DNA of 64,000 nt from Amaricoccus solimangrovi. Lineage in GTDB: Bacteria > Pseudomonadota > Alphaproteobacteria > Rhodobacterales > Rhodobacteraceae. Position numbers and translations under genes: made by a program. Within the stretch, counting starts at the first letter, position 1, and every line of letters starts with the position of its first letter. The notes below the pieces were generated by a model. It made no database searches. It saw only the letters and a program-made list of their open reading frames with translations, and was not told the origin of the DNA. This document shows, piece by piece, positions 1-64,000 of the stretch. The DNA lies in the NCBI RefSeq assembly GCF_006385685.1, contig NZ_VFRP01000003.1, positions 1 to 64,000 on the forward strand, read 5' to 3'.

Positions 1-462
1 GTTGCCCTCGCCCGTCATGATGTTGGCGAAGTTGTCGCCGTGAAAAGTGTTGACGGCCGCGTCGCCCAGATAGGGGTTGGGGAACACCTCGTAGGGGTCG
101 CTGTCGATGGTGACGATCATCGCGACCGCCGAGAGCGCCGTTGGCGGTCCGTCGGGGAAATGGAAGTAGGTCTCCCCGCCCGCGTCGAACACCACGACAT
201 CCACCGCCGGACCGGTTGGAACGATGACGCCGGCGACGCTAATTCCCGCCTGAACCGTGCCGCTGCCGACATAGGTCAGAGAATTTCCGTCGAAAGTGCT
301 GATTCCGCTGTCAGCGTTGCTCAGTGTGCCTTCGTTGTCGGCGAGGGTTCCCGTGGTCTGCGCGCTGAACGTTGAAAGCAGCAAGGTATTCTGGCCGGAT
401 AACAGATCGGGAGCAATCAAAGGTCCATTGTAACGACGCACACCTATGCTGGCGGTAGGCAT
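1..462 (-). CDS. RTX/Hint-type secreted protein, N-terminal 154 residues (runs off the left edge)
   Basis: The frame reads from ATG at 462 to the window edge without a stop and begins MPTASIGVRRYNG. A strong ribosome-binding site (AAGGGAAGG) lies just upstream. The N-terminal segment (about residues 35-110: GTLADNEGTL, DSGISTFDGNSL, YVGSGTVQAG, VDVVVFDAGGETYFHF) resembles the lead-in domain of rhodobacterial Hint/hemolysin-type calcium-binding proteins. Near the edge, HGDNFANIMTGEGN looks like the beginning of RTX nonapeptide-type repeats. Such proteins are usually secreted by a type I system and bind calcium outside the cell. No N-terminal signal peptide is seen, as expected for type I export. 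The C-terminal part and any exporter are outside the window. The AT-rich upstream DNA suggests its own promoter. Confidence 0.7.
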   Translation of the reverse strand, partial: MPTASIGVRRYNGPLIAPDLLSGQNTLLLSTFSAQTTGTLADNEGTLSNADSGISTFDGNSLTYVGSGTVQAGISVAGVIVPTGPAVDVVVFDAGGETYFHFPDGPPTALSAVAMIVTIDSDPYEVFPNPYLGDAAVNTFHGDNFANIMTGEGN

Positions 463-760
463 GTGGATCCCTTCCCTTTTGATCTTATATTTTTATATTA
501 TTGCCGTTTTATGGATATATATCCGCAACGACTCAGATTTCGTACCATGCACTCGTACAACGTGTCAATTACACGATCGTGATCTCTGGTCCGTGGATTT
601 CGGGGCCGTGAGCTAGCAACCGGCCCCCGGCGCGACTGCTCAACCCGCGCCGGGGACCTGACCAGGCATCCGGCAGAGGTGCCCGGGCGGCTGGCTGCGC
701 GAGCAGATCCGCTTCTTCGCAGGCGCGTCAATAGCTAGTCGGATCTGCCCAGGGCCTCGC
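463..760. promoter_or_regulatory. AT-rich upstream region of the RTX-type gene with several dyads
   Basis: I see no convincing gene here. Positions 480-525 are strikingly AT-rich for this genome. They contain the perfect palindrome GGATATATATCC at 513-524, about 50 bases upstream of the start codon at 462. Further out are CGTGTcaattACACG (561-575) and CACGATCGTG (572-581). Together these look like a promoter/operator region for the leftward RTX-type gene. The remainder, 600-760, is GC-rich with no supported coding frame. Confidence 0.4.
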
Positions 761-937
761 CTACAGCAGCAGAAACGGAAGCGCGAGCACGACCACCGCC
801 GCGCCGCCACAGATGATCCAGAAGTGCGTTCGATTCCAGAGAGGCGATGTCGCGTAACACGCTCCGCAGGCCTCGGCGCCAAGGCGCATATGGTGGCCGC
901 AAGTTCCGCAACGAAATATTCGTTTATTTGAAAGCAT
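761..937 (-). CDS. 58-residue zinc-ribbon membrane protein, function unknown
   Basis: The frame starts MLSNKRIFRCGTCGHHMRLG and carries two cysteine pairs, C10-x2-C13 and C24-x2-C27. That is a small treble-clef or rubredoxin-like zinc-binding arrangement, with the second pair in ACGACY. It is followed by one strongly hydrophobic segment, residues about 39-58 (FWIICGGAAVVVLALPFLLL), which ends the protein. The design is therefore a cytosolic metal-binding knuckle on a C-terminal membrane anchor. Cysteine spacing plus a clean transmembrane helix argue for a real gene although it is very short. The upstream GGGG about 12 bases from the ATG is only a modest ribosome-binding site. I do not recognise the family. 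Confidence 0.55.
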   Translation of the reverse strand: MLSNKRIFRCGTCGHHMRLGAEACGACYATSPLWNRTHFWIICGGAAVVVLALPFLLL

Positions 938-1093
938 TCAGATTTACCCCAGGCCAAAGATATAAATGCGGTGAGGGGGCGTCGCGCAGTTAAAGGCACC
1001 GGCACCGATTCGACCAACGGGATTTTGCGAACGCGCGGACGATCGAGGTCCGCCGTTCACGCCTCGTGCTCGAGCTACGCGGCCGCTCACTCG

Positions 1094-1282
1094 TCATGAA
1101 AGCTCGTCCTGCGTCGCCCCGCGCGCCTCGGCCTCCGCGTTCAGCTCGAAGATCCGGAGCGCATTTCCGGCGTACTTGACCCGGCCTAACGCCACGGCCA
1201 TAGCCAGACCGTGCTTGCGCACGAGCCTGCCAGCCTCACATCTGGCTGCTGCGATTGCGAAGGCTTCCTTTGTCCACATCAT
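1094..1282 (-). CDS. 62-residue hypothetical protein, basic and probably helical
   Basis: The frame starts MMWTKEAFAIAAARCEAG at 1282 (second Met codon at 1279) and ends ARGATQDELS. GGGGAG sits about 9 bases upstream of the ATG, a good ribosome-binding site. Composition is protein-like, with alternating Ala/Leu and Arg/Glu/Lys consistent with two or three amphipathic helices. It lacks the Arg/Pro/Gly bias of the spurious antisense frames common in this DNA. No motif is recognised. It may be an intact small island gene or the tail of an older one. Overlapping longer frames in both directions look spurious. Confidence 0.4.
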   Translation of the reverse strand: MMWTKEAFAIAAARCEAGRLVRKHGLAMAVALGRVKYAGNALRIFELNAEAEARGATQDELS

Positions 1283-1467
1283 CGTGGTGGCTCCCCAAGA
1301 TCTTCGGGGGGAGCATTGGACCAACCGGAGCAACGATACAACTCCCCCGATTAGTCTGGGTCGCAAAGCGATTGGGAAAGTGGACGGCCGGCGCATAGCT
1401 TCCGGTGGGGGAAGCTCGCCTTCGGCTTTGAACCGCCCCGAGCGCCCAAAGAGCCGAGATGAGGTAA

Positions 1468-1653
1468 CTCGCCACCATATGGCCGGCATGGCAACACTTC
1501 GAGGACACCACGAAAGGCTCGATCGAGCCCGGCAAGCTCGCCGACTTCGTGGTGCTATCCACGGATCCGACCGCCATCGATCCGGAGACGATCGACACGA
1601 TCGACGTCGTTGCCACGATCGAGGAGGACGCGGTCGTCTTCGAGGCGCGGTAG
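1468..1653 (+). pseudogene. C-terminal remnant of an amidohydrolase (YtcJ-like, amidohydrolase family 3)
   Basis: In the frame opened by the TAA at 1465-1467 the DNA reads LATIWPAWQHFEDTTKGS and then IEPGKLADFVVLSTDPTAID, up to a TAG at 1651-1653. Two features are the signature end of metal-dependent amidohydrolases: the (A)TIWPA(Y/W)QHFE..KGSIE.GKLAD element, where the chain re-enters the composite beta domain, and the D.V..TIE.....F tail. A complete enzyme has about 550 residues, while only about 61 remain, with no start codon. Nothing upstream in any frame continues the match. I read it as decayed gene debris, consistent with insertions and deletions at an island edge. Confidence 0.75.
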
Positions 1654-1798
1654 GCCCGAGCCCGATGAGGTGGCCACGGGAGGCAGCCTGGCGGCGAAGG
1701 CCGCGCCGTCGGCACGGGCGCCGGGGATCAGCTTCCGGTGACGGGCTGAAGGCGGAGGCCACGCCCTCACGAATGGCATCACCTGCGGCATAACTGAG

Positions 1799-1842
1799 TT
1801 GGCATCCCATAATCTCCTGGAGAGGAGATAGATGTATGCCAA
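1799..1842. repeat. interrupted dyad TTGGCAT..ATCTCC / GGAGAT..ATGCCAA
   Basis: Two nested inverted repeats share a centre. TTGGCAT (1799-1805) pairs with ATGCCAA (1836-1842), and ATCTCC (1812-1817) pairs with GGAGAT (1824-1829) around the 6-base loop TGGAGA. The right arm is also a good ribosome-binding site (GAGGAGAT) two bases before an ATG that opens only a 10-codon frame ending TGA. The structure could be a regulatory hairpin, a leader peptide site, or an end of a lost mobile element. No gene follows directly. Confidence 0.45.
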
Positions 1843-1892
1843 TCACGCAACAGTCTTCGCGGCATGATTCTTCAGTCCAATAGCGTTATTGC

Positions 1893-1920
1893 TTGACTTT
1901 GCTGCAATGCAGCGTAAAAA
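1893..1920 (+). promoter_or_regulatory. promoter with a PhaR-like operator in its spacer
   Basis: TTGACT (1893-1898) and TAAAAA (1915-1920) are separated by 16 bases and form a reasonable sigma-70 type promoter. The spacer contains the palindrome CTGCAATGCAG (1902-1912), which fits CTGC-N3-GCAG. That is the site bound by PhaR, the polyhydroxybutyrate-responsive repressor described in Rhodobacter sphaeroides at phasin promoters. An operator between -35 and -10 is the classical repressor position. No phasin gene follows within 200 bases. The identity of the regulator is inferred from the site only. Confidence 0.5.
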
Positions 1921-1926
1921 CATCGT

Positions 1927-2010
1927 TTATGGTGCATTGCACCATATCCGCCCAGCACAGGGCGTTTCCTCCCTGACTAGGCCGGGTCATTGTGGCTCGG
2001 CCCTTTTTTT
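1927..2010 (+). ncRNA. candidate small RNA of about 84 nt
   Basis: The promoter at 1893-1920 predicts a start near 1927, and a rho-independent terminator ends at 2010, so a transcript of about 84 nt is defined. It would open with a perfect hairpin, ATGGTGCA-t-TGCACCAT (1929-1945). It then has an unpaired middle containing TTTCCTCCC (1965-1973), complementary to purine-rich ribosome-binding sites, and ends in the terminator stem. No credible coding frame fits inside. Hairpin, unpaired anti-Shine-Dalgarno patch and terminator is a typical trans-acting small RNA design. The alternative is a terminated leader left over from a deleted phasin-like gene. Confidence 0.5.
1980..2010 (+). terminator. 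rho-independent terminator
   Basis: GGCCGGG (1980-1986) pairs with CTCGGCC (1996-2002), with one G-U pair and a 9-base loop. It is followed by C and seven T residues (2004-2010). It is one of the few hairpins in the window with a real U-tract, which supports a transcript arriving from the left. Confidence 0.75.
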
Positions 2011-2132
2011 GGCGCATACCTTCCGGCGCCGCAGCCCTGACCCGGTTTGCAAACGGCCTGTAACTCATTGATTTACGGATGTCTGACCCAGCCTCGGTTT
2101 GCGAAAAGACCGAATGCCCTCAGTTAGGTTGA

Positions 2133-2182
2133 ACGGTTTTGGGTACCGTAGGTCGCTGGTTCGAATCCAGTCGCCCCGACCA
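2133..2182 (+). other. 3' half of tRNA-Pro(TGG): severed tRNA fragment, putative attachment site
   Basis: Read 5' to 3', this is anticodon stem ACGGT (2133-2137), loop TTTGGGT with anticodon TGG and G37 (2138-2144), and stem ACCGT (2145-2149). A 5-base variable region follows, then T-stem GCTGG, loop TTCGAAT, CCAGT (2155-2171), acceptor strand CGCCCCG (2172-2178), discriminator A and encoded CCA (2180-2182). It is the 3' half of a proline tRNA. The matching 5' acceptor CGGGGCG and the D-arm are absent upstream, so the gene is cut just before the anticodon stem. This is the scar expected at the distal end of an element integrated into a tRNA gene. Direct repeats of CGGTTTGC(A/G)AA at 2043-2054 and 2095-2106 lie just outside and might be recombination-protein sites. 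Confidence 0.85.
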
Positions 2183-2200
2183 GCCGCCAGTTGCTCCCCC

Positions 2201-3247
2201 TCAGCGCGTTTCCGGAAAGGTCTCCCGCCAGAGCGCCAGAAGCCGCGCGCGCTTCTGCCGGTCGAGGCCGACGAGCAGGACGGGCGAGAGCGGGATCGGG
2301 CGGGTGAACTGCGCGTCCTCGGGCGGATTTCCGGGGCCGGGGGTGAGATAGGTCTCGGCCAGCGCTCGCCGTCCCGGTTCGGAGAGCAGGAAATCGACGA
2401 ACGCGCCCGCCGCGCCGGGGTCGCGCGCGCCCTTCGGAATGAAGGCTCCGCGCGACAGGACGAGCGTGTAGTCGGAGGGCGTCACCACCGCGAGATCCGG
2501 GTTGGTCGCCGCCCGCACCATCGCATAGGGACCGAGGATATTGTACGCGACGAGGTATTCGCCCCGCGCGACCGCGTCGACGATCTCCGCCGAACAGCAG
2601 GTGGCGACGACGCGGGCCCGGCCGAAGGCCTCGATCAGCCCGCCGAAGGTCGTCGCCTGGATCGAATCGAGGAAGGCGAAGAGATAGCCGATGCCGGATC
2701 GCTCGATATCGTAGGTGGCGATCCGGCCGGCATAGACGCCATCCTCGCGGCGCAGCAGGTCGAGCAGGTCGAAACGCGAGGCGGGGGCGTCGCCCGGCGG
2801 CAGCAGCGCGCGGTTGTAGACCATCACCGCGGGCTCCGAGGTCAGGCCGAAGAGCTCGTCGCGCCAGTTGCGTTCCGGCGGCAGCGCCGCGGTCCCGGCC
2901 GAGCGATATGGCTGGGCGCAGGCGTCGTTGACGAGCTTCACCTGCTGGTCGACCGCCGAGGAGATCACAAGGTCCGGGACCGGCGCGGCGCCCGCGCAGG
3001 CGACCGTCATCGCCGCGAAGAGATCGTTGGTGTTCCATTGCTCGAGCGTCACCGCGACCGCCGGATGGGAGGCGACGAAGGCCTCGAGCGCCGGTGCGAA
3101 GGCGGGGATGTCGAGCGCGCCCTGGATCAGGATCGGATGGGCCGCGTCGGCCGCGCCATAGCGCGCGACGGCCTCCGGCCCCGGCTGGGCGGCCGCGCCG
3201 GAGCCGAGGCCCGCCAGGACGGCGCAGGCGAGAACGGCCCGCCTCAT
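2201..3247 (-). CDS. periplasmic solute-binding protein coupled to TctE (putative co-sensor)
   Basis: 348 residues with a signal peptide (MRRAVLACAVLAGLGSGAAA, cleavage near residue 20). The fold signature is that of type 2 periplasmic binding proteins of the iron/phosphoglycerate group, for example WNTNDLFAAMTVAC near residues 95-108 and VVTPSDYTLVLSRGAFIP near 252-269. There are no permease or ATPase genes beside it. Its ATG overlaps the stop of the TctE kinase gene (ATGA), so it is the third gene of a tctD-tctE-binding protein operon. PgtC of the Salmonella phosphoglycerate system is a precedent for a binding protein that works with a two-component system rather than a transporter. A sensory role is inferred; an orphan ABC binding protein is the alternative. 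Confidence 0.75.
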   Translation of the reverse strand: MRRAVLACAVLAGLGSGAAAQPGPEAVARYGAADAAHPILIQGALDIPAFAPALEAFVASHPAVAVTLEQWNTNDLFAAMTVACAGAAPVPDLVISSAVDQQVKLVNDACAQPYRSAGTAALPPERNWRDELFGLTSEPAVMVYNRALLPPGDAPASRFDLLDLLRREDGVYAGRIATYDIERSGIGYLFAFLDSIQATTFGGLIEAFGRARVVATCCSAEIVDAVARGEYLVAYNILGPYAMVRAATNPDLAVVTPSDYTLVLSRGAFIPKGARDPGAAGAFVDFLLSEPGRRALAETYLTPGPGNPPEDAQFTRPIPLSPVLLVGLDRQKRARLLALWRETFPETR

Positions 3248-4638
3248 CGCACCACCCCGGGCAGTTCCAGCGCGACGATGAAATGCCCCTCGCCCGTGTG
3301 TCCGAAGCGTAGCGCGCCGTCGTGGGCGCGCGCGACCGCGTCGACGATCGCGAGCCCGAGCCCGGCGCTCCGCGCCGAGACGCCGGCGCCCCGCGCGTAG
3401 CGCGTCGTCGCGTCCGCCCAGTGCTCCCTCGGCATGCCCGGCCCCGCGTCCTCCACCGCGAGCACGGCCCGGCCGGCCTCGGCGCGGACGGAGACGGTGA
3501 CCGGTGGCCTGCCGTGGCGGAGCGCGTTGAAGAGCAGGTTCTTGCAGGCCTCGACCAGCGACAGCGCGTCGCCGAGGCAGGGCACCTCCTCCTCCGGCAG
3601 ATCGAGATGAAGCTCCGCGGCCGAGGCGAAGAGGTCGCGGTCGGCCTCCCCGGTCGCGCGGATCGCCACTTCGCGCAGGTCGAGCCGCTCGCGCGGGACC
3701 GCGTCGGCGCGGTGGATGATGAGCGCGTGGTTCAGGAGCTGGTCCGCGAGGCGGCTCAGCGTCACGGAGCGGTCGTGGATCCGCCCGACGATCGCTCGCT
3801 GCCGGGCGGGGTCGGGTTCCTCCGCCGCGAGTTCTGCCTGGGCGCGCAGCGCGGCGATCGGGGTCCGCAGCTGGTGCGAGGCATCGGCGATCAGCGTGCG
3901 CGTCGCCGCGCTCTGGCGGCTGATCCGGTCCATGAAGCGGTTGAGCGCGCCGGTGAGCCCGGCGATCTCGCGCGGGACCGGCGTGCCGATCGGGGTCAGG
4001 TCCGTTGGTGGCCGCCCCGCGATCGCCCGCTCGATCCGCCGCAGCGGTTCCAGCGCGGAGCGCGCGGCGAAGGCGGCGAGCGCGGTCATCAGCAGGCCCG
4101 CGAGCGCCACGAGCACGAGCGCGTGCTCGGTGATGTCGCGGGCAAGCTCGCCTCGCGCGCGGGTGGTCTGACCGACGACGACCGCGACCGGCCCGCTCAG
4201 GTCGCGCTCGGCGAAGAGGCGGTCCGTCACCACGAAGCGCGCGGGCTCGCCGCCGAAATCGCCGTTGTAGAAACCCTCGAACCCCGGTTCCGGCCGGGGC
4301 AGGTCGTAGCCGGTGACGATGCGTCCGTCCGGGGCGAAGACCGCGTAGATCACCCGGTCGTCGGGGGCGAGCGCCAGGAGTTCGAACGCGCTGACCGGCA
4401 GGTCGACGCTGATCGCCCCGTCCCGCGGCGCCGTCGAATCGGCGATCTGGCGCGCGGCGCCGACGAGGAGCCGGTCATAGGCCTGCCGGGCCGCGCCCCG
4501 GCCATAGGCGAAGGCGAGCGCCGCGACGAGCAGGCCGCCCGCGGCGAGCAGGAGGGCGAGCGCCCCGGCGAGCCGCGCGGTCAGCGAGACGCTGCGCGGC
4601 GGATCGAGCGGCGCCGCCGGTCCGTCAACGCTCGGCAA
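3244..4638 (-). CDS. tctE: sensor histidine kinase, TctE type
   Basis: 464-residue membrane kinase. The first transmembrane helix is near residues 22-50, then comes a periplasmic sensor of about 110 residues of the two-component-sensor N-terminal type. A second helix (about 173-196) is followed by a HAMP linker. The HisKA box SHQLRTPIAALRAQAELA near residues 254-271 carries the phospho-acceptor His. ATP-binding N, G1 and G2 elements follow (NLLFNALRHG, VEDAGPGMP, AGLGLAIVDAV). Its start overlaps the end of tctD by 14 bases and its stop overlaps the start of the downstream binding protein. It presumably senses a tricarboxylate-type substrate and phosphorylates TctD. The ligand cannot be read from sequence. 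Confidence 0.88.
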   Translation of the reverse strand: MPSVDGPAAPLDPPRSVSLTARLAGALALLLAAGGLLVAALAFAYGRGAARQAYDRLLVGAARQIADSTAPRDGAISVDLPVSAFELLALAPDDRVIYAVFAPDGRIVTGYDLPRPEPGFEGFYNGDFGGEPARFVVTDRLFAERDLSGPVAVVVGQTTRARGELARDITEHALVLVALAGLLMTALAAFAARSALEPLRRIERAIAGRPPTDLTPIGTPVPREIAGLTGALNRFMDRISRQSAATRTLIADASHQLRTPIAALRAQAELAAEEPDPARQRAIVGRIHDRSVTLSRLADQLLNHALIIHRADAVPRERLDLREVAIRATGEADRDLFASAAELHLDLPEEEVPCLGDALSLVEACKNLLFNALRHGRPPVTVSVRAEAGRAVLAVEDAGPGMPREHWADATTRYARGAGVSARSAGLGLAIVDAVARAHDGALRFGHTGEGHFIVALELPGVVR

Positions 4639-5296
4639 CGAGCTGGTATCCGAGGCCGCGCAGCGTCCGGATCGAGACGCTGCTGCCTTCGAGCTTGCGT
4701 CTCAGGCGCGCGACATAGGTCTCGACCGCGTTCACGCCCACCTCCTCCTCGTTGAAGGAGAACATGCGGTCGAGGATCCGCTCCTTCGGGATCACCCGGC
4801 CGCGGTTCGCCAGCATGATCTCGAGCAGGCTGAATTCGCGCCGGGTGAGGGTGACCGGCACGCCCTGGACGCTGAGCGCGCATTGCGCGGGGTCGAAGAC
4901 GATGTCGCCGAATTCGATCAGCGCGGCGCGCGACTCCCCCGCCCGCCGCGTCAGCGCGCGCACCCGCGCGTGCAGCTCGCGCAGGTCGAAGGGCTTCACG
5001 AGGTAGTCGTCGGCGCCCTCGTCGAGCGCGGAGACGCGATCGTCCACCTTGGAGCGCGCGGTCAGCATCAGCACGAAGGTCGGGCTGGCCGCCGCCCGCA
5101 GCGCGGCGAGCACGTCGGTGCCGCTGCCGTCCGGCAGGCCGACGTCGAGGATGGCGACGTCGTAATCCTGCACCGCGATCAGTTCCAGCGCATCGGCGAC
5201 GCGCGCGGCGTGGTCCACCGCGTCGCCGCGCCGGGAGAAACTCGCCTCCACCGCCTCCGCGACATCCAGGGCATCCTCGAGCAGCAAGACACGCAT
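4625..5296 (-). CDS. tctD: OmpR-family response regulator, TctD type
   Basis: 223 residues from the ATG at 5296, chosen because GGAAGGGG lies 6 bases upstream and the receiver begins directly (MRVLLLEDALDVAEAV). An upstream extension to 5392 would add an unconserved basic tail. The receiver has the acidic pair in LLLED, the phospho-Asp in DYDVAILDVGLPDGSG, and the conserved Lys in DDYLVKPFDLREL. The C-terminal winged helix (about 125-220; LTRREFSLLEIMLANRGRVI, VNAVETYVARLRRKL) is of the OmpR/PhoB type. It is likely the activator of the divergent tctCBA operon, 183 bases away. Confidence 0.88.
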   Translation of the reverse strand: MRVLLLEDALDVAEAVEASFSRRGDAVDHAARVADALELIAVQDYDVAILDVGLPDGSGTDVLAALRAAASPTFVLMLTARSKVDDRVSALDEGADDYLVKPFDLRELHARVRALTRRAGESRAALIEFGDIVFDPAQCALSVQGVPVTLTRREFSLLEIMLANRGRVIPKERILDRMFSFNEEEVGVNAVETYVARLRRKLEGSSVSIRTLRGLGYQLVAER

Positions 5297-5479
5297 TCCA
5301 ACCCCTTCCGCCCGCTTGTTCGACCGCGGGTCGGTCACGGGGCGGAGCATATCCCCGGCGCGCCGGGCGGGAAAGCCATGCGACAGGCTCATGACAGGTT
5401 TCCCCTCTAGTCAGGGCGGAAGGCCCGCTCCGTCGGGAGCCTTGCAACGAAAAGATCAAGAGAAGATCCGGAGGAACCC
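5297..5479. promoter_or_regulatory. divergent tctD / tctC intergenic region
   Basis: 183 bases separate the divergent regulator and transporter operons, so this is where phosphorylated TctD would be expected to bind. I see no clean OmpR-type direct repeat or obvious -35/-10 pair in this GC-rich stretch. GGAGG just before 5480 is the ribosome-binding site of tctC. Confidence 0.4.
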
Positions 5480-6448
5480 TTGTCCAAGTTCACCTCTCTC
5501 GCCCTCGCCGCGGCCTTCGCGGCCACGCTCGCCCTGCCCGCGGCCGCCGAGATCGACCGGCCCGAATGCATCGCCCCCGCCCAGCCCGGCGGCGGCTTCG
5601 ACCTCACCTGCCGCGTGGCGCAGCAGGGTCTCGAAGGGCTGTTCGACCGGCCGCTGGAAGTCTCCTTCATGCCGGGCGGCATCGGCGCGGTGGCGTTCAA
5701 CATGTTCAACACCACCCGCACCGACGATCCGAACGCCATCGTCGCCTTCTCGACCGGGTCGCTGCTCAATCTCGTCACCGGCAAGTACGGCGCATGGACG
5801 GTCGACGACGCGCGCTGGCTCGCGACGGCGGGGACGGATTACGGCGCTGTGATCGTGCGCGCGGACAGCCCCTATCAGACGCTCGGCGACCTGATGGCGG
5901 CGCTCAAGGACGATCCGGCCAGCGTCACGGTCGGCGCGGGCGGGTCGGTCGGCTCGCAGGACTGGATGAAGGCGGCGCTGCTCCTGAAGGCGGTCGAAGG
6001 TGACCCGCGCAAGATGCGCTACGTGGCCTTCGACGGCGGCGGGGAGGCGCTCGCGGGCCTGATCGGCGGCGCCATCCAGGCCTATACCGGCGATATCGGC
6101 GAGATGTCCGCGCATATGGACGGCAGCCTGCGCATCCTCGGCGTCATGTCCGACGAGCGGCTGGACCCGCCCTTCGACGAGGTGCCGACGCTGAAGGAAC
6201 AGGGCTACGACGCGACCTGGCCGATCATGCGCGGCTTCTACATGGGCAAGGACGTCCCGGACGAGGATTTCCAGGCCTGGGTCGCCGTCTTCGAGAAGGC
6301 CCATGCCAGCGACCAGTTCCACAAGGCGCAGGCCGAGAAGGGCCTGCTGCCGCTGAACCTGTCGGGCAAGGAATTCGACGCGGCGGTGCGCGAGCAGACC
6401 CGCCAGCTTCACGACCTCGCCGTCGAGACCGGGCTCATCGCCAACTGA
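5480..6448 (+). CDS. tctC: tripartite tricarboxylate transporter periplasmic binding protein TctC
   Basis: 322 residues, TTG start with CGGAGG 6 bases upstream. A signal peptide (MSKFTSLALAAAFAATLALP, ending AAA) leads into the TctC/Bug fold: the CIAPAQPGGGFDLTCR ligand loop, FMPGGIGAVAFN, and VGAGGSVGSQDW. The family binds di- or tricarboxylates such as citrate with very high affinity and hands them to TctA/TctB. It is the first gene of tctC-tctB-tctA-abrB. A strong intergenic hairpin follows, which probably raises tctC message over the membrane genes. The substrate is unassigned. Confidence 0.9.
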   Translation: MSKFTSLALAAAFAATLALPAAAEIDRPECIAPAQPGGGFDLTCRVAQQGLEGLFDRPLEVSFMPGGIGAVAFNMFNTTRTDDPNAIVAFSTGSLLNLVTGKYGAWTVDDARWLATAGTDYGAVIVRADSPYQTLGDLMAALKDDPASVTVGAGGSVGSQDWMKAALLLKAVEGDPRKMRYVAFDGGGEALAGLIGGAIQAYTGDIGEMSAHMDGSLRILGVMSDERLDPPFDEVPTLKEQGYDATWPIMRGFYMGKDVPDEDFQAWVAVFEKAHASDQFHKAQAEKGLLPLNLSGKEFDAAVREQTRQLHDLAVETGLIAN

Positions 6449-6455
6449 CGCCTCC

Positions 6456-6495
6456 GGCCGGCGCGGGGGCGCGCAAGTCCCGGACCGCGCCGGCC
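6456..6495 (+). terminator. tctC-tctB intergenic hairpin (processing/attenuator stem)
   Basis: GGCCGGCGCGG (6456-6466) pairs perfectly with CCGCGCCGGCC (6485-6495) around an 18-base loop. No U-tract follows. It starts 8 bases after the tctC stop and lies 46 bases before tctB. It is best explained as a partial terminator or 3' stabilising stem that gives more TctC than TctB/TctA, a common arrangement for abundant binding proteins. Confidence 0.65.
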
Positions 6496-6541
6496 GATCC
6501 TTCCCCCGCCCGCGCGGCGGCCCATCTTTCCCGAGGTTCCC

Positions 6542-6979
6542 ATGCCTGACCGGATCTTCGCCGCGGCGCTCGCCGTCGTCACGCTGATCTACGGCGCGCT
6601 CGCCTTCTTCGTCATTTCCGCGCCGTTCCAGTACGACCCTCTCGGCCCGGAAGCCTGGCCGCGGCTGCTCTCGGTCGCGATGCTCCTCTGCCTGATCGGG
6701 CTGCTCTGGCGCCCGGCCACGCGGGATTTCGACGTGGACGGCCCCAGCTGGGCGCGGCTCGCGCTCGTGCTGGCGCTGCTGGTCGGTTACGCGGTGCTGT
6801 TCCAGCCGCTCGGATTCATCCTCTCGACCGCGCTCTTCGCGGCGATCACCTCGCGCCTGCTCGGCGCCGCCTGGCCGCGCGCGGCGCTCTTCGGCGTGCT
6901 GATCGGCGCCGGCGGCTACCTGCTCTGCGTGGGGCTGCTCGACCTCAATCTGCCGGCCGGCCCGCTGCCCCGGCTCTGA
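6542..6979 (+). CDS. tctB: tripartite tricarboxylate transporter small membrane subunit TctB
   Basis: 145 residues, four predicted transmembrane helices (about 5-25, 38-55, 76-95 and 100-140). The FQYDPLGPEAWPRLLS segment after helix 1 is typical of the TctB family, which has a conserved LGP..WPR loop. TctB is the poorly conserved small subunit that forms the permease with TctA. It lies directly upstream of tctA, 13 bases apart. Confidence 0.88.
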   Translation: MPDRIFAAALAVVTLIYGALAFFVISAPFQYDPLGPEAWPRLLSVAMLLCLIGLLWRPATRDFDVDGPSWARLALVLALLVGYAVLFQPLGFILSTALFAAITSRLLGAAWPRAALFGVLIGAGGYLLCVGLLDLNLPAGPLPRL

Positions 6980-6992
6980 AGGACCCTTTCCG

Positions 6993-8510
6993 ATGATGGA
7001 AGTGCTCTCCGGGCTCGGCACCGGCTTCTCGGTCGCCCTGACCCCGTTCAACCTGATGCTGGTGCTCGGCGGCTGCTTCGCCGGCACGCTGATCGGCGCC
7101 CTGCCCGGCATCGGCCCGATCAACGGCGTCGCCATCCTGCTGCCGATCGCCTACGGGCTCGGCTTTCCGCCGGAATCGGCGCTGATCCTGCTCGCGGGCA
7201 TCTATTACGGCGCCGAATACGGCGGCCGGATCTCGTCGATCCTGCTGAACGTGCCCGGCGACGCCGGCGCGGTGATGACGACGCTCGACGGCAACCCGAT
7301 GGCCAGGAACGGCCAGGCGGGCAAGGCGCTGTCGCTCTCCGCCGTCGCCTCCTTCGTCGGCGGCACGGTCTCGGTGGTGCTGATGTCGCTCTTCGGGCCG
7401 GTGCTCGCGAGTTTCGGCGTGAAGTTCCAGCCCTCGGACTACGTCGCGCTCATGGTCTTCGCCTTCGCCTGCCTCGCCTCGCTGGTCGGCTCCAGCCCGG
7501 TCAAGACGCTGATCGGCGCGCTGATCGGGCTGATGCTCGCGACCGTCGGCGTCGATGCGAATACCGGCGTGCAGCGCTACAGCTTCGGCATTCCCGACCT
7601 GCTCGCCGGGATCGATTTCCTGATCGTGGTGATCGGCCTCTTCGGCATGGCGGAACTCTTCCACCTCGTGGAAAGCCAGGTCCGGGGCCGGCTCTCCACC
7701 GTGCCGATCGACAAGAGCTTCGTCACCTGGGCCGATCTCGCCCGGACGAAATGGACCATCCTGCGCTCCTCGCTGATCGGCTTCATCATCGGCGTGCTGC
7801 CCGGCACCGGCGCCTCGGTCGCCTCGGCGGTCGCCTATGGCACCGAGAAGCGGATGGCGGGCGCGGGCGGCGCGAATTTCGGCAAGGGCGACATCCGGGG
7901 CCTCGCGGCGCCCGAGGCGGCGAACAACGGCTCCGCCGGCGGCGCGCTGGTGCCGATGCTGACGCTCGGCATCCCGGGATCGGGCACCACGGCGATCCTG
8001 CTCGGCGCGCTCCTGATGTTCAATGTGACGCCGGGGCCGATGCTCTTCGCGCAGCGGCCGGAGATCGCCTGGGGCCTGATCGCATCGATGTACATCGGCA
8101 ATGTCGCGCTTCTGGTGCTGAACCTGCCGCTGGTCGGGCTCTTCGCCCGGATGCTGACGATCCCGCAGCACTACCTGACGCCGCTCATTGCCATTCTGGC
8201 CTTCATCGGCATCTATTCGATCGTGGGCAATCCGTTCGACCTCTACATGATCATCGGTCTCGGCGTCTTCGGCTGGATCCTGCGCAAGCTCGACTTCGCG
8301 CTCGCGCCCGTCATCCTCGGCTTCGTGCTCGGCAGCCTGTTCGAGAACAACCTGCGCCGCGCGCTCTCGATCTCCGGCGGCGACTGGCGGATCCTGTTCT
8401 CGACGGTGGACAGCCTCGTGCTCTACGCGCTCGCGGTCGCGGTGGTCGTGGTGCCGATCTGGCTGTCGCGCCGCTCCCGCCGGTTCGCGGCCGTCGCCGA
8501 AGATGAATGA
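6993..8510 (+). CDS. tctA: tripartite tricarboxylate transporter large membrane subunit TctA
   Basis: 505 residues with about 11-12 transmembrane helices. It carries the duplicated TctA signatures: GTLIGALPGIGPINGVAILL near residues 33-52, and in the second half GFIIGVLPGTGASVASAVAYG with APEAANNGSAGGALVPMLTLG and IPGSGTTAILLGAL. The family uses the ion gradient to import carboxylates captured by TctC. The length is normal. Its last 8 bases overlap the start of the AbrB-family gene, so the two are translated together. Confidence 0.93.
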   Translation: MMEVLSGLGTGFSVALTPFNLMLVLGGCFAGTLIGALPGIGPINGVAILLPIAYGLGFPPESALILLAGIYYGAEYGGRISSILLNVPGDAGAVMTTLDGNPMARNGQAGKALSLSAVASFVGGTVSVVLMSLFGPVLASFGVKFQPSDYVALMVFAFACLASLVGSSPVKTLIGALIGLMLATVGVDANTGVQRYSFGIPDLLAGIDFLIVVIGLFGMAELFHLVESQVRGRLSTVPIDKSFVTWADLARTKWTILRSSLIGFIIGVLPGTGASVASAVAYGTEKRMAGAGGANFGKGDIRGLAAPEAANNGSAGGALVPMLTLGIPGSGTTAILLGALLMFNVTPGPMLFAQRPEIAWGLIASMYIGNVALLVLNLPLVGLFARMLTIPQHYLTPLIAILAFIGIYSIVGNPFDLYMIIGLGVFGWILRKLDFALAPVILGFVLGSLFENNLRRALSISGGDWRILFSTVDSLVLYALAVAVVVVPIWLSRRSRRFAAVAEDE

Positions 8511-9519
8511 CGCCTTCGCGCTCCCGCTCCGCACGCTCGCGATCGGCGGGGCGGGGGCCGCGCTCGCCGCGGCGGCGGGCCTGCCCGCCGGCGCGCTGAT
8601 CGGCTCGAGCCTCGCCGTCTCGATCGCGGCCTGGAACGGGATCAGGGTGGCGGTGCCGCCGCTCCCGCGCGAGATCGCCTTCGCCGGGATCGGGGTCTCG
8701 CTCGGGTCCGGCATCAAGCCGAGCATCCTGCATGACGTCGCCACCTGGGCGACGAGCCTCGGTCTGCTCTGCCTCTCGCTGGTCGCGACGCTCGCGGTCG
8801 CCGCGCTGATCCTGCGCCGGGTGTTCCGCTACGATTTCGCGACCTCGGTGCTGGCTTCGAGCCCCGGCACGATGTCCTACGCCGTCGCCGTCGCGCAGGG
8901 GGGCCGGGGCGACATGATCACCATCGTGATCCTGCAGAGCCTCAGGCTGCTCATCCTCGCCTCCGCCCTGCCGCTCGCGATCTTCCTCGCGATCTCGCCC
9001 CCGGCGCAGCTGGCCCCGCCGCTCGTGATGGGGCTGGTCGCGAGCGCGGTGCTCGTGGCACTTGCGATCGGCCTCGGCATTCCGCTCGGCCGGGCGGGGC
9101 TGCCGGCCTCGTTCCTCGTCGCCGGCATGCTGCTCTCGGGCCTCGCCCACGCGCTCGGCCTCGCGGAGGGCCGGCTGCCGCCCTGGGCGATCTTCGGCTG
9201 TTTCGCGATCACCGGCTCGGTGATCGGCACGCGCTTCTCGGGCATCTCGGCGCGGGCGATCCTGTCGCTCGTCGGCGCGGCGGTCGCGACCACGGGCACG
9301 GCGGCCGTCGTCTCGGCCCTCTTCGCCGCCACCGCGGCGCGACTCACGGACCTGCCCCTCGGCCAGGCCTGGGTCGCCTTCGCGCCCGGCGGGGTCGAAG
9401 CCATGGCCGCGATCGGCCTCGGCCTCGGCTACGATCCGGCCTATGTCGCGATCCACCACCTGGTGCGGATCCTGTTCCTGATCGTCGCCCTGCCCCTGAT
9501 CCTCGGGCGGAGCCGGTGA
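8503..9519 (+). CDS. AbrB-family membrane protein at the end of the tct operon
   Basis: 338 residues with about 9-10 helices arranged as two AbrB duplications. Each repeat has a glycine-rich hairpin (ALIGSSLAVSIAAWNG, FAGIGVSLGSGIKPSIL; LVAGMLLSGLAHALG, FGCFAITGSVIGTRFSG), and the SSPGTMSYAVAVAQGGRGDM element is typical of the family. AbrB proteins (named for an effect on aidB expression) have no firmly assigned transport role. Here the start lies inside tctA, so it belongs to the TTT operon. It may act as an additional carboxylate channel or export valve, which is inference. It converges with acpS 10 bases later. Confidence 0.8.
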   Translation: MNDAFALPLRTLAIGGAGAALAAAAGLPAGALIGSSLAVSIAAWNGIRVAVPPLPREIAFAGIGVSLGSGIKPSILHDVATWATSLGLLCLSLVATLAVAALILRRVFRYDFATSVLASSPGTMSYAVAVAQGGRGDMITIVILQSLRLLILASALPLAIFLAISPPAQLAPPLVMGLVASAVLVALAIGLGIPLGRAGLPASFLVAGMLLSGLAHALGLAEGRLPPWAIFGCFAITGSVIGTRFSGISARAILSLVGAAVATTGTAAVVSALFAATAARLTDLPLGQAWVAFAPGGVEAMAAIGLGLGYDPAYVAIHHLVRILFLIVALPLILGRSR

Positions 9520-9529
9520 GGCCCGGCGG

Positions 9530-9955
9530 TCACACCACCACGCTCGGCGGCGGCCCGGGATCCGGGATCGCCTCGAGGATGACGACGGCGTAGGCCCAGG
9601 GGTGATCGTCGGTCAGCGTCAGGTGCAGGACCGGCACGTGGCCCGGCGGGGTGAGCGCGGCGGCGCGCTCCCGGGCCCAGCCGGTCAGCATCAGCGTCGG
9701 CTGGCCGGTGGCGAGATTGACCACGCCCATGTCGCTCCAGACGATGCCCATCCGGAGCCCGGTGCCGAGCGCCTTCGAACAGGCCTCCTTCGCCGCCCAG
9801 CGCTTCGCATAGGTCTCCACCCGGTTCGCGCGGCGCTCGGCGGTCGCCCGTTCGATCGGCGTGTAGACCCGGTCGAGGAAGCGGTCGCCGAAGCGTTCGA
9901 GAGTCCGGCCGATCCGCTCGATATTGCAAAGATCGTTGCCGATGCCGAGGATCAT
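9530..9955 (-). CDS. acpS: holo-[acyl-carrier-protein] synthase
   Basis: 141 residues from the ATG at 9955, where [15 protein letters not shown] gives the family N-terminus. A longer frame to 10078 adds unrelated sequence. AcpS transfers 4'-phosphopantetheine from CoA to ACP. Visible signatures are the Mg-binding Asp in [12 protein letters not shown] and the [16 protein letters not shown] helix (about residues 60-75) with the catalytic Glu. The C-terminal [23 protein letters not shown] strand pair is also present. In many alphaproteobacteria acpS follows pdxJ directly; here a GNAT gene and a DUF1330 gene lie between them. Confidence 0.93.
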
Positions 9956-10028
9956 GCCGCCGCTCCCGCCGGGTGTTCGTCCGGTCGTTCTAGCGGCAAG
10001 CGGGACCGGGTCCAACCAGAGAGACACG

Positions 10029-10562
10029 ATGGCGGACATCACGATCAGGGCGGCGGAGGAAACCGACGCGGCGGGCATCGCCGCGATCTACAACGACGCC
10101 GTGGAGCATACGACGGCGATCTGGAACGAGGCGACCGTCGACGCGGCCAACCGGATCGACTGGATCCGCGGCCGGCGGGCGGCCGGCTATCCGGTGCTGG
10201 TGGCGGTCGATCCGGCGGGCCGGGTGGCGGGCTACGCCTCCTTCGGCGACTGGCGCGCCTTCGACGGCTATCGCCACACGGTCGAGCATTCCGTCTATGT
10301 CCGGGCCGACGCGCGCGGAGCCGGGATCGGCCCGCGGCTGATGCGGGCGCTGATCGCGGAGGCGCGCGACCTGGGCAAGCACGTGATGGTCGCGGGGATC
10401 GAGGCGGGCAATGCCGGCTCGATCGCGCTGCACGAGCGGCTCGGCTTCGCGCGGGTCGGCTTCATGCCCCAGGTCGGGACCAAGTTCGGCCGCTGGCTGG
10501 ACCTCGTCTTCCTGCAGCTCACGCTCGACGCGCGCGAGCGGCCCGGGGATGCTGCGCGCTAG
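10029..10562 (+). CDS. GNAT acetyltransferase, phosphinothricin/methionine-sulfoximine type
   Basis: 177 residues from the ATG at 10029 (AGAGAGA upstream). It starts [20 protein letters not shown], with [19 protein letters not shown] matching the first helices of the Pat/MnaT group. Core GNAT motifs are present: motif A with the acetyl-CoA loop in [20 protein letters not shown] (about 92-111), and motif B in [20 protein letters not shown]. Members acetylate methionine sulfoximine, phosphinothricin or related amino-acid analogues. The real substrate is unknown. It is divergent from acpS with a 73-base shared promoter region, and convergent with the DUF1330 gene. Confidence 0.85.
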
Positions 10563-10574
10563 CGCCTTCGGGGT

Positions 10575-10868
10575 TCAGCCGAGCTCGCCGCGCAGCAGGA
10601 CCAGGCTCCGCTTCGCCGCCTTCGCCGCGAAGACCCGCGCCGCCTCGTAAGCGGGATCCTCGTAGCAGGCTCGCGCCGCCTCGTGGCTCGGAAACTCGAC
10701 GAGCAGCATCCGGCTCGCGTCGCGGGCCTCCAGAAGCCGCGCGGCTTCCGAGACGCTCACGAGACGCGCCCCGTACCGCTTCGCGATCGGCGCCCAGAGG
10801 GCCCCGTATTCCGCCTGCGCGGCCTGGTCCGTGATCTCGGTGCCAAGGATGAGCCAGTAGCCTTTCAT
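10575..10868 (-). CDS. DUF1330 family protein
   Basis: 97 residues. MKGYWLILGTEITDQAAQAEY, the central MLLVEFPSHEAARACYEDPAYEAAR and a short C-terminal strand match DUF1330, small dimeric alpha-beta barrel proteins (EthD/ABM-like fold). Their reaction is not established. It lies between pdxJ and the GNAT gene, transcribed in the same direction as pdxJ, from whose end it is separated upstream by 44 bases. It may be co-transcribed with acpS, with the GNAT gene on the opposite strand in between. Confidence 0.8.
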   Translation of the reverse strand: MKGYWLILGTEITDQAAQAEYGALWAPIAKRYGARLVSVSEAARLLEARDASRMLLVEFPSHEAARACYEDPAYEAARVFAAKAAKRSLVLLRGELG

Positions 10869-10912
10869 TCGATCCTCCCGATCATGCCCCTTCCGCTCCG
10901 GAGGCGGGGCGG

Positions 10913-11686
10913 TCAGTCCGCGCGGTTCCGGACCAGGGCGCGGGCCGCGTCCATCGCGGCGCGCATCCGCTGGATCGAGGCCTCGAGTCCGACGAAGATC
11001 GCCTCCCCGATCAGGAAATGGCCGATGTTGAGTTCGGCGAGCTCCGGGATCGCCGCGATCGGGCCGACGCTGTCATAGGTGAGCCCGTGGCCCGCGTGCA
11101 CCTCGAGGCCGATCCCGCGCGCGAAGGCGGCCATCTCGACGATGCGCGCCAGTTCCGCGTCGCGCGCCGCCGTCTCGCCCGCGACTTCGGCGTCGCAATA
11201 GGCGCCGGTATGAAGCTCGATCACCGGCGCGCCGATGCGCCGCGCCGCCTCGATCTGGCCCCGGTCGGCGGCGATGAACATCGAGACCCGGCAGCCGGCC
11301 TCGGCGAGCGGCGCGACGAAATCCGCGAGCCGGGCCTCGTCGCGCAGGATGTCGAGCCCGCCCTCGGTCGTGCGCTCCTCGCGTTTCTCCGGCACGAGGC
11401 AGACGGCATGGGGCCGGAGCCGCAGCGCGATCGCGCGCATCTCCTCGGTCGCGGCCATCTCCATGTTGAGCGGCAGGGTGAGGTTCGCGGCCAGCGCCTC
11501 GATGTCGGCGTCGGTGATGTGGCGGCGATCCTCGCGCAGATGCGCGGTGATTCCGTCGGCGCCCGCCGCCTCGGCGAGCCGCGCGGCGCGCAGCGGGTCG
11601 GGCACCGGCCCGCCCCGCGCGTTCCTGACGGTCGCCACGTGATCGATGTTCACCCCGAGCCTGAGCCGTCCATCTGATCCGGTCAT
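10913..11686 (-). CDS. pdxJ: pyridoxine 5'-phosphate synthase
   Basis: 257 residues. PdxJ condenses 1-deoxyxylulose-5-phosphate with 3-amino-2-oxopropyl phosphate to give pyridoxine 5'-phosphate. Signature blocks are [16 protein letters not shown] (residues 11-26), [14 protein letters not shown] with catalytic His and Arg, [51 protein letters not shown] and [15 protein letters not shown]. The length is normal. AGGACC lies upstream of the ATG. It heads a leftward group with the DUF2062 gene, rsh and rpoZ upstream of it in the same orientation, a typical alphaproteobacterial order. Confidence 0.95.
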
Positions 11687-11754
11687 GATGAGAGGTCCTT
11701 TCCGTCAGCCGCGCGCAGGTTATACGCCCGGCCGCGCCACTTGCCAGCCCGCGC

Positions 11755-12402
11755 TCATTCGGCCTCGCCGGCGTGGGTCGGCGCGGCGTCGAGCCGCGTC
11801 TTCGCCCGCCGGAGCATCCGCGTCCGCCGTCGCGCCTGGTAGGCGGTGACGATCGGCCGCACCATGTAGTACGAGGCGATGCCGGTGACGATCCCCGGCA
11901 GCAGGCCGCCCACCATGTAGGGCCAGGCCATGTCGTAGACGAAGAGGCTCAGCTTCTGCCATTGCGGATGGCCGAAGCCGAAGAGGCTGAGCGAGCTTTC
12001 CCAGAGCCCGGACGCCGCCTGGCTGAAGGCCTCGGCGATGCGGCCGAAGTCGCGGCCGGAAACCCCGTGGCCGAGGATGCGGCGGCCGAGCGTCAGGCTC
12101 AGCCCCGCGATGAAGGGAAAGGTCAGCGGATTGCCGACCAGCGTGCCGATCAGGCTCGCCATCACGTTGCATCGGAGAAGCCAGGCCAGCCCGACGCCGC
12201 AGACGAGGTGCAGACCGAAGAGCGGCGTGAAGGAGATGAAGGCGCCGCAGGCGAAGCCGAGCGCGATCCGGTGCGGCGTGTCGGGCAGGCGGCGCACCCT
12301 GTGCCCGAGATATTCGATCCCGCGCCGGTAGCCCCGGCGCGGATAGACCCATTCGCGCAGCCGGACCAGCACCGGCGGCTTGTCGCGTCGCTTGAAGACC
12401 AT
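11755..12402 (-). CDS. DUF2062 membrane protein
   Basis: 215 residues. A basic N-terminus (MVFKRRDKPPVLVRLREWVY) is followed by the DUF2062 block: TPHRIALGFACGAFISFTPLFGLH, VMASLIGTLVGNPLTFPFIAGLS, and a C-terminal hydrophobic pair with GGLLPGIVTGIASYYMVRPIV. About three to four transmembrane helices are predicted. Some DUF2062 proteins are fused to glycosyltransferases, but no function is established for the stand-alone form. It sits between rsh and pdxJ, as in related genomes. Confidence 0.85.
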   Translation of the reverse strand: MVFKRRDKPPVLVRLREWVYPRRGYRRGIEYLGHRVRRLPDTPHRIALGFACGAFISFTPLFGLHLVCGVGLAWLLRCNVMASLIGTLVGNPLTFPFIAGLSLTLGRRILGHGVSGRDFGRIAEAFSQAASGLWESSLSLFGFGHPQWQKLSLFVYDMAWPYMVGGLLPGIVTGIASYYMVRPIVTAYQARRRTRMLRRAKTRLDAAPTHAGEAE

Positions 12403-12462
12403 CGCGCGTGACCGCCGCCTTCCCTTCCTGACCGGCGCGACGGCCCCGCCGCGCCGAAGCCG

Positions 12463-14646
12463 TCAGCCGCCCGCGGCTGCTTCCTCGGTCGAGGGCGCGC
12501 GGTAGCGCCGCGCCTCGGCCACATCCGAATCGGCTTCGAGCGCCGTGAGGATGTGCGTCAGGTGTTCCATATCCCTGACCTCCGCGTCTATCAGCAGTCG
12601 ATAGAAATCCGGCTTGCGGTCGGCGAAGACGATGTTGGTGATGTTGGCCCTATGCTCTCCGAGCAGGGTGCAGATCCGCCCGAGCACGCCGGCGTCGTTC
12701 GCCATCACCACCTCGATCCGCACCATATGCTCGGCATGGGCGTTGCCTTCGGCCCAGCGCAGGTCGATCCAGCGGTCGGGCGTATCCTCGTAGGCGACGA
12801 GGCTCGCGCAGTCGATCGCATGGATCACGACGCCCTTGCCCCGCACGGCGATGCCGACGATCCGTTCGCCCGGGATCGGGTTGCAGCAGGGCGCGGGATG
12901 CGCGGTCTGGCCGGAGCCGAGGCCGATGACGACCGACTGCTTCGGATCGGGCGTCCGGGGCAGCCCGGCCTCGCGGATCAGTTCGGGATAGAGCGTGGCG
13001 ACCAGATCCTTGCCCGTCATCTCCGCGCCGCCGAGCCGGGCCAGCACGTCGTCGGCCTCCTCGAGGCCGAGCCGGCGCGCGGCGGTCTCGAGCGCCTTGT
13101 CGGTCGCCTTCTTGCCCACGCGCTCCAGGCTGACGCGGGCGATCTCGCGGCCGAGCCGCACCTGGGTCGCGCGCTGCTCGCCCCGGATCGAGCGGCGGAT
13201 CGCGGATTTCGCGCGGCCGGTGACGACCATGTCCTCCCAGGAGGGCTGCGGCCGCTGCCCCTCGGCGCGGATGATCGTGACCTGCTGGCCGTTCCTGAGC
13301 TTGGTCCAGAGCGGCACGCGCTGCCCGTCGACCTTGGCGCCGACGCAGCTGTCGCCGATCCGCGTATGGATCGCATAGGCGAAGTCGATCGGCGTGGCGC
13401 CCTTCGGCAGGTTCACCACCTCACCCTTCGGCGTGAAGCAGAAGACGTGGTCGGTGAACATCTCGAGCTTCACATGCTCGAGGAAATCGCTCGAATCCTC
13501 ATTGCCGTCGAATCGCTCGGTGATCGCGCGGAGCCACTGGAACGGATCGACCGCGAAGGGATTCTCGAACCGCTCCCCGTCCTTGTAGGACCAGTGCGCG
13601 GCGACGCCTGTCTCGGCCACCGCGTGCATCTCGGCGGTGCGGATCTGCACCTCGACCCGTTTGCCGTCGCGGCCCGAGACCGTGGTGTGGATCGAGCGGT
13701 AGCCGTTCGACTTCGGCTGGCTGATGTAGTCCTTGAACCGCCCCGGCACCGCCGTCCAGCGCCGGTGCACCGCGCCGAGCGCGGTGTAGCAGTCCGCGAC
13801 CGAATCGGTGATGATGCGGAAGCCGTAGATGTCCGAGAGGCGCGAGAAGCCTTCCTTGCGCTCCTCCATCTTGCGCCAGACCGAATAGGGCTTCTTCTCC
13901 CGGCCGAAGACCACCGCCTCGACCCCAGCCTGGTCGAGCGCGACGCGGATGTCCTCGGTGATCTTCGGGATCACGTCGCCGCTGTCGTTGCGAAGCGTGA
14001 CGAAGCGGCGGATGATCGACTTGCGCGCTTCCGGGTTGAGGATGCGGAAGCCGATGTCCTCGAGCTCGTCGCGCATCCACTGCATGCCCATCCGGCCCGC
14101 GAGGGGCGCGAAGATCTCCATCGTCTCGCGCGCCTTGCGGGCCTGCTTCTCGGGCCGCAGGTGGCGGATCGTGCGCATGTTGTGCAGCCGGTCGGCGAGC
14201 TTCACCAGGAGCACGCGCGGATCGCGCGACATCGCCATCAGGAGCTTGCGGAAATTCTCCGCCTGCGCGTTCTCGACCGAGGAGAGCTCGAGATTGGTGA
14301 GCTTCGTCACCCCGTCGACGAGCTGCGCGATCTCCTCCCCGAAGCGGCGGGCGATCGCGCCATAGGTCGAGCCCGTATCCTCGATCGTGTCGTGCAGCAG
14401 CGCGGTGATGATCGTCGCGTCGTCGAGCCGCTGCTCGGCGAGCAGCATGGCGACGGCGACCGGATGGCTGAAATAGGGCTCGCCCGAGGAGCGCAGCTGG
14501 CCGGAATGCATCTCCCGGCCGTATTCATAGGCCTCGGCGAGCAGCGCCGAACTGGAATTGGGATTATAGGAGCGGACGAGATCCGTGAGGCTCGTGACCG
14601 GGATGATGCCGTCGGGGCCCGGCTTGACCGGGATCATCTCCGCCAT
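12463..14646 (-). CDS. rsh: bifunctional (p)ppGpp synthetase/hydrolase (Rsh, RelA/SpoT family)
   Basis: 727 residues. The N-terminal HD hydrolase (about 45-200) has HPVAVAMLLAEQRLDDATII followed by LLHDTIEDT and LADRLHNMRT. The synthetase (about 240-360) has the bifunctional RFKD motif in VPGRFKDYISQPKSNGYRS, not the EFDD of synthetase-only RelA. TGS (about 390-450; VFCFTPKGEVVNLPKGATPIDFAY), a conserved middle region and a C-terminal ACT domain (about 645-720) complete the standard architecture. It makes and degrades the stringent-response alarmone, the single Rsh expected in alphaproteobacteria. It is next to rpoZ, whose product forms the ppGpp site on RNA polymerase. Confidence 0.95.
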   Translation of the reverse strand: MAEMIPVKPGPDGIIPVTSLTDLVRSYNPNSSSALLAEAYEYGREMHSGQLRSSGEPYFSHPVAVAMLLAEQRLDDATIITALLHDTIEDTGSTYGAIARRFGEEIAQLVDGVTKLTNLELSSVENAQAENFRKLLMAMSRDPRVLLVKLADRLHNMRTIRHLRPEKQARKARETMEIFAPLAGRMGMQWMRDELEDIGFRILNPEARKSIIRRFVTLRNDSGDVIPKITEDIRVALDQAGVEAVVFGREKKPYSVWRKMEERKEGFSRLSDIYGFRIITDSVADCYTALGAVHRRWTAVPGRFKDYISQPKSNGYRSIHTTVSGRDGKRVEVQIRTAEMHAVAETGVAAHWSYKDGERFENPFAVDPFQWLRAITERFDGNEDSSDFLEHVKLEMFTDHVFCFTPKGEVVNLPKGATPIDFAYAIHTRIGDSCVGAKVDGQRVPLWTKLRNGQQVTIIRAEGQRPQPSWEDMVVTGRAKSAIRRSIRGEQRATQVRLGREIARVSLERVGKKATDKALETAARRLGLEEADDVLARLGGAEMTGKDLVATLYPELIREAGLPRTPDPKQSVVIGLGSGQTAHPAPCCNPIPGERIVGIAVRGKGVVIHAIDCASLVAYEDTPDRWIDLRWAEGNAHAEHMVRIEVVMANDAGVLGRICTLLGEHRANITNIVFADRKPDFYRLLIDAEVRDMEHLTHILTALEADSDVAEARRYRAPSTEEAAAGG

Positions 14647-14670
14647 GGCGGTCGGGCCCCCGGGTCTTCG

Positions 14671-15018
14671 TCAGTTCTCGCCCTGCGCTTCCATCAGCGC
14701 GCGCAGCAGCCGTTCCTCGGACATGTCGTCCTCGACGGGCGCGTCGTTGCCGATGAGCAGCGCCATGTTGTCCTCTTCCGGCTCGTCGACCTCGATCTGC
14801 CGCTGGAAGCTCTCGATCGCCGAATCGCGCAGCTGGTCGGCGGTCAGCGTCTCCTCCGCGATCTCGCGCAGCGCCACCACCGGGTTCTTGTCGTTGTCGC
14901 GGTCCACGGTCAGCGGCACGCCGGAAGCGAGCGCGCGGGCACGGTGCGCGGCGAGCATCACGAGCTCGAACCGGTTCGGCACCTTGTCGACGCAGTCTTC
15001 AACGGTAACGCGGGCCAT
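14671..15018 (-). CDS. rpoZ: RNA polymerase omega subunit
   Basis: 115 residues. [20 protein letters not shown] and [13 protein letters not shown] form the conserved N-terminal omega fold; [26 protein letters not shown] follows. The acidic tail (about 75-115) is lineage-specific. Omega assists beta-prime assembly and contributes to the ppGpp site at the beta-prime interface. It is 24 bases upstream of rsh in the same direction, so the two are likely co-transcribed. The 136 bases upstream (15019-15154) carry no gene and presumably the promoter. Confidence 0.95.
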
Positions 15019-15154
15019 AGGGCAGCCTCCAGATCATCCTGAGCGCGGAAAAACATTACGTATCCCCCTCCGGCCATGATGGCAAGGGGGGTCGCGAAAA
15101 CGCCCGAGGCACTCGGAGCATCAAATCACGCCCGCCGCCCCGGAACAAGATGCC

Positions 15155-15736
15155 TCACACGATGTCGCGCGGCCGCAGCCGCCGGACCGAGGCGCGCTCC
15201 TCCTCCGGCAGCGCCTCCAGCATCTCGCGCACCGAGAGGCCGAGCAGCGGATGGCGCCAGTCCGCCGCCACCTCGGCGAGCGGCGCCAGCACGAAGGCCC
15301 GCTCCCGCAGCCGGGGATGGGGGACGATCAGCCGGTCGGGCGCCATCAGCGCCTGTTCCCCGGGCGGCAGGTTCATCCAGCGTTCCACCGTCTCGCGGTC
15401 GGGCAGCACCCGCTGGCCGGCCGCGAGCAGATCGAGATCGCAGACCCGCGGCCCCCAGCGCCGGTCCCGCCGCCGCCCGAGACTCGCCTCGATCGCATGG
15501 AGCCGGGCGAGGAACGCCTCCGGATCGAGGTCGCTTTCGACGCGCGCGGCGGCGTTGACATAGTCCGGCCCGGACCCGGCCGGAAAGGCGGGCGTGCTAA
15601 ACCATTGGCTGAATCCAAGGACCATGTTATGGTCCTTGCCCAGGAGGTCGATCGCAGCCCTGAGGGTGGCGACGGGGCCGCCGACGGGAGAAGGCAGGTT
15701 GGCTCCCATGGCGATCAGGTACGTGTTTTTCGGCAT
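15155..15736 (-). CDS. folK: 6-hydroxymethyl-7,8-dihydropterin pyrophosphokinase
   Basis: 193 residues from the ATG at 15736 (MPKNTYLIAMGANLPSPVGG); the open frame extends further but only this start gives the family N-terminus. The signature RRDRRWGPRVCDLDLLAAG (about 108-126) is the HPPK motif, with the Asp pair that binds Mg-ATP. PHPRLRERAFVLAPLAEVA is the conserved C-terminal block. The enzyme transfers pyrophosphate from ATP to hydroxymethyl-dihydropterin in folate synthesis. It is divergent from the NYN gene. Confidence 0.93.
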   Translation of the reverse strand: MPKNTYLIAMGANLPSPVGGPVATLRAAIDLLGKDHNMVLGFSQWFSTPAFPAGSGPDYVNAAARVESDLDPEAFLARLHAIEASLGRRRDRRWGPRVCDLDLLAAGQRVLPDRETVERWMNLPPGEQALMAPDRLIVPHPRLRERAFVLAPLAEVAADWRHPLLGLSVREMLEALPEEERASVRRLRPRDIV

Positions 15737-15815
15737 TTTGACGGATCTCGCGGCGTGATCGGCGACTGCCCGTTCGTGGGGCTTTCGCCCGCGCAAGCAA
15801 CGACATATAACTGCC

Positions 15816-15844
15816 TGCCCGGAGGGGCGCCCACCTCCGGACAG
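15816..15844. promoter_or_regulatory. hairpin in the folK / NYN divergent region
   Basis: CCGGAGG (15819-15825) pairs with CCTCCGG (15834-15840) around an 8-base loop, and CTG/CAG just outside extends the stem with one mismatch. It lies 43 bases before the NYN start codon and may be in its leader or act as an operator. The ribosome-binding site AAGGAGG (about 15870-15876) is separate and not sequestered. Confidence 0.45.
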
Positions 15845-15886
15845 TGATACGAATGCTGTTGATCTTTTCAAGGAGGCAAATAGGGC

Positions 15887-16465
15887 ATGTTCTATCGCGA
15901 TGAGCGCCTCGCGCTGTTTATCGACGGTGCGAATCTCTACGCGGCGGCCAGGTCCCTCGGGTTCGATATCGATTACAAGCTCCTGCGCACGGAATTCATG
16001 CGTCGCGGGAAGCTGGTTCGGGCGTTCTATTACACCGCGCTTCTCGAGAACGAGGAATATTCCCCGATCCGGCCGCTCGTTGACTGGCTGAACTACAACG
16101 GTTTCGCGATGGTGACGAAGCCCGCGAAGGAGTTCACCGATTCGATGGGCCGGCGCAAGGTGAAGGGCAACATGGATATCGACCTCGCGGTCGATGCCAT
16201 GGAGATGGCGCCGCATGTCGATCACATCGTTCTTTTCTCGGGGGACGGCGATTTCCGGCCGCTGGTCGAGTCGCTACAGCGGCAGGGCGTGCGCGTCTCC
16301 GTCGTCTCGACGATCCGCTCCAGCCCGCCGATGATCGCCGACGAACTGCGGCGCCAGTGCGACAACTTCATCGAGCTCGACGAACTGCGCGAGGTGATCG
16401 GCCGCCCGCCGCGGGGCGAGCAGGCGCAGCAGCAGGCGAGCGTGCTGGCCGAGGAAGACGACTGA
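15887..16465 (+). CDS. NYN-domain (LabA/DUF88-like) putative ribonuclease
   Basis: 192 residues. The PIN-like NYN fold is clear: [20 protein letters not shown] with the first catalytic Asp at about residue 13, [39 protein letters not shown], and [22 protein letters not shown] with the DGD acidic cluster (about 119-121). Proteins of this group are thought to be metal-dependent RNases. The C-terminus is a Gln/Glu-rich tail. AAGGAGG lies 10 bases upstream of the ATG. The RNA target is unknown. Confidence 0.85.
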
Positions 16466-16622
16466 GCCCTTGGCCCCGGATCGCGGCCCGGCTGCTCGCG
16501 TGACGATAATCGCTCCGTCCCGGACAGCGGGACGGACGCGCCGCCGGGGTCTGTCATCCGGCGCCCGTCGCCTCTATATTGCCGCGGATGGCCCATGCCG
16601 GGCCGATGATCCGCGAGACACC

Positions 16623-17573
16623 ATGCCCGAGCCTCTGACCCTCTATCTCGCCGCGCCCCGGGGCTTCTGCGCCGGGGTCGACCGCGCCATCAAGATCGTC
16701 GAGATGGCGCTCCGGAAATGGGGGGCGCCGGTCTACGTCCGGCACGAGATTGTCCACAACAAGTACGTGGTCGATACGCTCCGCGCGCAGGGCGCGGTCT
16801 TCGTCGAGGAGCTCGGCGACTGCCCGCCCGACCGCCCGGTGGTCTTTTCCGCCCACGGGGTGCCGAAATCGGTGCCGGCGGAGGCCGAGGCGCGGCGGAT
16901 GCTCTATGTCGACGCCACCTGCCCCCTCGTCTCCAAGGTCCATATCGAGGCCGAGCGGCATTACGAGAACGGGCTCAGGATGATCATGATCGGCCACCGG
17001 GGCCATCCGGAGGTGATCGGCACGATGGGCCAGCTGCCCGAGGGCGCGGTCACGCTGGTGGAGACGGTCGCGGACGTCGCCGGGCTCGCGCCGGAGGATC
17101 CCGACCGTCTCGCCTTCATCACCCAGACCACGCTCTCGCTCGACGACACGGCCGAGATCGTCGCCGCCCTGCGCGCGCGCTTCCCCAACATCGCGGGGCC
17201 GCGCCGGGAGGACATCTGCTACGCCACCACCAACCGCCAGGAGGCGGTGAAGGCGATGGCGCCGATGATCGAGGCGCTTCTGGTGATCGGCGCGCCGAAT
17301 TCCTCGAATTCGCAGCGCCTGGTCGAGGTCGGCCGCAGGGCCGGCTGCGCCTATGCCCAACTCGTGCAGCGCGCCGCGGACATCGACTGGCGCGCGCTCG
17401 AGGGCGCGCGCGCGGTCGGCATCACCGCCGGCGCCTCGGCGCCGCAGGTGCTGGTGGACGAGGTGATCGCGGCCTTCCGCGAGCGCTACGAGGTGACCGA
17501 GGAACTGGTCGAGACCGCGCGCGAGGATGTCGAGTTCAAGGTGCCGCGCGTGCTGCGGGAAAAGGTCGCATGA
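16623..17573 (+). CDS. ispH: 4-hydroxy-3-methylbut-2-enyl diphosphate reductase
   Basis: 316 residues from the ATG at 16623 ([20 protein letters not shown]). IspH performs the last step of the non-mevalonate isoprenoid pathway with a [4Fe-4S] cluster. The three cluster cysteines lie in [24 protein letters not shown] and, in this clade, [14 protein letters not shown]. The catalytic motif [13 protein letters not shown] and the substrate-binding [15 protein letters not shown] are present. It is the first gene of ispH-DUF3429-rnhA, with start/stop overlaps. The 157 bases upstream hold no gene. Confidence 0.95.
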
Positions 17574-18028
17574 GCCGGGTTCCGCTGCCCGCGCTGGTCA
17601 TCGGCTGGCTCGGGCTGGTGCCCTTCGTCTACGCGGTGGCGCTGCTCTTCGCCACGCCCGGCACGCTGCCGACCTTCGGCGTCGCGCCGACCGGGCCCGC
17701 CGGGGGCCTCCATGTGCTCGAATCCTTCGGGGCGGCGATCCTCGCCTTCATGGGCGGCTGCCTCTGGGGCTTCGCCTCCGCGCCGCCGCGGGTGCCGCGC
17801 TGGACGCTGCTCCTCGCCTCTGGCGTGCCGGTGATCGCGTCCTACTTCGCGATCCAGTCGCATCCGGCGCGAAGCTGCGTCTTCCTCGCCTTCGGCTTCG
17901 TGGCGCTGCAGGGGATCGACATCGTGTTCCAGCGGCTCGGCGTCGCGCCGGACTACTGGTTGACGCTGCGCCTGCCGCTGACGGCGGGGGTGATGACCTG
18001 CCTGCTGATCGGGGCGGTTCATGGCTGA
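17570..18028 (+). CDS. DUF3429 membrane protein
   Basis: 152 residues, four or five hydrophobic segments (about 5-30, 45-65, 75-95, 100-120 and 130-150). [32 protein letters not shown] and [15 protein letters not shown] match DUF3429, an uncharacterised inner-membrane family common in alphaproteobacteria. Its ATG overlaps the ispH stop (ATGA) and its last 8 bases overlap rnhA, so it is translationally coupled to both. Confidence 0.85.
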
Positions 18029-18494
18029 ACTCTTCGCCTATACCGACGGCGCCTGCTCGGGCAATCCCGGGCCCGGCGGCTGGGGCGCGCTTCTCGTCGC
18101 GCGCGATGCCGGGAAGGTCGTGAAGTCGCGCGAGCTGATGGGCGGCGAGGCGATGACCACGAACAACCGGATGGAGCTGATGGCCGCGATCTCTGCGCTC
18201 GAGGCGCTGTCGCGCCCGACGGAGCTCACGCTGGTCACGGATTCGAACTATCTGCGCGACGGCGTCACGAAGTGGATCCACGGCTGGCGCCGGAACGGCT
18301 GGAAGACCGCGGACAGAAAGCCGGTGAAGAACGAGGATCTCTGGCGCCGGCTCGACACCGCGGCGGAGCGGCACCGGATCCGCTGGGACTGGGTGAAGGG
18401 CCACGCGGGCCACGAGGAGAACGAGCGGGCCGACGAACTCGCCCGGCGCGGCATGGCGCCGTTCAAGCCGGTCCGGGCGACGGCCGGGGCATAG
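18021..18494 (+). CDS. rnhA: ribonuclease HI
   Basis: 157 residues. RNase HI cuts the RNA strand of RNA-DNA hybrids. All four carboxylates can be placed: Asp in [16 protein letters not shown], Glu in [16 protein letters not shown], Asp in [16 protein letters not shown], and Asp in [15 protein letters not shown], together with the conserved His of that last block. The basic handle ([20 protein letters not shown]) is present. It ends 18 bases from the convergent secreted-protein gene. Confidence 0.95.
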
Positions 18495-18511
18495 GCCGGA
18501 CCGCCCCGCCG

Positions 18512-19279
18512 TCAGTCGCGCAGTTCCCCCTCCTCCGCCAGAACCTTGACCAGAGAGACGAGGTTGCCGGCCCGCACGTTGATCGACCCCTTCACGACGA
18601 AGCCCATCTTTCCGTCCCCGAAATCGCGGAAACCGCCGCTCGACAGGTTGGTGTGGAGGATCCTCAGCTTCTCGGGCAGCTCGATGCATTTCATCTCGTT
18701 CCCGAGGGTCTCGTTGATCGTTTCCCGCGCCCTGCGGGCGATGCGCTCGCTGAGCCCGAGAAGATTCAGGATGCCGCCGACGAGCCCCTTGGGATCGAGC
18801 GAAAGCTCGGCCACCTCCCCGCCGAGGCAGTTGTCCTCGATCCTGCCGCCGACCAGCGCGTCGAACGCCGTGATGTTGCCGAGGCGCCGCTGGCGGCTCC
18901 CGAGATCCGACGGGTCCGGACAGCGGTAGGTGATGATCTGGACGCGGCCGAGAAGGCGCAGCGAATCGACCTCGGCGCGGACGCTCTGAACCTCGACGCC
19001 GATCCGCCGGGTACAGGTATCCTCGACGACCTTCGAGAGGAGTCCGGGCAGCGCCTCCTGGAGGGGGGCGAGGTCGCCGGCGACCTTCAGCGCGATGACA
19101 TCGTCGTTCACGGCCTCGAGATAGAGTTCCATGCTGACCGGAACCGGGCCCCGCCCGGTCTGAAGGACGTGCCGGAAGCGGATCGGGGCCTCCTCGCCGG
19201 CGGCCGCGAACGGGAAAGCCCAGGCCAGCGCGAGGGCCAGACCAGCGGGGGCGAGCGGAAACGCCCTGGCATGCTTCAT
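18512..19279 (-). CDS. hypothetical secreted protein
   Basis: 255 residues. An N-terminal signal peptide (MKHARAFPLAPAGLALALAW, ending about AAA at residue 27) is followed by a soluble domain with four cysteines (in DTCTRRIG, TYRCPDPS, DNCLGG, MKCIELP) that could form two disulfides in the periplasm. The middle (GSRQRRLGNITAFDALVGGRIEDN) and the end (FVVKGSINVRAGNLVSLVKVL) look well folded. I do not recognise the family, and no catalytic motif is evident. It stands between convergent rnhA and co-oriented fmt/def, 71 bases from the fmt end, and probably has its own promoter. Confidence 0.75.
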   Translation of the reverse strand: MKHARAFPLAPAGLALALAWAFPFAAAGEEAPIRFRHVLQTGRGPVPVSMELYLEAVNDDVIALKVAGDLAPLQEALPGLLSKVVEDTCTRRIGVEVQSVRAEVDSLRLLGRVQIITYRCPDPSDLGSRQRRLGNITAFDALVGGRIEDNCLGGEVAELSLDPKGLVGGILNLLGLSERIARRARETINETLGNEMKCIELPEKLRILHTNLSSGGFRDFGDGKMGFVVKGSINVRAGNLVSLVKVLAEEGELRD

Positions 19280-19350
19280 GATATCCCTCCGGTTCCGGAG
19301 ACCATATCACAGTCTGGCGAAGGGAAATCCCGAAGCGGAGTTCCGCGGGG

Positions 19351-20268
19351 TCAGACGAGATGCGCGCCCGGCCGGACCGGGAAGCCGCGCAGGAAATCCT
19401 GCGCCGCCGCCGGACCCTTGCCCGCCCGCTGCAGCCGCAGGAGGCGCAGCGCGCCGTCGCCGCAGGCGATCGTCAGCGCGTCGTCGAGCACGGTGCCGGG
19501 CGCGGCCCCGCCGGGCGAATCGGGCACCAGGACCGAGGCCAGCAGCTTCACCCGCTCGCCCGAGATCTCGCACCAGGCGCCCGGGAAAGGCGAAAAGGCG
19601 CGGATGCGCCGGTCGATCTCGGCCGCGGAGGCGGTCCAGTCGATGCGCGCCTCCGCCTTGTCGACCTTCGAGGCGTAGGTCACCCCCTCGAGGGCCTGCG
19701 GCAGCGGACGCAGCGCGTCGATCCGGTCGATCGCCTCGACGATGAGATGCGCCCCCATGATCGAGAGCCGGTCGTGCAGGCAGCCCGCCGTGTCCTCCGG
19801 CCCGATCCGGATCGCCCCTTCGAGCCAGACGGGGCCGGTGTCGAGCCCCGCCTCCATCTCCATGATGGCCACCCCGGTCTCGGCGTCGCCGGCGAGGATC
19901 GCGCGCTGGATCGGCGCCGCGCCGCGCCAGCGCGGCAGGAGCGAGGCGTGGATGTTGAAACAGCCCCGCGCGGGCGCCGCGAGCACCTCGGGCGGCAGGA
20001 TCAGCCCATAGGCGACGACGACCGCGAGCTCGGCCCCGATGTCGGCGAAGGCGCGGCGTTCGGCCGGATCGCGGAAGTTCAGCGGCGCGCGGACCGGGAT
20101 CCCGAGTTCCTCCGCCGCGCGGGCCACCGGACTCGGGCGCGGCTTCTGTCCGCGTCCCGCGGGCCGCGGCGGCTGGGTGTAGACGGCGGCGACCTCATGC
20201 CCGGCCTCGACGAGCGCGCGCAGCGGCGGGACGGCGAAATCGGGCGTGCCCATGAAGATCAGCCGCAT
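19351..20268 (-). CDS. fmt: methionyl-tRNA formyltransferase
   Basis: 305 residues. It formylates initiator Met-tRNA using 10-formyl-THF. Signatures are [19 protein letters not shown], the catalytic [20 protein letters not shown] (Asn-x-His, about 107-126), [16 protein letters not shown], and the C-terminal domain (about 205-300; [27 protein letters not shown]). It is downstream of def in the same direction, so the pair that adds and removes the formyl group is kept together. Confidence 0.95.
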
Positions 20269-20329
20269 CGGGCCTCCGTTCGGTCGGCCGGTCCGGAGGC
20301 CGGGCGGCGCCCGTTCCGGTCGCGGCGGG

Positions 20330-20851
20330 TCAGGCCCGGGCTCTCTCGCGCTTCAGCTTCTTCATCTTGGAGGTGATCATCGCGCGACGGACCGGGCTCA
20401 GGTAGTCGATGAAGAGCCTGCCGCGCAGATGGTCGAGTTCATGCTGCACGCAGGTCGCGGGACGTTCGGAGAATTCCTCCTCCCGCACATGCCCGTCGAT
20501 ATCCATCCAGCGCAGCCGCACCCGGTCGGGCCGGGTCACGTCCTCGAAGATGTCCGGGATCGACAGGCACCCCTCCTCGCTCGCGACGAGCGTGTCGGAG
20601 GCCCAGGTGATCTCGGGATTGAGGAAGACCATCGGATCCGGCGTCTCGTCCTTGCCGGCGCAATCCATCACGAAGACCTGCTTCATCACGCCGATCTGGG
20701 TGGCGGCGAGGCCGATCCCGGGCGCGTCGTACATGGTCGCGAGCATGTCGTCGGCCAGCTGCCGGACCGAGGCGTCGACGCCCCTGACCGGCGCCGCCGT
20801 CTTGCGGAGCCGGGGGTCGGGGTGGATCAGGATCGGACGAAGCATTGCCAT
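20330..20851 (-). CDS. def: peptide deformylase
   Basis: 173 residues from the ATG at 20851 ([17 protein letters not shown]); a Met codon two codons later (20845) is an equally possible start, since neither has a good ribosome-binding site. All three active-site motifs are visible: [10 protein letters not shown] (about 46-55), EEGCLSIP with the metal Cys, and QHELDHLRG (HExxH/D with two metal His and catalytic Glu). It removes the N-formyl group from nascent proteins. It is 61 bases upstream of fmt. Confidence 0.93.
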
Positions 20852-20910
20852 GGTCGCGAGATAGGGGATGAGGACAGCGTTGACAAGCACCGCCCGCCGG
20901 GGGCGGCGCC

Positions 20911-21738
20911 TCAGTAGAGCCATGCCCCGGGGCTGACGAGGAGCGGCCGCGCCGCGCCGGTGAGCGGCCGTCCGCCGGTGAGGAGCGGGCGCCCGCCCGC
21001 GCCCGGCATCGCGCCGGCGACGGCTTCCGCGGGCATGCGCGCGACCGAGCCGGGCAAGGCCGGCGCGGCCGGACCCGCGCCGGCCATCTTCGCCCGCGCC
21101 CGGCCCGCGCGCCGCTCCGCCCGGCCGGCGCGACGCGTCTCCGGGGGGGCGCCGGCGGCGCGCCACCCCCGACCCGGCGTCGCGAGCACGTCTTCCGGCC
21201 CGAGGCCCGCCAGGATCCGGTCGAATCGCTGGCGGTAGACGGCAGCGAGGTCCGGCGACAGCGAGTGATAGGCGCCCGCCGCCTCGGACCAGCTTCCCCG
21301 CTCCTCGTAGAGGTTGCGCAGGAACTGCGCGGCGTAGGTCGCGGTCCATTGCGGGTCGAACATGTCCTCGAGGCTCGGGAAGGCATGGCCATGCCAGCGG
21401 TAGTTGATCTGCGCGCAGCCCACGTCGAAGCTGTCGCGCCCCTCCGCGAGGCTCCGGCGCGCGAAGGCGATCGCGGCCTGCCGATCCGGAAACCAGTGGC
21501 CCTGGCCTTCGCGGTTGATCGCCCATGGATAGGGCCGGATACGCCCCGAGGACTTCCGGCCGGTCTCGGTCAGCGCCACGGCGTGGAGCACCTCGACCGG
21601 CACCCCGCCCCGGCGCGCCCCGTCCGCGATCGCCGCCTCACAGAGCGCGGCGTCGGGATCGCTCTCGGAGCGGGCCGGGCCGGCCGCGAGGAGCGCGAGG
21701 CAGAGCGCGAGCACGCGCGCGACAGTGGCCATCATCAT
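20911..21738 (-). CDS. lytic transglycosylase (SLT domain) with a low-complexity tail
   Basis: 275 residues from the ATG at 21738 (GGAGG 5 bases upstream). A signal peptide (MMMATVARVLALCLALLAAG) precedes an SLT domain (about 28-170). EVLHAVALTETGR contains the putative catalytic Glu, followed by PWAINREGQGHWFPDRQAAI, DVGCAQINYRWHG and AGAYHS. Such enzymes cleave the glycan strand of peptidoglycan. The tail from about residue 190 is an Arg/Ala/Gly/Pro-rich region containing GRPLLTGGRPLTGAARPLLV, which looks unstructured or wall-binding. Divergent from psd with a CtrA-type half-site between. It could serve cell division or flagellar/pilus insertion. Confidence 0.8.
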   Translation of the reverse strand: MMMATVARVLALCLALLAAGPARSESDPDAALCEAAIADGARRGGVPVEVLHAVALTETGRKSSGRIRPYPWAINREGQGHWFPDRQAAIAFARRSLAEGRDSFDVGCAQINYRWHGHAFPSLEDMFDPQWTATYAAQFLRNLYEERGSWSEAAGAYHSLSPDLAAVYRQRFDRILAGLGPEDVLATPGRGWRAAGAPPETRRAGRAERRAGRARAKMAGAGPAAPALPGSVARMPAEAVAGAMPGAGGRPLLTGGRPLTGAARPLLVSPGAWLY

Positions 21739-21841
21739 CCGGCACCTCCGACGAACGGAACCTGCCTGCCACGGGAAGGTTATCGGGAGGTTGCGTCCGA
21801 AGGTCGCCAAGGCGCTTTCAACGGAGCCTCGCATGCCCTAA

Positions 21842-21849
21842 TTAACCAT
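21842..21849 (+). promoter_or_regulatory. TTAACCAT, CtrA-type half-site
   Basis: The 8-mer TTAACCAT matches the CtrA half-site reported for Rhodobacterales. It lies in the 145-base divergent region between the lytic transglycosylase and psd. In this GC-rich genome the 8-mer is not expected often by chance. One site alone is weak evidence for regulation. Confidence 0.35.
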
Positions 21850-21883
21850 CACAACGGAAACGGTGGAGCGGAGAGACCGCCGA

Positions 21884-22576
21884 ATGGACATGATTTCGAC
21901 GGTCGTGAAGCCGATCCACCGGGAGGGATGGAAGTTCATCCCTGTCTTCGGTATCGTCGCGCTGCTGCTCTTCCTCGTGTGGGAGCCGCTCGGCTGGCTC
22001 GGCCTCGGGCTGACCGTCTGGTGCTACTACTTCTTCCGGGATCCGAAACGCGTCACCCCGACCCGGCCCGGCCTCTTCGTCAGCCCGGCCGACGGCGTCG
22101 TCTCGCTGATCGAACCGGCCGCGCCCCCGCCGGAACTCGGCCTCGGGCCGGAGCCGCGGACCCGGGTCAGCGTCTTCATGAACGTCTTCGACTGCCACGT
22201 GAACCGGACGCCGATCGCGGGCACCGTCACGAAGGTCGCCTACCGGCCGGGCAAGTTCCTGAACGCCTCGCTCGACAAGGCGAGCGTGGACAACGAGCGC
22301 AACGCGCTCGCGCTCCGGCTCGCGGACGGACGCGACATCGCGGTGGTGCAGATCGCGGGCCTCGTCGCCCGGCGCATCCTCTGCGAGACGAAGGAGGGCG
22401 CCACGCTCGCGACCGGCCAGCGCTTCGGGATGATCCGCTTCGGCTCCCGCGTGGACGTCTACCTGCCCGATGGCGTGGCGCCGCTGGTCGCGATCGGGCA
22501 AGGCACGATCGCGGGCGAGACGGTGATCGCCGATCTCGCGGGAAGCGAGCCGGCGCGGCTGGGGGAGGTACGCTGA
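21884..22576 (+). CDS. psd: phosphatidylserine decarboxylase
   Basis: 230 residues from the ATG at 21884 ([18 protein letters not shown]); a GTG at 21863 would add seven unconserved residues. This is the short membrane-associated form. It has two N-terminal hydrophobic segments (about 20-50), [29 protein letters not shown], and the self-cleavage site GS in [12 protein letters not shown] near the end, where the pyruvoyl cofactor is generated. It converts phosphatidylserine to phosphatidylethanolamine. It is first in psd-pssA-pmtA, with 3-base gaps. Confidence 0.93.
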
Positions 22577-22579
22577 GCG

Positions 22580-23392
22580 ATGATCTCTCCGCGCCGGGAA
22601 AAGCTCCCCTTCCTCCATCTGCTGCCGAGCCTCGTGACCATCATCGGGCTCTGCGCCGGGCTGACGGCGATCCGCTTCGCCTATGCCGAGAAATACGCGC
22701 TGGCGGTCCTGCTGGTCCTCGTGGCCGCCGCGCTCGACGGGGTGGACGGGCTCCTGGCGCGACGGCTGAACAGCGTCAGCCCCTTCGGCGCGGAACTCGA
22801 TTCGCTCTGCGACTTCCTTGATTTCGGGGTGGCGCCCGGAATCATCGTCTACCAGTTCGCGCTGGCGGACGCGGTCGATCTCGGCTGGGTGCTGGTCCTC
22901 GTCTATATCGTCTGCTGCTGCCTCAGGCTCGCGCGGTTCAACGTGAACCGCGACGCGCCGACCGGCGGCGCGGTGCCCCGCTTCGTCGGCGTCCCCGCCC
23001 CGGCCGGCGCGCTGCTCGCGCTGCTGCCGATGTTCGCGACCTTCGCGGGGCTCTGGGACGCGCGCGACCTGCCCGCGCTCGTCGCCCCCTGGCTCGGCCT
23101 CGTCGGCCTGCTGATGGTCAGCCGGCTGCCGACCTTCAGTCCGAAGGCGATCCGGATCCCGCGCGACAAGGTACGCTTCCTCCTGATCGGAACCGCGATC
23201 GTCGTCGGCCTCGCCGCGACGCGGTTCTGGCTGCTGATGGTGCTGGTGGCGCTCGCCTATGTCGCGACGCTCATCCACGCCGCGATCCGGCTGCGCGGGA
23301 CCACCGCGCGGGGCGGAGATGACCCGCGGGACGGGCCCGGGGAGGGGCCCGATCCGAACCCTGAGAACGAAGACAAAACAATCCGAGGGTAG
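22580..23392 (+). CDS. pssA: CDP-diacylglycerol-serine O-phosphatidyltransferase
   Basis: 270 residues, about eight transmembrane helices. The CDP-alcohol phosphotransferase motif is complete in DGVDGLLARRLNSVSPFGAE followed by LDSLCDFLDFG (about 53-85), providing the Asp cluster that binds metal and CDP-diacylglycerol. It makes phosphatidylserine, which psd then decarboxylates. The extreme C-terminus (about 235-270) is acidic and unconserved. It ends 3 bases before pmtA. Confidence 0.93.
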   Translation: MISPRREKLPFLHLLPSLVTIIGLCAGLTAIRFAYAEKYALAVLLVLVAAALDGVDGLLARRLNSVSPFGAELDSLCDFLDFGVAPGIIVYQFALADAVDLGWVLVLVYIVCCCLRLARFNVNRDAPTGGAVPRFVGVPAPAGALLALLPMFATFAGLWDARDLPALVAPWLGLVGLLMVSRLPTFSPKAIRIPRDKVRFLLIGTAIVVGLAATRFWLLMVLVALAYVATLIHAAIRLRGTTARGGDDPRDGPGEGPDPNPENEDKTIRG

Positions 23393-23395
23393 CTT

Positions 23396-24037
23396 ATGGA
23401 ACTGAAGGCAGTCGGCGCTTCCTATCGCCGGTGGGCTCCGGTCTACGATCAGACCTTCGGCGCGATCACGCGCGCCGGACGGGCCAAGGCGGTCAGCCAC
23501 GTCAACGCCCGGCAGGGCAAGGTGCTGGAGGTCGGGGTCGGAACCGGCCTCGCGCTGCGCCATTACAAGGACGGGGTCGAGGTGACGGGCGTCGATTTCT
23601 CCCCCGAGATGCTCGAGAAGGCCCGGGCCAAGGTCGAGGAACAGCGGCTGAGCCACGTGACCGAGCTGCGCCGGATGGACGCGCGCGCGCTCGACTTCCC
23701 CGACGACACGTTCGACACCGTGGTCGCGATGTATCTCGTCTCCGTCGTGCCGGAGCCCGAGAAGGTGGTGGCGGAGATGGCCCGAGTCTGCAAGCCCGGC
23801 GGCGAGGTGGTGATCGTCAACCATTTCGCCCGCGAGGACGGACCGCTCGCCCGGCTGGAGCGCGGGTTCGCCCCCTTCGCCGACCTGCTCGGCTGGCATT
23901 CGGACTTCCCGATCGAGCGCGTGCTCGGGAGCGAGGATCTCGAGGTGGTCGAGCGGCGCGACTTCCCGCCCTTCGGCATGTTCACCTTCCTGCGGCTCCG
24001 CAAGCGGCCGGCCGAGGCCCTGGCCGAGGCGGTCTGA
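23396..24037 (+). CDS. pmtA: phosphatidylethanolamine N-methyltransferase, soluble Rhodobacter/Sinorhizobium type
   Basis: 213 residues. Class I SAM methyltransferase: motif I VLEVGVGTGLAL (about 42-53), post-I VTGVDFSPEML, motif II FDTVVAMYLVSVVPEP, motif III PGGEVVIVNHF. The N-terminal YRRWAPVYDQTFG with GAITRAGR is characteristic of PmtA, which methylates phosphatidylethanolamine three times to phosphatidylcholine. Being in one operon with psd and pssA makes the lipid pathway serine to PS to PE to PC complete here. A terminator follows. Confidence 0.9.
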   Translation: MELKAVGASYRRWAPVYDQTFGAITRAGRAKAVSHVNARQGKVLEVGVGTGLALRHYKDGVEVTGVDFSPEMLEKARAKVEEQRLSHVTELRRMDARALDFPDDTFDTVVAMYLVSVVPEPEKVVAEMARVCKPGGEVVIVNHFAREDGPLARLERGFAPFADLLGWHSDFPIERVLGSEDLEVVERRDFPPFGMFTFLRLRKRPAEALAEAV

Positions 24038-24063
24038 CGCCCGCGGGCGGGCGCCAGCCTGGT

Positions 24064-24083
24064 GGCGGACCGGCGGGTCCGCC
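24064..24083. terminator. pmtA / tlpA convergent terminator hairpin
   Basis: GGCGGACC (24064-24071) pairs perfectly with GGTCCGCC (24076-24083) around GGCG. It is followed by TT and a run of ten C residues (24086-24095). It lies between two converging genes and can serve both directions. There is no U-tract on either strand. Confidence 0.6.
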
Positions 24084-24098
24084 TTCCCCCCCCCCGCC

Positions 24099-24728
24099 TC
24101 AGCCCGGCAGCGCGGCGAGATAGTCGAAGATCACCTTCGCATCCGCGCCGCTCCAGTCGGCGCCGCCCATGAGCCGGGCGATTTCCCCGCCCTCGCGGTT
24201 GAGGATGAGCGTGACCGGCAGGCCCATCACATCCATGCCCCGCGCCAGCTTGCTCTTCGGATCGAGATAGCCGTCGGCGAGCGCGGTGATCCCCACCTCC
24301 CTGTTGAACCGGTCGATCGCCGCGGGGTCGTTGCGGCCGGTGGCGATCGGGATCACCTGGAAATCCGGGCCGCCCCGCGTCTTCTCGAGCGCGTCGAGCG
24401 CGGGGAATTCCTCCCGGCAGGGCGCGCACCAGGTCGCCCAGAAGTTCACGACCCGGATCTTCCCGTCGCTTTCGGAGAGGCTGTGCTCGCCGCCGTCGCG
24501 GTCGAAGACCGGATCGCCGGGAACCGGAACCGGCTCCGGATGGACGACCAGCTTCCGCATTTCCCCGGCCCTCAGCGCCTCGAGCTCGCCGCGCTGGTCC
24601 GGCGTCAGGCTCTGGGCCGCGGCGGGGTTTGCGCCGATGAGGGCGGCGGCGTATAGCAGGGCCGCGAGCAGCGGGGCCGGGACGGCGCGCGAGCTTGGGG
24701 CGGCGAAGCGGCGGATGGGCAGGCGCAT
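24099..24728 (-). CDS. tlpA: TlpA-family periplasmic thiol:disulfide protein
   Basis: 209 residues. An uncleaved or signal-type N-terminal helix (about 15-38) is followed by a linker and a thioredoxin fold. The redox site WCAPC (in [19 protein letters not shown], about 97-115) and the cis-Pro block [18 protein letters not shown] are present. TlpA-like proteins reduce periplasmic substrates such as cytochrome c or copper-centre assembly factors. Its start codon overlaps that of argH on the other strand. Confidence 0.88.
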
Positions 24729-26121
24729 GACTGAAAAGACCTCGAACGCGATGTGGGGTGGCCGGTTCGCGGCCGGACCGGACGCGATCATGGAAGCGAT
24801 CAATGCCTCGATCGGCTTCGACAAGCGCCTCGCGGCCCAGGACATCGAGGCCAGCCGCGCCCATGCCGCGATGCTGGCGCGGCGGGGCATCCTGACTGAT
24901 ACCGACGCCGAACTCATCCGGGAAGGTCTGCTCACGGTCTTGTCAGAGATCGACTCCGGCGAATTCCGCTTCTCGACCGCGCTCGAGGACATCCACATGA
25001 ACGTGGAGAGCCGGCTGCGGGAACTCATCGGCGAGGCCGCGGGGCGGCTTCATACCGCGCGGTCGCGCAACGATCAGGTCGCCACCGACTTCCGTCTCTG
25101 GGTCCGCGGCCAGTGCGACGCGGCCATCGAAGGGATCGAGGCGCTGATGCGCGCGCTTCTCGCCCAGGCCGAGGACGGGGCGGAGACGGTCATGCCGGGC
25201 TTCACCCACCTGCAGGTGGCCCAGCCCGTCACCTGGGGGCATCACATGCTCGCCTATGTCGAGATGCTAGCCCGCGACCGTTCGCGATTCGAGGACGCGC
25301 GGGCGCGGATGAACGAAAGCCCGCTCGGCGCCGCGGCCCTCGCGGGCACGTCCTTCCCGATCGACCGGCATTTCACGGCGCAGGCGCTCGGCTTCGACCG
25401 GCCGATGGCCAATTCGCTCGACGCCGTCTCCGACCGCGACTTCGCGCTCGATTTTCTCTCGGCCGCCAGCCTGACCGCGACGCATCTGAGCCGCCTGGCG
25501 GAGGAGCTCGTGATCTGGTCGACCGCCCAGTTCCGCTTCGTGACGCTGTCCGACCGCTTCTCCACCGGCTCCTCGATCATGCCGCAGAAGAAGAACCCCG
25601 ACGCGGCGGAGCTGATCCGCGCCAAGGTCGCGCGCGTGAACGGCGCCCTGGTCGCGTTGCTCACGGTGATGAAGGGCCTGCCCCTCGCCTATTCGAAGGA
25701 CATGCAGGAGGACAAGGAGCAGGTCTTCGACGCCGCCGACAGCCTGATGCTCGCGCTCGCCGCGATGACGGGCATGGTCGGCGACATGCGCCCCAACGTG
25801 GACCGGCTGCGCGAGGCGGCGGCGAGCGGCTTCTCGACGGCGACCGATCTCGCAGACTGGCTGGTGCGCGCGCTGGGTCTGCCGTTCCGCGACGCGCATC
25901 ACGTGACGGGGGCGCTGGTGAAGCGCGCCGAGGACCGCGGCGTGGACCTGCCAGAACTGAGCCTCGAGGAGATGCGCGCGGTCCATGACGGGATCACGGC
26001 GGATGTCTACGAGGTGCTCGGGGTCGAGAATTCCGTCGCGAGCCGGGCGAGCTACGGCGGCACCGCGCCGACGCAGGTCCGCGCCCAGATCGCCCGCTGG
26101 CGCGAAACCTTTCCGGCATGA
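24727..26121 (+). CDS. argH: argininosuccinate lyase
   Basis: 464 residues. Signatures are [57 protein letters not shown] and the lyase signature [20 protein letters not shown] (about 282-301, containing the catalytic Ser loop). It splits argininosuccinate into arginine and fumarate. The ATG at 24727 shares two bases with the antisense tlpA start (ATG at 24728 on the other strand), so its ribosome-binding region lies within tlpA. GGGCAGG upstream is a modest Shine-Dalgarno. It is coupled to lptM by ATGA. Confidence 0.95.
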
Positions 26122-26252
26122 GCCGCGCCGCGCTGATCCTCGCGCTTCTCCTCGCGGGCTGCGGGATCAAGGGCCAGCCCGGAACTCCGGGCGGCCAGCC
26201 GCTCCCCGTCCCGCAACCCCAGCCCCCGCAGGCCGACCTGCCGACCGACTGA
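26118..26252 (+). CDS. lptM: small lipoprotein, LptM (YifL) type
   Basis: 44 residues: [20 protein letters not shown] followed by a Pro/Gln-rich tail. The lipobox LLAGC places acylated Cys at residue 15. CGIKGQPG matches the C-G-x-K-G-P start of the LptM family, which assists LptD oxidation and assembly in the lipopolysaccharide translocon. The start overlaps the argH stop and lysA follows, the usual argH-lptM-lysA order. Too short for most automatic callers. Confidence 0.85.
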
Positions 26253-26349
26253 GGAGGCGGGCTCCTAGCGCGAGGCGGCTGTCAGCTTGATTCCCGCCGC
26301 CGCGCCGGATAGGCACGCGCCGCCGGACCGGCTGCGCGAAAGGTGCCCG

Positions 26350-27618
26350 ATGGATCATTTTCTCTACCGCGAAGGCATCCTTCACGCCGAGGACGTGCCC
26401 CTGACCGAGATCGCCCGCGCGGTCGGCACGCCCGTCTATGTCTATTCGGTCGCGACCCTCACCCGCCATTACCGTGTCTTCCAGGAGGCGCTGGCGGGGA
26501 TGGATCACCTGATCTGTTATGCGATGAAGGCGAATTCGAACCAGGCGGTACTCCGCGTCATGGCCAATCTCGGCGCCGGGATGGACGTCGTGTCGGGCGG
26601 GGAATACATCCGCGCCCGCGCCGCCGGCGTGCCGGGCGAGCGGATCGTCTTCTCCGGCGTCGGCAAGACGCGCCAGGAGATGCGCGACGCGCTCCGCCAC
26701 GGCATCCGCCAGTTCAACGTCGAGTCCGAGCCGGAACTCCGCGCGCTCTCGGAGGTCGCGGTCTCGCTCGGCACCCGCGCGCCGATCGCGATCCGCGTCA
26801 ATCCGGACGTCGATGCCAGAACCCATGCGAAGATCGCCACCGGCAAGTCGGAGAACAAGTTCGGCATTCCGATCGCGCGCGCCCGCGAGGTCTATGCCGA
26901 GGCGGCGGCGCTGCCCGGGATCGAGGTGGTGGGGATCGACGTCCATATCGGCAGCCAGCTGACCGACCTCGCGCCGTTCAAGGCCGCCTTCGCCAAGGTC
27001 GCCGATCTCACCGGGACGCTTCGGGCCGAAGGGCACGACATCCGCCGGCTCGACCTCGGCGGCGGTCTCGGCATCCCCTATCGCCGCGACAACGAGGCGC
27101 CGCCGCTCCCCTTCGACTACGGGGGCGTGATCCGCGAGACGCTCGGCCATCTCGGCTGCGAGATCGAGATCGAGCCGGGGCGGCTCATCGTCGGCAACGC
27201 GGGGATCCTCCTCGCCTCGGTCATCTGGCTCAAGCACGGCGAGGGGCGCGACTTTCTCGTGCTCGACGCGGCGATGAACGACCTGGTGCGGCCGGCGATG
27301 TACGAGGCCTTCCACGAGATCGTCCCCGTCGCGGAAGCCGCGCCCGGGATCGAGCGTCATCCGGTCGATATCGTCGGCCCCGTCTGCGAGACGGGCGACA
27401 CCTTCGCCCGCGAACGCCCGATGCCCCCGCTCGGCGAGGGCGATCTGGTCGCCTTCCGCTCCGCCGGGGCCTATGGCGCGGTGATGGCCTCGGAATACAA
27501 TTCCCGCCCGCTGGTGCCGGAGGTGCTGGTCTCCGGGGATCACTTCGCCGTGGTGCGCGCGCGACCGAGCTTTGACGAAATGCTGAACCGCGATACCATC
27601 CCGGACTGGATCGACTGA
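26350..27618 (+). CDS. lysA: diaminopimelate decarboxylase
   Basis: 422 residues from the ATG at 26350 (MDHFLYREGILHAEDVPLTE). It converts meso-diaminopimelate to lysine with PLP. Signatures are the PLP lysine in ICYAMKANSN (about 55-64), the HIGSQLTDLAPF loop, the GGGLGIPY phosphate-binding glycines, and VGPVCETGDTFARER with the active-site Cys contributed across the dimer, then AYGAVMASEYNSRPL. It is downstream of lptM and upstream of the DUF4175 gene. Confidence 0.95.
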   Translation: MDHFLYREGILHAEDVPLTEIARAVGTPVYVYSVATLTRHYRVFQEALAGMDHLICYAMKANSNQAVLRVMANLGAGMDVVSGGEYIRARAAGVPGERIVFSGVGKTRQEMRDALRHGIRQFNVESEPELRALSEVAVSLGTRAPIAIRVNPDVDARTHAKIATGKSENKFGIPIARAREVYAEAAALPGIEVVGIDVHIGSQLTDLAPFKAAFAKVADLTGTLRAEGHDIRRLDLGGGLGIPYRRDNEAPPLPFDYGGVIRETLGHLGCEIEIEPGRLIVGNAGILLASVIWLKHGEGRDFLVLDAAMNDLVRPAMYEAFHEIVPVAEAAPGIERHPVDIVGPVCETGDTFARERPMPPLGEGDLVAFRSAGAYGAVMASEYNSRPLVPEVLVSGDHFAVVRARPSFDEMLNRDTIPDWID

Positions 27619-27670
27619 GATTCCCGCGCCGGCGGATGTTCCGACCCGGCGCGCCCCGGAAGCGAGGCGG

Positions 27671-30205
27671 ATGAGGCAGAGCCCAGAGGACGAGATTCCG
27701 CGCGACGACAGGCTGGCTGGCACGATTCGGCGCACCCGCGCCGGAATGATCGTGGAACGGCTGCTGCGCGCCTTCTGGCCCCTCGGATCGCTGACCGCCG
27801 CCTTCTGGTCCGTCCTCGCCTTCGGCCTGCCCGAACTGCTGACGCGCGGCCAGATGATCGCCGTGCTGGTCGCCACCGGCCTCGCGGCGCTCTGGCTCGG
27901 CTGGCGCGGGGTCGGCGCCTTCCGCTGGCCGAGCCCGCGCGAGGCGCGCGACCGGGTCGATTCGACGCTCCCGGGCGCGCCGCTCGCGGCGCTGGAGGAC
28001 GCGCAGGCGCTCGGCACCGGAGATCCGGGCTCCCGCGCGGTCTGGGCCGCGCATCTCGCCCGGATGCGCCGCGCGGCGACCGCCGCCCGGCCGGTGGCCC
28101 CCGACCTGCGCCTCGCGAGCCGGGATCCCTTCGCGCTCCGCCTCGCCGCGCTCGTCCTGCTCGGCGCCGCGCTCGTCTTCGCCGGCGGCGAGGGGCTGAG
28201 GGGCGTCGGCGCGGCGATCCGGCCGGCCGGCCCGTCCCGGGTCGCAACCGGGCCGAGCTTCGAGGGCTGGGCCGAGCCGCCGGATTATACCGGCCGCCCG
28301 ACGCTCTATCTCCCCGACATCCACTCCGCCACGCCCGTGAGCGTGCCGGCGGGCACCCGGATCACGATCCGTGTCTACGGGGGCGAGGGCGCGGACTTCG
28401 CTCTGGACGAGAGCGTCTCGGAGGGAACGCCCGCCGCGCTGGCCGAGAGCGCGCCCGGCATCGCCAGCGCCGAATTCGAGGTGCGCCGCGACGGCGCGGT
28501 CAGCCTGACCCGGGGCGGCGGCGCGCTCGGCAACTGGAGCTTCGCCGTCGAACCGGACCTGCCGCCGACCATCGCGCTCGCCGAGCCGGTGACGATGGTC
28601 GAGGAGGGCAAGACCCGGATCGCCTATCTGGCGAAGGATGACCACGGCATCGCCAAGGCGCGGGCCGAGATCGCGCTCGACCCGTCCCGCGCGGACCGCC
28701 GCTACGGGCTCGCGGTCGAGCCGGTGGCGCGGCCGCCGCTCGTCATCGACCTGCCGATGCCGATGACCGGCGCGGGCGCCGAGGTGAACGAGGCGCTGGT
28801 CGACGATTTCTCGAAGAGTCCCTTCGCCGGCCTGCCGGTCCTTCTCACGCTGAGCGCCGAGGATGCGATCGGACAACGCGGCGACAGCGGGCCGATCGCG
28901 ACCCTGCTGCCCGCGCGGCCCTTCTACGATCCGCTCGCCGCCGCGCTGGTGGAACAGCGCCGCGACCTGCTCTGGTCGCCGGAGAATGCCACCCGCGTCA
29001 CCCGCGTCCTGCGCGCGGTGACGGTCCAGCCGGACGAAGTGTTCGACAGTCCCCGCGCCTATCTGATCACCCGCGCCGCGATCCGCGAACTCGCCGGGGC
29101 GAACGCCCGGGGCAAGGCGGCCGACGTGGTCGACGACGTGGCCGAGGCGCTCTGGCGCGCGGCGCTCCTGATCGAGGATGGCGGGCTGACCGGGGCGAAG
29201 GCCCGGCTCGACCGCGCGCGCGAACGGCTGTCGGAGGCGCTGCGCAACGACGCGTCGGACGAGGAGATCGCGCGCCTGATGGACGAGCTCCGCCAGGCGA
29301 CGCAGGACTACATGCAGCAGATGGCCCGCGAGGCGATCGAGCGTGGCGAGCAGCAGAAGGCCGACAACGCGCCCCAGGGCCAGACGATGACCCAGGACCA
29401 GATCCAGGAGTTGATGCGCCGGATCCAGGAACTGTCGGAACAGGGCCGCAAGGCCGAGGCCGAGCAGCTGCTCGGCATGCTGCAGCAACTTCTCGACAGC
29501 ATGCGGATGCAGGTCACCCAGGGGGGCGAGGGCCAGGGCGGGCAAGGCCAGCGGACGATGCAGGGGCTCGCCGACGCGCTGCGCGAACAGCAGGGGCTCG
29601 CCGACGATTCCTTCCAGGAGCTCCAGCGGAAGTTCCGGGAGAACCGGGACCAGGCCGAGAGCGGCCAGGGCGAGAACGGCTCACCCCAGCCGGGGGCCGA
29701 GGGCGACCAGCGCGGGCCGAGCGCGTCGGACCTGGCGCGCCGCCAGGAGGCGCTGCGCCAGTTGATGGAGGGGATGCAGGGGGATCTGCCGGGCGAGGCG
29801 GGAGAAGCCGCCCGCGAGGCGATGCGCCAGGCGGAGCGGAGCATGGGCGACGCGCGCGACCGGCTGAACCAGGGCGACGCCGCCGGGGCGCTCGACCGGC
29901 AGGCCGAGGCGATCGACCGGCTGCGCGAGGGCATGCGCGAGATGTCGAAGGACATGCGCCAGGACGGCCAGCAGGTCGGCGAGGGAGAGCAGGACAGCCA
30001 GTCCCGCGCCCAGAACGGCCGGGATCCGCTGGGTCGGCCGCTCGGCTCGCGCGGCGGAATCGGCGGGAGCGAGAACATGCTGCCCAACGCCGATGCCATC
30101 GCCCGGGGACGTGCCCTGCTCGACGAGATCCGCCGGCGCGCGGGCGAGCAGTTCCGTCCGCAACTCGAACTCGACTATCTGCGGCGGCTGCTCGACCAGT
30201 TCTGA
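27671..30205 (+). CDS. DUF4175/TIGR02302 family membrane protein with Gln-rich coiled region
   Basis: 844 residues. Transmembrane helices lie near 35-55, 60-78 and 155-175. A periplasmic-looking region (about 180-420; FEGWAEPPDYTGRPTLYLPD, YLAKDDHGIAKARAEIALDP) resembles beta-sandwich repeats. A long low-complexity stretch follows (about 520-790), rich in Gln/Glu/Arg/Met, predicted as coiled coil. The C-terminal LRRLLDQF is highly conserved in the family. This is the alphaproteobacterial low-complexity family; its function is unknown. The invariable neighbours lysA and ftsEX suggest an envelope role. Convergent with the zinc-ribbon gene, 4 bases apart. Confidence 0.85.
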   Translation: MRQSPEDEIPRDDRLAGTIRRTRAGMIVERLLRAFWPLGSLTAAFWSVLAFGLPELLTRGQMIAVLVATGLAALWLGWRGVGAFRWPSPREARDRVDSTLPGAPLAALEDAQALGTGDPGSRAVWAAHLARMRRAATAARPVAPDLRLASRDPFALRLAALVLLGAALVFAGGEGLRGVGAAIRPAGPSRVATGPSFEGWAEPPDYTGRPTLYLPDIHSATPVSVPAGTRITIRVYGGEGADFALDESVSEGTPAALAESAPGIASAEFEVRRDGAVSLTRGGGALGNWSFAVEPDLPPTIALAEPVTMVEEGKTRIAYLAKDDHGIAKARAEIALDPSRADRRYGLAVEPVARPPLVIDLPMPMTGAGAEVNEALVDDFSKSPFAGLPVLLTLSAEDAIGQRGDSGPIATLLPARPFYDPLAAALVEQRRDLLWSPENATRVTRVLRAVTVQPDEVFDSPRAYLITRAAIRELAGANARGKAADVVDDVAEALWRAALLIEDGGLTGAKARLDRARERLSEALRNDASDEEIARLMDELRQATQDYMQQMAREAIERGEQQKADNAPQGQTMTQDQIQELMRRIQELSEQGRKAEAEQLLGMLQQLLDSMRMQVTQGGEGQGGQGQRTMQGLADALREQQGLADDSFQELQRKFRENRDQAESGQGENGSPQPGAEGDQRGPSASDLARRQEALRQLMEGMQGDLPGEAGEAAREAMRQAERSMGDARDRLNQGDAAGALDRQAEAIDRLREGMREMSKDMRQDGQQVGEGEQDSQSRAQNGRDPLGRPLGSRGGIGGSENMLPNADAIARGRALLDEIRRRAGEQFRPQLELDYLRRLLDQF

Positions 30206-30209
30206 CGGG

Positions 30210-31025
30210 TCAGCCCGGCTGCTTGCCGGAGGCGCCCTCGAACCGGTCCCGCAGCCATTCCCGCGCGCCGTCGACCGCGTCGCCGTAGCTCCCGAGCGCG
30301 GGGGCCGCCGCCGGTATCTGCTCGGCGAGCGGATCGCGCCAGACGTAGATCTCGAGGGCGAGCCCCGCCACCAGCAGCGCGAGGATGAAGCCCGGCAGGA
30401 AGCGGCGCTTCGGCTTCACGGGCGCGGGCGGTTCCGCATGCGCGGCCGCGACCTCGATCCGGGGCGGGACGCGCGGCGCCTCGCGGAGCGCGATCCGGGG
30501 CTCCCCCGCCTCCGGGACCGCGGGAGCGGCGGGTTCCGCCGCCGGTTCGGGCCGCGGCGCCACGATCCTCGGCCGTGCCTCGGAGAGCGGGGCCTCCTCC
30601 TCTGGCGGGAGGTCCGGCGGGGCGGCGGCCTCCGGCTCCGCCGTTTCGGGTTCCGGTTCCCGCGCGCGCTCCTCCGGTGCCTCGGGCTCCGGGACGGAGG
30701 CCGGCGATTCGTCGGGGCCGTCCGCCTCGCCCCCGGGCTCCGGTCTCGCCACCGGCTCGGCCGGCCGGGGAGGGGCGGGACGCGCCGCGGCGGCGCCGGG
30801 GAAGGGGATCGGTTCCGCGCCGCCGGTTCCCGCGCCGGGCACCGGCCGGACCGAGCGGGTCTCGAGCTTGCGCAGGATCTGCTCCTCGCTGAGCGCCTCC
30901 CGGGCCTCGCCATGCATGAACCATCGGGTGTGGCAGGCGGTGCATTGCACATGCTTGCCGGCGGGCGGGATCAGCCCCTCCGGGACGTCGTATTCGGCGC
31001 CGCAATTGGGGCAGGTGACACGCAT
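30210..31025 (-). CDS. MJ0042-type zinc-ribbon protein with Pro/Glu-rich linker and one transmembrane helix
   Basis: 271 residues from the ATG at 31025. The N-terminal zinc ribbon MRVTCPNCGAEYDVP...HVQCTACHTRWF (about 1-38) has two CxxC pairs. Residues about 65-200 are a low-complexity Pro/Glu/Ala linker. One transmembrane helix (FLPGFILALLVAGLALEIYV, about 212-231) precedes a short C-terminal tail. The family is widespread in alphaproteobacteria and its function is not known; cytosolic metal-knuckle plus membrane anchor suggests a scaffold or regulator. It is divergent from ftsE, with 166 bases between. Confidence 0.85.
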   Translation of the reverse strand: MRVTCPNCGAEYDVPEGLIPPAGKHVQCTACHTRWFMHGEAREALSEEQILRKLETRSVRPVPGAGTGGAEPIPFPGAAAARPAPPRPAEPVARPEPGGEADGPDESPASVPEPEAPEERAREPEPETAEPEAAAPPDLPPEEEAPLSEARPRIVAPRPEPAAEPAAPAVPEAGEPRIALREAPRVPPRIEVAAAHAEPPAPVKPKRRFLPGFILALLVAGLALEIYVWRDPLAEQIPAAAPALGSYGDAVDGAREWLRDRFEGASGKQPG

Positions 31026-31191
31026 CGGAAGCCTCTTCGGAGCCGCCCGCCACGCGCGAATCGGCTTCTCCCTTCTAGCGGCGGCCCCGGCGCATTCCAA
31101 GGAGCCGGGGGGCGCGCGATCCGGCGGAGGGGGGCGTTGCGCTGCCCGGCGACGGCTGTATAACTCGTCGCCACTATCGGCGGAGGACCCG

Positions 31192-31869
31192 GTGATCGAA
31201 TTCGAGCAGGCAGGGTTCAGCTACGGCGACCATGCCATTCTCCGGGACATGAGCCTGACCCTGGCGCCTGGTTCGTTCCAGTTTCTCGTCGGCCCGTCGG
31301 GCGCCGGCAAGACGACCTTCCTGCGGCTGTGCTACCTCGACCTCGCGGCGACGACGGGCGAGGTGCGCCATTTCGGCCGCTCCATCGCGCCGTCGGAACG
31401 CGACGCGATCGCCGATCTGCGCCGCCGGGTCGGCGTGGTGCATCAGGATTGCCAGTTCCTCGACCACCTGCCGATCTCCGAGAACATCGCCCTGCCCCTC
31501 ACGGTCAACGGCATCGACCCGCGGGAGCGGGAGGAGGATCTGCGCGCGCTGCTGCAATGGGTCGATCTGACCGCGCGCGTGGACGCCGCGCCGCCGCTCC
31601 TCTCGGGGGGCGAGCGCCAGCGGGCGGCGGTGGCGCGGGCGGTGATCCTCAGCCCCGACGTGATCCTCGCCGACGAGCCGACCGGCAATCTCGACTGGGA
31701 CATGGCCCAGCGCGTGCTGACGCTGCTGGTCGAGCTCAACCGGATGGGAAAGACCGTGCTGATCGCGACCCACGACCTGAACCTGATCCGCGCCGCGAAG
31801 GCGCGGGTCCAGGCCCGCGTGCTGCGCATCGCGCAGGGGCGGGTGCAGCTCGCGGGGGCGGATCTGTGA
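31192..31869 (+). CDS. ftsE: cell division ATP-binding protein FtsE
   Basis: 225 residues, GTG start with CGGAGG 7 bases upstream. ABC ATPase: Walker A VGPSGAGKTTFLRL (about 34-47), Q-loop VGVVHQDCQF, signature LLSGGERQRAAVARA, Walker B VILADEPTGNLD, and H-loop IATHDLNLI. FtsEX controls peptidoglycan hydrolases at the septum. The stop overlaps the GTG start of ftsX. Confidence 0.93.
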   Translation: MIEFEQAGFSYGDHAILRDMSLTLAPGSFQFLVGPSGAGKTTFLRLCYLDLAATTGEVRHFGRSIAPSERDAIADLRRRVGVVHQDCQFLDHLPISENIALPLTVNGIDPREREEDLRALLQWVDLTARVDAAPPLLSGGERQRAAVARAVILSPDVILADEPTGNLDWDMAQRVLTLLVELNRMGKTVLIATHDLNLIRAAKARVQARVLRIAQGRVQLAGADL

Positions 31870-32759
31870 GCGCGGCGGGCCGGTTTCTCAGGGGTGACCC
31901 CGGCGCGGGCCGCGTCGTCCCCAGGGGCGCGCGCGCGGCCGTCTCGGTCGGATTTCTCGCCGGGGTGATGGCCTTCTTCGCCGTGCTCGCCCTCGCCCTC
32001 GCGCTCGCCGCGGGGCGGCTCGCCGAGAACTGGTCGGGCGAACTCGCACGCGACGCGACGCTGCAGATCTTCGCCCCCAAGGATCAGGTGGAGGCGCAGG
32101 CGCGCGCCGCGCTCAACGTGCTGCGCACCACGCCGGGCATCCTTTCCGTGCGCGTCGTGACGCTCGACGAGCAGAAGGCGCTGCTCGAACCCTGGCTCGG
32201 GCCCGGCTTCGCGGTCGAGACGCTGCCGCTGCCGCTCCTGATCGCGGTCACGACGGACCGCGCCGAACTGAACGAGGAGAGCCTCGCCCTGCGCCTCGGA
32301 GCGGAGGCGCCGGGCGCGGTCTTCGACAATCACGCCGCCTGGCGCCTGCCCCTCGTCACCACGGCGGAGCGGCTCCGGCTCTTCGCGCTGGTCTGCCTCG
32401 GCCTGACGGCGCTCGCACTCGCCGCGGTGGTGGGGCTCGCCGCGCAGGCGGCGGTGGCGGCGAACGGGCAGGTGATCCAGACCCTTCGGCTCATCGGGGC
32501 GCGCGACAGCTACATCAGCCACGCCTTCACCCGGCGCTTCACCCTGCGCGCCCTCGGCGGCGCGGTCATCGGCACGGCGGCGGGGCTCGCGCTTCTCGCC
32601 GCGCTCCCCCAGGCCAGCGAGCAGGGCTTCTTCCTCGTCGGCATCGGCCTCCAGGGCTGGCACTGGGCGCTGCCGGTGCTCGTTCCCCTGATCGCGGGCC
32701 TTGTCGCCTGGGCCGTCACCCGGTTCGCCACGCGGGCGAGCCTGCGCCGCTGGAGCTGA
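31866..32759 (+). CDS. ftsX: cell division membrane protein FtsX
   Basis: 297 residues, GTG start overlapping the ftsE stop. Topology is typical: helix 1 (about 25-50), an extracytoplasmic domain (about 55-160, with VLRTTPGILSVRVVTLDEQK), then three helices (about 170-195, 225-250 and 262-285) and a cytoplasmic N-terminus. LRLIGARDSYISHAFTRRFT is the conserved permease loop that contacts FtsE. FtsX couples ATP hydrolysis to septal hydrolase activation. plsC begins 5 bases later. Confidence 0.9.
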   Translation: MSAAGRFLRGDPGAGRVVPRGARAAVSVGFLAGVMAFFAVLALALALAAGRLAENWSGELARDATLQIFAPKDQVEAQARAALNVLRTTPGILSVRVVTLDEQKALLEPWLGPGFAVETLPLPLLIAVTTDRAELNEESLALRLGAEAPGAVFDNHAAWRLPLVTTAERLRLFALVCLGLTALALAAVVGLAAQAAVAANGQVIQTLRLIGARDSYISHAFTRRFTLRALGGAVIGTAAGLALLAALPQASEQGFFLVGIGLQGWHWALPVLVPLIAGLVAWAVTRFATRASLRRWS

Positions 32760-32763
32760 TGCG

Positions 32764-33522
32764 ATGCGCCTGATCCGCTCCCTGATCTTCGACATCGCCA
32801 TGTACGGGCTCATGGCGATCATGGGAATCCTCTGCGCGCCGATGGCGCTCTGGTCGGTCGATGGCGCCTATCGCGCGATCAAGGCTTATTGCGGCGCCGT
32901 TTTCTGGCTTCTGCGGGTGATCTGCGGGCTCCGGGTCGAGGTCCGGGGCGAGATCCCGACCGGCGACGTGATCGTCGCCTCGAAGCACCAGTCCTTCCTC
33001 GACATCATGATCCTCTCCTACCACCTGCCCCGCGTCCGCTTCATCATGAAGCAGCAGCTCCGCTGGGCGCCGATCCTCGGCCTCTACGCGCTCCGGATCG
33101 GATCGACGCCGGTGAACCGGGGCAAGCGCGCGGCGGCGATGAAGGCGATGGTCTCGGATGTGGAGAAGGACAGCGGCACGCCGCACCAGCTCGTCATCTA
33201 TCCCCAGGGAACGCGCACGCTGCCCGGCGCGAAACTGCCCTACAAGGTCGGGGCGGGCGTGCTCTACGAACGGCTCGGCAAGACCTGCGTGCCGGCGGCG
33301 ACCAACGTGGGCGTGTTCTGGGCCCGGCGGAGCCGCTACCGCGACCCCGGCGTCGCCGTGGTGGAGTTCCTGCCGCCGATCGCCCCGGGGCTCAGGATCT
33401 CCGAATTCATGCGCCGGCTCGAGGAAACGGTGGAGGAGAATTCGGACCGGCTGATGCGGGAGGCGGGCTTCGCCCTGCCCGCCCCGGAGGCCGGGCCGGC
33501 GAAGAAACCGGAAGCCATGTGA
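32764..33522 (+). CDS. plsC: 1-acyl-sn-glycerol-3-phosphate acyltransferase
   Basis: 252 residues. N-terminal membrane segment (about 8-50). Acyltransferase motif I is HQSFLD (H-x4-D, about 78-83), motif II RIGSTPVNRGKRAA, motif III YPQGTR (about 143-148) and motif IV CVPAATNVG. The usual Glu of FPEGTR is Gln here, a variant I recall from related Rhodobacterales proteins, so it is not evidence of inactivity. It makes phosphatidic acid. It follows ftsX closely and converges with accA. Confidence 0.9.
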   Translation: MRLIRSLIFDIAMYGLMAIMGILCAPMALWSVDGAYRAIKAYCGAVFWLLRVICGLRVEVRGEIPTGDVIVASKHQSFLDIMILSYHLPRVRFIMKQQLRWAPILGLYALRIGSTPVNRGKRAAAMKAMVSDVEKDSGTPHQLVIYPQGTRTLPGAKLPYKVGAGVLYERLGKTCVPAATNVGVFWARRSRYRDPGVAVVEFLPPIAPGLRISEFMRRLEETVEENSDRLMREAGFALPAPEAGPAKKPEAM

Positions 33523-33538
33523 GGCGCGGGCGGAACGC

Positions 33539-34501
33539 TCAGGCGACCAGCGCCTTCTGCCCCATGTCGAGATACTTCTTCCGGCGCGCCTTGCGCAGCT
33601 CGCCCGGCTTCCGGCCCGAGACCTGACCCAGCAGATCCGCGATCGCCGCGCCGACGCGGGCCACGGTCTCGGTCTTGTTGCGCTGCGCGCCCCCGCGCGG
33701 CTCGGGCACGACCGTGTCGACCACGCCCAGCGCCAGCAGATCCTGCGCGGTCAGCCGCAGCGCCTCGGCCGCCTCCTTCATCTTCTCCGCGTCCTTCCAG
33801 AGGATCGAGGCGCAGCCCTCTGGCGAGATCACCGAATAGATCGAATGTTCCAGCATCGCGAGCCGGTCCGCGGTGGCGAAGGCGACGGCCCCGCCCGAGC
33901 CACCCTCGCCGATGATCACCGAGACGATCGGCACGCCGAGCTGGAGGCATTTCTCGGTCGAGCGCGCGATCGCCTCGGCCTGACCGCGTTCCTCGGCGCC
34001 CTTGCCGGGATAGGCGCCGGGCGTGTCGACGAGGGTGATCACCGGAAGCCCCATCCGGTCCGCGAGATCCATGAGGCGGATGCCCTTGCGATAGCCCTCG
34101 GGCCGGGCCATGCCGAAATTGTGCTCGAGCCGGGTCCTGGTGTCATGGCCCTTCTCGAGCCCGATCACCATCACCGCGCGGTCGTTGAACCGCGCCAGGC
34201 CACCCATCACCGCGTGGTCGTCGGAGAAGCCGCGGTCGCCCGCGAGCGGCGTCCATTCGGTGAAAAGCCCGTCGATGTAGTCCCGGCAATGCGGCCGGTC
34301 CGGATGCCTGGCCACCTGGCATTTCCGCCACGGGTCGAGCCCCCGGTAGAGCTCTTCCAGCAGCGTCGCCGCCTTCTTGTCGAGCGCGGCAGCCTCCTCC
34401 TCGACATCCATCTCGGAATTCTTGCGCCCGAGCGCCCGCAGCTCCTCGGCCTTGCCCTCGATCTCGGCGAGGCCCTTTTCGAAGTCGAGATAGTTCTGCA
34501 T
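33539..34501 (-). CDS. accA: acetyl-CoA carboxylase carboxyltransferase subunit alpha
   Basis: 320 residues from the ATG at 34501 ([20 protein letters not shown]); a frame extending to 34651 adds unrelated sequence. It has the coiled N-terminus, [62 protein letters not shown] with the oxyanion-forming glycines, and [16 protein letters not shown]. With AccD it transfers CO2 from carboxybiotin to acetyl-CoA in fatty acid synthesis. The length is normal. Confidence 0.95.
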
Positions 34502-34850
34502 GTCCGCTCCGTCGGTTCGGGGCCGTATATTGAGTGGCGCGAGGGGGATTGCAACAGCCGCGCGCGCGCCCCGGGCGGCGGAGCCGGGACGCCGGACGCA
34601 AGCGCGAAATCGTACCGCGCGCCCGGACCGGATCAACCGCTTCTTAACCATGATCGCGCCCGCGCGTTAGCCATTGCTTAGGCTCGCGGCGCGAGAGTGC
34701 GGCTCACGCGGCCAAAACGGCCGGCGCGGCGGGGGGCGAACAGCCCGGCGCCGCAGACCTCAGAAGGGCGATCATCGGCGCCGCCGCGCGGCGGGGCCGG
34801 CACATGAAACCGCGGCGTCGAAAGCGCCGCTCGCCGAAGGAAATCACCGC
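34502..34850. promoter_or_regulatory. accA / flagellin divergent region with CtrA-type sites
   Basis: 349 bases with no supported gene. TTAACCAT (34644-34651) and TTAGCCAT (34667-34674) lie 23 bases apart in direct orientation, 177-207 bases before the flagellin ATG. The first is a perfect CtrA half-site of the Rhodobacterales type, the second differs by one base. AGGAAATC near 34838 is the flagellin ribosome-binding site. The rest is GC-rich leader, long enough for post-transcriptional control by FlbT. Confidence 0.4.
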
Positions 34851-35654
34851 ATGTCCAGCATCCTGACCAACACCGGGTCGATGGTCGCCCTCCAGACCCT
34901 GAAGTCGGTCAACAAGGGCCTCAACAAGGTCCAGGACCAGATCTCGACGGGTCTGAAGGTCTCCACCGCCAAGGACAACTCCTCGAACTGGTCGATCGCC
35001 TCGACCATGTCCTCCGACGTGGCGAGCTACGAATCGCTCGGCGGCTCGCTGACCTCCGCCTCCGCGATGGTCGGCACCGCGCGCTCCGCGGCCGAGCAGA
35101 TCTCCGGAATCCTGAAGGACATCCAGACCAAGATCGTCCAGGCCGAGAACCCGGACTCGGACACGACCAAGATCCAGGCCGAGGTGACCGCGCTGACCGA
35201 CACGATCACCTCGATCGCCAAGTCGGCCCAGTACAACGGCATCAACCTGGTCGAATCCGGCGCGACGGCGCAGGACATCACTGTCTCGATCATGCGCGAC
35301 TCGAGCGGCGCGCTCACGACCGAGACCTTCAGCGTCGGCGCCCAGGACCTGGAGACGCTCGGCGCGGCGCTCGTGGTCGGCACCGCGACGGTCGACGACC
35401 TCGACACGCTGATCGACTCGGCCAACACCGCCGCCGCCGCCTTCGGCGCCGCCCAGGCCCGCATCGACGCCCAGAACGCCTTCCTGTCGAAACAGGCCAA
35501 TTCGATCAAGGAAGGCGTGAGCGCGCTGGTCGACGCCGACATGGAGGAGGCATCCGCCCGGCTGACCGCGCTGCAGACCCAGCAGCAGCTCGGCATCCAG
35601 GCGCTGTCGATCGCCAACCAGGCGCCGCAGACGGTGATGTCGCTGTTCAGGTAA
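34851..35654 (+). CDS. fliC: flagellin
   Basis: 267 residues. The N-terminal D0/D1 (MSSILTNTGSMVALQTLKSV, NKGLNKVQDQISTGLKVSTA) and C-terminal D1/D0 (RIDAQNAFLSKQANSIKEGV, LQTQQQLGIQALSIANQAPQ, VMSLFR) are canonical, with a central region of about 60 residues only. It is therefore a short flagellin essentially lacking D2/D3, as in other alphaproteobacteria. A long leader with CtrA-type sites precedes it, and flaF and flbT follow. Confidence 0.95.
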   Translation: MSSILTNTGSMVALQTLKSVNKGLNKVQDQISTGLKVSTAKDNSSNWSIASTMSSDVASYESLGGSLTSASAMVGTARSAAEQISGILKDIQTKIVQAENPDSDTTKIQAEVTALTDTITSIAKSAQYNGINLVESGATAQDITVSIMRDSSGALTTETFSVGAQDLETLGAALVVGTATVDDLDTLIDSANTAAAAFGAAQARIDAQNAFLSKQANSIKEGVSALVDADMEEASARLTALQTQQQLGIQALSIANQAPQTVMSLFR

Positions 35655-35662
35655 GCCTCCCG

Positions 35663-35687
35663 GGGCGGCGCCCTCCGGCCCGCCCCT
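35663..35687 (+). terminator. flagellin 3' hairpin
   Basis: GGGGCGG (35663-35669) pairs with CCGCCCC (35681-35687) around an 11-base loop, 8 bases after the flagellin stop. A pyrimidine-rich stretch follows (CTCCCCCTCC) but no U-tract. It is likely to stabilise or terminate the highly expressed flagellin message before flaF. Confidence 0.5.
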
Positions 35688-35747
35688 CCCCCTCCATCGG
35701 CGTAACCTGCCCCCCGCCGCCGCGCGGGGTTCCCAAGGGGTTTCCAG

Positions 35748-36128
35748 ATGAACCTGAATGCCCGGGCCCGTTCCGGCTATGGCGCCGCCGCGGCGCCGAT
35801 CCGCACCGATCGCGGCGCGGAATACGCGATCTTCGCGAAGATCACCCACCGACTGAGCGAGGCGGAGCAGAGCGACAAGAACGCCTTTCCGAAGCTCGCC
35901 GCCGCGGTCTGCGACAACCAGCGGCTCTGGGGCGCGCTGCGCCAGGATCTGATGAGCGAGGGCAACGGGCTGCCGATCGACCTGCGCGCGCGGCTGATCG
36001 GGCTCGCGGAATTCGTGCGCGGCCACAGCCTGAAGGTGCTGGCGGGCGAGGGCTCTCTCCTGCCGCTCATCGACATCAACACCGCCATCATGCGGGGCCT
36101 GCGCGGCGAGGCGGAGGCCGCGGCGTGA
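35748..36128 (+). CDS. flaF: flagellar biosynthesis regulator FlaF
   Basis: 126 residues. GYGAAAAPIRTDRGAEYAIF and KNAFPKLAAAVCDNQRLWGAL match FlaF, a helical protein which in Caulobacter is required for flagellin synthesis or secretion. AAGGGG lies upstream of the ATG. Its TGA overlaps the GTG start of flbT, so the opposing regulators are translated together. Confidence 0.9.
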   Translation: MNLNARARSGYGAAAAPIRTDRGAEYAIFAKITHRLSEAEQSDKNAFPKLAAAVCDNQRLWGALRQDLMSEGNGLPIDLRARLIGLAEFVRGHSLKVLAGEGSLLPLIDINTAIMRGLRGEAEAAA

Positions 36129-36532
36129 GCGGGCTCGTCCTGAAGCTCGGCCCCCGGGAGCGGGTGATGATCAACGGCGTCGTGATGGAAAACGGCGACC
36201 GCCGCGCCCGGCTGAACGTGCTCACGCCCGATGCCAACGTGCTGCGCCTGCGCGACGCGATCCACCCGGAGGAGGCGAACACGCCGGTGCGTCGCGTCTG
36301 CTACATCGCCCAGCTCGTGCTCGCGGGCGAGGCGGAGCCGGGCGAGGCGCGCCGCCAGCTGCTGCGCGGGATCGAGCAGCTGAGCCAGGTGTTCCAGGAT
36401 CCCGACAGCCGCGCGCATCTCAGCGGCGCGACCGAGGCGGTGATCGAGGGCCGCTTCTACCAGGCGATGCGCGGTCTGAGGAATCTGCTGCCCCGCGAGG
36501 CACGGCTGCTCGCGGCGCGGCCGGCCGGCTGA
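36125..36532 (+). CDS. flbT: flagellar biosynthesis repressor FlbT
   Basis: 135 residues, GTG start. LKLGPRERVMINGVVMENGD, LNVLTPDANVLRLRDAIHPE and VRRVCYIAQLVLAGEAEPGE match FlbT. In Caulobacter this protein binds flagellin mRNA leader sequences and represses translation until the hook is complete. The long flagellin leader here is consistent with such control. The DUF1217 gene follows 21 bases later. Confidence 0.9.
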   Translation: MSGLVLKLGPRERVMINGVVMENGDRRARLNVLTPDANVLRLRDAIHPEEANTPVRRVCYIAQLVLAGEAEPGEARRQLLRGIEQLSQVFQDPDSRAHLSGATEAVIEGRFYQAMRGLRNLLPREARLLAARPAG

Positions 36533-36553
36533 GGCCGCGGGGAGGAAGGCGCC

Positions 36554-37399
36554 ATGAGCTACACGCCACAGGTTCCGCTCTCCGGCATCGCCGGCTGGCG
36601 CCTCCTCGGGCGGACCGAGGCGGCGCAGCGCGCCGCCTTCGGGAACAGCGCCGACATCAAGGCCGATGTCGCCTATTTCGCCGAACATGTCGGCTCGGTC
36701 GGAAGCGCCGAGGAACTCATGGCGGACCGGCGGCTCCTGAAGGTCGCGCTCGGGGCCTTCGGGCTCGGCGAGTGGATCGACAGGAAGGCCTTCGTCCGGA
36801 AGGTTCTCGAGGAAGGCACGACGGAGAAGGACGCGCTGGCGGTCCGGCTGACCGAGCCGAATTTCCGGAAGCTCTCCGCCGCCTTCGGCTTCGGCGACGC
36901 CTCGGGCGCCCGGACCGCCACGGAAGGCTTCGCGGCGAAGATCGCGGAAGCCTACGAGACGCGCGCCTTCGAGGCGGCCGTGGGCGAGGCCGACGAAGAC
37001 ATGCGGCTCGCGCTGAACTTCCGGCGCGAGATCGCGGATCTGGCCGGATCGGAAGGCGAAAAGGGCGGAAGCTGGTATTCGATCATCGGCTCCAGGACGC
37101 TGAGCCAGGTGGCGCAATACGCGTTCGGGCTGCCGACCGCCTCCTTCGGCGCGCTGGACGTGGACCGGCAGCGCGACATCCTGATGAAGAAATGCGAAGC
37201 CGTCTTCGGGTCGAGCGATCTCTCGGTGTTCCGCGATCCCGCCAATGTCGGCAAGCTGATCGACCGTTTCCTCGCGCGCTCGCAGCTCGAGAACGGCTCG
37301 ACAAGCACCGCCGGAAGCTCGCCCGCGCTGACGCTGCTCCGGTCGGACGGGTCGAGCGGATCCGAGGGAATCCTCAACCTGCTCCTGTCACGGCGGTAG
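36554..37399 (+). CDS. DUF1217 flagellar-locus protein
   Basis: 281 residues. GIAGWRLLGRTEAAQRAAFG, FGLGEWIDRKAFVRKVLEEG and the C-terminal VFRDPANVGKLIDRFLARSQ match DUF1217, a family seen almost only in alphaproteobacterial flagellar clusters and assumed to be a flagellar component; its precise role is not established. It has no signal peptide. Its last 26 bases overlap the end of fliI on the opposite strand. Confidence 0.85.
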   Translation: MSYTPQVPLSGIAGWRLLGRTEAAQRAAFGNSADIKADVAYFAEHVGSVGSAEELMADRRLLKVALGAFGLGEWIDRKAFVRKVLEEGTTEKDALAVRLTEPNFRKLSAAFGFGDASGARTATEGFAAKIAEAYETRAFEAAVGEADEDMRLALNFRREIADLAGSEGEKGGSWYSIIGSRTLSQVAQYAFGLPTASFGALDVDRQRDILMKKCEAVFGSSDLSVFRDPANVGKLIDRFLARSQLENGSTSTAGSSPALTLLRSDGSSGSEGILNLLLSRR

Positions 37400-38708
37400 T
37401 TCCCTCGAGAATCTCGCCAAGCCGCGCGAAGCTCCGGTCGACGCCGGGCGATCTCTCGGTGAAACAGGCGTCGAGCGCCGGCCAGAGCCGCGCCGCCTCG
37501 TCGATCGCGGGATCGCTGCCCGCGACATAGAGCCCGGTCCGGATCATCAGCGCGGCGTTCTCGTAGGTCGTCAGGATGCGCCGTGCCCGCAGGATCAGGA
37601 CGTTTTCCTCCGCGCTCGCGATCCGGGGCAGGCTGCGCGAGACGGAACGCCGGACATCGACGGCCGGGAAGCGCCCGCGCTCGGCGATGTCGCGGTCGAG
37701 GACGACATGGCCGTCGAGCACGCCGCGCGCGATATCCGCGACCGGCTCCTCCATGTCCGAGCCCGCGACCAGCACGCTGAAGACGCCGGTGATATCGCCC
37801 TTTCCGGAGGGACCCGGCCCCGCCCGCTCGCAGAGCGCCGCGATCAGATTGGCGACGGAGGGCGGAAAGCCCCTGAGGCTCGGCGCCTCGCCGGTCGTGA
37901 GCGCGATCTCGCGATGCGCCTCGGCGAAGCGGGTGAGCGAATCGATCAGCAAGAGCACGTGCCGGCCCTGATCGCGAAACGTCTCCGCCACCGCCATCGC
38001 CATCCAGGCCGCGCGCCGCTTGATGAGCGGCGCCTGGTCGGAGGTCGCCGCGATGACGACGGAGCGCGCCATTCCCTCGGGCCCGAGCACGTGATCGACG
38101 AAGTCGCGCAGCTCGCGCCCCCGCTCGCCGATGAGTGCGAGCACGACGACATCCGCCTCGATCCCGCGGGCGAGGTCGGCGAGGAGCGTCGACTTGCCGA
38201 CCCCCGAACCCGCGAAGATGCCGATACGCTGGCCGCGAGCGAGCGGCAGCATGGTGTCGAAGACGGCGAGCCCGGTCGCGAGCCGCGCGCCGAGCCCCTT
38301 CCGCGTCGCGGGCGCCGGCGCCGCGGCCCGCGGATCGGCGCTCGCCGCGCCGGCGCGGAGCGGCCGGCCGTCGAGTGGCTGGCCGAAGGCGTCCACGACG
38401 CGCCCGGTCCAGGAGATGTCGGGATGAACCCCCGCCCGGCCGGTCAGCGCGACGGCGTCGCCCACCGCGACGCCGTCGATCGGCCCATAGGCCATCGCCC
38501 GGGCGCGCGCGGCGTCGAGAGCGACCACCTCGCCCCCCAGCCGCTCCCCCCGCGCCGAGGCCACCTCGACCTGATCGCCGATCCGCGCGTGACGCGTCAG
38601 CCCCTCGACCTCGATCGTGGCGGCGCCGACGCTTGCGACGCGGCCGACGCGGCGGGTGTTGGAGAGTCGGGAGAATTCCGCGGCGAGGGCGGAGAAGTCG
38701 GTTTCCAT
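37374..38708 (-). CDS. fliI: flagellar protein export ATPase FliI
   Basis: 444 residues. Walker A GIFAGSGVGKSTLLADLARG (about 161-180), the ALIGERGRELRDFV block, Walker B HVLLLIDSLTRFAEAHREIA, and the GFPPSVANLIAALCERAG segment typical of type III ATPases. FliI energises export through FlhA/FlhB. FliH and FliJ partners are not adjacent, although a FliJ-like coiled-coil gene lies beside flhB. Divergent from flgB, with 85 bases between. Confidence 0.93.
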   Translation of the reverse strand: METDFSALAAEFSRLSNTRRVGRVASVGAATIEVEGLTRHARIGDQVEVASARGERLGGEVVALDAARARAMAYGPIDGVAVGDAVALTGRAGVHPDISWTGRVVDAFGQPLDGRPLRAGAASADPRAAAPAPATRKGLGARLATGLAVFDTMLPLARGQRIGIFAGSGVGKSTLLADLARGIEADVVVLALIGERGRELRDFVDHVLGPEGMARSVVIAATSDQAPLIKRRAAWMAMAVAETFRDQGRHVLLLIDSLTRFAEAHREIALTTGEAPSLRGFPPSVANLIAALCERAGPGPSGKGDITGVFSVLVAGSDMEEPVADIARGVLDGHVVLDRDIAERGRFPAVDVRRSVSRSLPRIASAEENVLILRARRILTTYENAALMIRTGLYVAGSDPAIDEAARLWPALDACFTERSPGVDRSFARLGEILEGTTAVTGAG

Positions 38709-38793
38709 CGGTGTGATCCGCGCGAGTTTGATTACCTTTCCTCAACTCCTCGTGGTTAAGGCTCGGTTGCCAAGCCGAGGAGCACCGCCCGCC

Positions 38794-39189
38794 ATGGACC
38801 TGAACCTCAATGTTCTGCGCCTTGCGAGCGGGCTCGCGAGCCATGCGGGCCGGCGCCAGGCGTTGATCGCGGAGAACGTGGCGAACGCGGACACGCCGGG
38901 CTTCCGCGCCCGCGACCTGCCAGGGTTCGGCGCGCTCCTCGATCAGTCCGCGCCGCCCTTCACCGCGAAAACGACCCGGGCGGGGCACATCCCCTTCGGC
39001 GCCGACGCGATCCTCGGCGCCGAGCCCCGGCCCGACGCCGTCGAGGGCGCGGACGCGCCCAACGGCAATTCCGTCTCGATCGAGGACCAGATGATGCGCG
39101 CCGCGGATGCGCGCCAGAGCCACGACCTCGCGCTCGGCGTCTATTCGAAGTCGCTCGACATCCTGCGCGCCGCGCTCGGTGCGAAATAG
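38794..39189 (+). CDS. flgB: flagellar proximal rod protein FlgB
   Basis: 131 residues from the ATG at 38794 (CGAGGAG upstream). RQALIAENVANADTPGFRAR is the rod-protein N-terminal signature. The C-terminal helix (about 105-130) ends with SKSLDILRAALGAK. It is first in the operon flgB-flgC-fliE-fliQ-flgF-flgG-flgA-flgH-fliL. A weak stem CTCGG/CCGAG in the leader could mask the ribosome-binding site. Confidence 0.93.
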   Translation: MDLNLNVLRLASGLASHAGRRQALIAENVANADTPGFRARDLPGFGALLDQSAPPFTAKTTRAGHIPFGADAILGAEPRPDAVEGADAPNGNSVSIEDQMMRAADARQSHDLALGVYSKSLDILRAALGAK

Positions 39190-39200
39190 GGAGAAGCCCG

Positions 39201-39593
39201 ATGGATGATCTGCTGAGAACCCTCGCCACCGCCGCGAGCGGGATGCGGGCGCAGGCGACGCGCGTCCGGCTCGGCGCGGAGAACATCGCCAACGCCGATA
39301 CGCCCGGCTACCGCCGCAAGACGGTGAGTTTCGAGGAAGCCCATGCCCGGGCCGGCGATCCGGTCACGGTGACGACAGGCCCGGTGATGCTCGACCAGAG
39401 CGAGACGCGGAGCAGCTTCGAACCGGACAATCCGCTCGCCGACGGGGACGGCTACGTTCACGGCTCCAATGTCGACCTGATGGTCGAGATCGCCGATTCG
39501 CGGGAGGCGAACCGCTCCTACGAGGCGAACCTCCGCGTCTTCGACCAGGCCCGGCGGATGGCCGATTCGCTGCTCGGCCTGCTGCGGCGCTGA
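39201..39593 (+). CDS. flgC: flagellar proximal rod protein FlgC
   Basis: 130 residues. MRAQATRVRLGAENIANADT with PGYRRKTVSFE is the rod N-terminal motif. GYVHGSNVDLMVEIADSREA and RSYEANLRVFDQARRMADSL form the conserved C-terminus. It assembles with FlgB on FliE. Starts 11 bases after flgB. Confidence 0.93.
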   Translation: MDDLLRTLATAASGMRAQATRVRLGAENIANADTPGYRRKTVSFEEAHARAGDPVTVTTGPVMLDQSETRSSFEPDNPLADGDGYVHGSNVDLMVEIADSREANRSYEANLRVFDQARRMADSLLGLLRR

Positions 39594-39625
39594 CCCCTCT
39601 TCTTCCCCAGCCAGAAAGGCACGTC

Positions 39626-39919
39626 ATGGATATTCGCGCGACCCTCGCGGCCCGGCTCTACGGCCAGACCCCCGCCCTCGCCCGGCCCGAGCCGAAGCTG
39701 ACGGAGACGCCGGCCCGGACTTCCGCCACCACCGGCTCCGACTTTCTCGACACGATGCGCGCGGGCGAGGACACGGTGACGGCGGGCCTCGCCGGACGCG
39801 CCGATCCCCAGGCCGTGGTGGAGGCGCTGGCCGCGACCGAGATGGCGGTGCGGACCGCCGTCGCGGTGCGGGACAAGGTCGTGGAGGCCTATCAGGAAAT
39901 CCTGCGCATGCCGGTCTAG
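39626..39919 (+). CDS. fliE: flagellar MS ring-rod junction protein FliE
   Basis: 97 residues. The C-terminal half (DPQAVVEALAATEMAVRTAV, AVRDKVVEAYQEILRMPV) is the diagnostic FliE helix ending M-P-V. The N-terminal half is poorly conserved. It connects the MS ring to the rod and is the first substrate of the export apparatus. The MS ring gene fliF is not in the window. Confidence 0.9.
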   Translation: MDIRATLAARLYGQTPALARPEPKLTETPARTSATTGSDFLDTMRAGEDTVTAGLAGRADPQAVVEALAATEMAVRTAVAVRDKVVEAYQEILRMPV

Positions 39920-39952
39920 GGCGGAGCGGGCTCCGGCCCGGGGGAAGCCGGC

Positions 39953-40258
39953 ATGAGCGAGGCGGAGATTCTCGACATCCTGCGTTCGGCGCTCTGGACA
40001 GCGCTCACCGTCTCGACGCCGATCCTGACGGTCGCGCTGGTCGTGGGGCTCGTGATCGGCCTGGCGCAGGCGCTGACCTCGGTGCAGGAGACGACGCTGA
40101 CCTTCGTGCCGAAGCTCGGCGCGATCCTCGCGGTCTTCTGGATCACGATGAGCTTCTCCGGCCATACGCTGACGAAATTCTATCAGGACGAGATCATTCC
40201 GAGAGTGATCGGCCGCGGGGCGGATCTCGGCCCGCCTTCGCCTCACTCCGCGGATTGA
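39953..40258 (+). CDS. fliQ: flagellar export protein FliQ
   Basis: 101 residues with two transmembrane helices (about 15-40 and 50-75). ILTVALVVGLVIGLAQALTS and VQETTLTFVPKLGAILAVFW are the type III export FliQ signatures. Together with FliP and FliR it makes the export gate. fliR is 6 kb away in the opposite orientation and fliP is not seen. The tail (about 85-101) is unconserved. Confidence 0.92.
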   Translation: MSEAEILDILRSALWTALTVSTPILTVALVVGLVIGLAQALTSVQETTLTFVPKLGAILAVFWITMSFSGHTLTKFYQDEIIPRVIGRGADLGPPSPHSAD

Positions 40259-40326
40259 GCGGATTTTCACTCAGGGGCCCGACAGGTCCGCCACGGCCCC
40301 CGGGCCTCGAACACGGGAGTATCGCG

Positions 40327-41049
40327 ATGGATCTCGCAGGCTATGTCGCGCTGACGCGTCAGGCGGGTCTTTCCCGGGAAATGCGCTCCGTCGCGAACAA
40401 CATCGCCAACATCTCCACCACGGGCTTCCGGCGCGAGGGCGTGATCTTCGCCGAGGAGGTGAAGGCGCTGCCGCTGGAGGGCGGGGCGGTCGCGATGACC
40501 TCGGCGCGCGCGCGCTACACCGACGAGGCGCGGGGCGCGCTCGAACGGACCGATGGCACGCTTGACCTCGCGATCGAGGGGGACGGGTTCTTCACCGTGA
40601 TGACGCCGCGCGGCCCGCGCCTCACCCGCGCCGGCGCCTTCGGACGCGACGCGGAGGGCCAGATCGTGACGCCCGACGGCGCGCCCCTGCTCGACGAGGG
40701 CGGCGGCGCGATCACGATCCCGTTCGAGGCGAAGACGATCGGCATCGCCGCCGACGGAACCGTCTCCGCCGACGGCCAGCCGCTCGCCCGGCTCGGCGTC
40801 GTGACGGTCGAGGACCGGACGAAGCTCTTCCGCGAATCCGGCACCCTCTTCCGCGCCGACGCCGATCCCGCGCCGGCCGCGGGCGCGAAGGTGCTTCAGG
40901 GCTTTCTCGAAGGCTCGAACGTCAATCCGGTGCTCGAGATCGCCCGGATGATCGAGGTGCAGCGCGCCTATGAATACGGCCAGAAGCTGATGGACCAGGA
41001 GGACGCCCGCGTCCGCCTCGTCGTCCGGACCCTCGGCGGCCAGAGCTGA
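40327..41049 (+). CDS. flgF: flagellar rod protein FlgF
   Basis: 240 residues from the ATG at 40327. An N-terminal extension in the frame to 40255 is not conserved. MRSVANNIANISTTGFRREG is the rod signature, with DLAIEGDGFFTVMTPRGPRL and EGSNVNPVLEIARMIEVQRA typical of FlgF. It forms the proximal rod with FlgB and FlgC. flgG follows after 16 bases. Confidence 0.93.
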   Translation: MDLAGYVALTRQAGLSREMRSVANNIANISTTGFRREGVIFAEEVKALPLEGGAVAMTSARARYTDEARGALERTDGTLDLAIEGDGFFTVMTPRGPRLTRAGAFGRDAEGQIVTPDGAPLLDEGGGAITIPFEAKTIGIAADGTVSADGQPLARLGVVTVEDRTKLFRESGTLFRADADPAPAAGAKVLQGFLEGSNVNPVLEIARMIEVQRAYEYGQKLMDQEDARVRLVVRTLGGQS

Positions 41050-41065
41050 TCCCGAAAGGATAACC

Positions 41066-41851
41066 ATGCGTGCATTGAACATCGCGGCGACGGGCATGGC
41101 GGCCCAGCAGACGCGGGTCGAGGTCATCTCGAACAACCTCTCCAACATGAGCACCACCGCCTACAGCCCGCGGCGGGCGGAATTCGCCGACCTGCATTAC
41201 GAGCAGGTGGCGCGGCCCGGCACGATCAACGCGACCGACGGCACGGTCCTCCCGGCGGGCGTGCAGCTCGGCCTCGGCGTGCGCGCGGCGGCGGTCTCGG
41301 TCGACATCCGGCAGGGCACGCTCAACGAGACCGGCGGCTCGCTCGACCTCGCGATCGAGGGCAGGGGCTATCTCGAGGTGACCCTGCCCTCCGGAGAGGC
41401 CGCCTATACCCGCGACGGCGCGCTGAAGCGGACGGGCGACGGGCTGATCGTCACCTCGGAAGGCTTTCCGGTCGAACCCCGGGTCACGATCCCGGAGGAT
41501 GCGAAGGAGATCACCGTCAACGCCGCCGGCGAGGTCTACGCCTATTTCGACGGCGAGACCCAGGCGCAACTGCTCGGCCAGTTCAACATAGCGAGCTTCG
41601 CGAACGAGAAGGGGCTCGAGGCGACGGGGGGCAATCTCTACCGCGAGACCGAGGCTTCCGGCGCCCCGACCGTGGGGGCGGCGGGCGAGGACGGACGCGG
41701 CACCTTCCGCCAGGGCTATCTCGAAGCCTCCTCGGTCGACGCGGTGCGCGAGATCACCGGCCTGATCGAGGCCCAGCGCGGCTACGAGATGAATGCGAAG
41801 GTCATCACGGCGGCGGACCAGATGCTCTCCGCCACGGTCGATATCCGGTAG
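41066..41851 (+). CDS. flgG: flagellar distal rod protein FlgG
   Basis: 261 residues. ALNIAATGMAAQQTRVEVIS with NNLSNMSTTAYSPRRAEFAD is the FlgG N-terminus. DLAIEGRGYLEVTLPSGEAA and the C-terminal LEASSVDAVREITGLIEAQR with GYEMNAKVITAADQMLSATV are diagnostic. It forms the distal rod. Starts 16 bases after flgF; flgA follows 5 bases after. Confidence 0.95.
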   Translation: MRALNIAATGMAAQQTRVEVISNNLSNMSTTAYSPRRAEFADLHYEQVARPGTINATDGTVLPAGVQLGLGVRAAAVSVDIRQGTLNETGGSLDLAIEGRGYLEVTLPSGEAAYTRDGALKRTGDGLIVTSEGFPVEPRVTIPEDAKEITVNAAGEVYAYFDGETQAQLLGQFNIASFANEKGLEATGGNLYRETEASGAPTVGAAGEDGRGTFRQGYLEASSVDAVREITGLIEAQRGYEMNAKVITAADQMLSATVDIR

Positions 41852-41856
41852 GTCCG

Positions 41857-42282
41857 ATGCAGCGCCTCGTTCTTCTCTGCCTCGCCGCGTTTCTCGCCGC
41901 TCCGCCGGCGCGCGCGGGTACCGTCGTCCCGGCGCGGCCGATCCGCGGCCAGTCGATCCTGACCGCCGGCGACCTGACGCTCAGCGACGCCGACACGCCC
42001 GGCGCCCTCTCCTCGATCGAGGAGGCGGTCGGCAAGGAGGCGAAGGTCACGCTCTATACCGGCCGCCCGATCCTCGTGAACCAGATCGGGGAGCCCGCGC
42101 TCGTCGAGCGCAACCAGCTCGTCCGGATGACCTACGCGGACGGACGGCTGTCGATCACAGCCGAGGGCCGCGCGCTCGATCGCGCAGGCGTCGGAGAGGA
42201 GGTGCGCGTGATGAACCTGACGTCCCGCCAGGTCGTGACGGGCCAGGTGACGCCCCGGGGCGGCGTCATGGTGGCGCGATGA
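41857..42282 (+). CDS. flgA: flagellar P-ring chaperone FlgA
   Basis: 141 residues. Signal peptide MQRLVLLCLAAFLAAPPARA. The rest is the SAF/FlgA domain: VPARPIRGQSILTAGDLTLS, YTGRPILVNQIGEPALVERN, and VRVMNLTSRQVVTGQVTPRG. This is the short form without an extra N-terminal domain. FlgA helps FlgI assemble the P ring in the periplasm; flgI is not in the window. Its stop overlaps the flgH start. Confidence 0.9.
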   Translation: MQRLVLLCLAAFLAAPPARAGTVVPARPIRGQSILTAGDLTLSDADTPGALSSIEEAVGKEAKVTLYTGRPILVNQIGEPALVERNQLVRMTYADGRLSITAEGRALDRAGVGEEVRVMNLTSRQVVTGQVTPRGGVMVAR

Positions 42283-42998
42283 CCCGCCGGCTGATCCTGC
42301 TGGCGCCGCTGCTCGCCCTGGGCTGCGCGCCGATCATGCGCCCCCCCGAGATGACCGCGATCGGAAGCGATCCCGGCCAGGAACTCGTGACCTCCGACCG
42401 CGCCGCCCTCGCCGTGCCGGCGCCACAGGCCGCGCGCTACGAATATCAGCAGGCCTCGCTCTGGAACACCGGACCGAAGGGGCTGCTCGGCGACCGCCGC
42501 GCCCGGGGCCTCGGCGACCTGCTCACGGTTTCGATCGAGATCGACGAGTCGGCGGAGATGAAGAACACGACGAGCCGGACCCGCTCCGGCGGCGACGGCG
42601 CGGGTCTGAACGCCGCCTTCGCGATCCAGAACGTCCTGCCGTTCGACACCACCAGACTCTCGCCCTCGCTCGATCTTTCCTCGGATTCGAGTTTCAGGGG
42701 CAATGGCGCGACCCGGCGCGACGAGAAGCTCAGGCTCCGGATCGCGGCGACGGTGATCCAGGTGCTGCCGAACGGCCAGATGGTGATCCAGGGCGATCAG
42801 GAAGTGCGCGTGAACAACGAGCTGCGCGACCTGCGCGTGACCGGCATCGTCCGGCCGGAGGACATTTCGCGCCACAACGAGATCGAGTACGACCGGATCG
42901 CGGGCGCGCGGATCTCCTATGGCGGCAGGGGCCAGCTCACCAGCGCGCAGCAGCCGCGGTGGGGACAGCAGATCGCCGACCAGATCCTGCCCTACTGA
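42279..42998 (+). CDS. flgH: flagellar L-ring protein FlgH
   Basis: 239 residues from the ATG at 42279. The lipoprotein signal MTRRLILLAPLLALGC places acylated Cys at residue 16. ASLWNTGPKGLLGDRRARGL, GDLLTVSIEIDESAEMKN and the C-terminal GIVRPEDISRHNEIEYDRIA with ARISYGGRGQL are FlgH signatures. It builds the outer-membrane L ring. Overlaps flgA by four bases. Confidence 0.93.
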   Translation: MTRRLILLAPLLALGCAPIMRPPEMTAIGSDPGQELVTSDRAALAVPAPQAARYEYQQASLWNTGPKGLLGDRRARGLGDLLTVSIEIDESAEMKNTTSRTRSGGDGAGLNAAFAIQNVLPFDTTRLSPSLDLSSDSSFRGNGATRRDEKLRLRIAATVIQVLPNGQMVIQGDQEVRVNNELRDLRVTGIVRPEDISRHNEIEYDRIAGARISYGGRGQLTSAQQPRWGQQIADQILPY

Positions 42999-43018
42999 CC
43001 CGCCTCCGGAGACCTCGC

Positions 43019-43489
43019 ATGAAGAAGATCCTTCCCCTCCTTCTCGCCCTGACCGGCCTCGTCGTCGGGATCGGCGCCGGCCTGACGCTGCGCCCCTCCC
43101 CCGCGCCGGTGGCGGAGGAGGCGGCGGGGGAGGAAACGGCGGAGCCGGAGGAGAGCGCCGCCGGCTTCGTCGCCGTGCCCTTCGCCGGACCCTTCGTCGT
43201 CCCGGTCTTCCGCGACGGCGCCACCGTCGCGCTGGTCGTGATCTCGCTCGCGGTGGAGGTGGAGCCCGAGGGTGCCGAGGAGGTGAGGGCGGCGGAGCCG
43301 AAGCTGCGCGACGGTTTCCTCAAGGTGATGTTCCGCCACGCCAATTCCGGCGGATTCGACGGCGACTTCACGACCGGCCCGAAGATGGACGATCTCAGGG
43401 CGGCGCTGCGCAAGACCTTGCGCACCCTCCTGCCTCTCCCGCCGACCGGCGCGGTGCTCGTCACCGAGATCGCCCGCCAGGAGAGCTGA
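43019..43489 (+). CDS. fliL: flagellar basal-body protein FliL
   Basis: 156 residues from the ATG at 43019. An N-terminal membrane anchor (MKKILPLLLALTGLVVGIGA) is followed by an acidic linker (about 35-55), then the FliL domain (GFVAVPFAGPFVVPVFRDGA, VALVVISLAVEVEPEGAEEV). Last gene of the rod operon. FliL associates with the stator; the usual neighbours motA, fliF and fliM are not here. The call rests on position plus the anchor-linker-domain plan. Confidence 0.82.
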   Translation: MKKILPLLLALTGLVVGIGAGLTLRPSPAPVAEEAAGEETAEPEESAAGFVAVPFAGPFVVPVFRDGATVALVVISLAVEVEPEGAEEVRAAEPKLRDGFLKVMFRHANSGGFDGDFTTGPKMDDLRAALRKTLRTLLPLPPTGAVLVTEIARQES

Positions 43490-43598
43490 CCGGCAAGCCA
43501 TGCGGCGAATGCATGGCGAGATTGCGAACCTGTCTCTTTCCACAGGCATGCCAAATACCTAAATCATCGACGAAGAATGAAACGGAAAGGTAAAACAA

Positions 43599-43766
43599 AT
43601 GATCGTCGATGCTTATCAGCAAGTCCTGCGCAATAGCGAACTCGTCTCCCGGAAGCCGGCGCAGCAGTCCAAGGTTCGCACGGACAATACTGCCAGCGCC
43701 TGGTTCGCGCACTACGCTTCGCTCCTGGCCGGGATCTGGGGCAAGGACACCGCGCCGCTCGTCTGA
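43599..43766 (+). CDS. 55-residue unassigned small protein
   Basis: The frame MIVDAYQQVLRNSELVSRKP continues through AQQSKVRTDNTASAWFAHYA to a TGA at 43764-43766, ending LLAGIWGKDTAPLV. GGAAAGG lies 7-13 bases before the ATG in an AT-richer leader (43545-43598) that is unlike the GC-rich surroundings. The composition is that of a real soluble protein, with an amphipathic C-terminal half rich in aromatic residues. No family recognised. It follows fliL by 109 bases but the AT-rich leader suggests its own promoter. Confidence 0.6.
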   Translation: MIVDAYQQVLRNSELVSRKPAQQSKVRTDNTASAWFAHYASLLAGIWGKDTAPLV

Positions 43767-43843
43767 TCACGGGCGCCATCGCTTGGCACTTGGTAGCTCG
43801 GGCCTCCTCCTCTACACTCGCGGAAAACGCCGGGGAGGAAGCC

Positions 43844-44335
43844 ATGAGTCTCAAGGACAGCTTCACGTCTGAGGAATGGGCGCGGGTTCTGGGCGCTCCG
43901 ATGATCGCGGGAATCGCGGTCACCGCCGCGGAGCCGGGCGGGCTCTGGGGCGCCGTCAAGGAAAGCCTCGCCGTCGCCGGCGCGATCGGCAAGGCCAAGA
44001 GTCAGGGGGGCCAGAACGCCCTGATCGACGCGGTCGTGGCCGCCTACGAGACCTCCGAGGGGCGGGATCTCGCCCGGGGAGTGCTGAAACACGAGGCCTA
44101 TGGCCGCAAGCCGCCGGAAATCGTCGAGGCGGCGATCGCCGAACTCACCGACGTGTCGCGGCTGGTCACGGAGAAGGCGCCGGACGAGGCCGCCGGATTC
44201 AAGGCCTGGCTCGGCGAGATCGCGAACAAGGTGGCGGAAGCCGGGACGGAGGGCGGATTCCTCGGCTTCGGCGGCGAGAAGGTGAGCGCGGCGGAGAAGG
44301 CCACGCTCGACAAGATCGACTCCGTCCTCGCCTGA
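43844..44335 (+). CDS. conserved hypothetical helical protein
   Basis: 163 residues from the ATG at 43844 (GGGGAGGAA 5 bases upstream). It begins MSLKDSFTSEEWARVLGAPM. A glycine/alanine-rich segment (IAGIAVTAAEPGGLWGAVKE, about 21-40) is followed by helices and ends EKATLDKIDSVLA. No signal peptide, cysteine or obvious catalytic motif. I do not recognise a function. It sits between the rightward rod operon and the leftward flhA-fliR-flhB group, where other species often have fliF, fliN or motA, so it may be an insertion. Confidence 0.8.
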   Translation: MSLKDSFTSEEWARVLGAPMIAGIAVTAAEPGGLWGAVKESLAVAGAIGKAKSQGGQNALIDAVVAAYETSEGRDLARGVLKHEAYGRKPPEIVEAAIAELTDVSRLVTEKAPDEAAGFKAWLGEIANKVAEAGTEGGFLGFGGEKVSAAEKATLDKIDSVLA

Positions 44336-44347
44336 GCCGCCGTTTCC

Positions 44348-44761
44348 TCATCCCGATTTCGCGGGCCGTTCCTCCGGGGGCGGCGCGTCGCGTTCACGGC
44401 GCGCGTCGCGAAGCCGCGCCGCCTCGCCAAGCGCGCGGTCGCGCAACGCGCGCAGCGCCTCGTCCTTGCCGAGGCTGACCGCCGCGCGCCCCCTGGCCGC
44501 GTCGATCCGCTGGTCGAGTTCGGCCATTCGCGCGTCGAGTTCCGCGATCCGGTGATCCGCCCAGCGCCCCCGCGCCCCGAGCAGTTCCGGCGGGCAGGCG
44601 CCGAGCGGGAGCGCGTCCTCGGCCGCGCGGGCCGCGCGGATCGATTCGGCTTCCGCCGCGCATTCCCGCCGCGCGCGCAGAAGCCCTTCGAGCGCCGCGA
44701 GATCGGCCCGCCCGCGCGCCTCGGCGAGTTTTCGGAGCGCCTCCAGCTGGTCCGGGGTCAC
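44348..44761 (-). CDS. FliJ-like coiled-coil protein beside flhB
   Basis: 137 residues, almost entirely predicted helix, with Arg/Glu/Ala heptads and no membrane segment. It begins MTPDQLEALRKLAEARGRAD. Its start overlaps the flhB stop by four bases, so it is translated with the export apparatus. Position and shape suggest the FliJ stalk or another export chaperone. The sequence alone is too generic to prove it, and composition bias towards Arg and Ala adds doubt. Confidence 0.65.
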   Translation of the reverse strand: MTPDQLEALRKLAEARGRADLAALEGLLRARRECAAEAESIRAARAAEDALPLGACPPELLGARGRWADHRIAELDARMAELDQRIDAARGRAAVSLGKDEALRALRDRALGEAARLRDARRERDAPPPEERPAKSG

Positions 44762-45840
44762 GGCCGCCCCCGCGCCGCCGCGCGCATCCGGTCGGCGAAG
44801 CGCACCGCCGCGGCGACGGCGCGGTACTGTTCGGGCCGGATCTCCTGGCCGATCTCCACCGTCGCATGCAGCGCGCGGGCGGTCGGCGGATCGTCGTGGA
44901 TCGGCACCCCCGCGGCCTCCGCCGCCTCGCGGATCCGGGCCGCGGCCGCGTCCACGCCCTTCGCGACGCAGACGGGCGCGCTGCCTTTCGCCCGGCTCCA
45001 GCGGAGCGCGACGGCGTAGTGGGTCGGGTTCACGATCACCACGGCGGCCTTCGGCACCTCGATCAGCATCTGGTTCAGCGCGAAGTCCTGCCCGCGGCGA
45101 CGGCGCTCGCCCTTCACATGCGCGTCGCCTTCGGAGCGTCGGTGCTCCTCCTTCACCTCCTGGAGCGTCATGCGAAGCTTGCGCGCGTGGCTCAGCCGCT
45201 GCCAGACCAGATCGGCGGCGCCGATCGCCGTCGCGATCGCGGCGGTGATCGCGAGCAACGCGACGAGCGTCCGCGCCATCAGCCCGCCCAGCACGCGCGG
45301 ATCGGCCGCCGCCGCGCCGATGATCCGGTCCGCCTCCCGCGACAGATAGAAGAGCAGCGCGCCCGCGATGGCGAGAAGCTTCACGAGCCCCTTGGCGAAT
45401 TCCACCAGACCGTCGGGGCCGAACCTGTTCCGCGCATTCGCCAGGAGGGAGAGGCGCGCGGCCTTCGGCCTGATCCTGTCGCCGGAAAGCACCACGGCCC
45501 GCTGCGCGAAAAGACAGAGCGCGACCGCCCCCGCGGGCGCGAGGAAGAGCGGGGCGAGGGGGACGAGCACGGCGCCGAGAAGCCCCGCCGCCACGCCGGG
45601 ACCGCCGGGCGCGAGCAGGTGGAGCCGGTCGGCATTGGCAAGGAAGGTCATCAGCGCCGAGCCCGCGCCCGTCACCGCCGCCGCTCCGCTCAGCGAGAGC
45701 GCGGCGAGAAGCGCGAGGTAGCCCGCGGCCGCGGTCGCATCGGTCGATTTCGGCACATCGCCCTTCGCCCGCGCCTCGGCCAGGCGCTGGGGCGTCGCCT
45801 CGAAACTCTTCTCGCCGGCGCTCTCGCCCTCCCCGCTCAT
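44758..45840 (-). CDS. flhB: flagellar export protein FlhB
   Basis: 360 residues. N-terminal KSFEATPQRLAEARAKGDVP is the FlhB start signature. Four transmembrane helices follow (about 35-55, 80-110, 145-165 and 185-210), then the cytoplasmic domain with the autocleavage site NPTH in VIVNPTHYAVALRW (about 268-281). It sets export substrate specificity. Overlaps fliR and the FliJ-like gene by four bases each. Confidence 0.95.
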   Translation of the reverse strand: MSGEGESAGEKSFEATPQRLAEARAKGDVPKSTDATAAAGYLALLAALSLSGAAAVTGAGSALMTFLANADRLHLLAPGGPGVAAGLLGAVLVPLAPLFLAPAGAVALCLFAQRAVVLSGDRIRPKAARLSLLANARNRFGPDGLVEFAKGLVKLLAIAGALLFYLSREADRIIGAAAADPRVLGGLMARTLVALLAITAAIATAIGAADLVWQRLSHARKLRMTLQEVKEEHRRSEGDAHVKGERRRRGQDFALNQMLIEVPKAAVVIVNPTHYAVALRWSRAKGSAPVCVAKGVDAAAARIREAAEAAGVPIHDDPPTARALHATVEIGQEIRPEQYRAVAAAVRFADRMRAAARGRP

Positions 45841-46622
45841 CGCGGCATCGCGAGCGGATCGGCGAGCAGCGCGTCGAAGGCGGCGTTCCAGTGCCGCAGG
45901 ATCACCGGCGCCGCCAGCATCAGGAGCAGGATCCCGCCCCCCATCGCGGCGGGCGCGCCGATGAAGGAGACCATGAGTTGCGGCATCGCCCGGTTGATCG
46001 CGCCGAGCGCGAGATTGTAGGCGAAGGCCGCGATCACGAAGGGCGCCGCGAGCGAGAAGCCGAGCGCGAAGCTCGAGGCGACCCGCGCCACGCCCCAGGT
46101 CGCGACATCGGTGCCCGCGGGCACGAGGCCCATCGGCAGGACCTCGTAGCTCCGCGCGATCAGCAGCGCCGCCTTCACATGCAGCCCCGTCGCAACCGCG
46201 AGCGTCATGCCGCCGAGCGCGAGCAGCGCGCCCATCGCCGGCATCGGCTCGGGCGTCACCCCGCCGCCGAGGAGCTGCGCCAGCGAGGTCGATTGCGCGA
46301 TCACCGTGCCCGCGAACTGCAACCCGAGCAGGAGCAGCCGCGCGCCGAGGCCGAGGAGGAGGCCGATCAGCGCCTCGACGAGCAGCATGGCGAGGAAGGG
46401 CCAGGACGCCTCCGCGGGGGCGCCGGGACTGGTCGCCGCGACCATCGGCCAGACCACCATGGCGAAGGCGACGGTCAGGCCGAGGCGGACGCGGGCCGGG
46501 ATCATCTGCTCCCCGAAGCCCGGCAGCAGCGCCATCACGCCGCCGACACGGGCGAAGACGAGGATGAACCCCGCCAGCCCGGCTTCGGTCAGATCGAGGA
46601 ACCGGCCGATTTCCGCGATCAT
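45837..46622 (-). CDS. fliR: flagellar export protein FliR
   Basis: 261 residues with about six hydrophobic helices. FILVFARVGGVMALLPGFGE, ARVRLGLTVAFAMVVWP and the C-terminal AINRAMPQLMVSFIGAPAAM match FliR of the type III export gate. Overlaps flhA and flhB by four bases, giving the coupled order flhA-fliR-flhB. Confidence 0.93.
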   Translation of the reverse strand: MIAEIGRFLDLTEAGLAGFILVFARVGGVMALLPGFGEQMIPARVRLGLTVAFAMVVWPMVAATSPGAPAEASWPFLAMLLVEALIGLLLGLGARLLLLGLQFAGTVIAQSTSLAQLLGGGVTPEPMPAMGALLALGGMTLAVATGLHVKAALLIARSYEVLPMGLVPAGTDVATWGVARVASSFALGFSLAAPFVIAAFAYNLALGAINRAMPQLMVSFIGAPAAMGGGILLLMLAAPVILRHWNAAFDALLADPLAMPR

Positions 46623-48739
46623 GCGAGCCCCAGCACCGCCGGACGGGCGGTCGCGCCGATTTCCTCGAAACTCAGCACCGGATTGCGGATGCCCTTCGAA
46701 CTCAGCACCGTCCGCAGGAACCGCCGCCGCCTCGTCGAGGTGACGACCGCCGGATAGCGCCCCCGCGCCCCCGCGCTCGCGATCTTCTCCGCGACCGAAT
46801 TGGCGAGCCGGTTGAACTCGTTCGGGGGCAGCGCGACATCGACGACGCCCGAGCCTTCCGGAAGCTGGTACTTCGCGAACAATTCCTCCCAGGCGGGCGC
46901 GAGCTGGATCAGCGGCAGGACCCCGTCCTCCTCGCGGATCTCCGCGACGAGCTGGAAGCCGAGCCGGTGGCGGACATGCTCGGTGATGACCGCGGCGCTC
47001 GTCCGCGGCGCATGGACCTCGGCGATCGCCTCGAAGATCAACGGCAGGTTGCGGACCGAGACGCGTTCCTCGAGCAGGAGGCGGAGCACGGACTGCAACG
47101 TGTCGAGCGGGAACCGCTCGGGCACGAATTCGTCCAGCATCCTGCGGTTCGCCTCCGCCCGCTTCGTGTCGCTCGGCGCGGTGAACTCGTCGATCAGCTT
47201 GCGCAGCGCGCGCCGCGTGAAGAGCCGGCCGAAGTTCTGCTTCACGATCTCGAGCAGATGGGTCGCCACCACCTCGGTCGGGGTGATGACCGAGAGCCCC
47301 ATCAGCGCCGCGTCCTCCTGCGCCGAGGGCGCGATCCAGCGCGCCGGGGCGCCGTAGACCGGCTCGGCCACGCCGATCCCTGGGGGCGCCGGCGCGTCGT
47401 CCTCGGGCAGCAGCACGAGCACCATGTCGGTCTCGATCCGGCTCCGCGCCGCCTCCACGCCCTGGATGCGGATGAGGTAGGTTCCGGGCGGAAGCCCCGG
47501 ATTGTCGGTCAGGCGAATCTCCGGCAGGATCAGCCCGAAGCTCTGCGCGATGTGGTTTCGCATGTTGAGGATGCGCGCGTCGAGGCCGGTGGCCGCGTCC
47601 ATCACCACGGGCACGAGGTTCGGCGCGAATTCCATGTGGATCTCGTCGAGATCGAGCAGGTCGCCAAGCGACTTCCGGGGCGCCGCGGCCGCCTCGGGCT
47701 TCGGCGCCGCCTTCTCCGCCGCGGCCCTCGCCTCCGCCTGCCTCGCGAAATGGGCGGCGGCGCCGAGCGCGGCGGCGGCGATCATGAAGGGGATGAAGGG
47801 CAGGCCGGGCACGAAGGCGAAGAGCGCCATCAGTACGCCCACGGTGGCGAGCGCCACCGGATGCCCGCCGAGCTGCCGGGCCAGCGCCCGGTCGGTCGAG
47901 CCCACCGTGCCGCCTTTCGAGAGCAGCATGGCCGAGGCGATCGAGATGATCACGGCGGGGATCTGCGTCACCAACCCGTCGCCGACGGTCAGGATCGAAT
48001 AGGTCTCGAACGCCGTCGAGACCGGCAGCCCGTGGACCAGCACGCCGAGCGCGAGGCCGACCACGAGGTTCAGCGTGGTGATGAGCAGGCCCGCGATCGC
48101 GTCGCCCTTGACGAATTTCGACGCGCCGTCGAGCGACCCGAAGAAGGTCGTCTCCTCCTGTTCGATCCGCCGCCGCTCCCGCGCCTCGGCGTGGCTGATC
48201 GCGCCCGCCGCCATGTCGGCGTCGATCGCAAGCTGCTTGCCGGGCATCGCGTCGAGCGCGAAACGGGCCGAGACCTCGGCCATGCGCCCCGCGCCCTTGG
48301 TGATGACGATGAAGTTGACGATCAGCAGCACGCAGAAGATCACGAGGCCGAGAAAGACCGAGCCGCCCATGATGAAGCGTGCGAATCCCGCGATCACATG
48401 GCCCGCCGCCGCCGGGCCGGTATGGCCGTGGCCGATGATGAGCTTCGTCGTCGAGACGTTGAGCGAGAGCCGGAGCATCAGGCTCGCGAGCAGGACCGTC
48501 GGGAAGGTCGAGAAGTCGAGCGGCCGGTTGATGAAGAGCGTGATGGTGAAGATCAGGATCGCGAGCGCGAAACTGACCGCCAGCCCCATGTCGAGCACGA
48601 AGGGCGGGATCGGCAGGATCATCATCACGATGACCGCCATCAGCGCCATGGCGAGCAGCACGGTCGGCTGGAACAGCGCGCGGATGTCGAGCTTGATCCC
48701 CCCGCCGGGGCGCGGATCTGCCAGGCTCTCGGGCGCCAT
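46619..48739 (-). CDS. flhA: flagellar export protein FlhA
   Basis: 706 residues from the ATG at 48739, chosen because GAGGAG lies 10 bases upstream. A TTG at 48757 would add six residues but includes the ribosome-binding site. Eight transmembrane helices occupy about 25-320, with the FHIPEP-type block RLSLNVSTTKLIIGHGHTGP and the cytoplasmic AEVSARFALDAMPGKQLAID loop. The large C-terminal domain follows. FlhA is the main energy-transducing gate. It is first in its operon, facing patB on the other side. Confidence 0.95.
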   Translation of the reverse strand: MAPESLADPRPGGGIKLDIRALFQPTVLLAMALMAVIVMMILPIPPFVLDMGLAVSFALAILIFTITLFINRPLDFSTFPTVLLASLMLRLSLNVSTTKLIIGHGHTGPAAAGHVIAGFARFIMGGSVFLGLVIFCVLLIVNFIVITKGAGRMAEVSARFALDAMPGKQLAIDADMAAGAISHAEARERRRIEQEETTFFGSLDGASKFVKGDAIAGLLITTLNLVVGLALGVLVHGLPVSTAFETYSILTVGDGLVTQIPAVIISIASAMLLSKGGTVGSTDRALARQLGGHPVALATVGVLMALFAFVPGLPFIPFMIAAAALGAAAHFARQAEARAAAEKAAPKPEAAAAPRKSLGDLLDLDEIHMEFAPNLVPVVMDAATGLDARILNMRNHIAQSFGLILPEIRLTDNPGLPPGTYLIRIQGVEAARSRIETDMVLVLLPEDDAPAPPGIGVAEPVYGAPARWIAPSAQEDAALMGLSVITPTEVVATHLLEIVKQNFGRLFTRRALRKLIDEFTAPSDTKRAEANRRMLDEFVPERFPLDTLQSVLRLLLEERVSVRNLPLIFEAIAEVHAPRTSAAVITEHVRHRLGFQLVAEIREEDGVLPLIQLAPAWEELFAKYQLPEGSGVVDVALPPNEFNRLANSVAEKIASAGARGRYPAVVTSTRRRRFLRTVLSSKGIRNPVLSFEEIGATARPAVLGLA

Positions 48740-48871
48740 GCTCGGGTTTCTCCTCAAACGTGCCGCCCGCCGGTCTAGGCGGGCGGGGTTGACGAAGCGT
48801 TACCCTCCGGGGCTTGCGCCCGGATCGCCGGTCGTGAAGATGGCTGCGACCTGAGGCAAAGGACCGGACCC

Positions 48872-50044
48872 ATGTTCGATTTCGACAAGATCATCGACCG
48901 CCGCGGCACGCATTGCGCGAAATGGGACATGATGGAGCCGATCTTCGGGGTTCCGGCCGAGGACGGGATCGCGATGTGGGTGGCGGACATGGATTTCCGC
49001 CCCCCGGTCGAGGTGATCGACGCGCTGCGCGCCTCGGTGGAGCACGGCGTCTTCGGCTATTACGGCGACGACCGCGCCTATCGCGCCGCGATCCAGGGCT
49101 GGATGGGGCGCCGCCATGGCTGGGAGGTCGATCCGGACTGGATCAGCACCGTGCACGGGCTGGTCGCCGGCGTCGCGCTCTGCCTAAAGGCCTTCAGCGA
49201 GGCGGGCGACGGAGTGATCCTGTTCACGCCGGTCTATCACGCCTTTGCCCGGATGATCACGGCGAACGACCGCGTCGTGGTCGAGAGCCCGCTGGTCGAG
49301 CGCGATGGCCGCTACGAGATGGACCTCGACGCGCTCGCGGCGAGCCTGACGGGGCGGGAGAGGATGGTGATCTTCTGCTCGCCGCACAATCCGGGCGGGC
49401 GGATCTGGGAGCCGGCGGAGACGAAGGCGCTGGCGGAGTTCTGCGCCGCGCATGACCTGCTGCTGGTCGCGGACGAGATCCATCACGACCTGATCCTGCC
49501 GGGCGGCCGTCACACCGTCACCCCGCTCGCGGCGCCGGAACACCGCGACCGGATGGTCATGCTGACCGCGCCGAGCAAGACCTTCAATCTCGCGGGCGGG
49601 ATGACCGGCAACGTGATCATCGAGAATCCGGCGCTGAAGGAGCGGTTCTACAAGGTCCAGGCCGCGGCCGGCGCCTCGCCGAACCGCTTCGGCATGATCA
49701 TGTCCACCGCCGCCTATGCCCATGGCGACGCCTGGTGCGACGAGGTCCGCGGCTACATCGCCGGCAACGCCGAGGTTTTCGACGAGGGAATCGCGAAGAT
49801 CCCGGGCGCGCGCTCGATGAAGCTCCAGGCGACCTACCTCGCCTGGGTCGATTTCGGCGCCCTCGGGATGGCGGAGGAGGAGGTGAAGGCGCGCGTGCGC
49901 GGTCAGGCCCGCGTCGCCGCGAACGACGGCCCGACCTTCGGCACGGGCGGCGAGGGATACCTGCGGTTCAATCTCGCGACGCCGCGGTCGCGCGTCCTCG
50001 ACGCGGTGGGCCGCCTGAGGGAGGCCTTCGCCGACCTCCAGTGA
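48872..50044 (+). CDS. patB: PatB/MalY-type cystathionine beta-lyase (C-S lyase)
   Basis: 390 residues. PLP fold type I: MFDFDKIIDRRGTHCAKWDM, the MWVADMDFRPPVEVIDALR block, HGVFGYYGDDRAYRAAIQGW, FCSPHNPGGRIWEP, DEIHHDLILPGGRHTV and the PLP lysine in TAPSKTFNLAGG (about 231-242). The family cleaves C-S bonds of cystathionine and cysteine conjugates. Single gene, 132 bases after the divergent flhA start. The precise substrate is unknown. Confidence 0.9.
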   Translation: MFDFDKIIDRRGTHCAKWDMMEPIFGVPAEDGIAMWVADMDFRPPVEVIDALRASVEHGVFGYYGDDRAYRAAIQGWMGRRHGWEVDPDWISTVHGLVAGVALCLKAFSEAGDGVILFTPVYHAFARMITANDRVVVESPLVERDGRYEMDLDALAASLTGRERMVIFCSPHNPGGRIWEPAETKALAEFCAAHDLLLVADEIHHDLILPGGRHTVTPLAAPEHRDRMVMLTAPSKTFNLAGGMTGNVIIENPALKERFYKVQAAAGASPNRFGMIMSTAAYAHGDAWCDEVRGYIAGNAEVFDEGIAKIPGARSMKLQATYLAWVDFGALGMAEEEVKARVRGQARVAANDGPTFGTGGEGYLRFNLATPRSRVLDAVGRLREAFADLQ

Positions 50045-50164
50045 CAGGCGCGACCGGGATCCTCCAAAGGTACGGCTCCACGTTTGGACGCGTTGACGGC
50101 TCAGGAACGGCCCTCTACTGAATCTCGCGAAAGATTGTTGCGAGACATCCCGAAAGGACCGCGC

Positions 50165-51139
50165 ATGAGCTTCACGATCCCCCCCAGCCCGCCCGCCCGC
50201 CCGAACCGCTGCCAGCTGTTCGGACCGGGATCGCGCCCGGAGCTCTTCGAGAAGCTCGCGAGTTCCGAGGCCGATGTGATCAACATCGACCTCGAGGACA
50301 GCGTCTCGCCGGCGGACAAGGCCCAGGCGCGGGCGAACACGATCAAGGCGATCAACGAGATCGCCTGGGGGAAGAAGACGCTCTCCGTCCGGATCAACGG
50401 CCTCGACACCGAGTTCTGGTACAAGGACGTCGTGGATCTGATGGAGCAGACCAACGGCCGGCTCGATCTCATCATGATCCCGAAGGCCGGCGTCGCCGCT
50501 GACCTCTACGCCGTCGACGCGCTCGTCTCCTCGATCGAGCTCGCCCGGAAGAGCGAGAAGCGGATCGGATTCGAGGCGATCATCGAGACCGCGATGGGCT
50601 TCGCCAATGTGAACGCCATCGCCGCCGCCTCGAAGCGCCTCCAGTCGCTGCACCTCGGCGCCGCGGATTTCGCCGCCTCGATGGGGATGCAGACCACCGG
50701 CATCGGCGGCACCCAGGAAGGCTACTACGCCCTGCCGCCGAAGGACGCGGAAGGGCCGCGCGCGCCGGCCTATGGCGATGTCTGGCATTCGGTCGTCTCG
50801 GCCATCGTCGCCGCCTGCCGGGTGAACGGCGTGCTGCCGGTCGAGGGACCCTTCGGCGACTTCTCCGACGATGACGGCTTCGTCGCCCAGGCGCGGCGCG
50901 TGGCGACGATGGGCATGGTCGGCAAATGGGCGATCCACCCGAAGCAGGTGGCGCTCGCCAATTCCGTCTTCACCCCCTCGGAGAAGCAGGTCACCGAGGC
51001 GCGCGAGATCCTCAACGCGATGGAGGAGGCCACCCGCACCGGCCAGGGCGCGACCACCTACAAGGGCCGCCTGATCGACATCGCCTCGATCAAGCAGGCC
51101 GAGGTGATCGTGAAACAGGCGGAGATGATGGGGGTCTGA
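50165..51139 (+). CDS. mcl1: L-malyl-CoA/beta-methylmalyl-CoA lyase
   Basis: 324 residues from the ATG at 50165 (CCGAAAGGA upstream). HpcH/HpaI aldolase family: NRCQLFGPGSRPELFEKLAS, VINIDLEDSVSPADKAQARA, LIMIPKAGVAADLYAVDAL, GFEAIIETAMGFANVNAI, LHLGAADFAASMGMQTTGIG and KWAIHPKQVALANSVFTPSE match the Rhodobacter Mcl1. It cleaves beta-methylmalyl-CoA and malyl-CoA to glyoxylate plus propionyl- or acetyl-CoA in the ethylmalonyl-CoA pathway for acetate assimilation. A 21-base hairpin follows. Confidence 0.92.
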   Translation: MSFTIPPSPPARPNRCQLFGPGSRPELFEKLASSEADVINIDLEDSVSPADKAQARANTIKAINEIAWGKKTLSVRINGLDTEFWYKDVVDLMEQTNGRLDLIMIPKAGVAADLYAVDALVSSIELARKSEKRIGFEAIIETAMGFANVNAIAAASKRLQSLHLGAADFAASMGMQTTGIGGTQEGYYALPPKDAEGPRAPAYGDVWHSVVSAIVAACRVNGVLPVEGPFGDFSDDDGFVAQARRVATMGMVGKWAIHPKQVALANSVFTPSEKQVTEAREILNAMEEATRTGQGATTYKGRLIDIASIKQAEVIVKQAEMMGV

Positions 51140-51160
51140 GCCCCGGTCTCCCGAAATGAT

Positions 51161-51181
51161 CGCGCCCCTCTCCGGGGCGCG
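51161..51181 (+). terminator. mcl1 3' hairpin
   Basis: CGCGCCCC (51161-51168) pairs perfectly with GGGGCGCG (51174-51181) around TCTCC, 22 bases after the mcl1 stop. No U-tract. Likely 3' end or stability element. Confidence 0.55.
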
Positions 51182-51261
51182 GTCGCCCGCTGTCCCACGC
51201 GCCCTTCCCGCTCGGCCCGGATCCCGCTATGGGAACCTGGTTCGGCAAGGGAGACCCGGCA

Positions 51262-51813
51262 ATGCGCGGATCATCGCGGCTCCGGCGCACCGCCTGGGCG
51301 CTCCTGCTCGCGCCGCTGCTCGCGGCGCCGGCCGCGGCCGCGCCGCCCATCGTGCCGCCGCTCGTCCCCGTGCCCGCGCCGCCGCCCGCCAAGGCGCGGT
51401 TCCGGGACTGGTCGCTTGCCTGCGCCGGCGGCTGCCGCGCACTGACCCGGCTGCGCTCGGCGGCCTCCGACGCGCCCGAGGTGTTGCGCCTTTCCGTGGC
51501 GCTCACGGGCAAGGACATCTTCGCCCTCACCCTCCGGACGCCCGCGCCGCTCTATCTTCCCGACCCGGCGATCCTGTCTCCGGACCAGGGTAGCGCCGTC
51601 GCGATCCCCTGGTTCACCTGCGGCCCCCGCGGCTGCGAGGCGCGGCTTTCGACGGGGCCGGAACTGATCGACACGCTGCGCTCCGGAAGATCGGCGACGG
51701 TCGAATTCACGCTCGTCGACGGATCCCGCGCGCGGCTGCGGTTGTCGCTGCTCGGCCTCACCGCCGCCTTGCGGGCGCTCGGGACGCTGTCGCCACCGCC
51801 GGTCACTCCTTGA
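51262..51813 (+). CDS. IalB-like periplasmic protein (invasion associated locus B family)
   Basis: 183 residues from the ATG at 51262 (GGGAGACC upstream); an ATG 11 codons earlier gives no signal sequence. A signal peptide (about 1-27) is followed by a Pro-rich linker. The domain begins [20 protein letters not shown] and continues with [20 protein letters not shown]. Paired cysteines suggest two disulfides, as in IalB. Despite the name, free-living alphaproteobacteria carry many such proteins of unknown role. Overlaps the convergent fur/mur gene by 11 bases. Confidence 0.75.
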
Positions 51814-52231
51814 GCTTGCGCCCGTAGATCTCCAGCCGGTGGTGCACGATCTCGTAGCCGAGCTTCGCCGCGATCTCCTCCTGCAGCGCCTCGATCGTGG
51901 GATTCGCGAATTCGATCACCTGCCCGGTGTCGAGGTCGATCAGATGGTCGTGATGCTCGCCCTCGCGCGCCTGCTCGAACCGGGCCGGGCCGCCGGCGAA
52001 GGCGTGCCGTTCGATCGCCCCGCTCTCTTCCAGCGCCTTCATCGTCCGGTAGACGGTGGCGAGCGAGATCCGGCCGTTGATCGCCACCGCCCGCTCGAAG
52101 ATCTCGGCCGCGTCCGGATGACCCTCGGTCTTGTCCAGCACCTCGAGGATGACCCGCCGCGGCTCGGTGATCCGCAGGCCGGCGTCGCGCAGGACGGTTT
52201 CGTATTTCGACTGTTTCGCGGCGGATTTCAT
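51803..52231 (-). CDS. Fur-family regulator, alphaproteobacterial Fur/Mur type
   Basis: 142 residues. Winged helix [20 protein letters not shown] and [20 protein letters not shown] (recognition helix), then the regulatory metal site [17 protein letters not shown] (about 93-109). The protein contains no cysteine, so the structural zinc site of enteric Fur is absent. This is usual for alphaproteobacterial Fur/Mur proteins, several of which respond to manganese. Iron or manganese specificity cannot be read. No target operator was recognised nearby. Confidence 0.88.
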
Positions 52232-52294
52232 CTTCTGAGAATAGACCTCGCCAGGGATGAAGCGAAGAGGCTTTCGCCGGGTGCGCGAACGGCA

Positions 52295-52320
52295 AACGGC
52301 GCCGGGGGTCCGGCGCCGTT
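52295..52320 (-). terminator. pntAB terminator hairpin
   Basis: AACGGCGCCGG (52295-52305) pairs perfectly, 11 bp, with CCGGCGCCGTT (52310-52320) around four bases. It is 27 bases beyond the pntB stop on the minus strand and is followed there by TTTGCCGTT. The strongest perfect stem in this part of the window. Confidence 0.7.
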
Positions 52321-52346
52321 CGATCCGCGGGCCCGAAGGCTCGGGC

Positions 52347-53783
52347 TTACTGGATCTTCTGGAGGAGCTCGTCGACGGACTTCTTCGCGTCGCCGTAGAA
52401 CATCCGCGTGTTCTCCTTGTAGAAGAGCGGGTTCTCGATGCCGGAATAGCCGGTGCCCTGACCGCGCTTGGAGACGAAGACCTGCTTCGCCTTCCAGACC
52501 TCGAGCACCGGCATGCCGGCGATCGGCGAGTTCGGATCCTCCTGCGCCGCCGGATTCACGATGTCGTTCGAGCCGATGACGATCGCGACGTCCGTCTCCG
52601 GGAAGTCCTCGTTGATCTCGTCCATCTCCATGACGATGTCGTAGGGCACCTTGGCTTCCGCGAGCAGCACGTTCATGTGGCCCGGCAGACGGCCCGCGAC
52701 CGGGTGGATCGCGAAACGCACTTCCTTGCCCTTGGCGCGGAGCCGCTTGGTGAGCTCGGAGATCGACTGCTGCGCCTGCGCCACCGCCATGCCGTAGCCG
52801 GGCACGAAGATCACCGAATCCGCGTCCTCGAGCGCCGCCGCCACGCCCTCGGCGTCGATCGCGATCTGCTCGCCCTCGATCTCCGCCGCCGGACCGGTGG
52901 AGGCGCCGAAGCCGCCGAGGATCACCGAGATGAAGTTGCGGTTCATCGCCTTGCACATGATGTAGGAGAGGATCGCACCCGAGGAGCCGACCAGCGCGCC
53001 GGTGACGATCAGCAGATCGTTCGAGAGCGTGAAGCCGATCGCCGCCGCCGCCCAGCCCGAGTAGCTGTTCAGCATCGAGATCACCACCGGCATGTCCGCG
53101 CCGCCGATCGCCATGATCAGGTGCCAGCCGATCGCGCCCGCGATGATCGCGACGAGGATCATCGTCCAGAGCCCGGCGCCGTTGAAGTAGAGGATGCCGA
53201 GCAGCAGGCAGAGCAGGGCCGCGCCGATGTTGATCGCGTGCCGGCCCGGCAGCGTCAGCGCCTTCGAGTTGATCTTGCCCGAGAGCTTGCCATAGGCGAC
53301 GATCGAGCCGGTGAAGGTGATCGCGCCGATCAGGATGCCGAGGAAGATCTCGACCCGCATGATCGAGAGCTCGACCGGCGTCTTGTGCGCGACGGCGGCC
53401 GCGAAGCCCGCGAGATGCTCGGTCGAGCCTTCCGCGATGGCGCGCATCGCCCGGCCCGCCTCGATGTCGGCGTTGATGCCGATGAAGACGGCGGCGAGGC
53501 CGACGAGGCTGTGGAAGCCCGCGACGAGTTCGGGCATCTGCGTCATCTGCACCCGGTTCGCGACGAACCAGCCGCCGACGCCGCCGACGAGGATCATCAG
53601 CCCGACCAGCCAGTAGGCGCCGACGCCCGGGCCCGCGATCGTCGCGCCGACCGCGAGGAACATGCCGACGATGCCGAACCAGATGGCGCGCTTGGCCTTC
53701 TCCTGATTGGAGAGCCCGCCGAGCGCGAGAATGAAGAGAACCGCCGCCGCGAGATAGGCGGCCGTGACCAGACCTGGATTCAT
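52347..53783 (-). CDS. pntB: NAD(P) transhydrogenase subunit beta
   Basis: 478 residues. About nine transmembrane helices (1-280) form domain II. The C-terminal domain III binds NADP(H): [60 protein letters not shown] and [20 protein letters not shown]. With PntA it uses the proton gradient to reduce NADP with NADH. It is 16 bases downstream of pntA. Confidence 0.95.
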
Positions 53784-53799
53784 GTTTGCTCCCTCCCGC

Positions 53800-55374
53800 T
53801 CAGCTCTTCTGGAACATCGCGAGCATACGGCGCGTCACGAGGAAGCCACCGAAGATGTTGACCGACGCCATCAGCACCGACAGCGCCGCGAGGATGACCA
53901 CGATCGCGCTCGACGATCCGATCTGCAGCAGCGCGCCGAGGATGATGATCGACGAGATCGCGTTGGTGATCGCCATCAAGGGCGTGTGCAGCGAATGCGC
54001 CACGTTCCAGATCACCTGGAAGCCGACGAATACCGAGAGCGCGAAGACGATGAAATGCTGCATGAAGCTCGCCGGCGCCACCGAACCGACGAGGAAGGTC
54101 ACGATCGCGCCGATCACGAGCATCCAGGTCTGCCGGTTGTTCGCGGCCTTCAGGGTCGCCACCTCGCGGGCGGCCTTCTCCTCGGCCGATTCCTCGACCT
54201 TCTTCGGCTGCTGCTTCGCGATCGCCTGCACCTTCGGCGGCGGCGGCGGGAAGGTGACGGCGCCCTCGTGGGTGACGGTCGCGCCCCGGATCACGTCGTC
54301 TTCCATGTTCACGACCGGCGCGCCGTCCTTGCCCGGCGTCAGATCGTCCATCATGTGACGGATGTTGGTCGCGTAGAGCGTCGAGGACTGCGTCGCCATC
54401 CGGGAGGGGAAGTCGGTGTAGCCGATGATCTTGACGCCGTTCGCGCTCTCGACCACCTCGTCCGCGACGGTCAGGTCGCAGTTGCCGCCGCGCTCGGCGG
54501 CGAGGTCGACCACGACCGAGCCCGGCTTCATCGCCGCGACCATGTCCTCGAGCCAGAGCTTCGGCGCCGGCCGGCCGGGAATGAGCGCGGTCGAGATCAC
54601 GATGTCCATCTCGGGGGCGAGCTCGCGGAACTTCTTGAGCTGCGCTTCGCGGAACTCGGGGCTCGAGGGCGCCGCGTAGCCGCCGGTCGCCGCGCCGTCC
54701 TGCTGCGCCTCCTCGAAGTCGAGATAGACGAATTCCGCGCCCATCGACTCGATCTGCTCGGCGACCTCGGGCCGCACGTCGAAGGCGTAGGTGATCGCGC
54801 CGAGCGAGGTGGCCGTGCCGATCGCCGCGAGGCCCGCGACGCCCGCGCCGATCACCAGCACCTTCGCCGGCGGCACCTTGCCCGCCGCCGTGATCTGGCC
54901 GGTGAAGAAGCGCCCGAAGTTGTTGCCCGCCTCGATCACCGCGCGGTAGCCCGCGATGTTCGCCATCGAGGAGAGCGCGTCCATCTTCTGCGCGCGGCTG
55001 ATGCGGGGCACCATGTCCATCGCGAGCGTGGTCACGCCCTTGCCCTTCAGCGCCTCGAGCAGCTCCGCGTTCTGCGCGGGATAGAGGAAGGAGATCAGGA
55101 TCTGGCCCGACCGCGCCATCTCGACCTCGGAGGGCTCGGGCGGGCGGACCTTCGCGACCACGTCCGCCTTCGCCCAGACATCGGCGGCGGTCGGAAGCAC
55201 CTCGACCCCGGCCTCGGCATAGGCCGCGTCCGTGAACCGCGCCGCCTCGCCCGCGCCGGCCTGAACCACGCAGTCATAGCCAAGCTTCCTGAGCGCGAGC
55301 GCGGATTGCGGTGTCAGCGCGACGCGCTTCTCCCCTTCAACGATTTCGGTGGGCGCTCCGATTATCAAGGCCAT
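53800..55374 (-). CDS. pntA: NAD(P) transhydrogenase subunit alpha (single-chain form)
   Basis: 524 residues if started at the ATG at 55374. The Shine-Dalgarno AGGAGG directly abuts this ATG, whereas a TTG two codons on (55368) would sit at normal spacing and give [20 protein letters not shown], so the TTG may be the true start. Domain I binds NAD(H): [20 protein letters not shown], and [21 protein letters not shown]-terminal helices (about 420-510) are the domain II part. Both pieces are fused in one chain, unlike the split PntAa/PntAb of some relatives. Confidence 0.93.
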
Positions 55375-55742
55375 CCTCCTGTACTGCCGGGCCGCGGGGG
55401 CGCGGGTGGCGATCACGCCGATTTGTCGTTTCTTGCTCGGCTTGTAAGGAGGCACCCCGCCTTCTGTCAAACGCTGCGAAGGTCCAATCACATTGTGCAA
55501 TAGGAAGCGCCCGCCGTTTCCCATGTAAAACGGCGCGTCGGGCCGCCGATCCTTCGTCGCGGACCCCCGGGCAAAGCCTCGCCCCGTTCCTGCCCGCCCG
55601 GGGCCGCCCGAGCGCGCGACCTACGACTAAAGTATTGTGAACGCCGCGTTTTCAGGTTCGTGACCGAAGGTACAATTGACACGTGATCCGATTCGCCGCA
55701 CGTTTCGCGGACCAGAACACAACAAACTTGGAGGAATTGCGT
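55375..55742. promoter_or_regulatory. divergent pntA / pqqA region
   Basis: 368 bases without a supported gene. TTGACA (55676-55681) is a perfect -35 element 62 bases before the pqqA ATG; a matching -10 is not clear at 16-18 bases spacing (sequence near CACGTT). The stretch 55620-55740 is much more AT-rich than its surroundings. GGAGGAATT (55730-55738) is the pqqA ribosome-binding site. Confidence 0.4.
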
Positions 55743-55835
55743 ATGGCCTGGACCAAGCCCGAGCTGCTCGAAGTCAACTGCGGCATGGAAATCAACATGT
55801 ACGGCCCGGCGGAGGACGAAGGGGTTCTGTTCTGA
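55743..55835 (+). CDS. pqqA: pyrroloquinoline quinone precursor peptide PqqA
   Basis: 30 residues: MAWTKPELLEVNCGMEINMY, then GPAEDEGVLF. The conserved Glu16 and Tyr20 in CGMEINMYGPA are the two residues cross-linked and excised to form PQQ. GGAGG lies upstream at good spacing. First gene of a complete pqqABCDE operon. Too short for most automatic callers. Confidence 0.97.
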   Translation: MAWTKPELLEVNCGMEINMYGPAEDEGVLF

Positions 55836-55868
55836 CGGATCGACGCGTGGAGCAGAGCCTGATTTGCC

Positions 55869-56768
55869 ATGTTCCGCGCGCGCATTCTCGGAGCGGCCGC
55901 CGGCGGTGGTCTTCCGCAATGGAACTGCGGTTGCGATAACTGCCGCGCGGCACGTCGCGGCGAGATTCCGTCCCTGACGCAATCGTCTCTGGCGGTCAGC
56001 GGGGACGGGGTTGGTTGGGCGATCCTGAACGCATCGCCCGACATCCGCGCCCAGTTGGCCGCGACGCCCGAACTGCACCCGACCGGCCTTCGCGAGGTTC
56101 CGATCCGCTCGGTCCTTCTCACCAATGGCGATATCGACCATGTCGCCGGCCTGCTCACCCTTCGGGAGCAGCAGCCGTTCACGCTCTTCGCCACACCGGA
56201 GATCCTCGCCGTGATCGCGGCCAATCCGATCTTCGACGCCCTCGCACCCGGAAAGGTGTCTCGCTCGCCACTTCCACTCGATGTCGAGCGGGAAATCGCG
56301 CCCGGCCTGACGGCCGAACTCTTCGCCGTGCCGGGCAAGGTGCCGCTCTACATGGAGGGCGCGGAGGCGGAGGTGAGGACCGATCTCCTCGGCGAGAACA
56401 CGGTGGGCGCGCATCTGCGCGCGGGGGGTGAGGACGTCTTCTACATTCCCGGCTGCGCCCGCGTGACGCCGGAACTCGCGGCCCGGATCGACGGGGCGGC
56501 GGCGCTCTTCTTCGACGGCACGCTCTGGCGGGACGACGAGATGGTCCGGACCGGCGTCGGGACCAAGACCGGCAAACGCATGGGCCATATCTCGATGAGC
56601 GGCCCGGAGGGCTCCATCGCCGCGCTCGCGCCGCTCGCGATCGGCCGGCGCGTCTTCGTCCACATGAACAACACCAACCCCGTGCTGCGCCCCGGCTCCG
56701 CCGAACGCTCCGAGGCGGAGCGCCAAGGCTGGACCATCGGTCGGGACGGGATGGAGATCACCCCATGA
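55869..56768 (+). CDS. pqqB: PQQ biosynthesis protein PqqB
   Basis: 299 residues. Metallo-beta-lactamase fold: ARILGAAAGGGLPQWNCGCD with the structural CxCxxC zinc knuckle, LTNGDIDHVAGLLTLREQQP, and FFDGTLWRDDEMVRTGVGTK with RMGHISMSGPEGS. PqqB is an iron-dependent oxygenase that hydroxylates the tyrosine part of the cross-linked peptide product. Its TGA overlaps the pqqC ATG. Confidence 0.95.
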   Translation: MFRARILGAAAGGGLPQWNCGCDNCRAARRGEIPSLTQSSLAVSGDGVGWAILNASPDIRAQLAATPELHPTGLREVPIRSVLLTNGDIDHVAGLLTLREQQPFTLFATPEILAVIAANPIFDALAPGKVSRSPLPLDVEREIAPGLTAELFAVPGKVPLYMEGAEAEVRTDLLGENTVGAHLRAGGEDVFYIPGCARVTPELAARIDGAAALFFDGTLWRDDEMVRTGVGTKTGKRMGHISMSGPEGSIAALAPLAIGRRVFVHMNNTNPVLRPGSAERSEAERQGWTIGRDGMEITP

Positions 56769-57547
56769 CCGACCGCGTCGTCCCCCCGCCCCAAGGCCGC
56801 GCCGATTTCGAGGCGCGCCTGCGCCGCATCGGCGCCGAGCGGTATCACGACCTTCATCCGTTCCATGCCCGGCTGCATTCGGGCGGCTGCGCGCCCGATC
56901 AGGTCCGGGCCTGGGTGATCAACCGCTACTATTACCAGTCGCGGATCCCGATGAAGGACGCCGCCTTCATGTCCCGCGTCGAGGATCCGGACCTGCGCCG
57001 CGCGTGGCGGAGCCGGATAGAGGATCACGACGGCACGGCGGCGAACGAAGGCGGCATCCGCCGCTGGCTCCGGCTCGCCAGCGCGGTCGGGCTCGATCCC
57101 GACTACGTGGCGAGCACGAAGGGCGTACTGCCGGCGACGCGGTTCGCCGTCGACGCCTATGTGCGCTTCGTGCGCGACAAGACGCTGCTCGAGGCGGTCG
57201 CCTCGTCGCTGACCGAGCTCTTCGCGCCGAAGATCCATGCCCAGAGGATCGAGGGACTGCTCGCGAACTACGCCTTCGCCGACGATTCGAGCCTCGCCTA
57301 TTTCCGCAACCGGCTGACCGAGGCGCCGAAGGACGTGGCCTTCGGCCTCGCCTGGGTGCTCGATCACGCCGACACGCTCGAGAAGCAGGACGCGGCGGCG
57401 GCTGCGCTCACCTTCAAGACCGAGGTGCTCTGGGCGCAGCTCGACGCGCTCGAAGGCGCCTATGTCACCCCGGGCCGGATCCCGCCCGGCGGCTGGCGGC
57501 CGGGCGAGGGACTGGCGCCCGCGCGCGCGACCGAGGCGGCGGAATGA
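56765..57547 (+). CDS. pqqC: pyrroloquinoline-quinone synthase PqqC
   Basis: 260 residues, helical TENA/PqqC fold. YHDLHPFHARLHSGGCAPDQ, WVINRYYYQSRIPMKDAAFM, EDHDGTAANEGGIRRWLRLA and ELFAPKIHAQRIEGLLANYA contain the conserved active-site residues. It catalyses the final ring closure and eight-electron oxidation with O2 and no metal. Start and stop overlap both neighbours. Confidence 0.97.
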   Translation: MTDRVVPPPQGRADFEARLRRIGAERYHDLHPFHARLHSGGCAPDQVRAWVINRYYYQSRIPMKDAAFMSRVEDPDLRRAWRSRIEDHDGTAANEGGIRRWLRLASAVGLDPDYVASTKGVLPATRFAVDAYVRFVRDKTLLEAVASSLTELFAPKIHAQRIEGLLANYAFADDSSLAYFRNRLTEAPKDVAFGLAWVLDHADTLEKQDAAAAALTFKTEVLWAQLDALEGAYVTPGRIPPGGWRPGEGLAPARATEAAE

Positions 57548-57864
57548 CCGCCGCGCCGGCCCCCGCGGCCGAGGGGGCCGCGCCGACGCTCGCGCCGGAG
57601 GCGGTGCCGTTCCTGCCGCGCGGCGTCCGGCTCCATTTCGACACGGTGCGCGGGGCCTGGGTGCTGCTCGCGCCGGAACGCGCCCTCCGGCTCGACACGG
57701 TCGGCCATGCGATCCTGAGCCGGATCGACGGGGAGCGGAGCCTCGGCGCGATCGCCCGCGATCTCGCGGCGACCTTCAACGCCCCCTTCGACCAGATCCT
57801 CGCCGACAGCGCCGGCTATCTCTCCGCCCTGCTCGACCGCCGCGTCCTGGAGCTCCGCCCATGA
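57544..57864 (+). CDS. pqqD: PQQ peptide chaperone PqqD
   Basis: 106 residues from the ATG at 57544, overlapping the pqqC stop. After a low-complexity Ala/Pro N-terminus (about 1-22) comes the RRE fold: PRGVRLHFDTVRGAWVLLAP, RALRLDTVGHAILSRIDGER, SLGAIARDLAATFNAPFDQI. PqqD presents PqqA to PqqE. The stop overlaps pqqE by four bases. Confidence 0.93.
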   Translation: MTAAPAPAAEGAAPTLAPEAVPFLPRGVRLHFDTVRGAWVLLAPERALRLDTVGHAILSRIDGERSLGAIARDLAATFNAPFDQILADSAGYLSALLDRRVLELRP

Positions 57865-59000
57865 CCCTGCACGATCCCGCCGCGCACCGCCCCGCCACGC
57901 CGATGCCCGCGCCGCCCATTGCGATGCTGGCGGAACTGACCCACCGCTGCCCCCTCTCCTGCCCCTACTGCTCCAACCCGATGGAACTCACGCGCAAGGA
58001 GGCGGAACTCGATACCGAGACCTGGCTCGCGACCTTCCGCCAGGCCGCGGCCCTCGGCGTGCTGCAACTGCACCTTTCCGGCGGCGAACCCGCGTCGCGG
58101 CCCGACCTCGTGGCGCTCGTCGCGGGCGCGCGGGAGGCGGGGCTCTACACCAATCTCATCACCTCCGGCATCGGCCTGACCGACCGCCGCCTGCGGGAGC
58201 TCGACGCGGCCGGGCTCGATCATGTCCAGCTGTCGCTGCAGGGCACCGACGCGGCCATGGCCGATGCCATTGGCGGTTACCGCGGCGGATTCGACCGCAA
58301 GATCAAGGTGCTCGGCTGGATCGCGGAAATCGGCTTTCCGCTGACGCTCAACTTCGTCATGCATCGGCGCAACCTGCGCCAGCTGCCCCGCGCGCTCGAG
58401 ATGGCCATCGAATACGGCGCCCGCCGGATCGAGGTGGCGACGGTGCAGTTCCACGGCTGGGCGATGGCGAACCGCGCGAGCCTGATGCCGACGCGGGAGC
58501 AGGCGCGCGAGGCGGGCCGGATCGTCGCCGAGGCGCGCGCGGCGCTCCGGGGCCGGCTGGTGATCGACTACGTGCCCGCGGACTATCACGCGCGCTACCC
58601 GAAGCCCTGCATGGGCGGCTGGGGCTCGACCGGACTCAACGTCGCACCCGACGGGCTCGTCCTGCCCTGCCACGCGGCGCAGACGATTCCCTCGCTCGAA
58701 TTCCAGTCGGTCAGACACGCGCCGCTCGCCGAGATCTGGACCGAGGGGCCCGCCTTCCGCGCCTTCCGGGGCACGGAGTGGATGAAGGAGCCCTGCTCCT
58801 CCTGCGAGCGCAAGCTCGTCGATTTCGGCGGCTGCCGCTGCCAGGCGATGGCGATCGCGGGCGATCCGGCCGCGGCCGACCCGGTCTGCGAGAAGGCGCC
58901 CGCCCATGCCCGGCTGCGCGACCTGACCGAGGATTTCACCTCCGATCCCGACGCGCCGCTGGTCTACCGCGCCTTCCCGGCGCCCGCGCGCGCCGGCTGA
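57861..59000 (+). CDS. pqqE: PqqA peptide cyclase PqqE (radical SAM)
   Basis: 379 residues. The radical SAM motif CPLSCPYC places cluster cysteines at 30, 34 and 37, and LSGGEPASRPDL is the SAM-binding GGE block. The C-terminal SPASM region has CMGGWGSTGLNVAPDGLVLP followed by CHAAQ, and later CSSCERKLVDFGGCRCQA, for the auxiliary clusters. It forms the Glu-Tyr carbon-carbon bond in PqqA. No pqqF or PQQ-dependent dehydrogenase follows; those must be elsewhere. Confidence 0.96.
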   Translation: MTLHDPAAHRPATPMPAPPIAMLAELTHRCPLSCPYCSNPMELTRKEAELDTETWLATFRQAAALGVLQLHLSGGEPASRPDLVALVAGAREAGLYTNLITSGIGLTDRRLRELDAAGLDHVQLSLQGTDAAMADAIGGYRGGFDRKIKVLGWIAEIGFPLTLNFVMHRRNLRQLPRALEMAIEYGARRIEVATVQFHGWAMANRASLMPTREQAREAGRIVAEARAALRGRLVIDYVPADYHARYPKPCMGGWGSTGLNVAPDGLVLPCHAAQTIPSLEFQSVRHAPLAEIWTEGPAFRAFRGTEWMKEPCSSCERKLVDFGGCRCQAMAIAGDPAAADPVCEKAPAHARLRDLTEDFTSDPDAPLVYRAFPAPARAG

Positions 59001-59027
59001 GCCCGCCGCCGGGCCGCCGGCCCCGAC

Positions 59028-59050
59028 CCTTCCGCGACTCTCGCGGAAGG
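59028..59050. terminator. hairpin between pqqE and the tyrosinase gene
   Basis: CCTTCCGCG (59028-59036) pairs perfectly with CGCGGAAGG (59042-59050) around ACTCT. It starts 28 bases after the pqqE stop and ends 48 bases before the tyrosinase ATG. No U-tract follows. It could end the pqq message or act as an operator or leader stem for the tyrosinase gene. Confidence 0.55.
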
Positions 59051-59098
59051 CGTATCATCGCGCGCATTTCGAGAACCTATTCCAGGAAGGCGTTTGTC

Positions 59099-60616
59099 AT
59101 GACATTCGTTCGCCGGAACGTGCACGAACTCGGCCAGCCCTGGGCCGACGAGCTCCTGTGGTATGCGCGGGGCGTCAAGGCGATGAAGGCCCGGCCGCTC
59201 GCGGATCCTACGAGCTGGACCTTCTACGGGGCGATCCACGGCATCCACCGCGGCCTGTGGAATTTCTACGGCATCACGCAGCCGGGCGATCCGGATCCGA
59301 GCCAGGCCGATCAGGACACCTACTGGAACCAGTGCCAGCACGGCAGCTGGTACTTCCTGCCCTGGCACCGCGGCTATGTGCTGGCGTTGGAGGCCAACGT
59401 TCGCTCCGAAATCGGCAAGCTCGGCGGCCCGGTGGACACCTGGGCGCTGCCCTACTGGAACTATTTCAAGACCGGGCAGAACGGTTTGCCGGACGAATTC
59501 GCCTCGCCCGACTGGCCGGACGGGACCGGGGACAATCCCCTCTTCGTCGTCCAGCGCTGGGGCGACGGGCCGGGCCTGCCGATCGTGCTTGACCTCTCGC
59601 TCATCAACCTCTCGGCCATGGGACTGACCGATTTCACCGGCACGGCGAATGGCGGCAGTCCCGGTTTCGGCGGCGTCGATACCGGCTTCGCCCATGGCGG
59701 CGCGGTCCATGGCGGGATCGAGACGCAGCCACATGACTTCGTGCACGGGCTGATCGGCGGCGGGGATCCGAACGACCCGAGGCTCCCGGGCCTCATGTCC
59801 ACGCCGCCCGCCGCGGCGCTCGACCCGATCTTCTGGCTTCATCACGCCAATATCGACCGGCTCTGGGCCTCCTGGGTGAACGAGACGGGCGTCGGCGGCG
59901 ATCCGACCGATGCCCGCTGGCTGAACGGGCCGGCCAGCATCGGCGAGCGGGCCTTCACCCTGCCGATGCCGGACGGAACCGCCTGGACCTACACGCCGGG
60001 CGAAATGCGCGACATGGCGGCGCTCGACTACGAATACGACGATCTCACTCCCGACGGCGCGGCGATGCTCGTCGCGGCCCAGGCAGGCGCGCGGGCCGGA
60101 ACGGCCCGGGGAGGCATGATGGCGATGGCCGCGGATACGAAGACGACCGAACTTCTCGGCGCGAATACCGGGGCGCTGCCGATCAGCGGCGACACGGCGA
60201 CCCGCACGGCGGTCAGGATGGCGCCGGAGCCCCGGGCGCGAAGCCGCTCGGCCTTCGCCGCGGCGGGGCCCGAGGGCGGAGCGGAGAAGGTATTCCTCAA
60301 CCTCGAGAACGTGCGCGGCCTCGCCGACGCCGCGGCGTTCAAGGTCTATGTCGGCCTGCCCGAAGGGGCGCGGCCGGCTGACCATCCCGACCACATGGCC
60401 GGCGGCGTCGCGCTCTTCGGCGTCAGCCAGGCGACCGAGGCGGAGGGCGAACACGCCGGATCCGGCCTGACCTACGTGCTCGACATCACCCCGATCGTGA
60501 CCCGGCTCGGCCTCGATACCGACAAGCTCCACGTCGACATCGTGCCTGTCCGCCCGATCGCGAAGGAGGCGGAGGTGAGCGTCGGCCGGGTCAGCGTCTA
60601 TCGCCAGGGCGAATGA
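59099..60616 (+). CDS. tyrosinase-family copper oxidase
   Basis: 505 residues from the ATG at 59099 (CCAGGAAGG upstream). Copper A ligands: His50 (or 47) in AIHGIHRGLWN, then His81 and His90 in CQHGSWYFLPWHRGYVLALE. C79-x-H81 matches the Cys-x-His that forms a thioether in fungal tyrosinases. Copper B: HDFVHGLIGGG (His212, His216) and DPIFWLHHANIDRLWASW (His248/249). From about 370 there is a second domain (VFLNLENVRGLADAAAFKVY) resembling the plant polyphenol oxidase KFDV-type domain. No signal peptide is visible. Type 3 copper enzymes oxidise phenols to quinones. The stop overlaps the DUF2182 start. Confidence 0.88.
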   Translation: MTFVRRNVHELGQPWADELLWYARGVKAMKARPLADPTSWTFYGAIHGIHRGLWNFYGITQPGDPDPSQADQDTYWNQCQHGSWYFLPWHRGYVLALEANVRSEIGKLGGPVDTWALPYWNYFKTGQNGLPDEFASPDWPDGTGDNPLFVVQRWGDGPGLPIVLDLSLINLSAMGLTDFTGTANGGSPGFGGVDTGFAHGGAVHGGIETQPHDFVHGLIGGGDPNDPRLPGLMSTPPAAALDPIFWLHHANIDRLWASWVNETGVGGDPTDARWLNGPASIGERAFTLPMPDGTAWTYTPGEMRDMAALDYEYDDLTPDGAAMLVAAQAGARAGTARGGMMAMAADTKTTELLGANTGALPISGDTATRTAVRMAPEPRARSRSAFAAAGPEGGAEKVFLNLENVRGLADAAAFKVYVGLPEGARPADHPDHMAGGVALFGVSQATEAEGEHAGSGLTYVLDITPIVTRLGLDTDKLHVDIVPVRPIAKEAEVSVGRVSVYRQGE

Positions 60617-61431
60617 CCGGCGCGGATCGCGGCCCCGGCGCCGCGCTCGCCGCCGCCTCGGCGCTCGCCTGGGCCGTCCTCCTGTTCGGCGGGGGCGCGG
60701 TGTCGGTTCCCGCGCTCTGCGCCGCGGGCGCCGTCCTCCCGCCCGGCGCCGCGCTCGAGGCGACGCTGACGGTGACCCCGCTCGCCGCCCTCGCCCTCGC
60801 CTGGGGCCTGATGATCGTCGCCATGATGGCGCCGCTCCTGCCCGCGCCGCTCGCGCATCTCAGGGCGCGGAGCTTCGCGGGGGCGCGGACCCGCGCCTGC
60901 GCGGGGTTTCTCGCGGGCTATGGCCTCGTCTGGGCGGCGGCGGGCGTCCCGCTGGTCGCGCTGGCGCTGACCCTGCGCCTCGCCGCGCCGGGCGACTGGG
61001 CGCCCGCGCTGCTCTGCCTCGCCGGGGCCGCGCTCTGGCAGGCCGCGCCGGCGCGGCGGCGGGCGTTGAACCGCTGTCACCGCCTGCCGCCCGTTCCCGC
61101 CTTCGGCGCGGCCGCGGCGCTGGCGCCGCCCGACTTCGGGATCCGGCACGGGCTCTGGTGCGCCACGACCTGCGCGCCGCTCATGCTCGTCACCCTGCTC
61201 GTCCCCGCGGGGCATCTTCTCGCGATGGCGCTGGCCGCGGCCTGGCTCGGAGCCGAGCGGATCGAGCGGCCGTTCCCGCCGCGCTGGTCGTTCCGGCCCC
61301 CGACCAGGCTCGCGCGCGCCGCCCTTGCCCGGCTCGCCCCGTTCCGGCGAGGGCGGTTGACGCCCTCCGCGGCCCGCTCCACCTTTGCGCCAGCGAGGGC
61401 CCTGGCCCGGGAGGTGAACGATGCTCGATGA
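60613..61431 (+). CDS. DUF2182 metal-binding integral membrane protein
   Basis: 272 residues, six or so transmembrane helices. The family core is visible: LAWGLMIVAMMAPLLPAPLA (about 62-81) with the M-x3-MM motif, and GIRHGLWCATTCAPLMLVTL (about 176-195) with His179, Cys183 and Cys187. The family is annotated as predicted metal-binding and has no established transport role. Its ATG overlaps the tyrosinase TGA (ATGA), so the two are translationally coupled, which suggests it serves copper supply or membrane placement of the oxidase; that is inference. The basic C-terminal tail (about 235-272) is cytoplasmic. Confidence 0.8.
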   Translation: MTGADRGPGAALAAASALAWAVLLFGGGAVSVPALCAAGAVLPPGAALEATLTVTPLAALALAWGLMIVAMMAPLLPAPLAHLRARSFAGARTRACAGFLAGYGLVWAAAGVPLVALALTLRLAAPGDWAPALLCLAGAALWQAAPARRRALNRCHRLPPVPAFGAAAALAPPDFGIRHGLWCATTCAPLMLVTLLVPAGHLLAMALAAAWLGAERIERPFPPRWSFRPPTRLARAALARLAPFRRGRLTPSAARSTFAPARALAREVNDAR

Positions 61432-62896
61432 AACCAATCTCCGGTCGTTGCTGCGCAACCCCGATCTGCTGCGGACCCAGGCCTTCGTGGCCGGCAAATG
61501 GGTCCAGGCGGACGAGGGTGGCACCTTCGCCGTGACCAATCCGGCGCGCGGCGACGTGATCTGCACCCTGCCCGACCTCGGCGAGGCGGAGACCGCGCGC
61601 GCGATCGACGCCGCCTACGCCGCCCAGCGCGACTGGGCCCGCCAGACGGCGAAGGCGCGCGCGCAGGTCCTGCGCAAGTGGTACGATCTGATGATCGAGA
61701 ACGCCGACGATCTGGCCGCGATCCTGACCGCGGAGATGGGCAAGCCGCTCGCGGAGGCCAAGGGCGAGATCCTCTACGGCGCCTCCTTCATCGAATGGTT
61801 CGGCGAGGAGGGGAAGCGGGTCTATGGCGAGACGATCCCGGGCCACCAGCCGGACAAGCGCATCGTCGTGCTGAAGCAGCCGATCGGAGTCGCGACCTCC
61901 ATCACCCCCTGGAACTTCCCGAATGCGATGATCGCGCGCAAGGTCGCCCCCGCCCTCGCCGCCGGCTGCGGCTTCGTCGCCAAGCCCGCGGCCGAGACGC
62001 CGCTTTCCGCGCTGGCCATGGCCGTGCTCGCGGAAGGCGCCGGGGTGCCGAAGGGCCTGCTGAGCGTGATCACCTCGACCGCCAGTTCCACGATCGGCAA
62101 GGTCTTCTGCGCCCATCCGAAGGTCCGCAAGCTGACCTTCACCGGCTCCACCGAGGTCGGCCGGACCCTGCTCGCCCAGGGCGCGCGCCAGGTGCTCAAG
62201 ATGTCGATGGAACTCGGCGGCAACGCCCCGTTCATCGTCTTCGACGACGCCGACATCGACGCCGCGGTCGAGGGCGCGATGATCTCGAAATACCGCAACA
62301 ACGGCCAGACCTGCGTCTGCGCCAACCGGATCTACGTCCAGTCCGGCGTATACGACGCCTTCGCCGAGAAGCTCGCCGCCAGGGCCGCGGCCATGAAGGT
62401 CGGCGACGGGTTCGAGCCGGGCGTGACCGCGGGCCCGCTGATCACGCCCAAGGCCGTCGACAAGGTCGAGGCTCATATCGCCGACGCGCTCTCGAAGGGG
62501 GCGAAGGTGCTGACCGGGGGCAAGCGCCACAAGCTCGGCGGCACCTTCTTCCAGCCGACCGTGCTGACCGGGGTCACCCGCGACATGATGGTGGCGACCG
62601 ACGAGACCTTCGGCCCCGTCGCGCCGCTCTTCCGCTTCGAGGACGAGGCGGATGTGATCGAGCAGGCGAACGACACGATCTTCGGCCTCGCCTCCTATTT
62701 CTACGCCCGCGATCTCGGCCGCGTCTGGCGCGTGGCCGAGGCGCTGGAATATGGCATGGTCGGGATCAACACCGGCCTCATCTCGACCGAGGTGGCCCCC
62801 TTCGGCGGCGTCAAACAGTCGGGGCTGGGCCGCGAGGGCTCGCGGCACGGAATCGAGGATTATCTTGAGATCAAGTATCTCTGCATGGGAATCTGA
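61421..62896 (+). CDS. gabD: succinate-semialdehyde dehydrogenase
   Basis: 491 residues. The aldehyde dehydrogenase fold with TSITPWNFPNAMIARKVAPA, FTGSTEVGRTLLAQGARQVL, MELGGNAPFIVFDDADID (general-base Glu) and NGQTCVCANRIYV (catalytic Cys). The AMGKPLAEAKGEILYGASFI-like block (here AEMGKPLAEAKGEILYGASF) and the end EDYLEIKYLCMGI are typical of GabD. It oxidises succinate semialdehyde to succinate with NAD(P). Overlaps the end of the DUF2182 gene by 11 bases, so it may share that transcript. Confidence 0.93.
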   Translation: MLDETNLRSLLRNPDLLRTQAFVAGKWVQADEGGTFAVTNPARGDVICTLPDLGEAETARAIDAAYAAQRDWARQTAKARAQVLRKWYDLMIENADDLAAILTAEMGKPLAEAKGEILYGASFIEWFGEEGKRVYGETIPGHQPDKRIVVLKQPIGVATSITPWNFPNAMIARKVAPALAAGCGFVAKPAAETPLSALAMAVLAEGAGVPKGLLSVITSTASSTIGKVFCAHPKVRKLTFTGSTEVGRTLLAQGARQVLKMSMELGGNAPFIVFDDADIDAAVEGAMISKYRNNGQTCVCANRIYVQSGVYDAFAEKLAARAAAMKVGDGFEPGVTAGPLITPKAVDKVEAHIADALSKGAKVLTGGKRHKLGGTFFQPTVLTGVTRDMMVATDETFGPVAPLFRFEDEADVIEQANDTIFGLASYFYARDLGRVWRVAEALEYGMVGINTGLISTEVAPFGGVKQSGLGREGSRHGIEDYLEIKYLCMGI

Positions 62897-63014
62897 ACGG
62901 CCGGCGCGGCGTTTCCGGGCGGCGCGGGCGAGAATCCGCTGGGAACCCGCGCCCCGATGGCGCAGTTTCAGTCTTGGCCCATCACCACGGGCGAACAGAT
63001 AGGAGGGCTGCCAG

Positions 63015-63254
63015 ATGGCTGTCACCGACGATCCCTCGGATCCTCACGCCGCGCTGCAGGCGCGCATCAACGCCGCGCGCCGTCGGCTCGCCGACAACGA
63101 GAACATGGAATGGGCCGAGCTCGGCACCCTGCTCGAAGGTCTGTCGGAAGAGATCCACGAGATGGAAGGGCATCCCGACGAGAAGCGCGAGGAGATCTAT
63201 GCCCGCGCCCACAAGACGCTCGACGAGATCCACGAGAAGCTCGAAAGCGAGTGA
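63015..63254 (+). CDS. 79-residue acidic helical hypothetical protein
   Basis: MAVTDDPSDPHAALQARINA through GLSEEIHEMEGHPDEKREEI, ending LDEIHEKLESE. It is highly charged, without cysteine or hydrophobic segments, and predicted as a helical hairpin. AGGAGG lies 8 bases before the ATG. I recall similar unnamed small proteins in Rhodobacterales but no function. It stands alone, 118 bases after gabD and 245 bases before glgX. Confidence 0.75.
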   Translation: MAVTDDPSDPHAALQARINAARRRLADNENMEWAELGTLLEGLSEEIHEMEGHPDEKREEIYARAHKTLDEIHEKLESE

Positions 63255-63499
63255 GAGGCGACCGGGCGGGCACGGTGCCCTCCGCGGGTCAGTGGCCCGT
63301 CCGGCCCCTGATCCCGGAGCGGCGGCGGGTTCCCGGTCCCCGCGGCCGTGTCGCAGACTGCCCGGACGCCGCGCCACCCTGCCTCGAAAACGCGCAATCG
63401 ACCCCGGTCGCATGAACGGAACCTGGCCGCGGCGGAACCGGCCCCGGCTAGGGGCGTTGCACCCCCGCCATTCACCAAACAGCGAGGCGCGCCAATCCG

Positions 63500-64000
63500 A
63501 TGCCTGAATCCATCCGCGTGACCGCCGGCCTCCCGTATCCCCTTGGCGCGACCTGGGACGGCAGCGGCGTCAATGTCGCCGTATTCTCCGCCCATGCCCG
63601 GAAGATCGAACTCTGCCTGTTCGACGATGACGGCAAGCGCGAGACGGCTCGGATCCCGTTGCCGGAATATACCCACGAGGTCTGGCACGGCTATTTCCCG
63701 GATCTCCACCCCGGCCAGCTCTACGGGCTGCGCGTCCACGGTCCCTACGCGCCCGAGGCGGGGCACCGGTTCAACCCCAACAAGCTCCTGCTCGACCCTT
63801 ATGCGAAGGAGATCCGCGGCCAGATCCGCTGGCACGATTCGCTCCATGGCTACCGGATCGGGCATTCGAAGCAGGATCTCTCCTTCGACAAGCGCGACAG
63901 CGCGCGCGCGATGCCGAAATGCCGGATCATTGACCCGGCCCATACCTGGGGTCATGACGACCGGCCGCGGCGTCCCTGGGCGGAGACGGTGATCTACGAG
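63500..64000 (+). CDS. glgX: glycogen debranching enzyme GlgX, N-terminal 167 residues (runs off the right edge)
   Basis: Starts MPESIRVTAGLPYPLGATWD. The N-terminal CBM48-like domain is clear: GSGVNVAVFSAHARKIELCL, HEVWHGYFPDLHPGQLYGLR, GPYAPEAGHRFNPNKLLLDP and YAKEIRGQIRWHDSLHGY, continuing to WAETVIYE at the edge, just before the expected catalytic barrel. GlgX hydrolyses alpha-1,6 branches of phosphorylase-limit glycogen. The region 63255-63499 upstream has no gene; GCGAGGCGCG precedes the ATG. Confidence 0.93.
   Translation, partial: MPESIRVTAGLPYPLGATWDGSGVNVAVFSAHARKIELCLFDDDGKRETARIPLPEYTHEVWHGYFPDLHPGQLYGLRVHGPYAPEAGHRFNPNKLLLDPYAKEIRGQIRWHDSLHGYRIGHSKQDLSFDKRDSARAMPKCRIIDPAHTWGHDDRPRRPWAETVIYE

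Follow-up and report, generated by a model that had tools for sequence, protein, structure and literature searches.

The window, that is, the whole 64,000-nucleotide stretch of DNA analysed here, comprised the first 64 kb of contig C60 in the Amaricoccus solimangrovi draft genome (G000; 135 contigs, 4.86 Mb). By direct reading, positions 2133-2182 contained the anticodon stem-loop with TGG, the T arm, the 3' strand of the acceptor stem and the CCA of tRNA-Pro, and alignment to an intact tRNA-Pro(TGG) gene elsewhere in the genome lengthened this to an exact repeat of 52 bp on the + strand (2133-2184), with no extension to the left. Residues 1-27 of the tRNA were absent at 2133, and residues 28-77 plus two further bases were present. 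No intact tRNA was called by ARAGORN in the 64-kb window and no tRNA by Rfam at gathering scores, so that no intact 5' half exists there; direct reading, ARAGORN and Rfam agreed with the preliminary description, in which this piece was a tRNA-Pro(TGG) 3' half with the 5' half replaced by unrelated DNA. The break, which had been placed at or just upstream of the anticodon stem, was located at the 5' edge of that stem. Two further places in the genome matched the 52-bp core (E = 1.3e-20), which excluded a chance match, and the folded fragment formed the two expected stems with ordinary stability (z -0.31).

To the right of the scar, on the host side, three genes were found on the - strand: a solute-binding-protein gene (2201-3247; PF13531 and others) with its stop codon 16 bp from the scar and with orthologues in the relatives G009, G007 and G010, a sensor kinase gene (3244-4638) and a gene for a TctD-like response regulator (4625-5392), the latter two being named from Pfam, with NCBIfam matches below the curated cut-off, and collinear in G009 and G007. 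The best match of the solute-binding-protein gene in a named record was to Rhodobacteraceae bacterium DSL-40 (72%). DNA comparison matched the gene in 4 of 11 genus-set genomes, and protein comparison (E <= 1e-20) matched it in 18 of 61 relatives (own genome counted in both cases), and the earlier wording of 'conserved core genes' on this side was therefore too strong. The contrast that had been drawn between patchy DNA on the left and conserved genes on the right was real in base composition, with a GC content of 0.60 at 1-2132 and 0.72 at 2185-12000 (0.61 in contig C94, discussed below), but the right flank was itself patchy rather than uniformly conserved core.

The DNA left of the scar (1-2132), which runs up to the contig end, was assigned to the right end of a prophage from its arm-like sites (see below), its low GC content, its link to contig C111 and a near-copy at the start of contig C1 (95% like window 1-581), and it may include other inserted or decayed DNA. 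An ORF on the - strand (1-462) encoded the N-terminal part of an RTX-repeat protein continuing on C111, where the RTX repeats were recognised by PF00353 (E 7.3e-55). C111 also encoded a 686-aa protein with no matches in Pfam, PHROGs or phage records; PHROGs gave nothing for C111 or for window 1-462, and neither the N-terminal RTX part (1-462) nor the DNA of 1-2132 had a match in phage records. An mmgR/suhB-like sRNA gene lay inside the prophage end (1943-2017, + strand; Rfam RF00519, 43.6 bits against a cut-off of 41) and none was found in the three other scar loci or in the right part of the Paracoccus phage Pyei1; a better-scoring copy (56.1 bits) was present on contig C56. Positions 1474-1646 showed 72-80% identity to plasmid DNA of Ruegeria, Spirosoma and Ensifer, in or near amidohydrolase genes. 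A plasmid search returned four records, all at this amidohydrolase-like piece, which is apparently a bacterial gene remnant within the accessory end.

The 52-bp core recurred in the same genome at C94:1-52 and C53:42-93. On C53 it was part of a complete tRNA-Pro(TGG) gene (C53:44-120, - strand) that shares 52 of 52 bp with the scar and ends the contig. The ends of C53 and C94 overlapped by 93 bp, 41 bp beyond the repeat, and end overlaps of exactly 93 bp were also found between C111 and C60 and between C111 and C1. Since other contig-end pairs likewise overlap by exactly this length, the C53-C94 overlap is an assembly link and represents one physical place; in the draft this 3' half thus occurs twice, once in an intact gene and once as a scar. 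The check proposed in the preliminary description, to look elsewhere in the genome for an intact tRNA-Pro(TGG) with an identical 3' half, thus led to a gene linked to an integrase-bearing contig.

The tRNA gene and the scar sit on different contigs, and the middle of the prophage is absent from the assembly. The first 93 bp of the window (C60:1-93) are the end of C111, and the same 93 bp also start C1, so that C111 could be joined as well to C60 as to C1; contig C24 likewise contains the last 93 bp of C94. With the end of C94 common to C24, and C111 joining both C60 and C1, the two prophage ends are without a physical link. Contig C24 carried an integrase gene and C94-like DNA beside tRNA-Arg(TCT), and a second related prophage there is the likely explanation of the assembly breaks. 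The end of this second prophage at tRNA-Arg(TCT) was located at 6029-12682 of locus L143 (G000:C24:120001-132682). At 4141-4155 of locus L144 (G000:C1), 15 bp exactly repeat the 3' end of tRNA-Arg(TCT) (E 0.005), and this copy may be the attR of the tRNA-Arg(TCT) prophage. Contig C64, a 33-kb phage contig with terminase, tape measure and tail fibre genes, could form the middle of either the tRNA-Pro or the tRNA-Arg prophage; no 93-bp end common to C64 and the prophage ends was found.

Contig C94 (7,988 bp) encoded a tyrosine integrase/recombinase of 368 aa (C94:1929-3035, - strand; PF00589, E 5.9e-9; phrog_1, E 2.1e-24), two HTH proteins resembling phage repressors (Pfam, PHROGs) and a 510-aa protein (C94:351-1883) with AlbA_2 and RecG-C-like domains, for which PADLOC gave a weak match only (5e-4) and whose gene separates the core from the integrase. 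The distance from the tRNA to the start of the integrase match was 53-78 bp in five relatives. The nearest phage integrase, best of 19 phage records, was that of Paracoccus phage vB_PyeM_Pyei1 (61.7% identical). Relatives of the integrase at E <= 1e-30 were found at 56 places in 51 of 394 family genomes; the best 30 of these 56 places were fetched, and 29 loci, besides the own one, were examined for tRNAs. Beside the integrase lay tRNA-Cys(GCA) at 22 loci, tRNA-Pro(TGG) at three and tRNA-Trp(CCA) at one, and at the remaining three no tRNA was found. The Pro users formed one group of seven with a FastTree support of 0.999 in a tree that included two IMG/VR contigs and Pyei1, and all six other members of this clade, in which the C94 integrase groups with that of Pyei1, were located at, or annotated to, tRNA-Pro(TGG). 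The integrases of the same family at tRNA-Cys(GCA) and tRNA-Trp(CCA) likewise lie beside tRNA genes, but have other targets and belong to other branches. The anticodon-arm sequence GGTTTTGGGTACCGTAGG (window 2133-2150) was present at 7/7 Pro-type integration sites, yet only in 107/394 family genomes, and the Pro-type integrase may require this stem sequence.

In the Pyei1 record (MK291445.1; PMC6536676), bases 1-52 bear the annotation 'attachment site in tRNA-Pro(TGG)', and Pyei1 resembles the present element in having the 3' 52 bp of tRNA-Pro(TGG) as core, a right arm pair 12 bp apart, and an annotated gene for a Ca2+-binding hemolysin-type (RTX-type) protein near the right end. The two differ in that the Pyei1 integrase gene starts 7 bp from the core, whereas the AlbA_2/RecG-C-like gene intervenes in G000, and in that the large terminase of Pyei1, the sole head or tail gene compared, had only a 30% relative in G000, on the unlinked contig C64. 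The published account of Pyei1 states that its integration reconstituted an intact target gene, and Table 3 of that account lists the Paracoccus prophages Pami1, PD38 and PD50 with tyrosine integrases at the same tRNA-Pro(TGG) gene (PMC6536676). No publication combining prophage, tRNA-Pro, Rhodobacteraceae and integrase was found in a literature search.

Short motifs resembling integrase arm sites were present on both sides of the core. To the left, an outer site TTTGCA (2046-2051, + strand) and an inner site TTTGCG (2098-2103, + strand) began at -87 and -35 relative to 2133. Sites at -87/-35 were also found beside the scars of the relatives G306, G267 and G146 and at -86/-35 in G123, the outer site thus keeping its position to within 1 bp; in Pyei1 the outer left site alone was seen, at -88. 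The two-site left spacing occurred in the 64-kb window at a single place (2132-2134, + strand), with no instance on the - strand. To the right of the core, a TTT[GA]C[AG] pair 12 bp apart was present in 7/7 attL or attP sequences (+26/+38 or +27/+39 in six, +47/+59 in G123), and this pair occurred once in C94 and was absent from the window. The left spacing being unique in the window and the 12-bp pair being found in C94, the DNA left of the scar is tied to the same attachment system as C94. The integrase presumably binds these arm-like sites. The identity of each scar to its own tRNA gene started at the base matching 2133 in the window, 2134 in G123 and G146, and 2135 in G267 and G306; as the latest start was at 2135, exchange would have taken place at or right of 2135 if one position is common to all. 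Together with the conserved GGTTTTGGGTACC, this points to a crossover inside the anticodon stem-loop, a position deduced from sequence comparison. The anticodon stem-loop corresponds to the 'A' sublocation in the Islander paper (PMC4383910), where 2083 of 3919 islands are given as anticodon-centred and 3760 of the 3919 as having a 3' fragment, so that the layout of the scar is a common one.

In G267, G123 and G306, the three further family genomes found to have a Pro-type integrase, there was in each case a 48-50-nt copy of the tRNA 3' half without a tRNA call. The two IMG/VR contigs held the intact gene only and no second copy, both ending before the place where one would be expected (the larger one 35 kb past the gene). 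The exact 18-nt core pattern was present in 107/394 family genomes, the pattern being blind to scars in the other 287, where the gene has different bases at these positions. At least two core matches were found in six genomes; four of them (G000, G123, G267 and G306) have the integrase, and no integrase was found in the other two (G146 and G236). More than one core copy thus occurred in 4/4 genomes with a Pro-type integrase versus 2/390 others (Fisher p 1.5e-8). The copies in G236 were two complete tRNA genes 312 bp apart, and G146 had a scar with no integrase between scar and tRNA. The right flank of the G123 scar repeats the attL flank of the same genome at 44/50 bases, about 34 bp of them exact (L229, G123:C118:9000-17500, around 6745); in G306 the corresponding figure was 24/50 bases. 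Judging from such flanks, elements in some relatives (G123, G306) may be tandem or remnant.

Comparison with relatives for an empty site, also proposed in the preliminary description, gave a negative result. Nine genus relatives had an intact tRNA-Pro with mostly different DNA downstream (by eye alike in G010 and G003, less clearly in G002), and the nine genus-set tRNA-Pro loci matched the window at the tRNA alone, an alignment running 22 bp further in G004 being too short to count. At none of 77 other loci holding the solute-binding gene was a tRNA-Pro found nearby; the flanks covered extended 1.5 kb at 18 loci and as far as 8 kb at the other 59 (some shorter, and a few genomes counted twice). 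In 3/3 genus relatives having it (G009, G007 and G010), this gene adjoins a YciA-like thioesterase gene, a name given from a family match below its cut-off. The orthologue of the thioesterase gene in G000 was located on contig C97, the first 1.5 kb of which matches none of the G009, G007 and G010 loci, and a reciprocal break product, with the region downstream of tRNA-Pro in G009 joined to C97, was not found. An uninterrupted site with tRNA-Pro joined to the right flank was thus found in no relative, and such distant relatives cannot exclude one in a close strain. Given that relatives lack tRNA-Pro beside the solute-binding gene, either the pre-phage order arose by rearrangement in this lineage, or the missing middle hides a more complex history.

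The exact repeat, the intact tRNA gene, the integrase contig linked to it, the arm-like sites, which match at the two ends, and the recurrence of this arrangement in relatives were all directly observed, and 2133-2184 is very probably the attR of a temperate prophage whose integrase is of the Pyei1 type. The element is read as a prophage because the nearest integrase is that of a phage, Pyei1, with a 52-bp tRNA-Pro(TGG) attachment site, and the preliminary description was borne out in regarding the scar as the distal end of an element that recombined into a tRNA gene. The phage attP would carry a copy of the tRNA-Pro(TGG) 3' end; with the integrase bound to arm sites on either side, attP and the host tRNA gene would recombine inside the anticodon stem-loop. 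The phage copy would thereby complete the host tRNA gene at attL (C53/C94), the end with the integrase, and the original 3' half of the host gene would be displaced to the far end, where it would now form 2133-2184, beside the host genes from 2185 on. C94 and C60:1-2132 would accordingly constitute the two ends of one element, and tRNA-Pro and the DNA from 2185 on would have been adjacent before integration. The term 'severed', applied earlier to the tRNA gene, does not hold on this mechanism, as the gene would be restored by the element at its other end. Integration at a secondary site was considered and rejected, since it predicts the tRNA 3' core on the phage side of the exchange, and the core was found on the host side.

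It is improbable that the scar is instead the attR of a different, perhaps older, tandem or decayed element, the C94 prophage having an attR of its own that was not assembled. The missing middle, the contig ends common to a second prophage, the bacterial gene remnant in 1-2132, the tandem-like G123 and the G146 scar without integrase would all fit such a history, but the draft has a single scar copy, and the left arm of the scar has the layout of the C94 integrase clade. That layout, which belongs directly beside such a scar, also makes it highly improbable that misassembly at the 52-bp repeat brought unrelated flanks together at the junction, as might be supposed from the presence of the repeat at a contig end as well, the 135 contigs of the draft and the lack of tRNA-Pro beside the right-flank gene in relatives. 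The 93-bp contig overlaps are moreover longer than the repeat, and the sole alternative pairing of flanks (tRNA 5' half with 2185 onwards, arm with C94) corresponds to excised forms of the same element. Half tRNA genes may also come from deletion or partial duplication, and a decayed tRNA pseudogene or partial duplication would need no mobile element. This origin is extremely improbable for a fragment that is 100% identical over 52 bp with an abrupt edge, that has arm-like sites at fixed spacing and an integrase linked to the intact copy, and that has a like scar in 3/3 genomes with the integrase; the pseudogene was rejected on the exact repeat, the arm-like sites and the integrase link.

With the attR of a prophage as the preferred reading, the right boundary of the prophage is fixed to the base and tied to a clade of integrases whose tRNA target and arm layout are defined. 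A half tRNA in the raw sequence predicts where both the intact gene and the integrase are located. Scars of this kind are well known, and this one is ordinary. As described in the Islander paper (PMC4383910), tDNA islands share the regeneration of the tRNA at one end, the displaced 3' fragment at the other and the anticodon-centred site, and there was no difference in kind, the present case being a draft-genome prophage with tRNA and fragment on different contigs. Of specialist interest are the change of target in the integrase family (Cys, Trp, Pro) and an integrase-less restriction cassette at the same site.

This cassette, in G146, occupied 2.56 kb between an intact tRNA-Pro(TGG) and a 3' scar (1946-4588 of L226, G146:C7:106500-113500) and contained one long gene, of 616 aa, for a type IV restriction enzyme (Mrr_cat, E 1.6e-29; PADLOC type IV restriction, 2e-61) and no integrase, both arm sets being kept (right +47/+59, left -87/-35). 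It resembles the elements termed 'cis-mobilizable'. The Pyei1-type tRNA-Pro(TGG) site could conceivably serve as a docking port for phages and for integrase-less cargo cassettes that use a phage integrase in trans, a tentative and rather doubtful proposal, the plain alternative being that the G146 cassette is a prophage that has lost its middle. The AlbA_2-domain gene of the G000 prophage was found at the place matching that of the G146 cargo, just inside attL.
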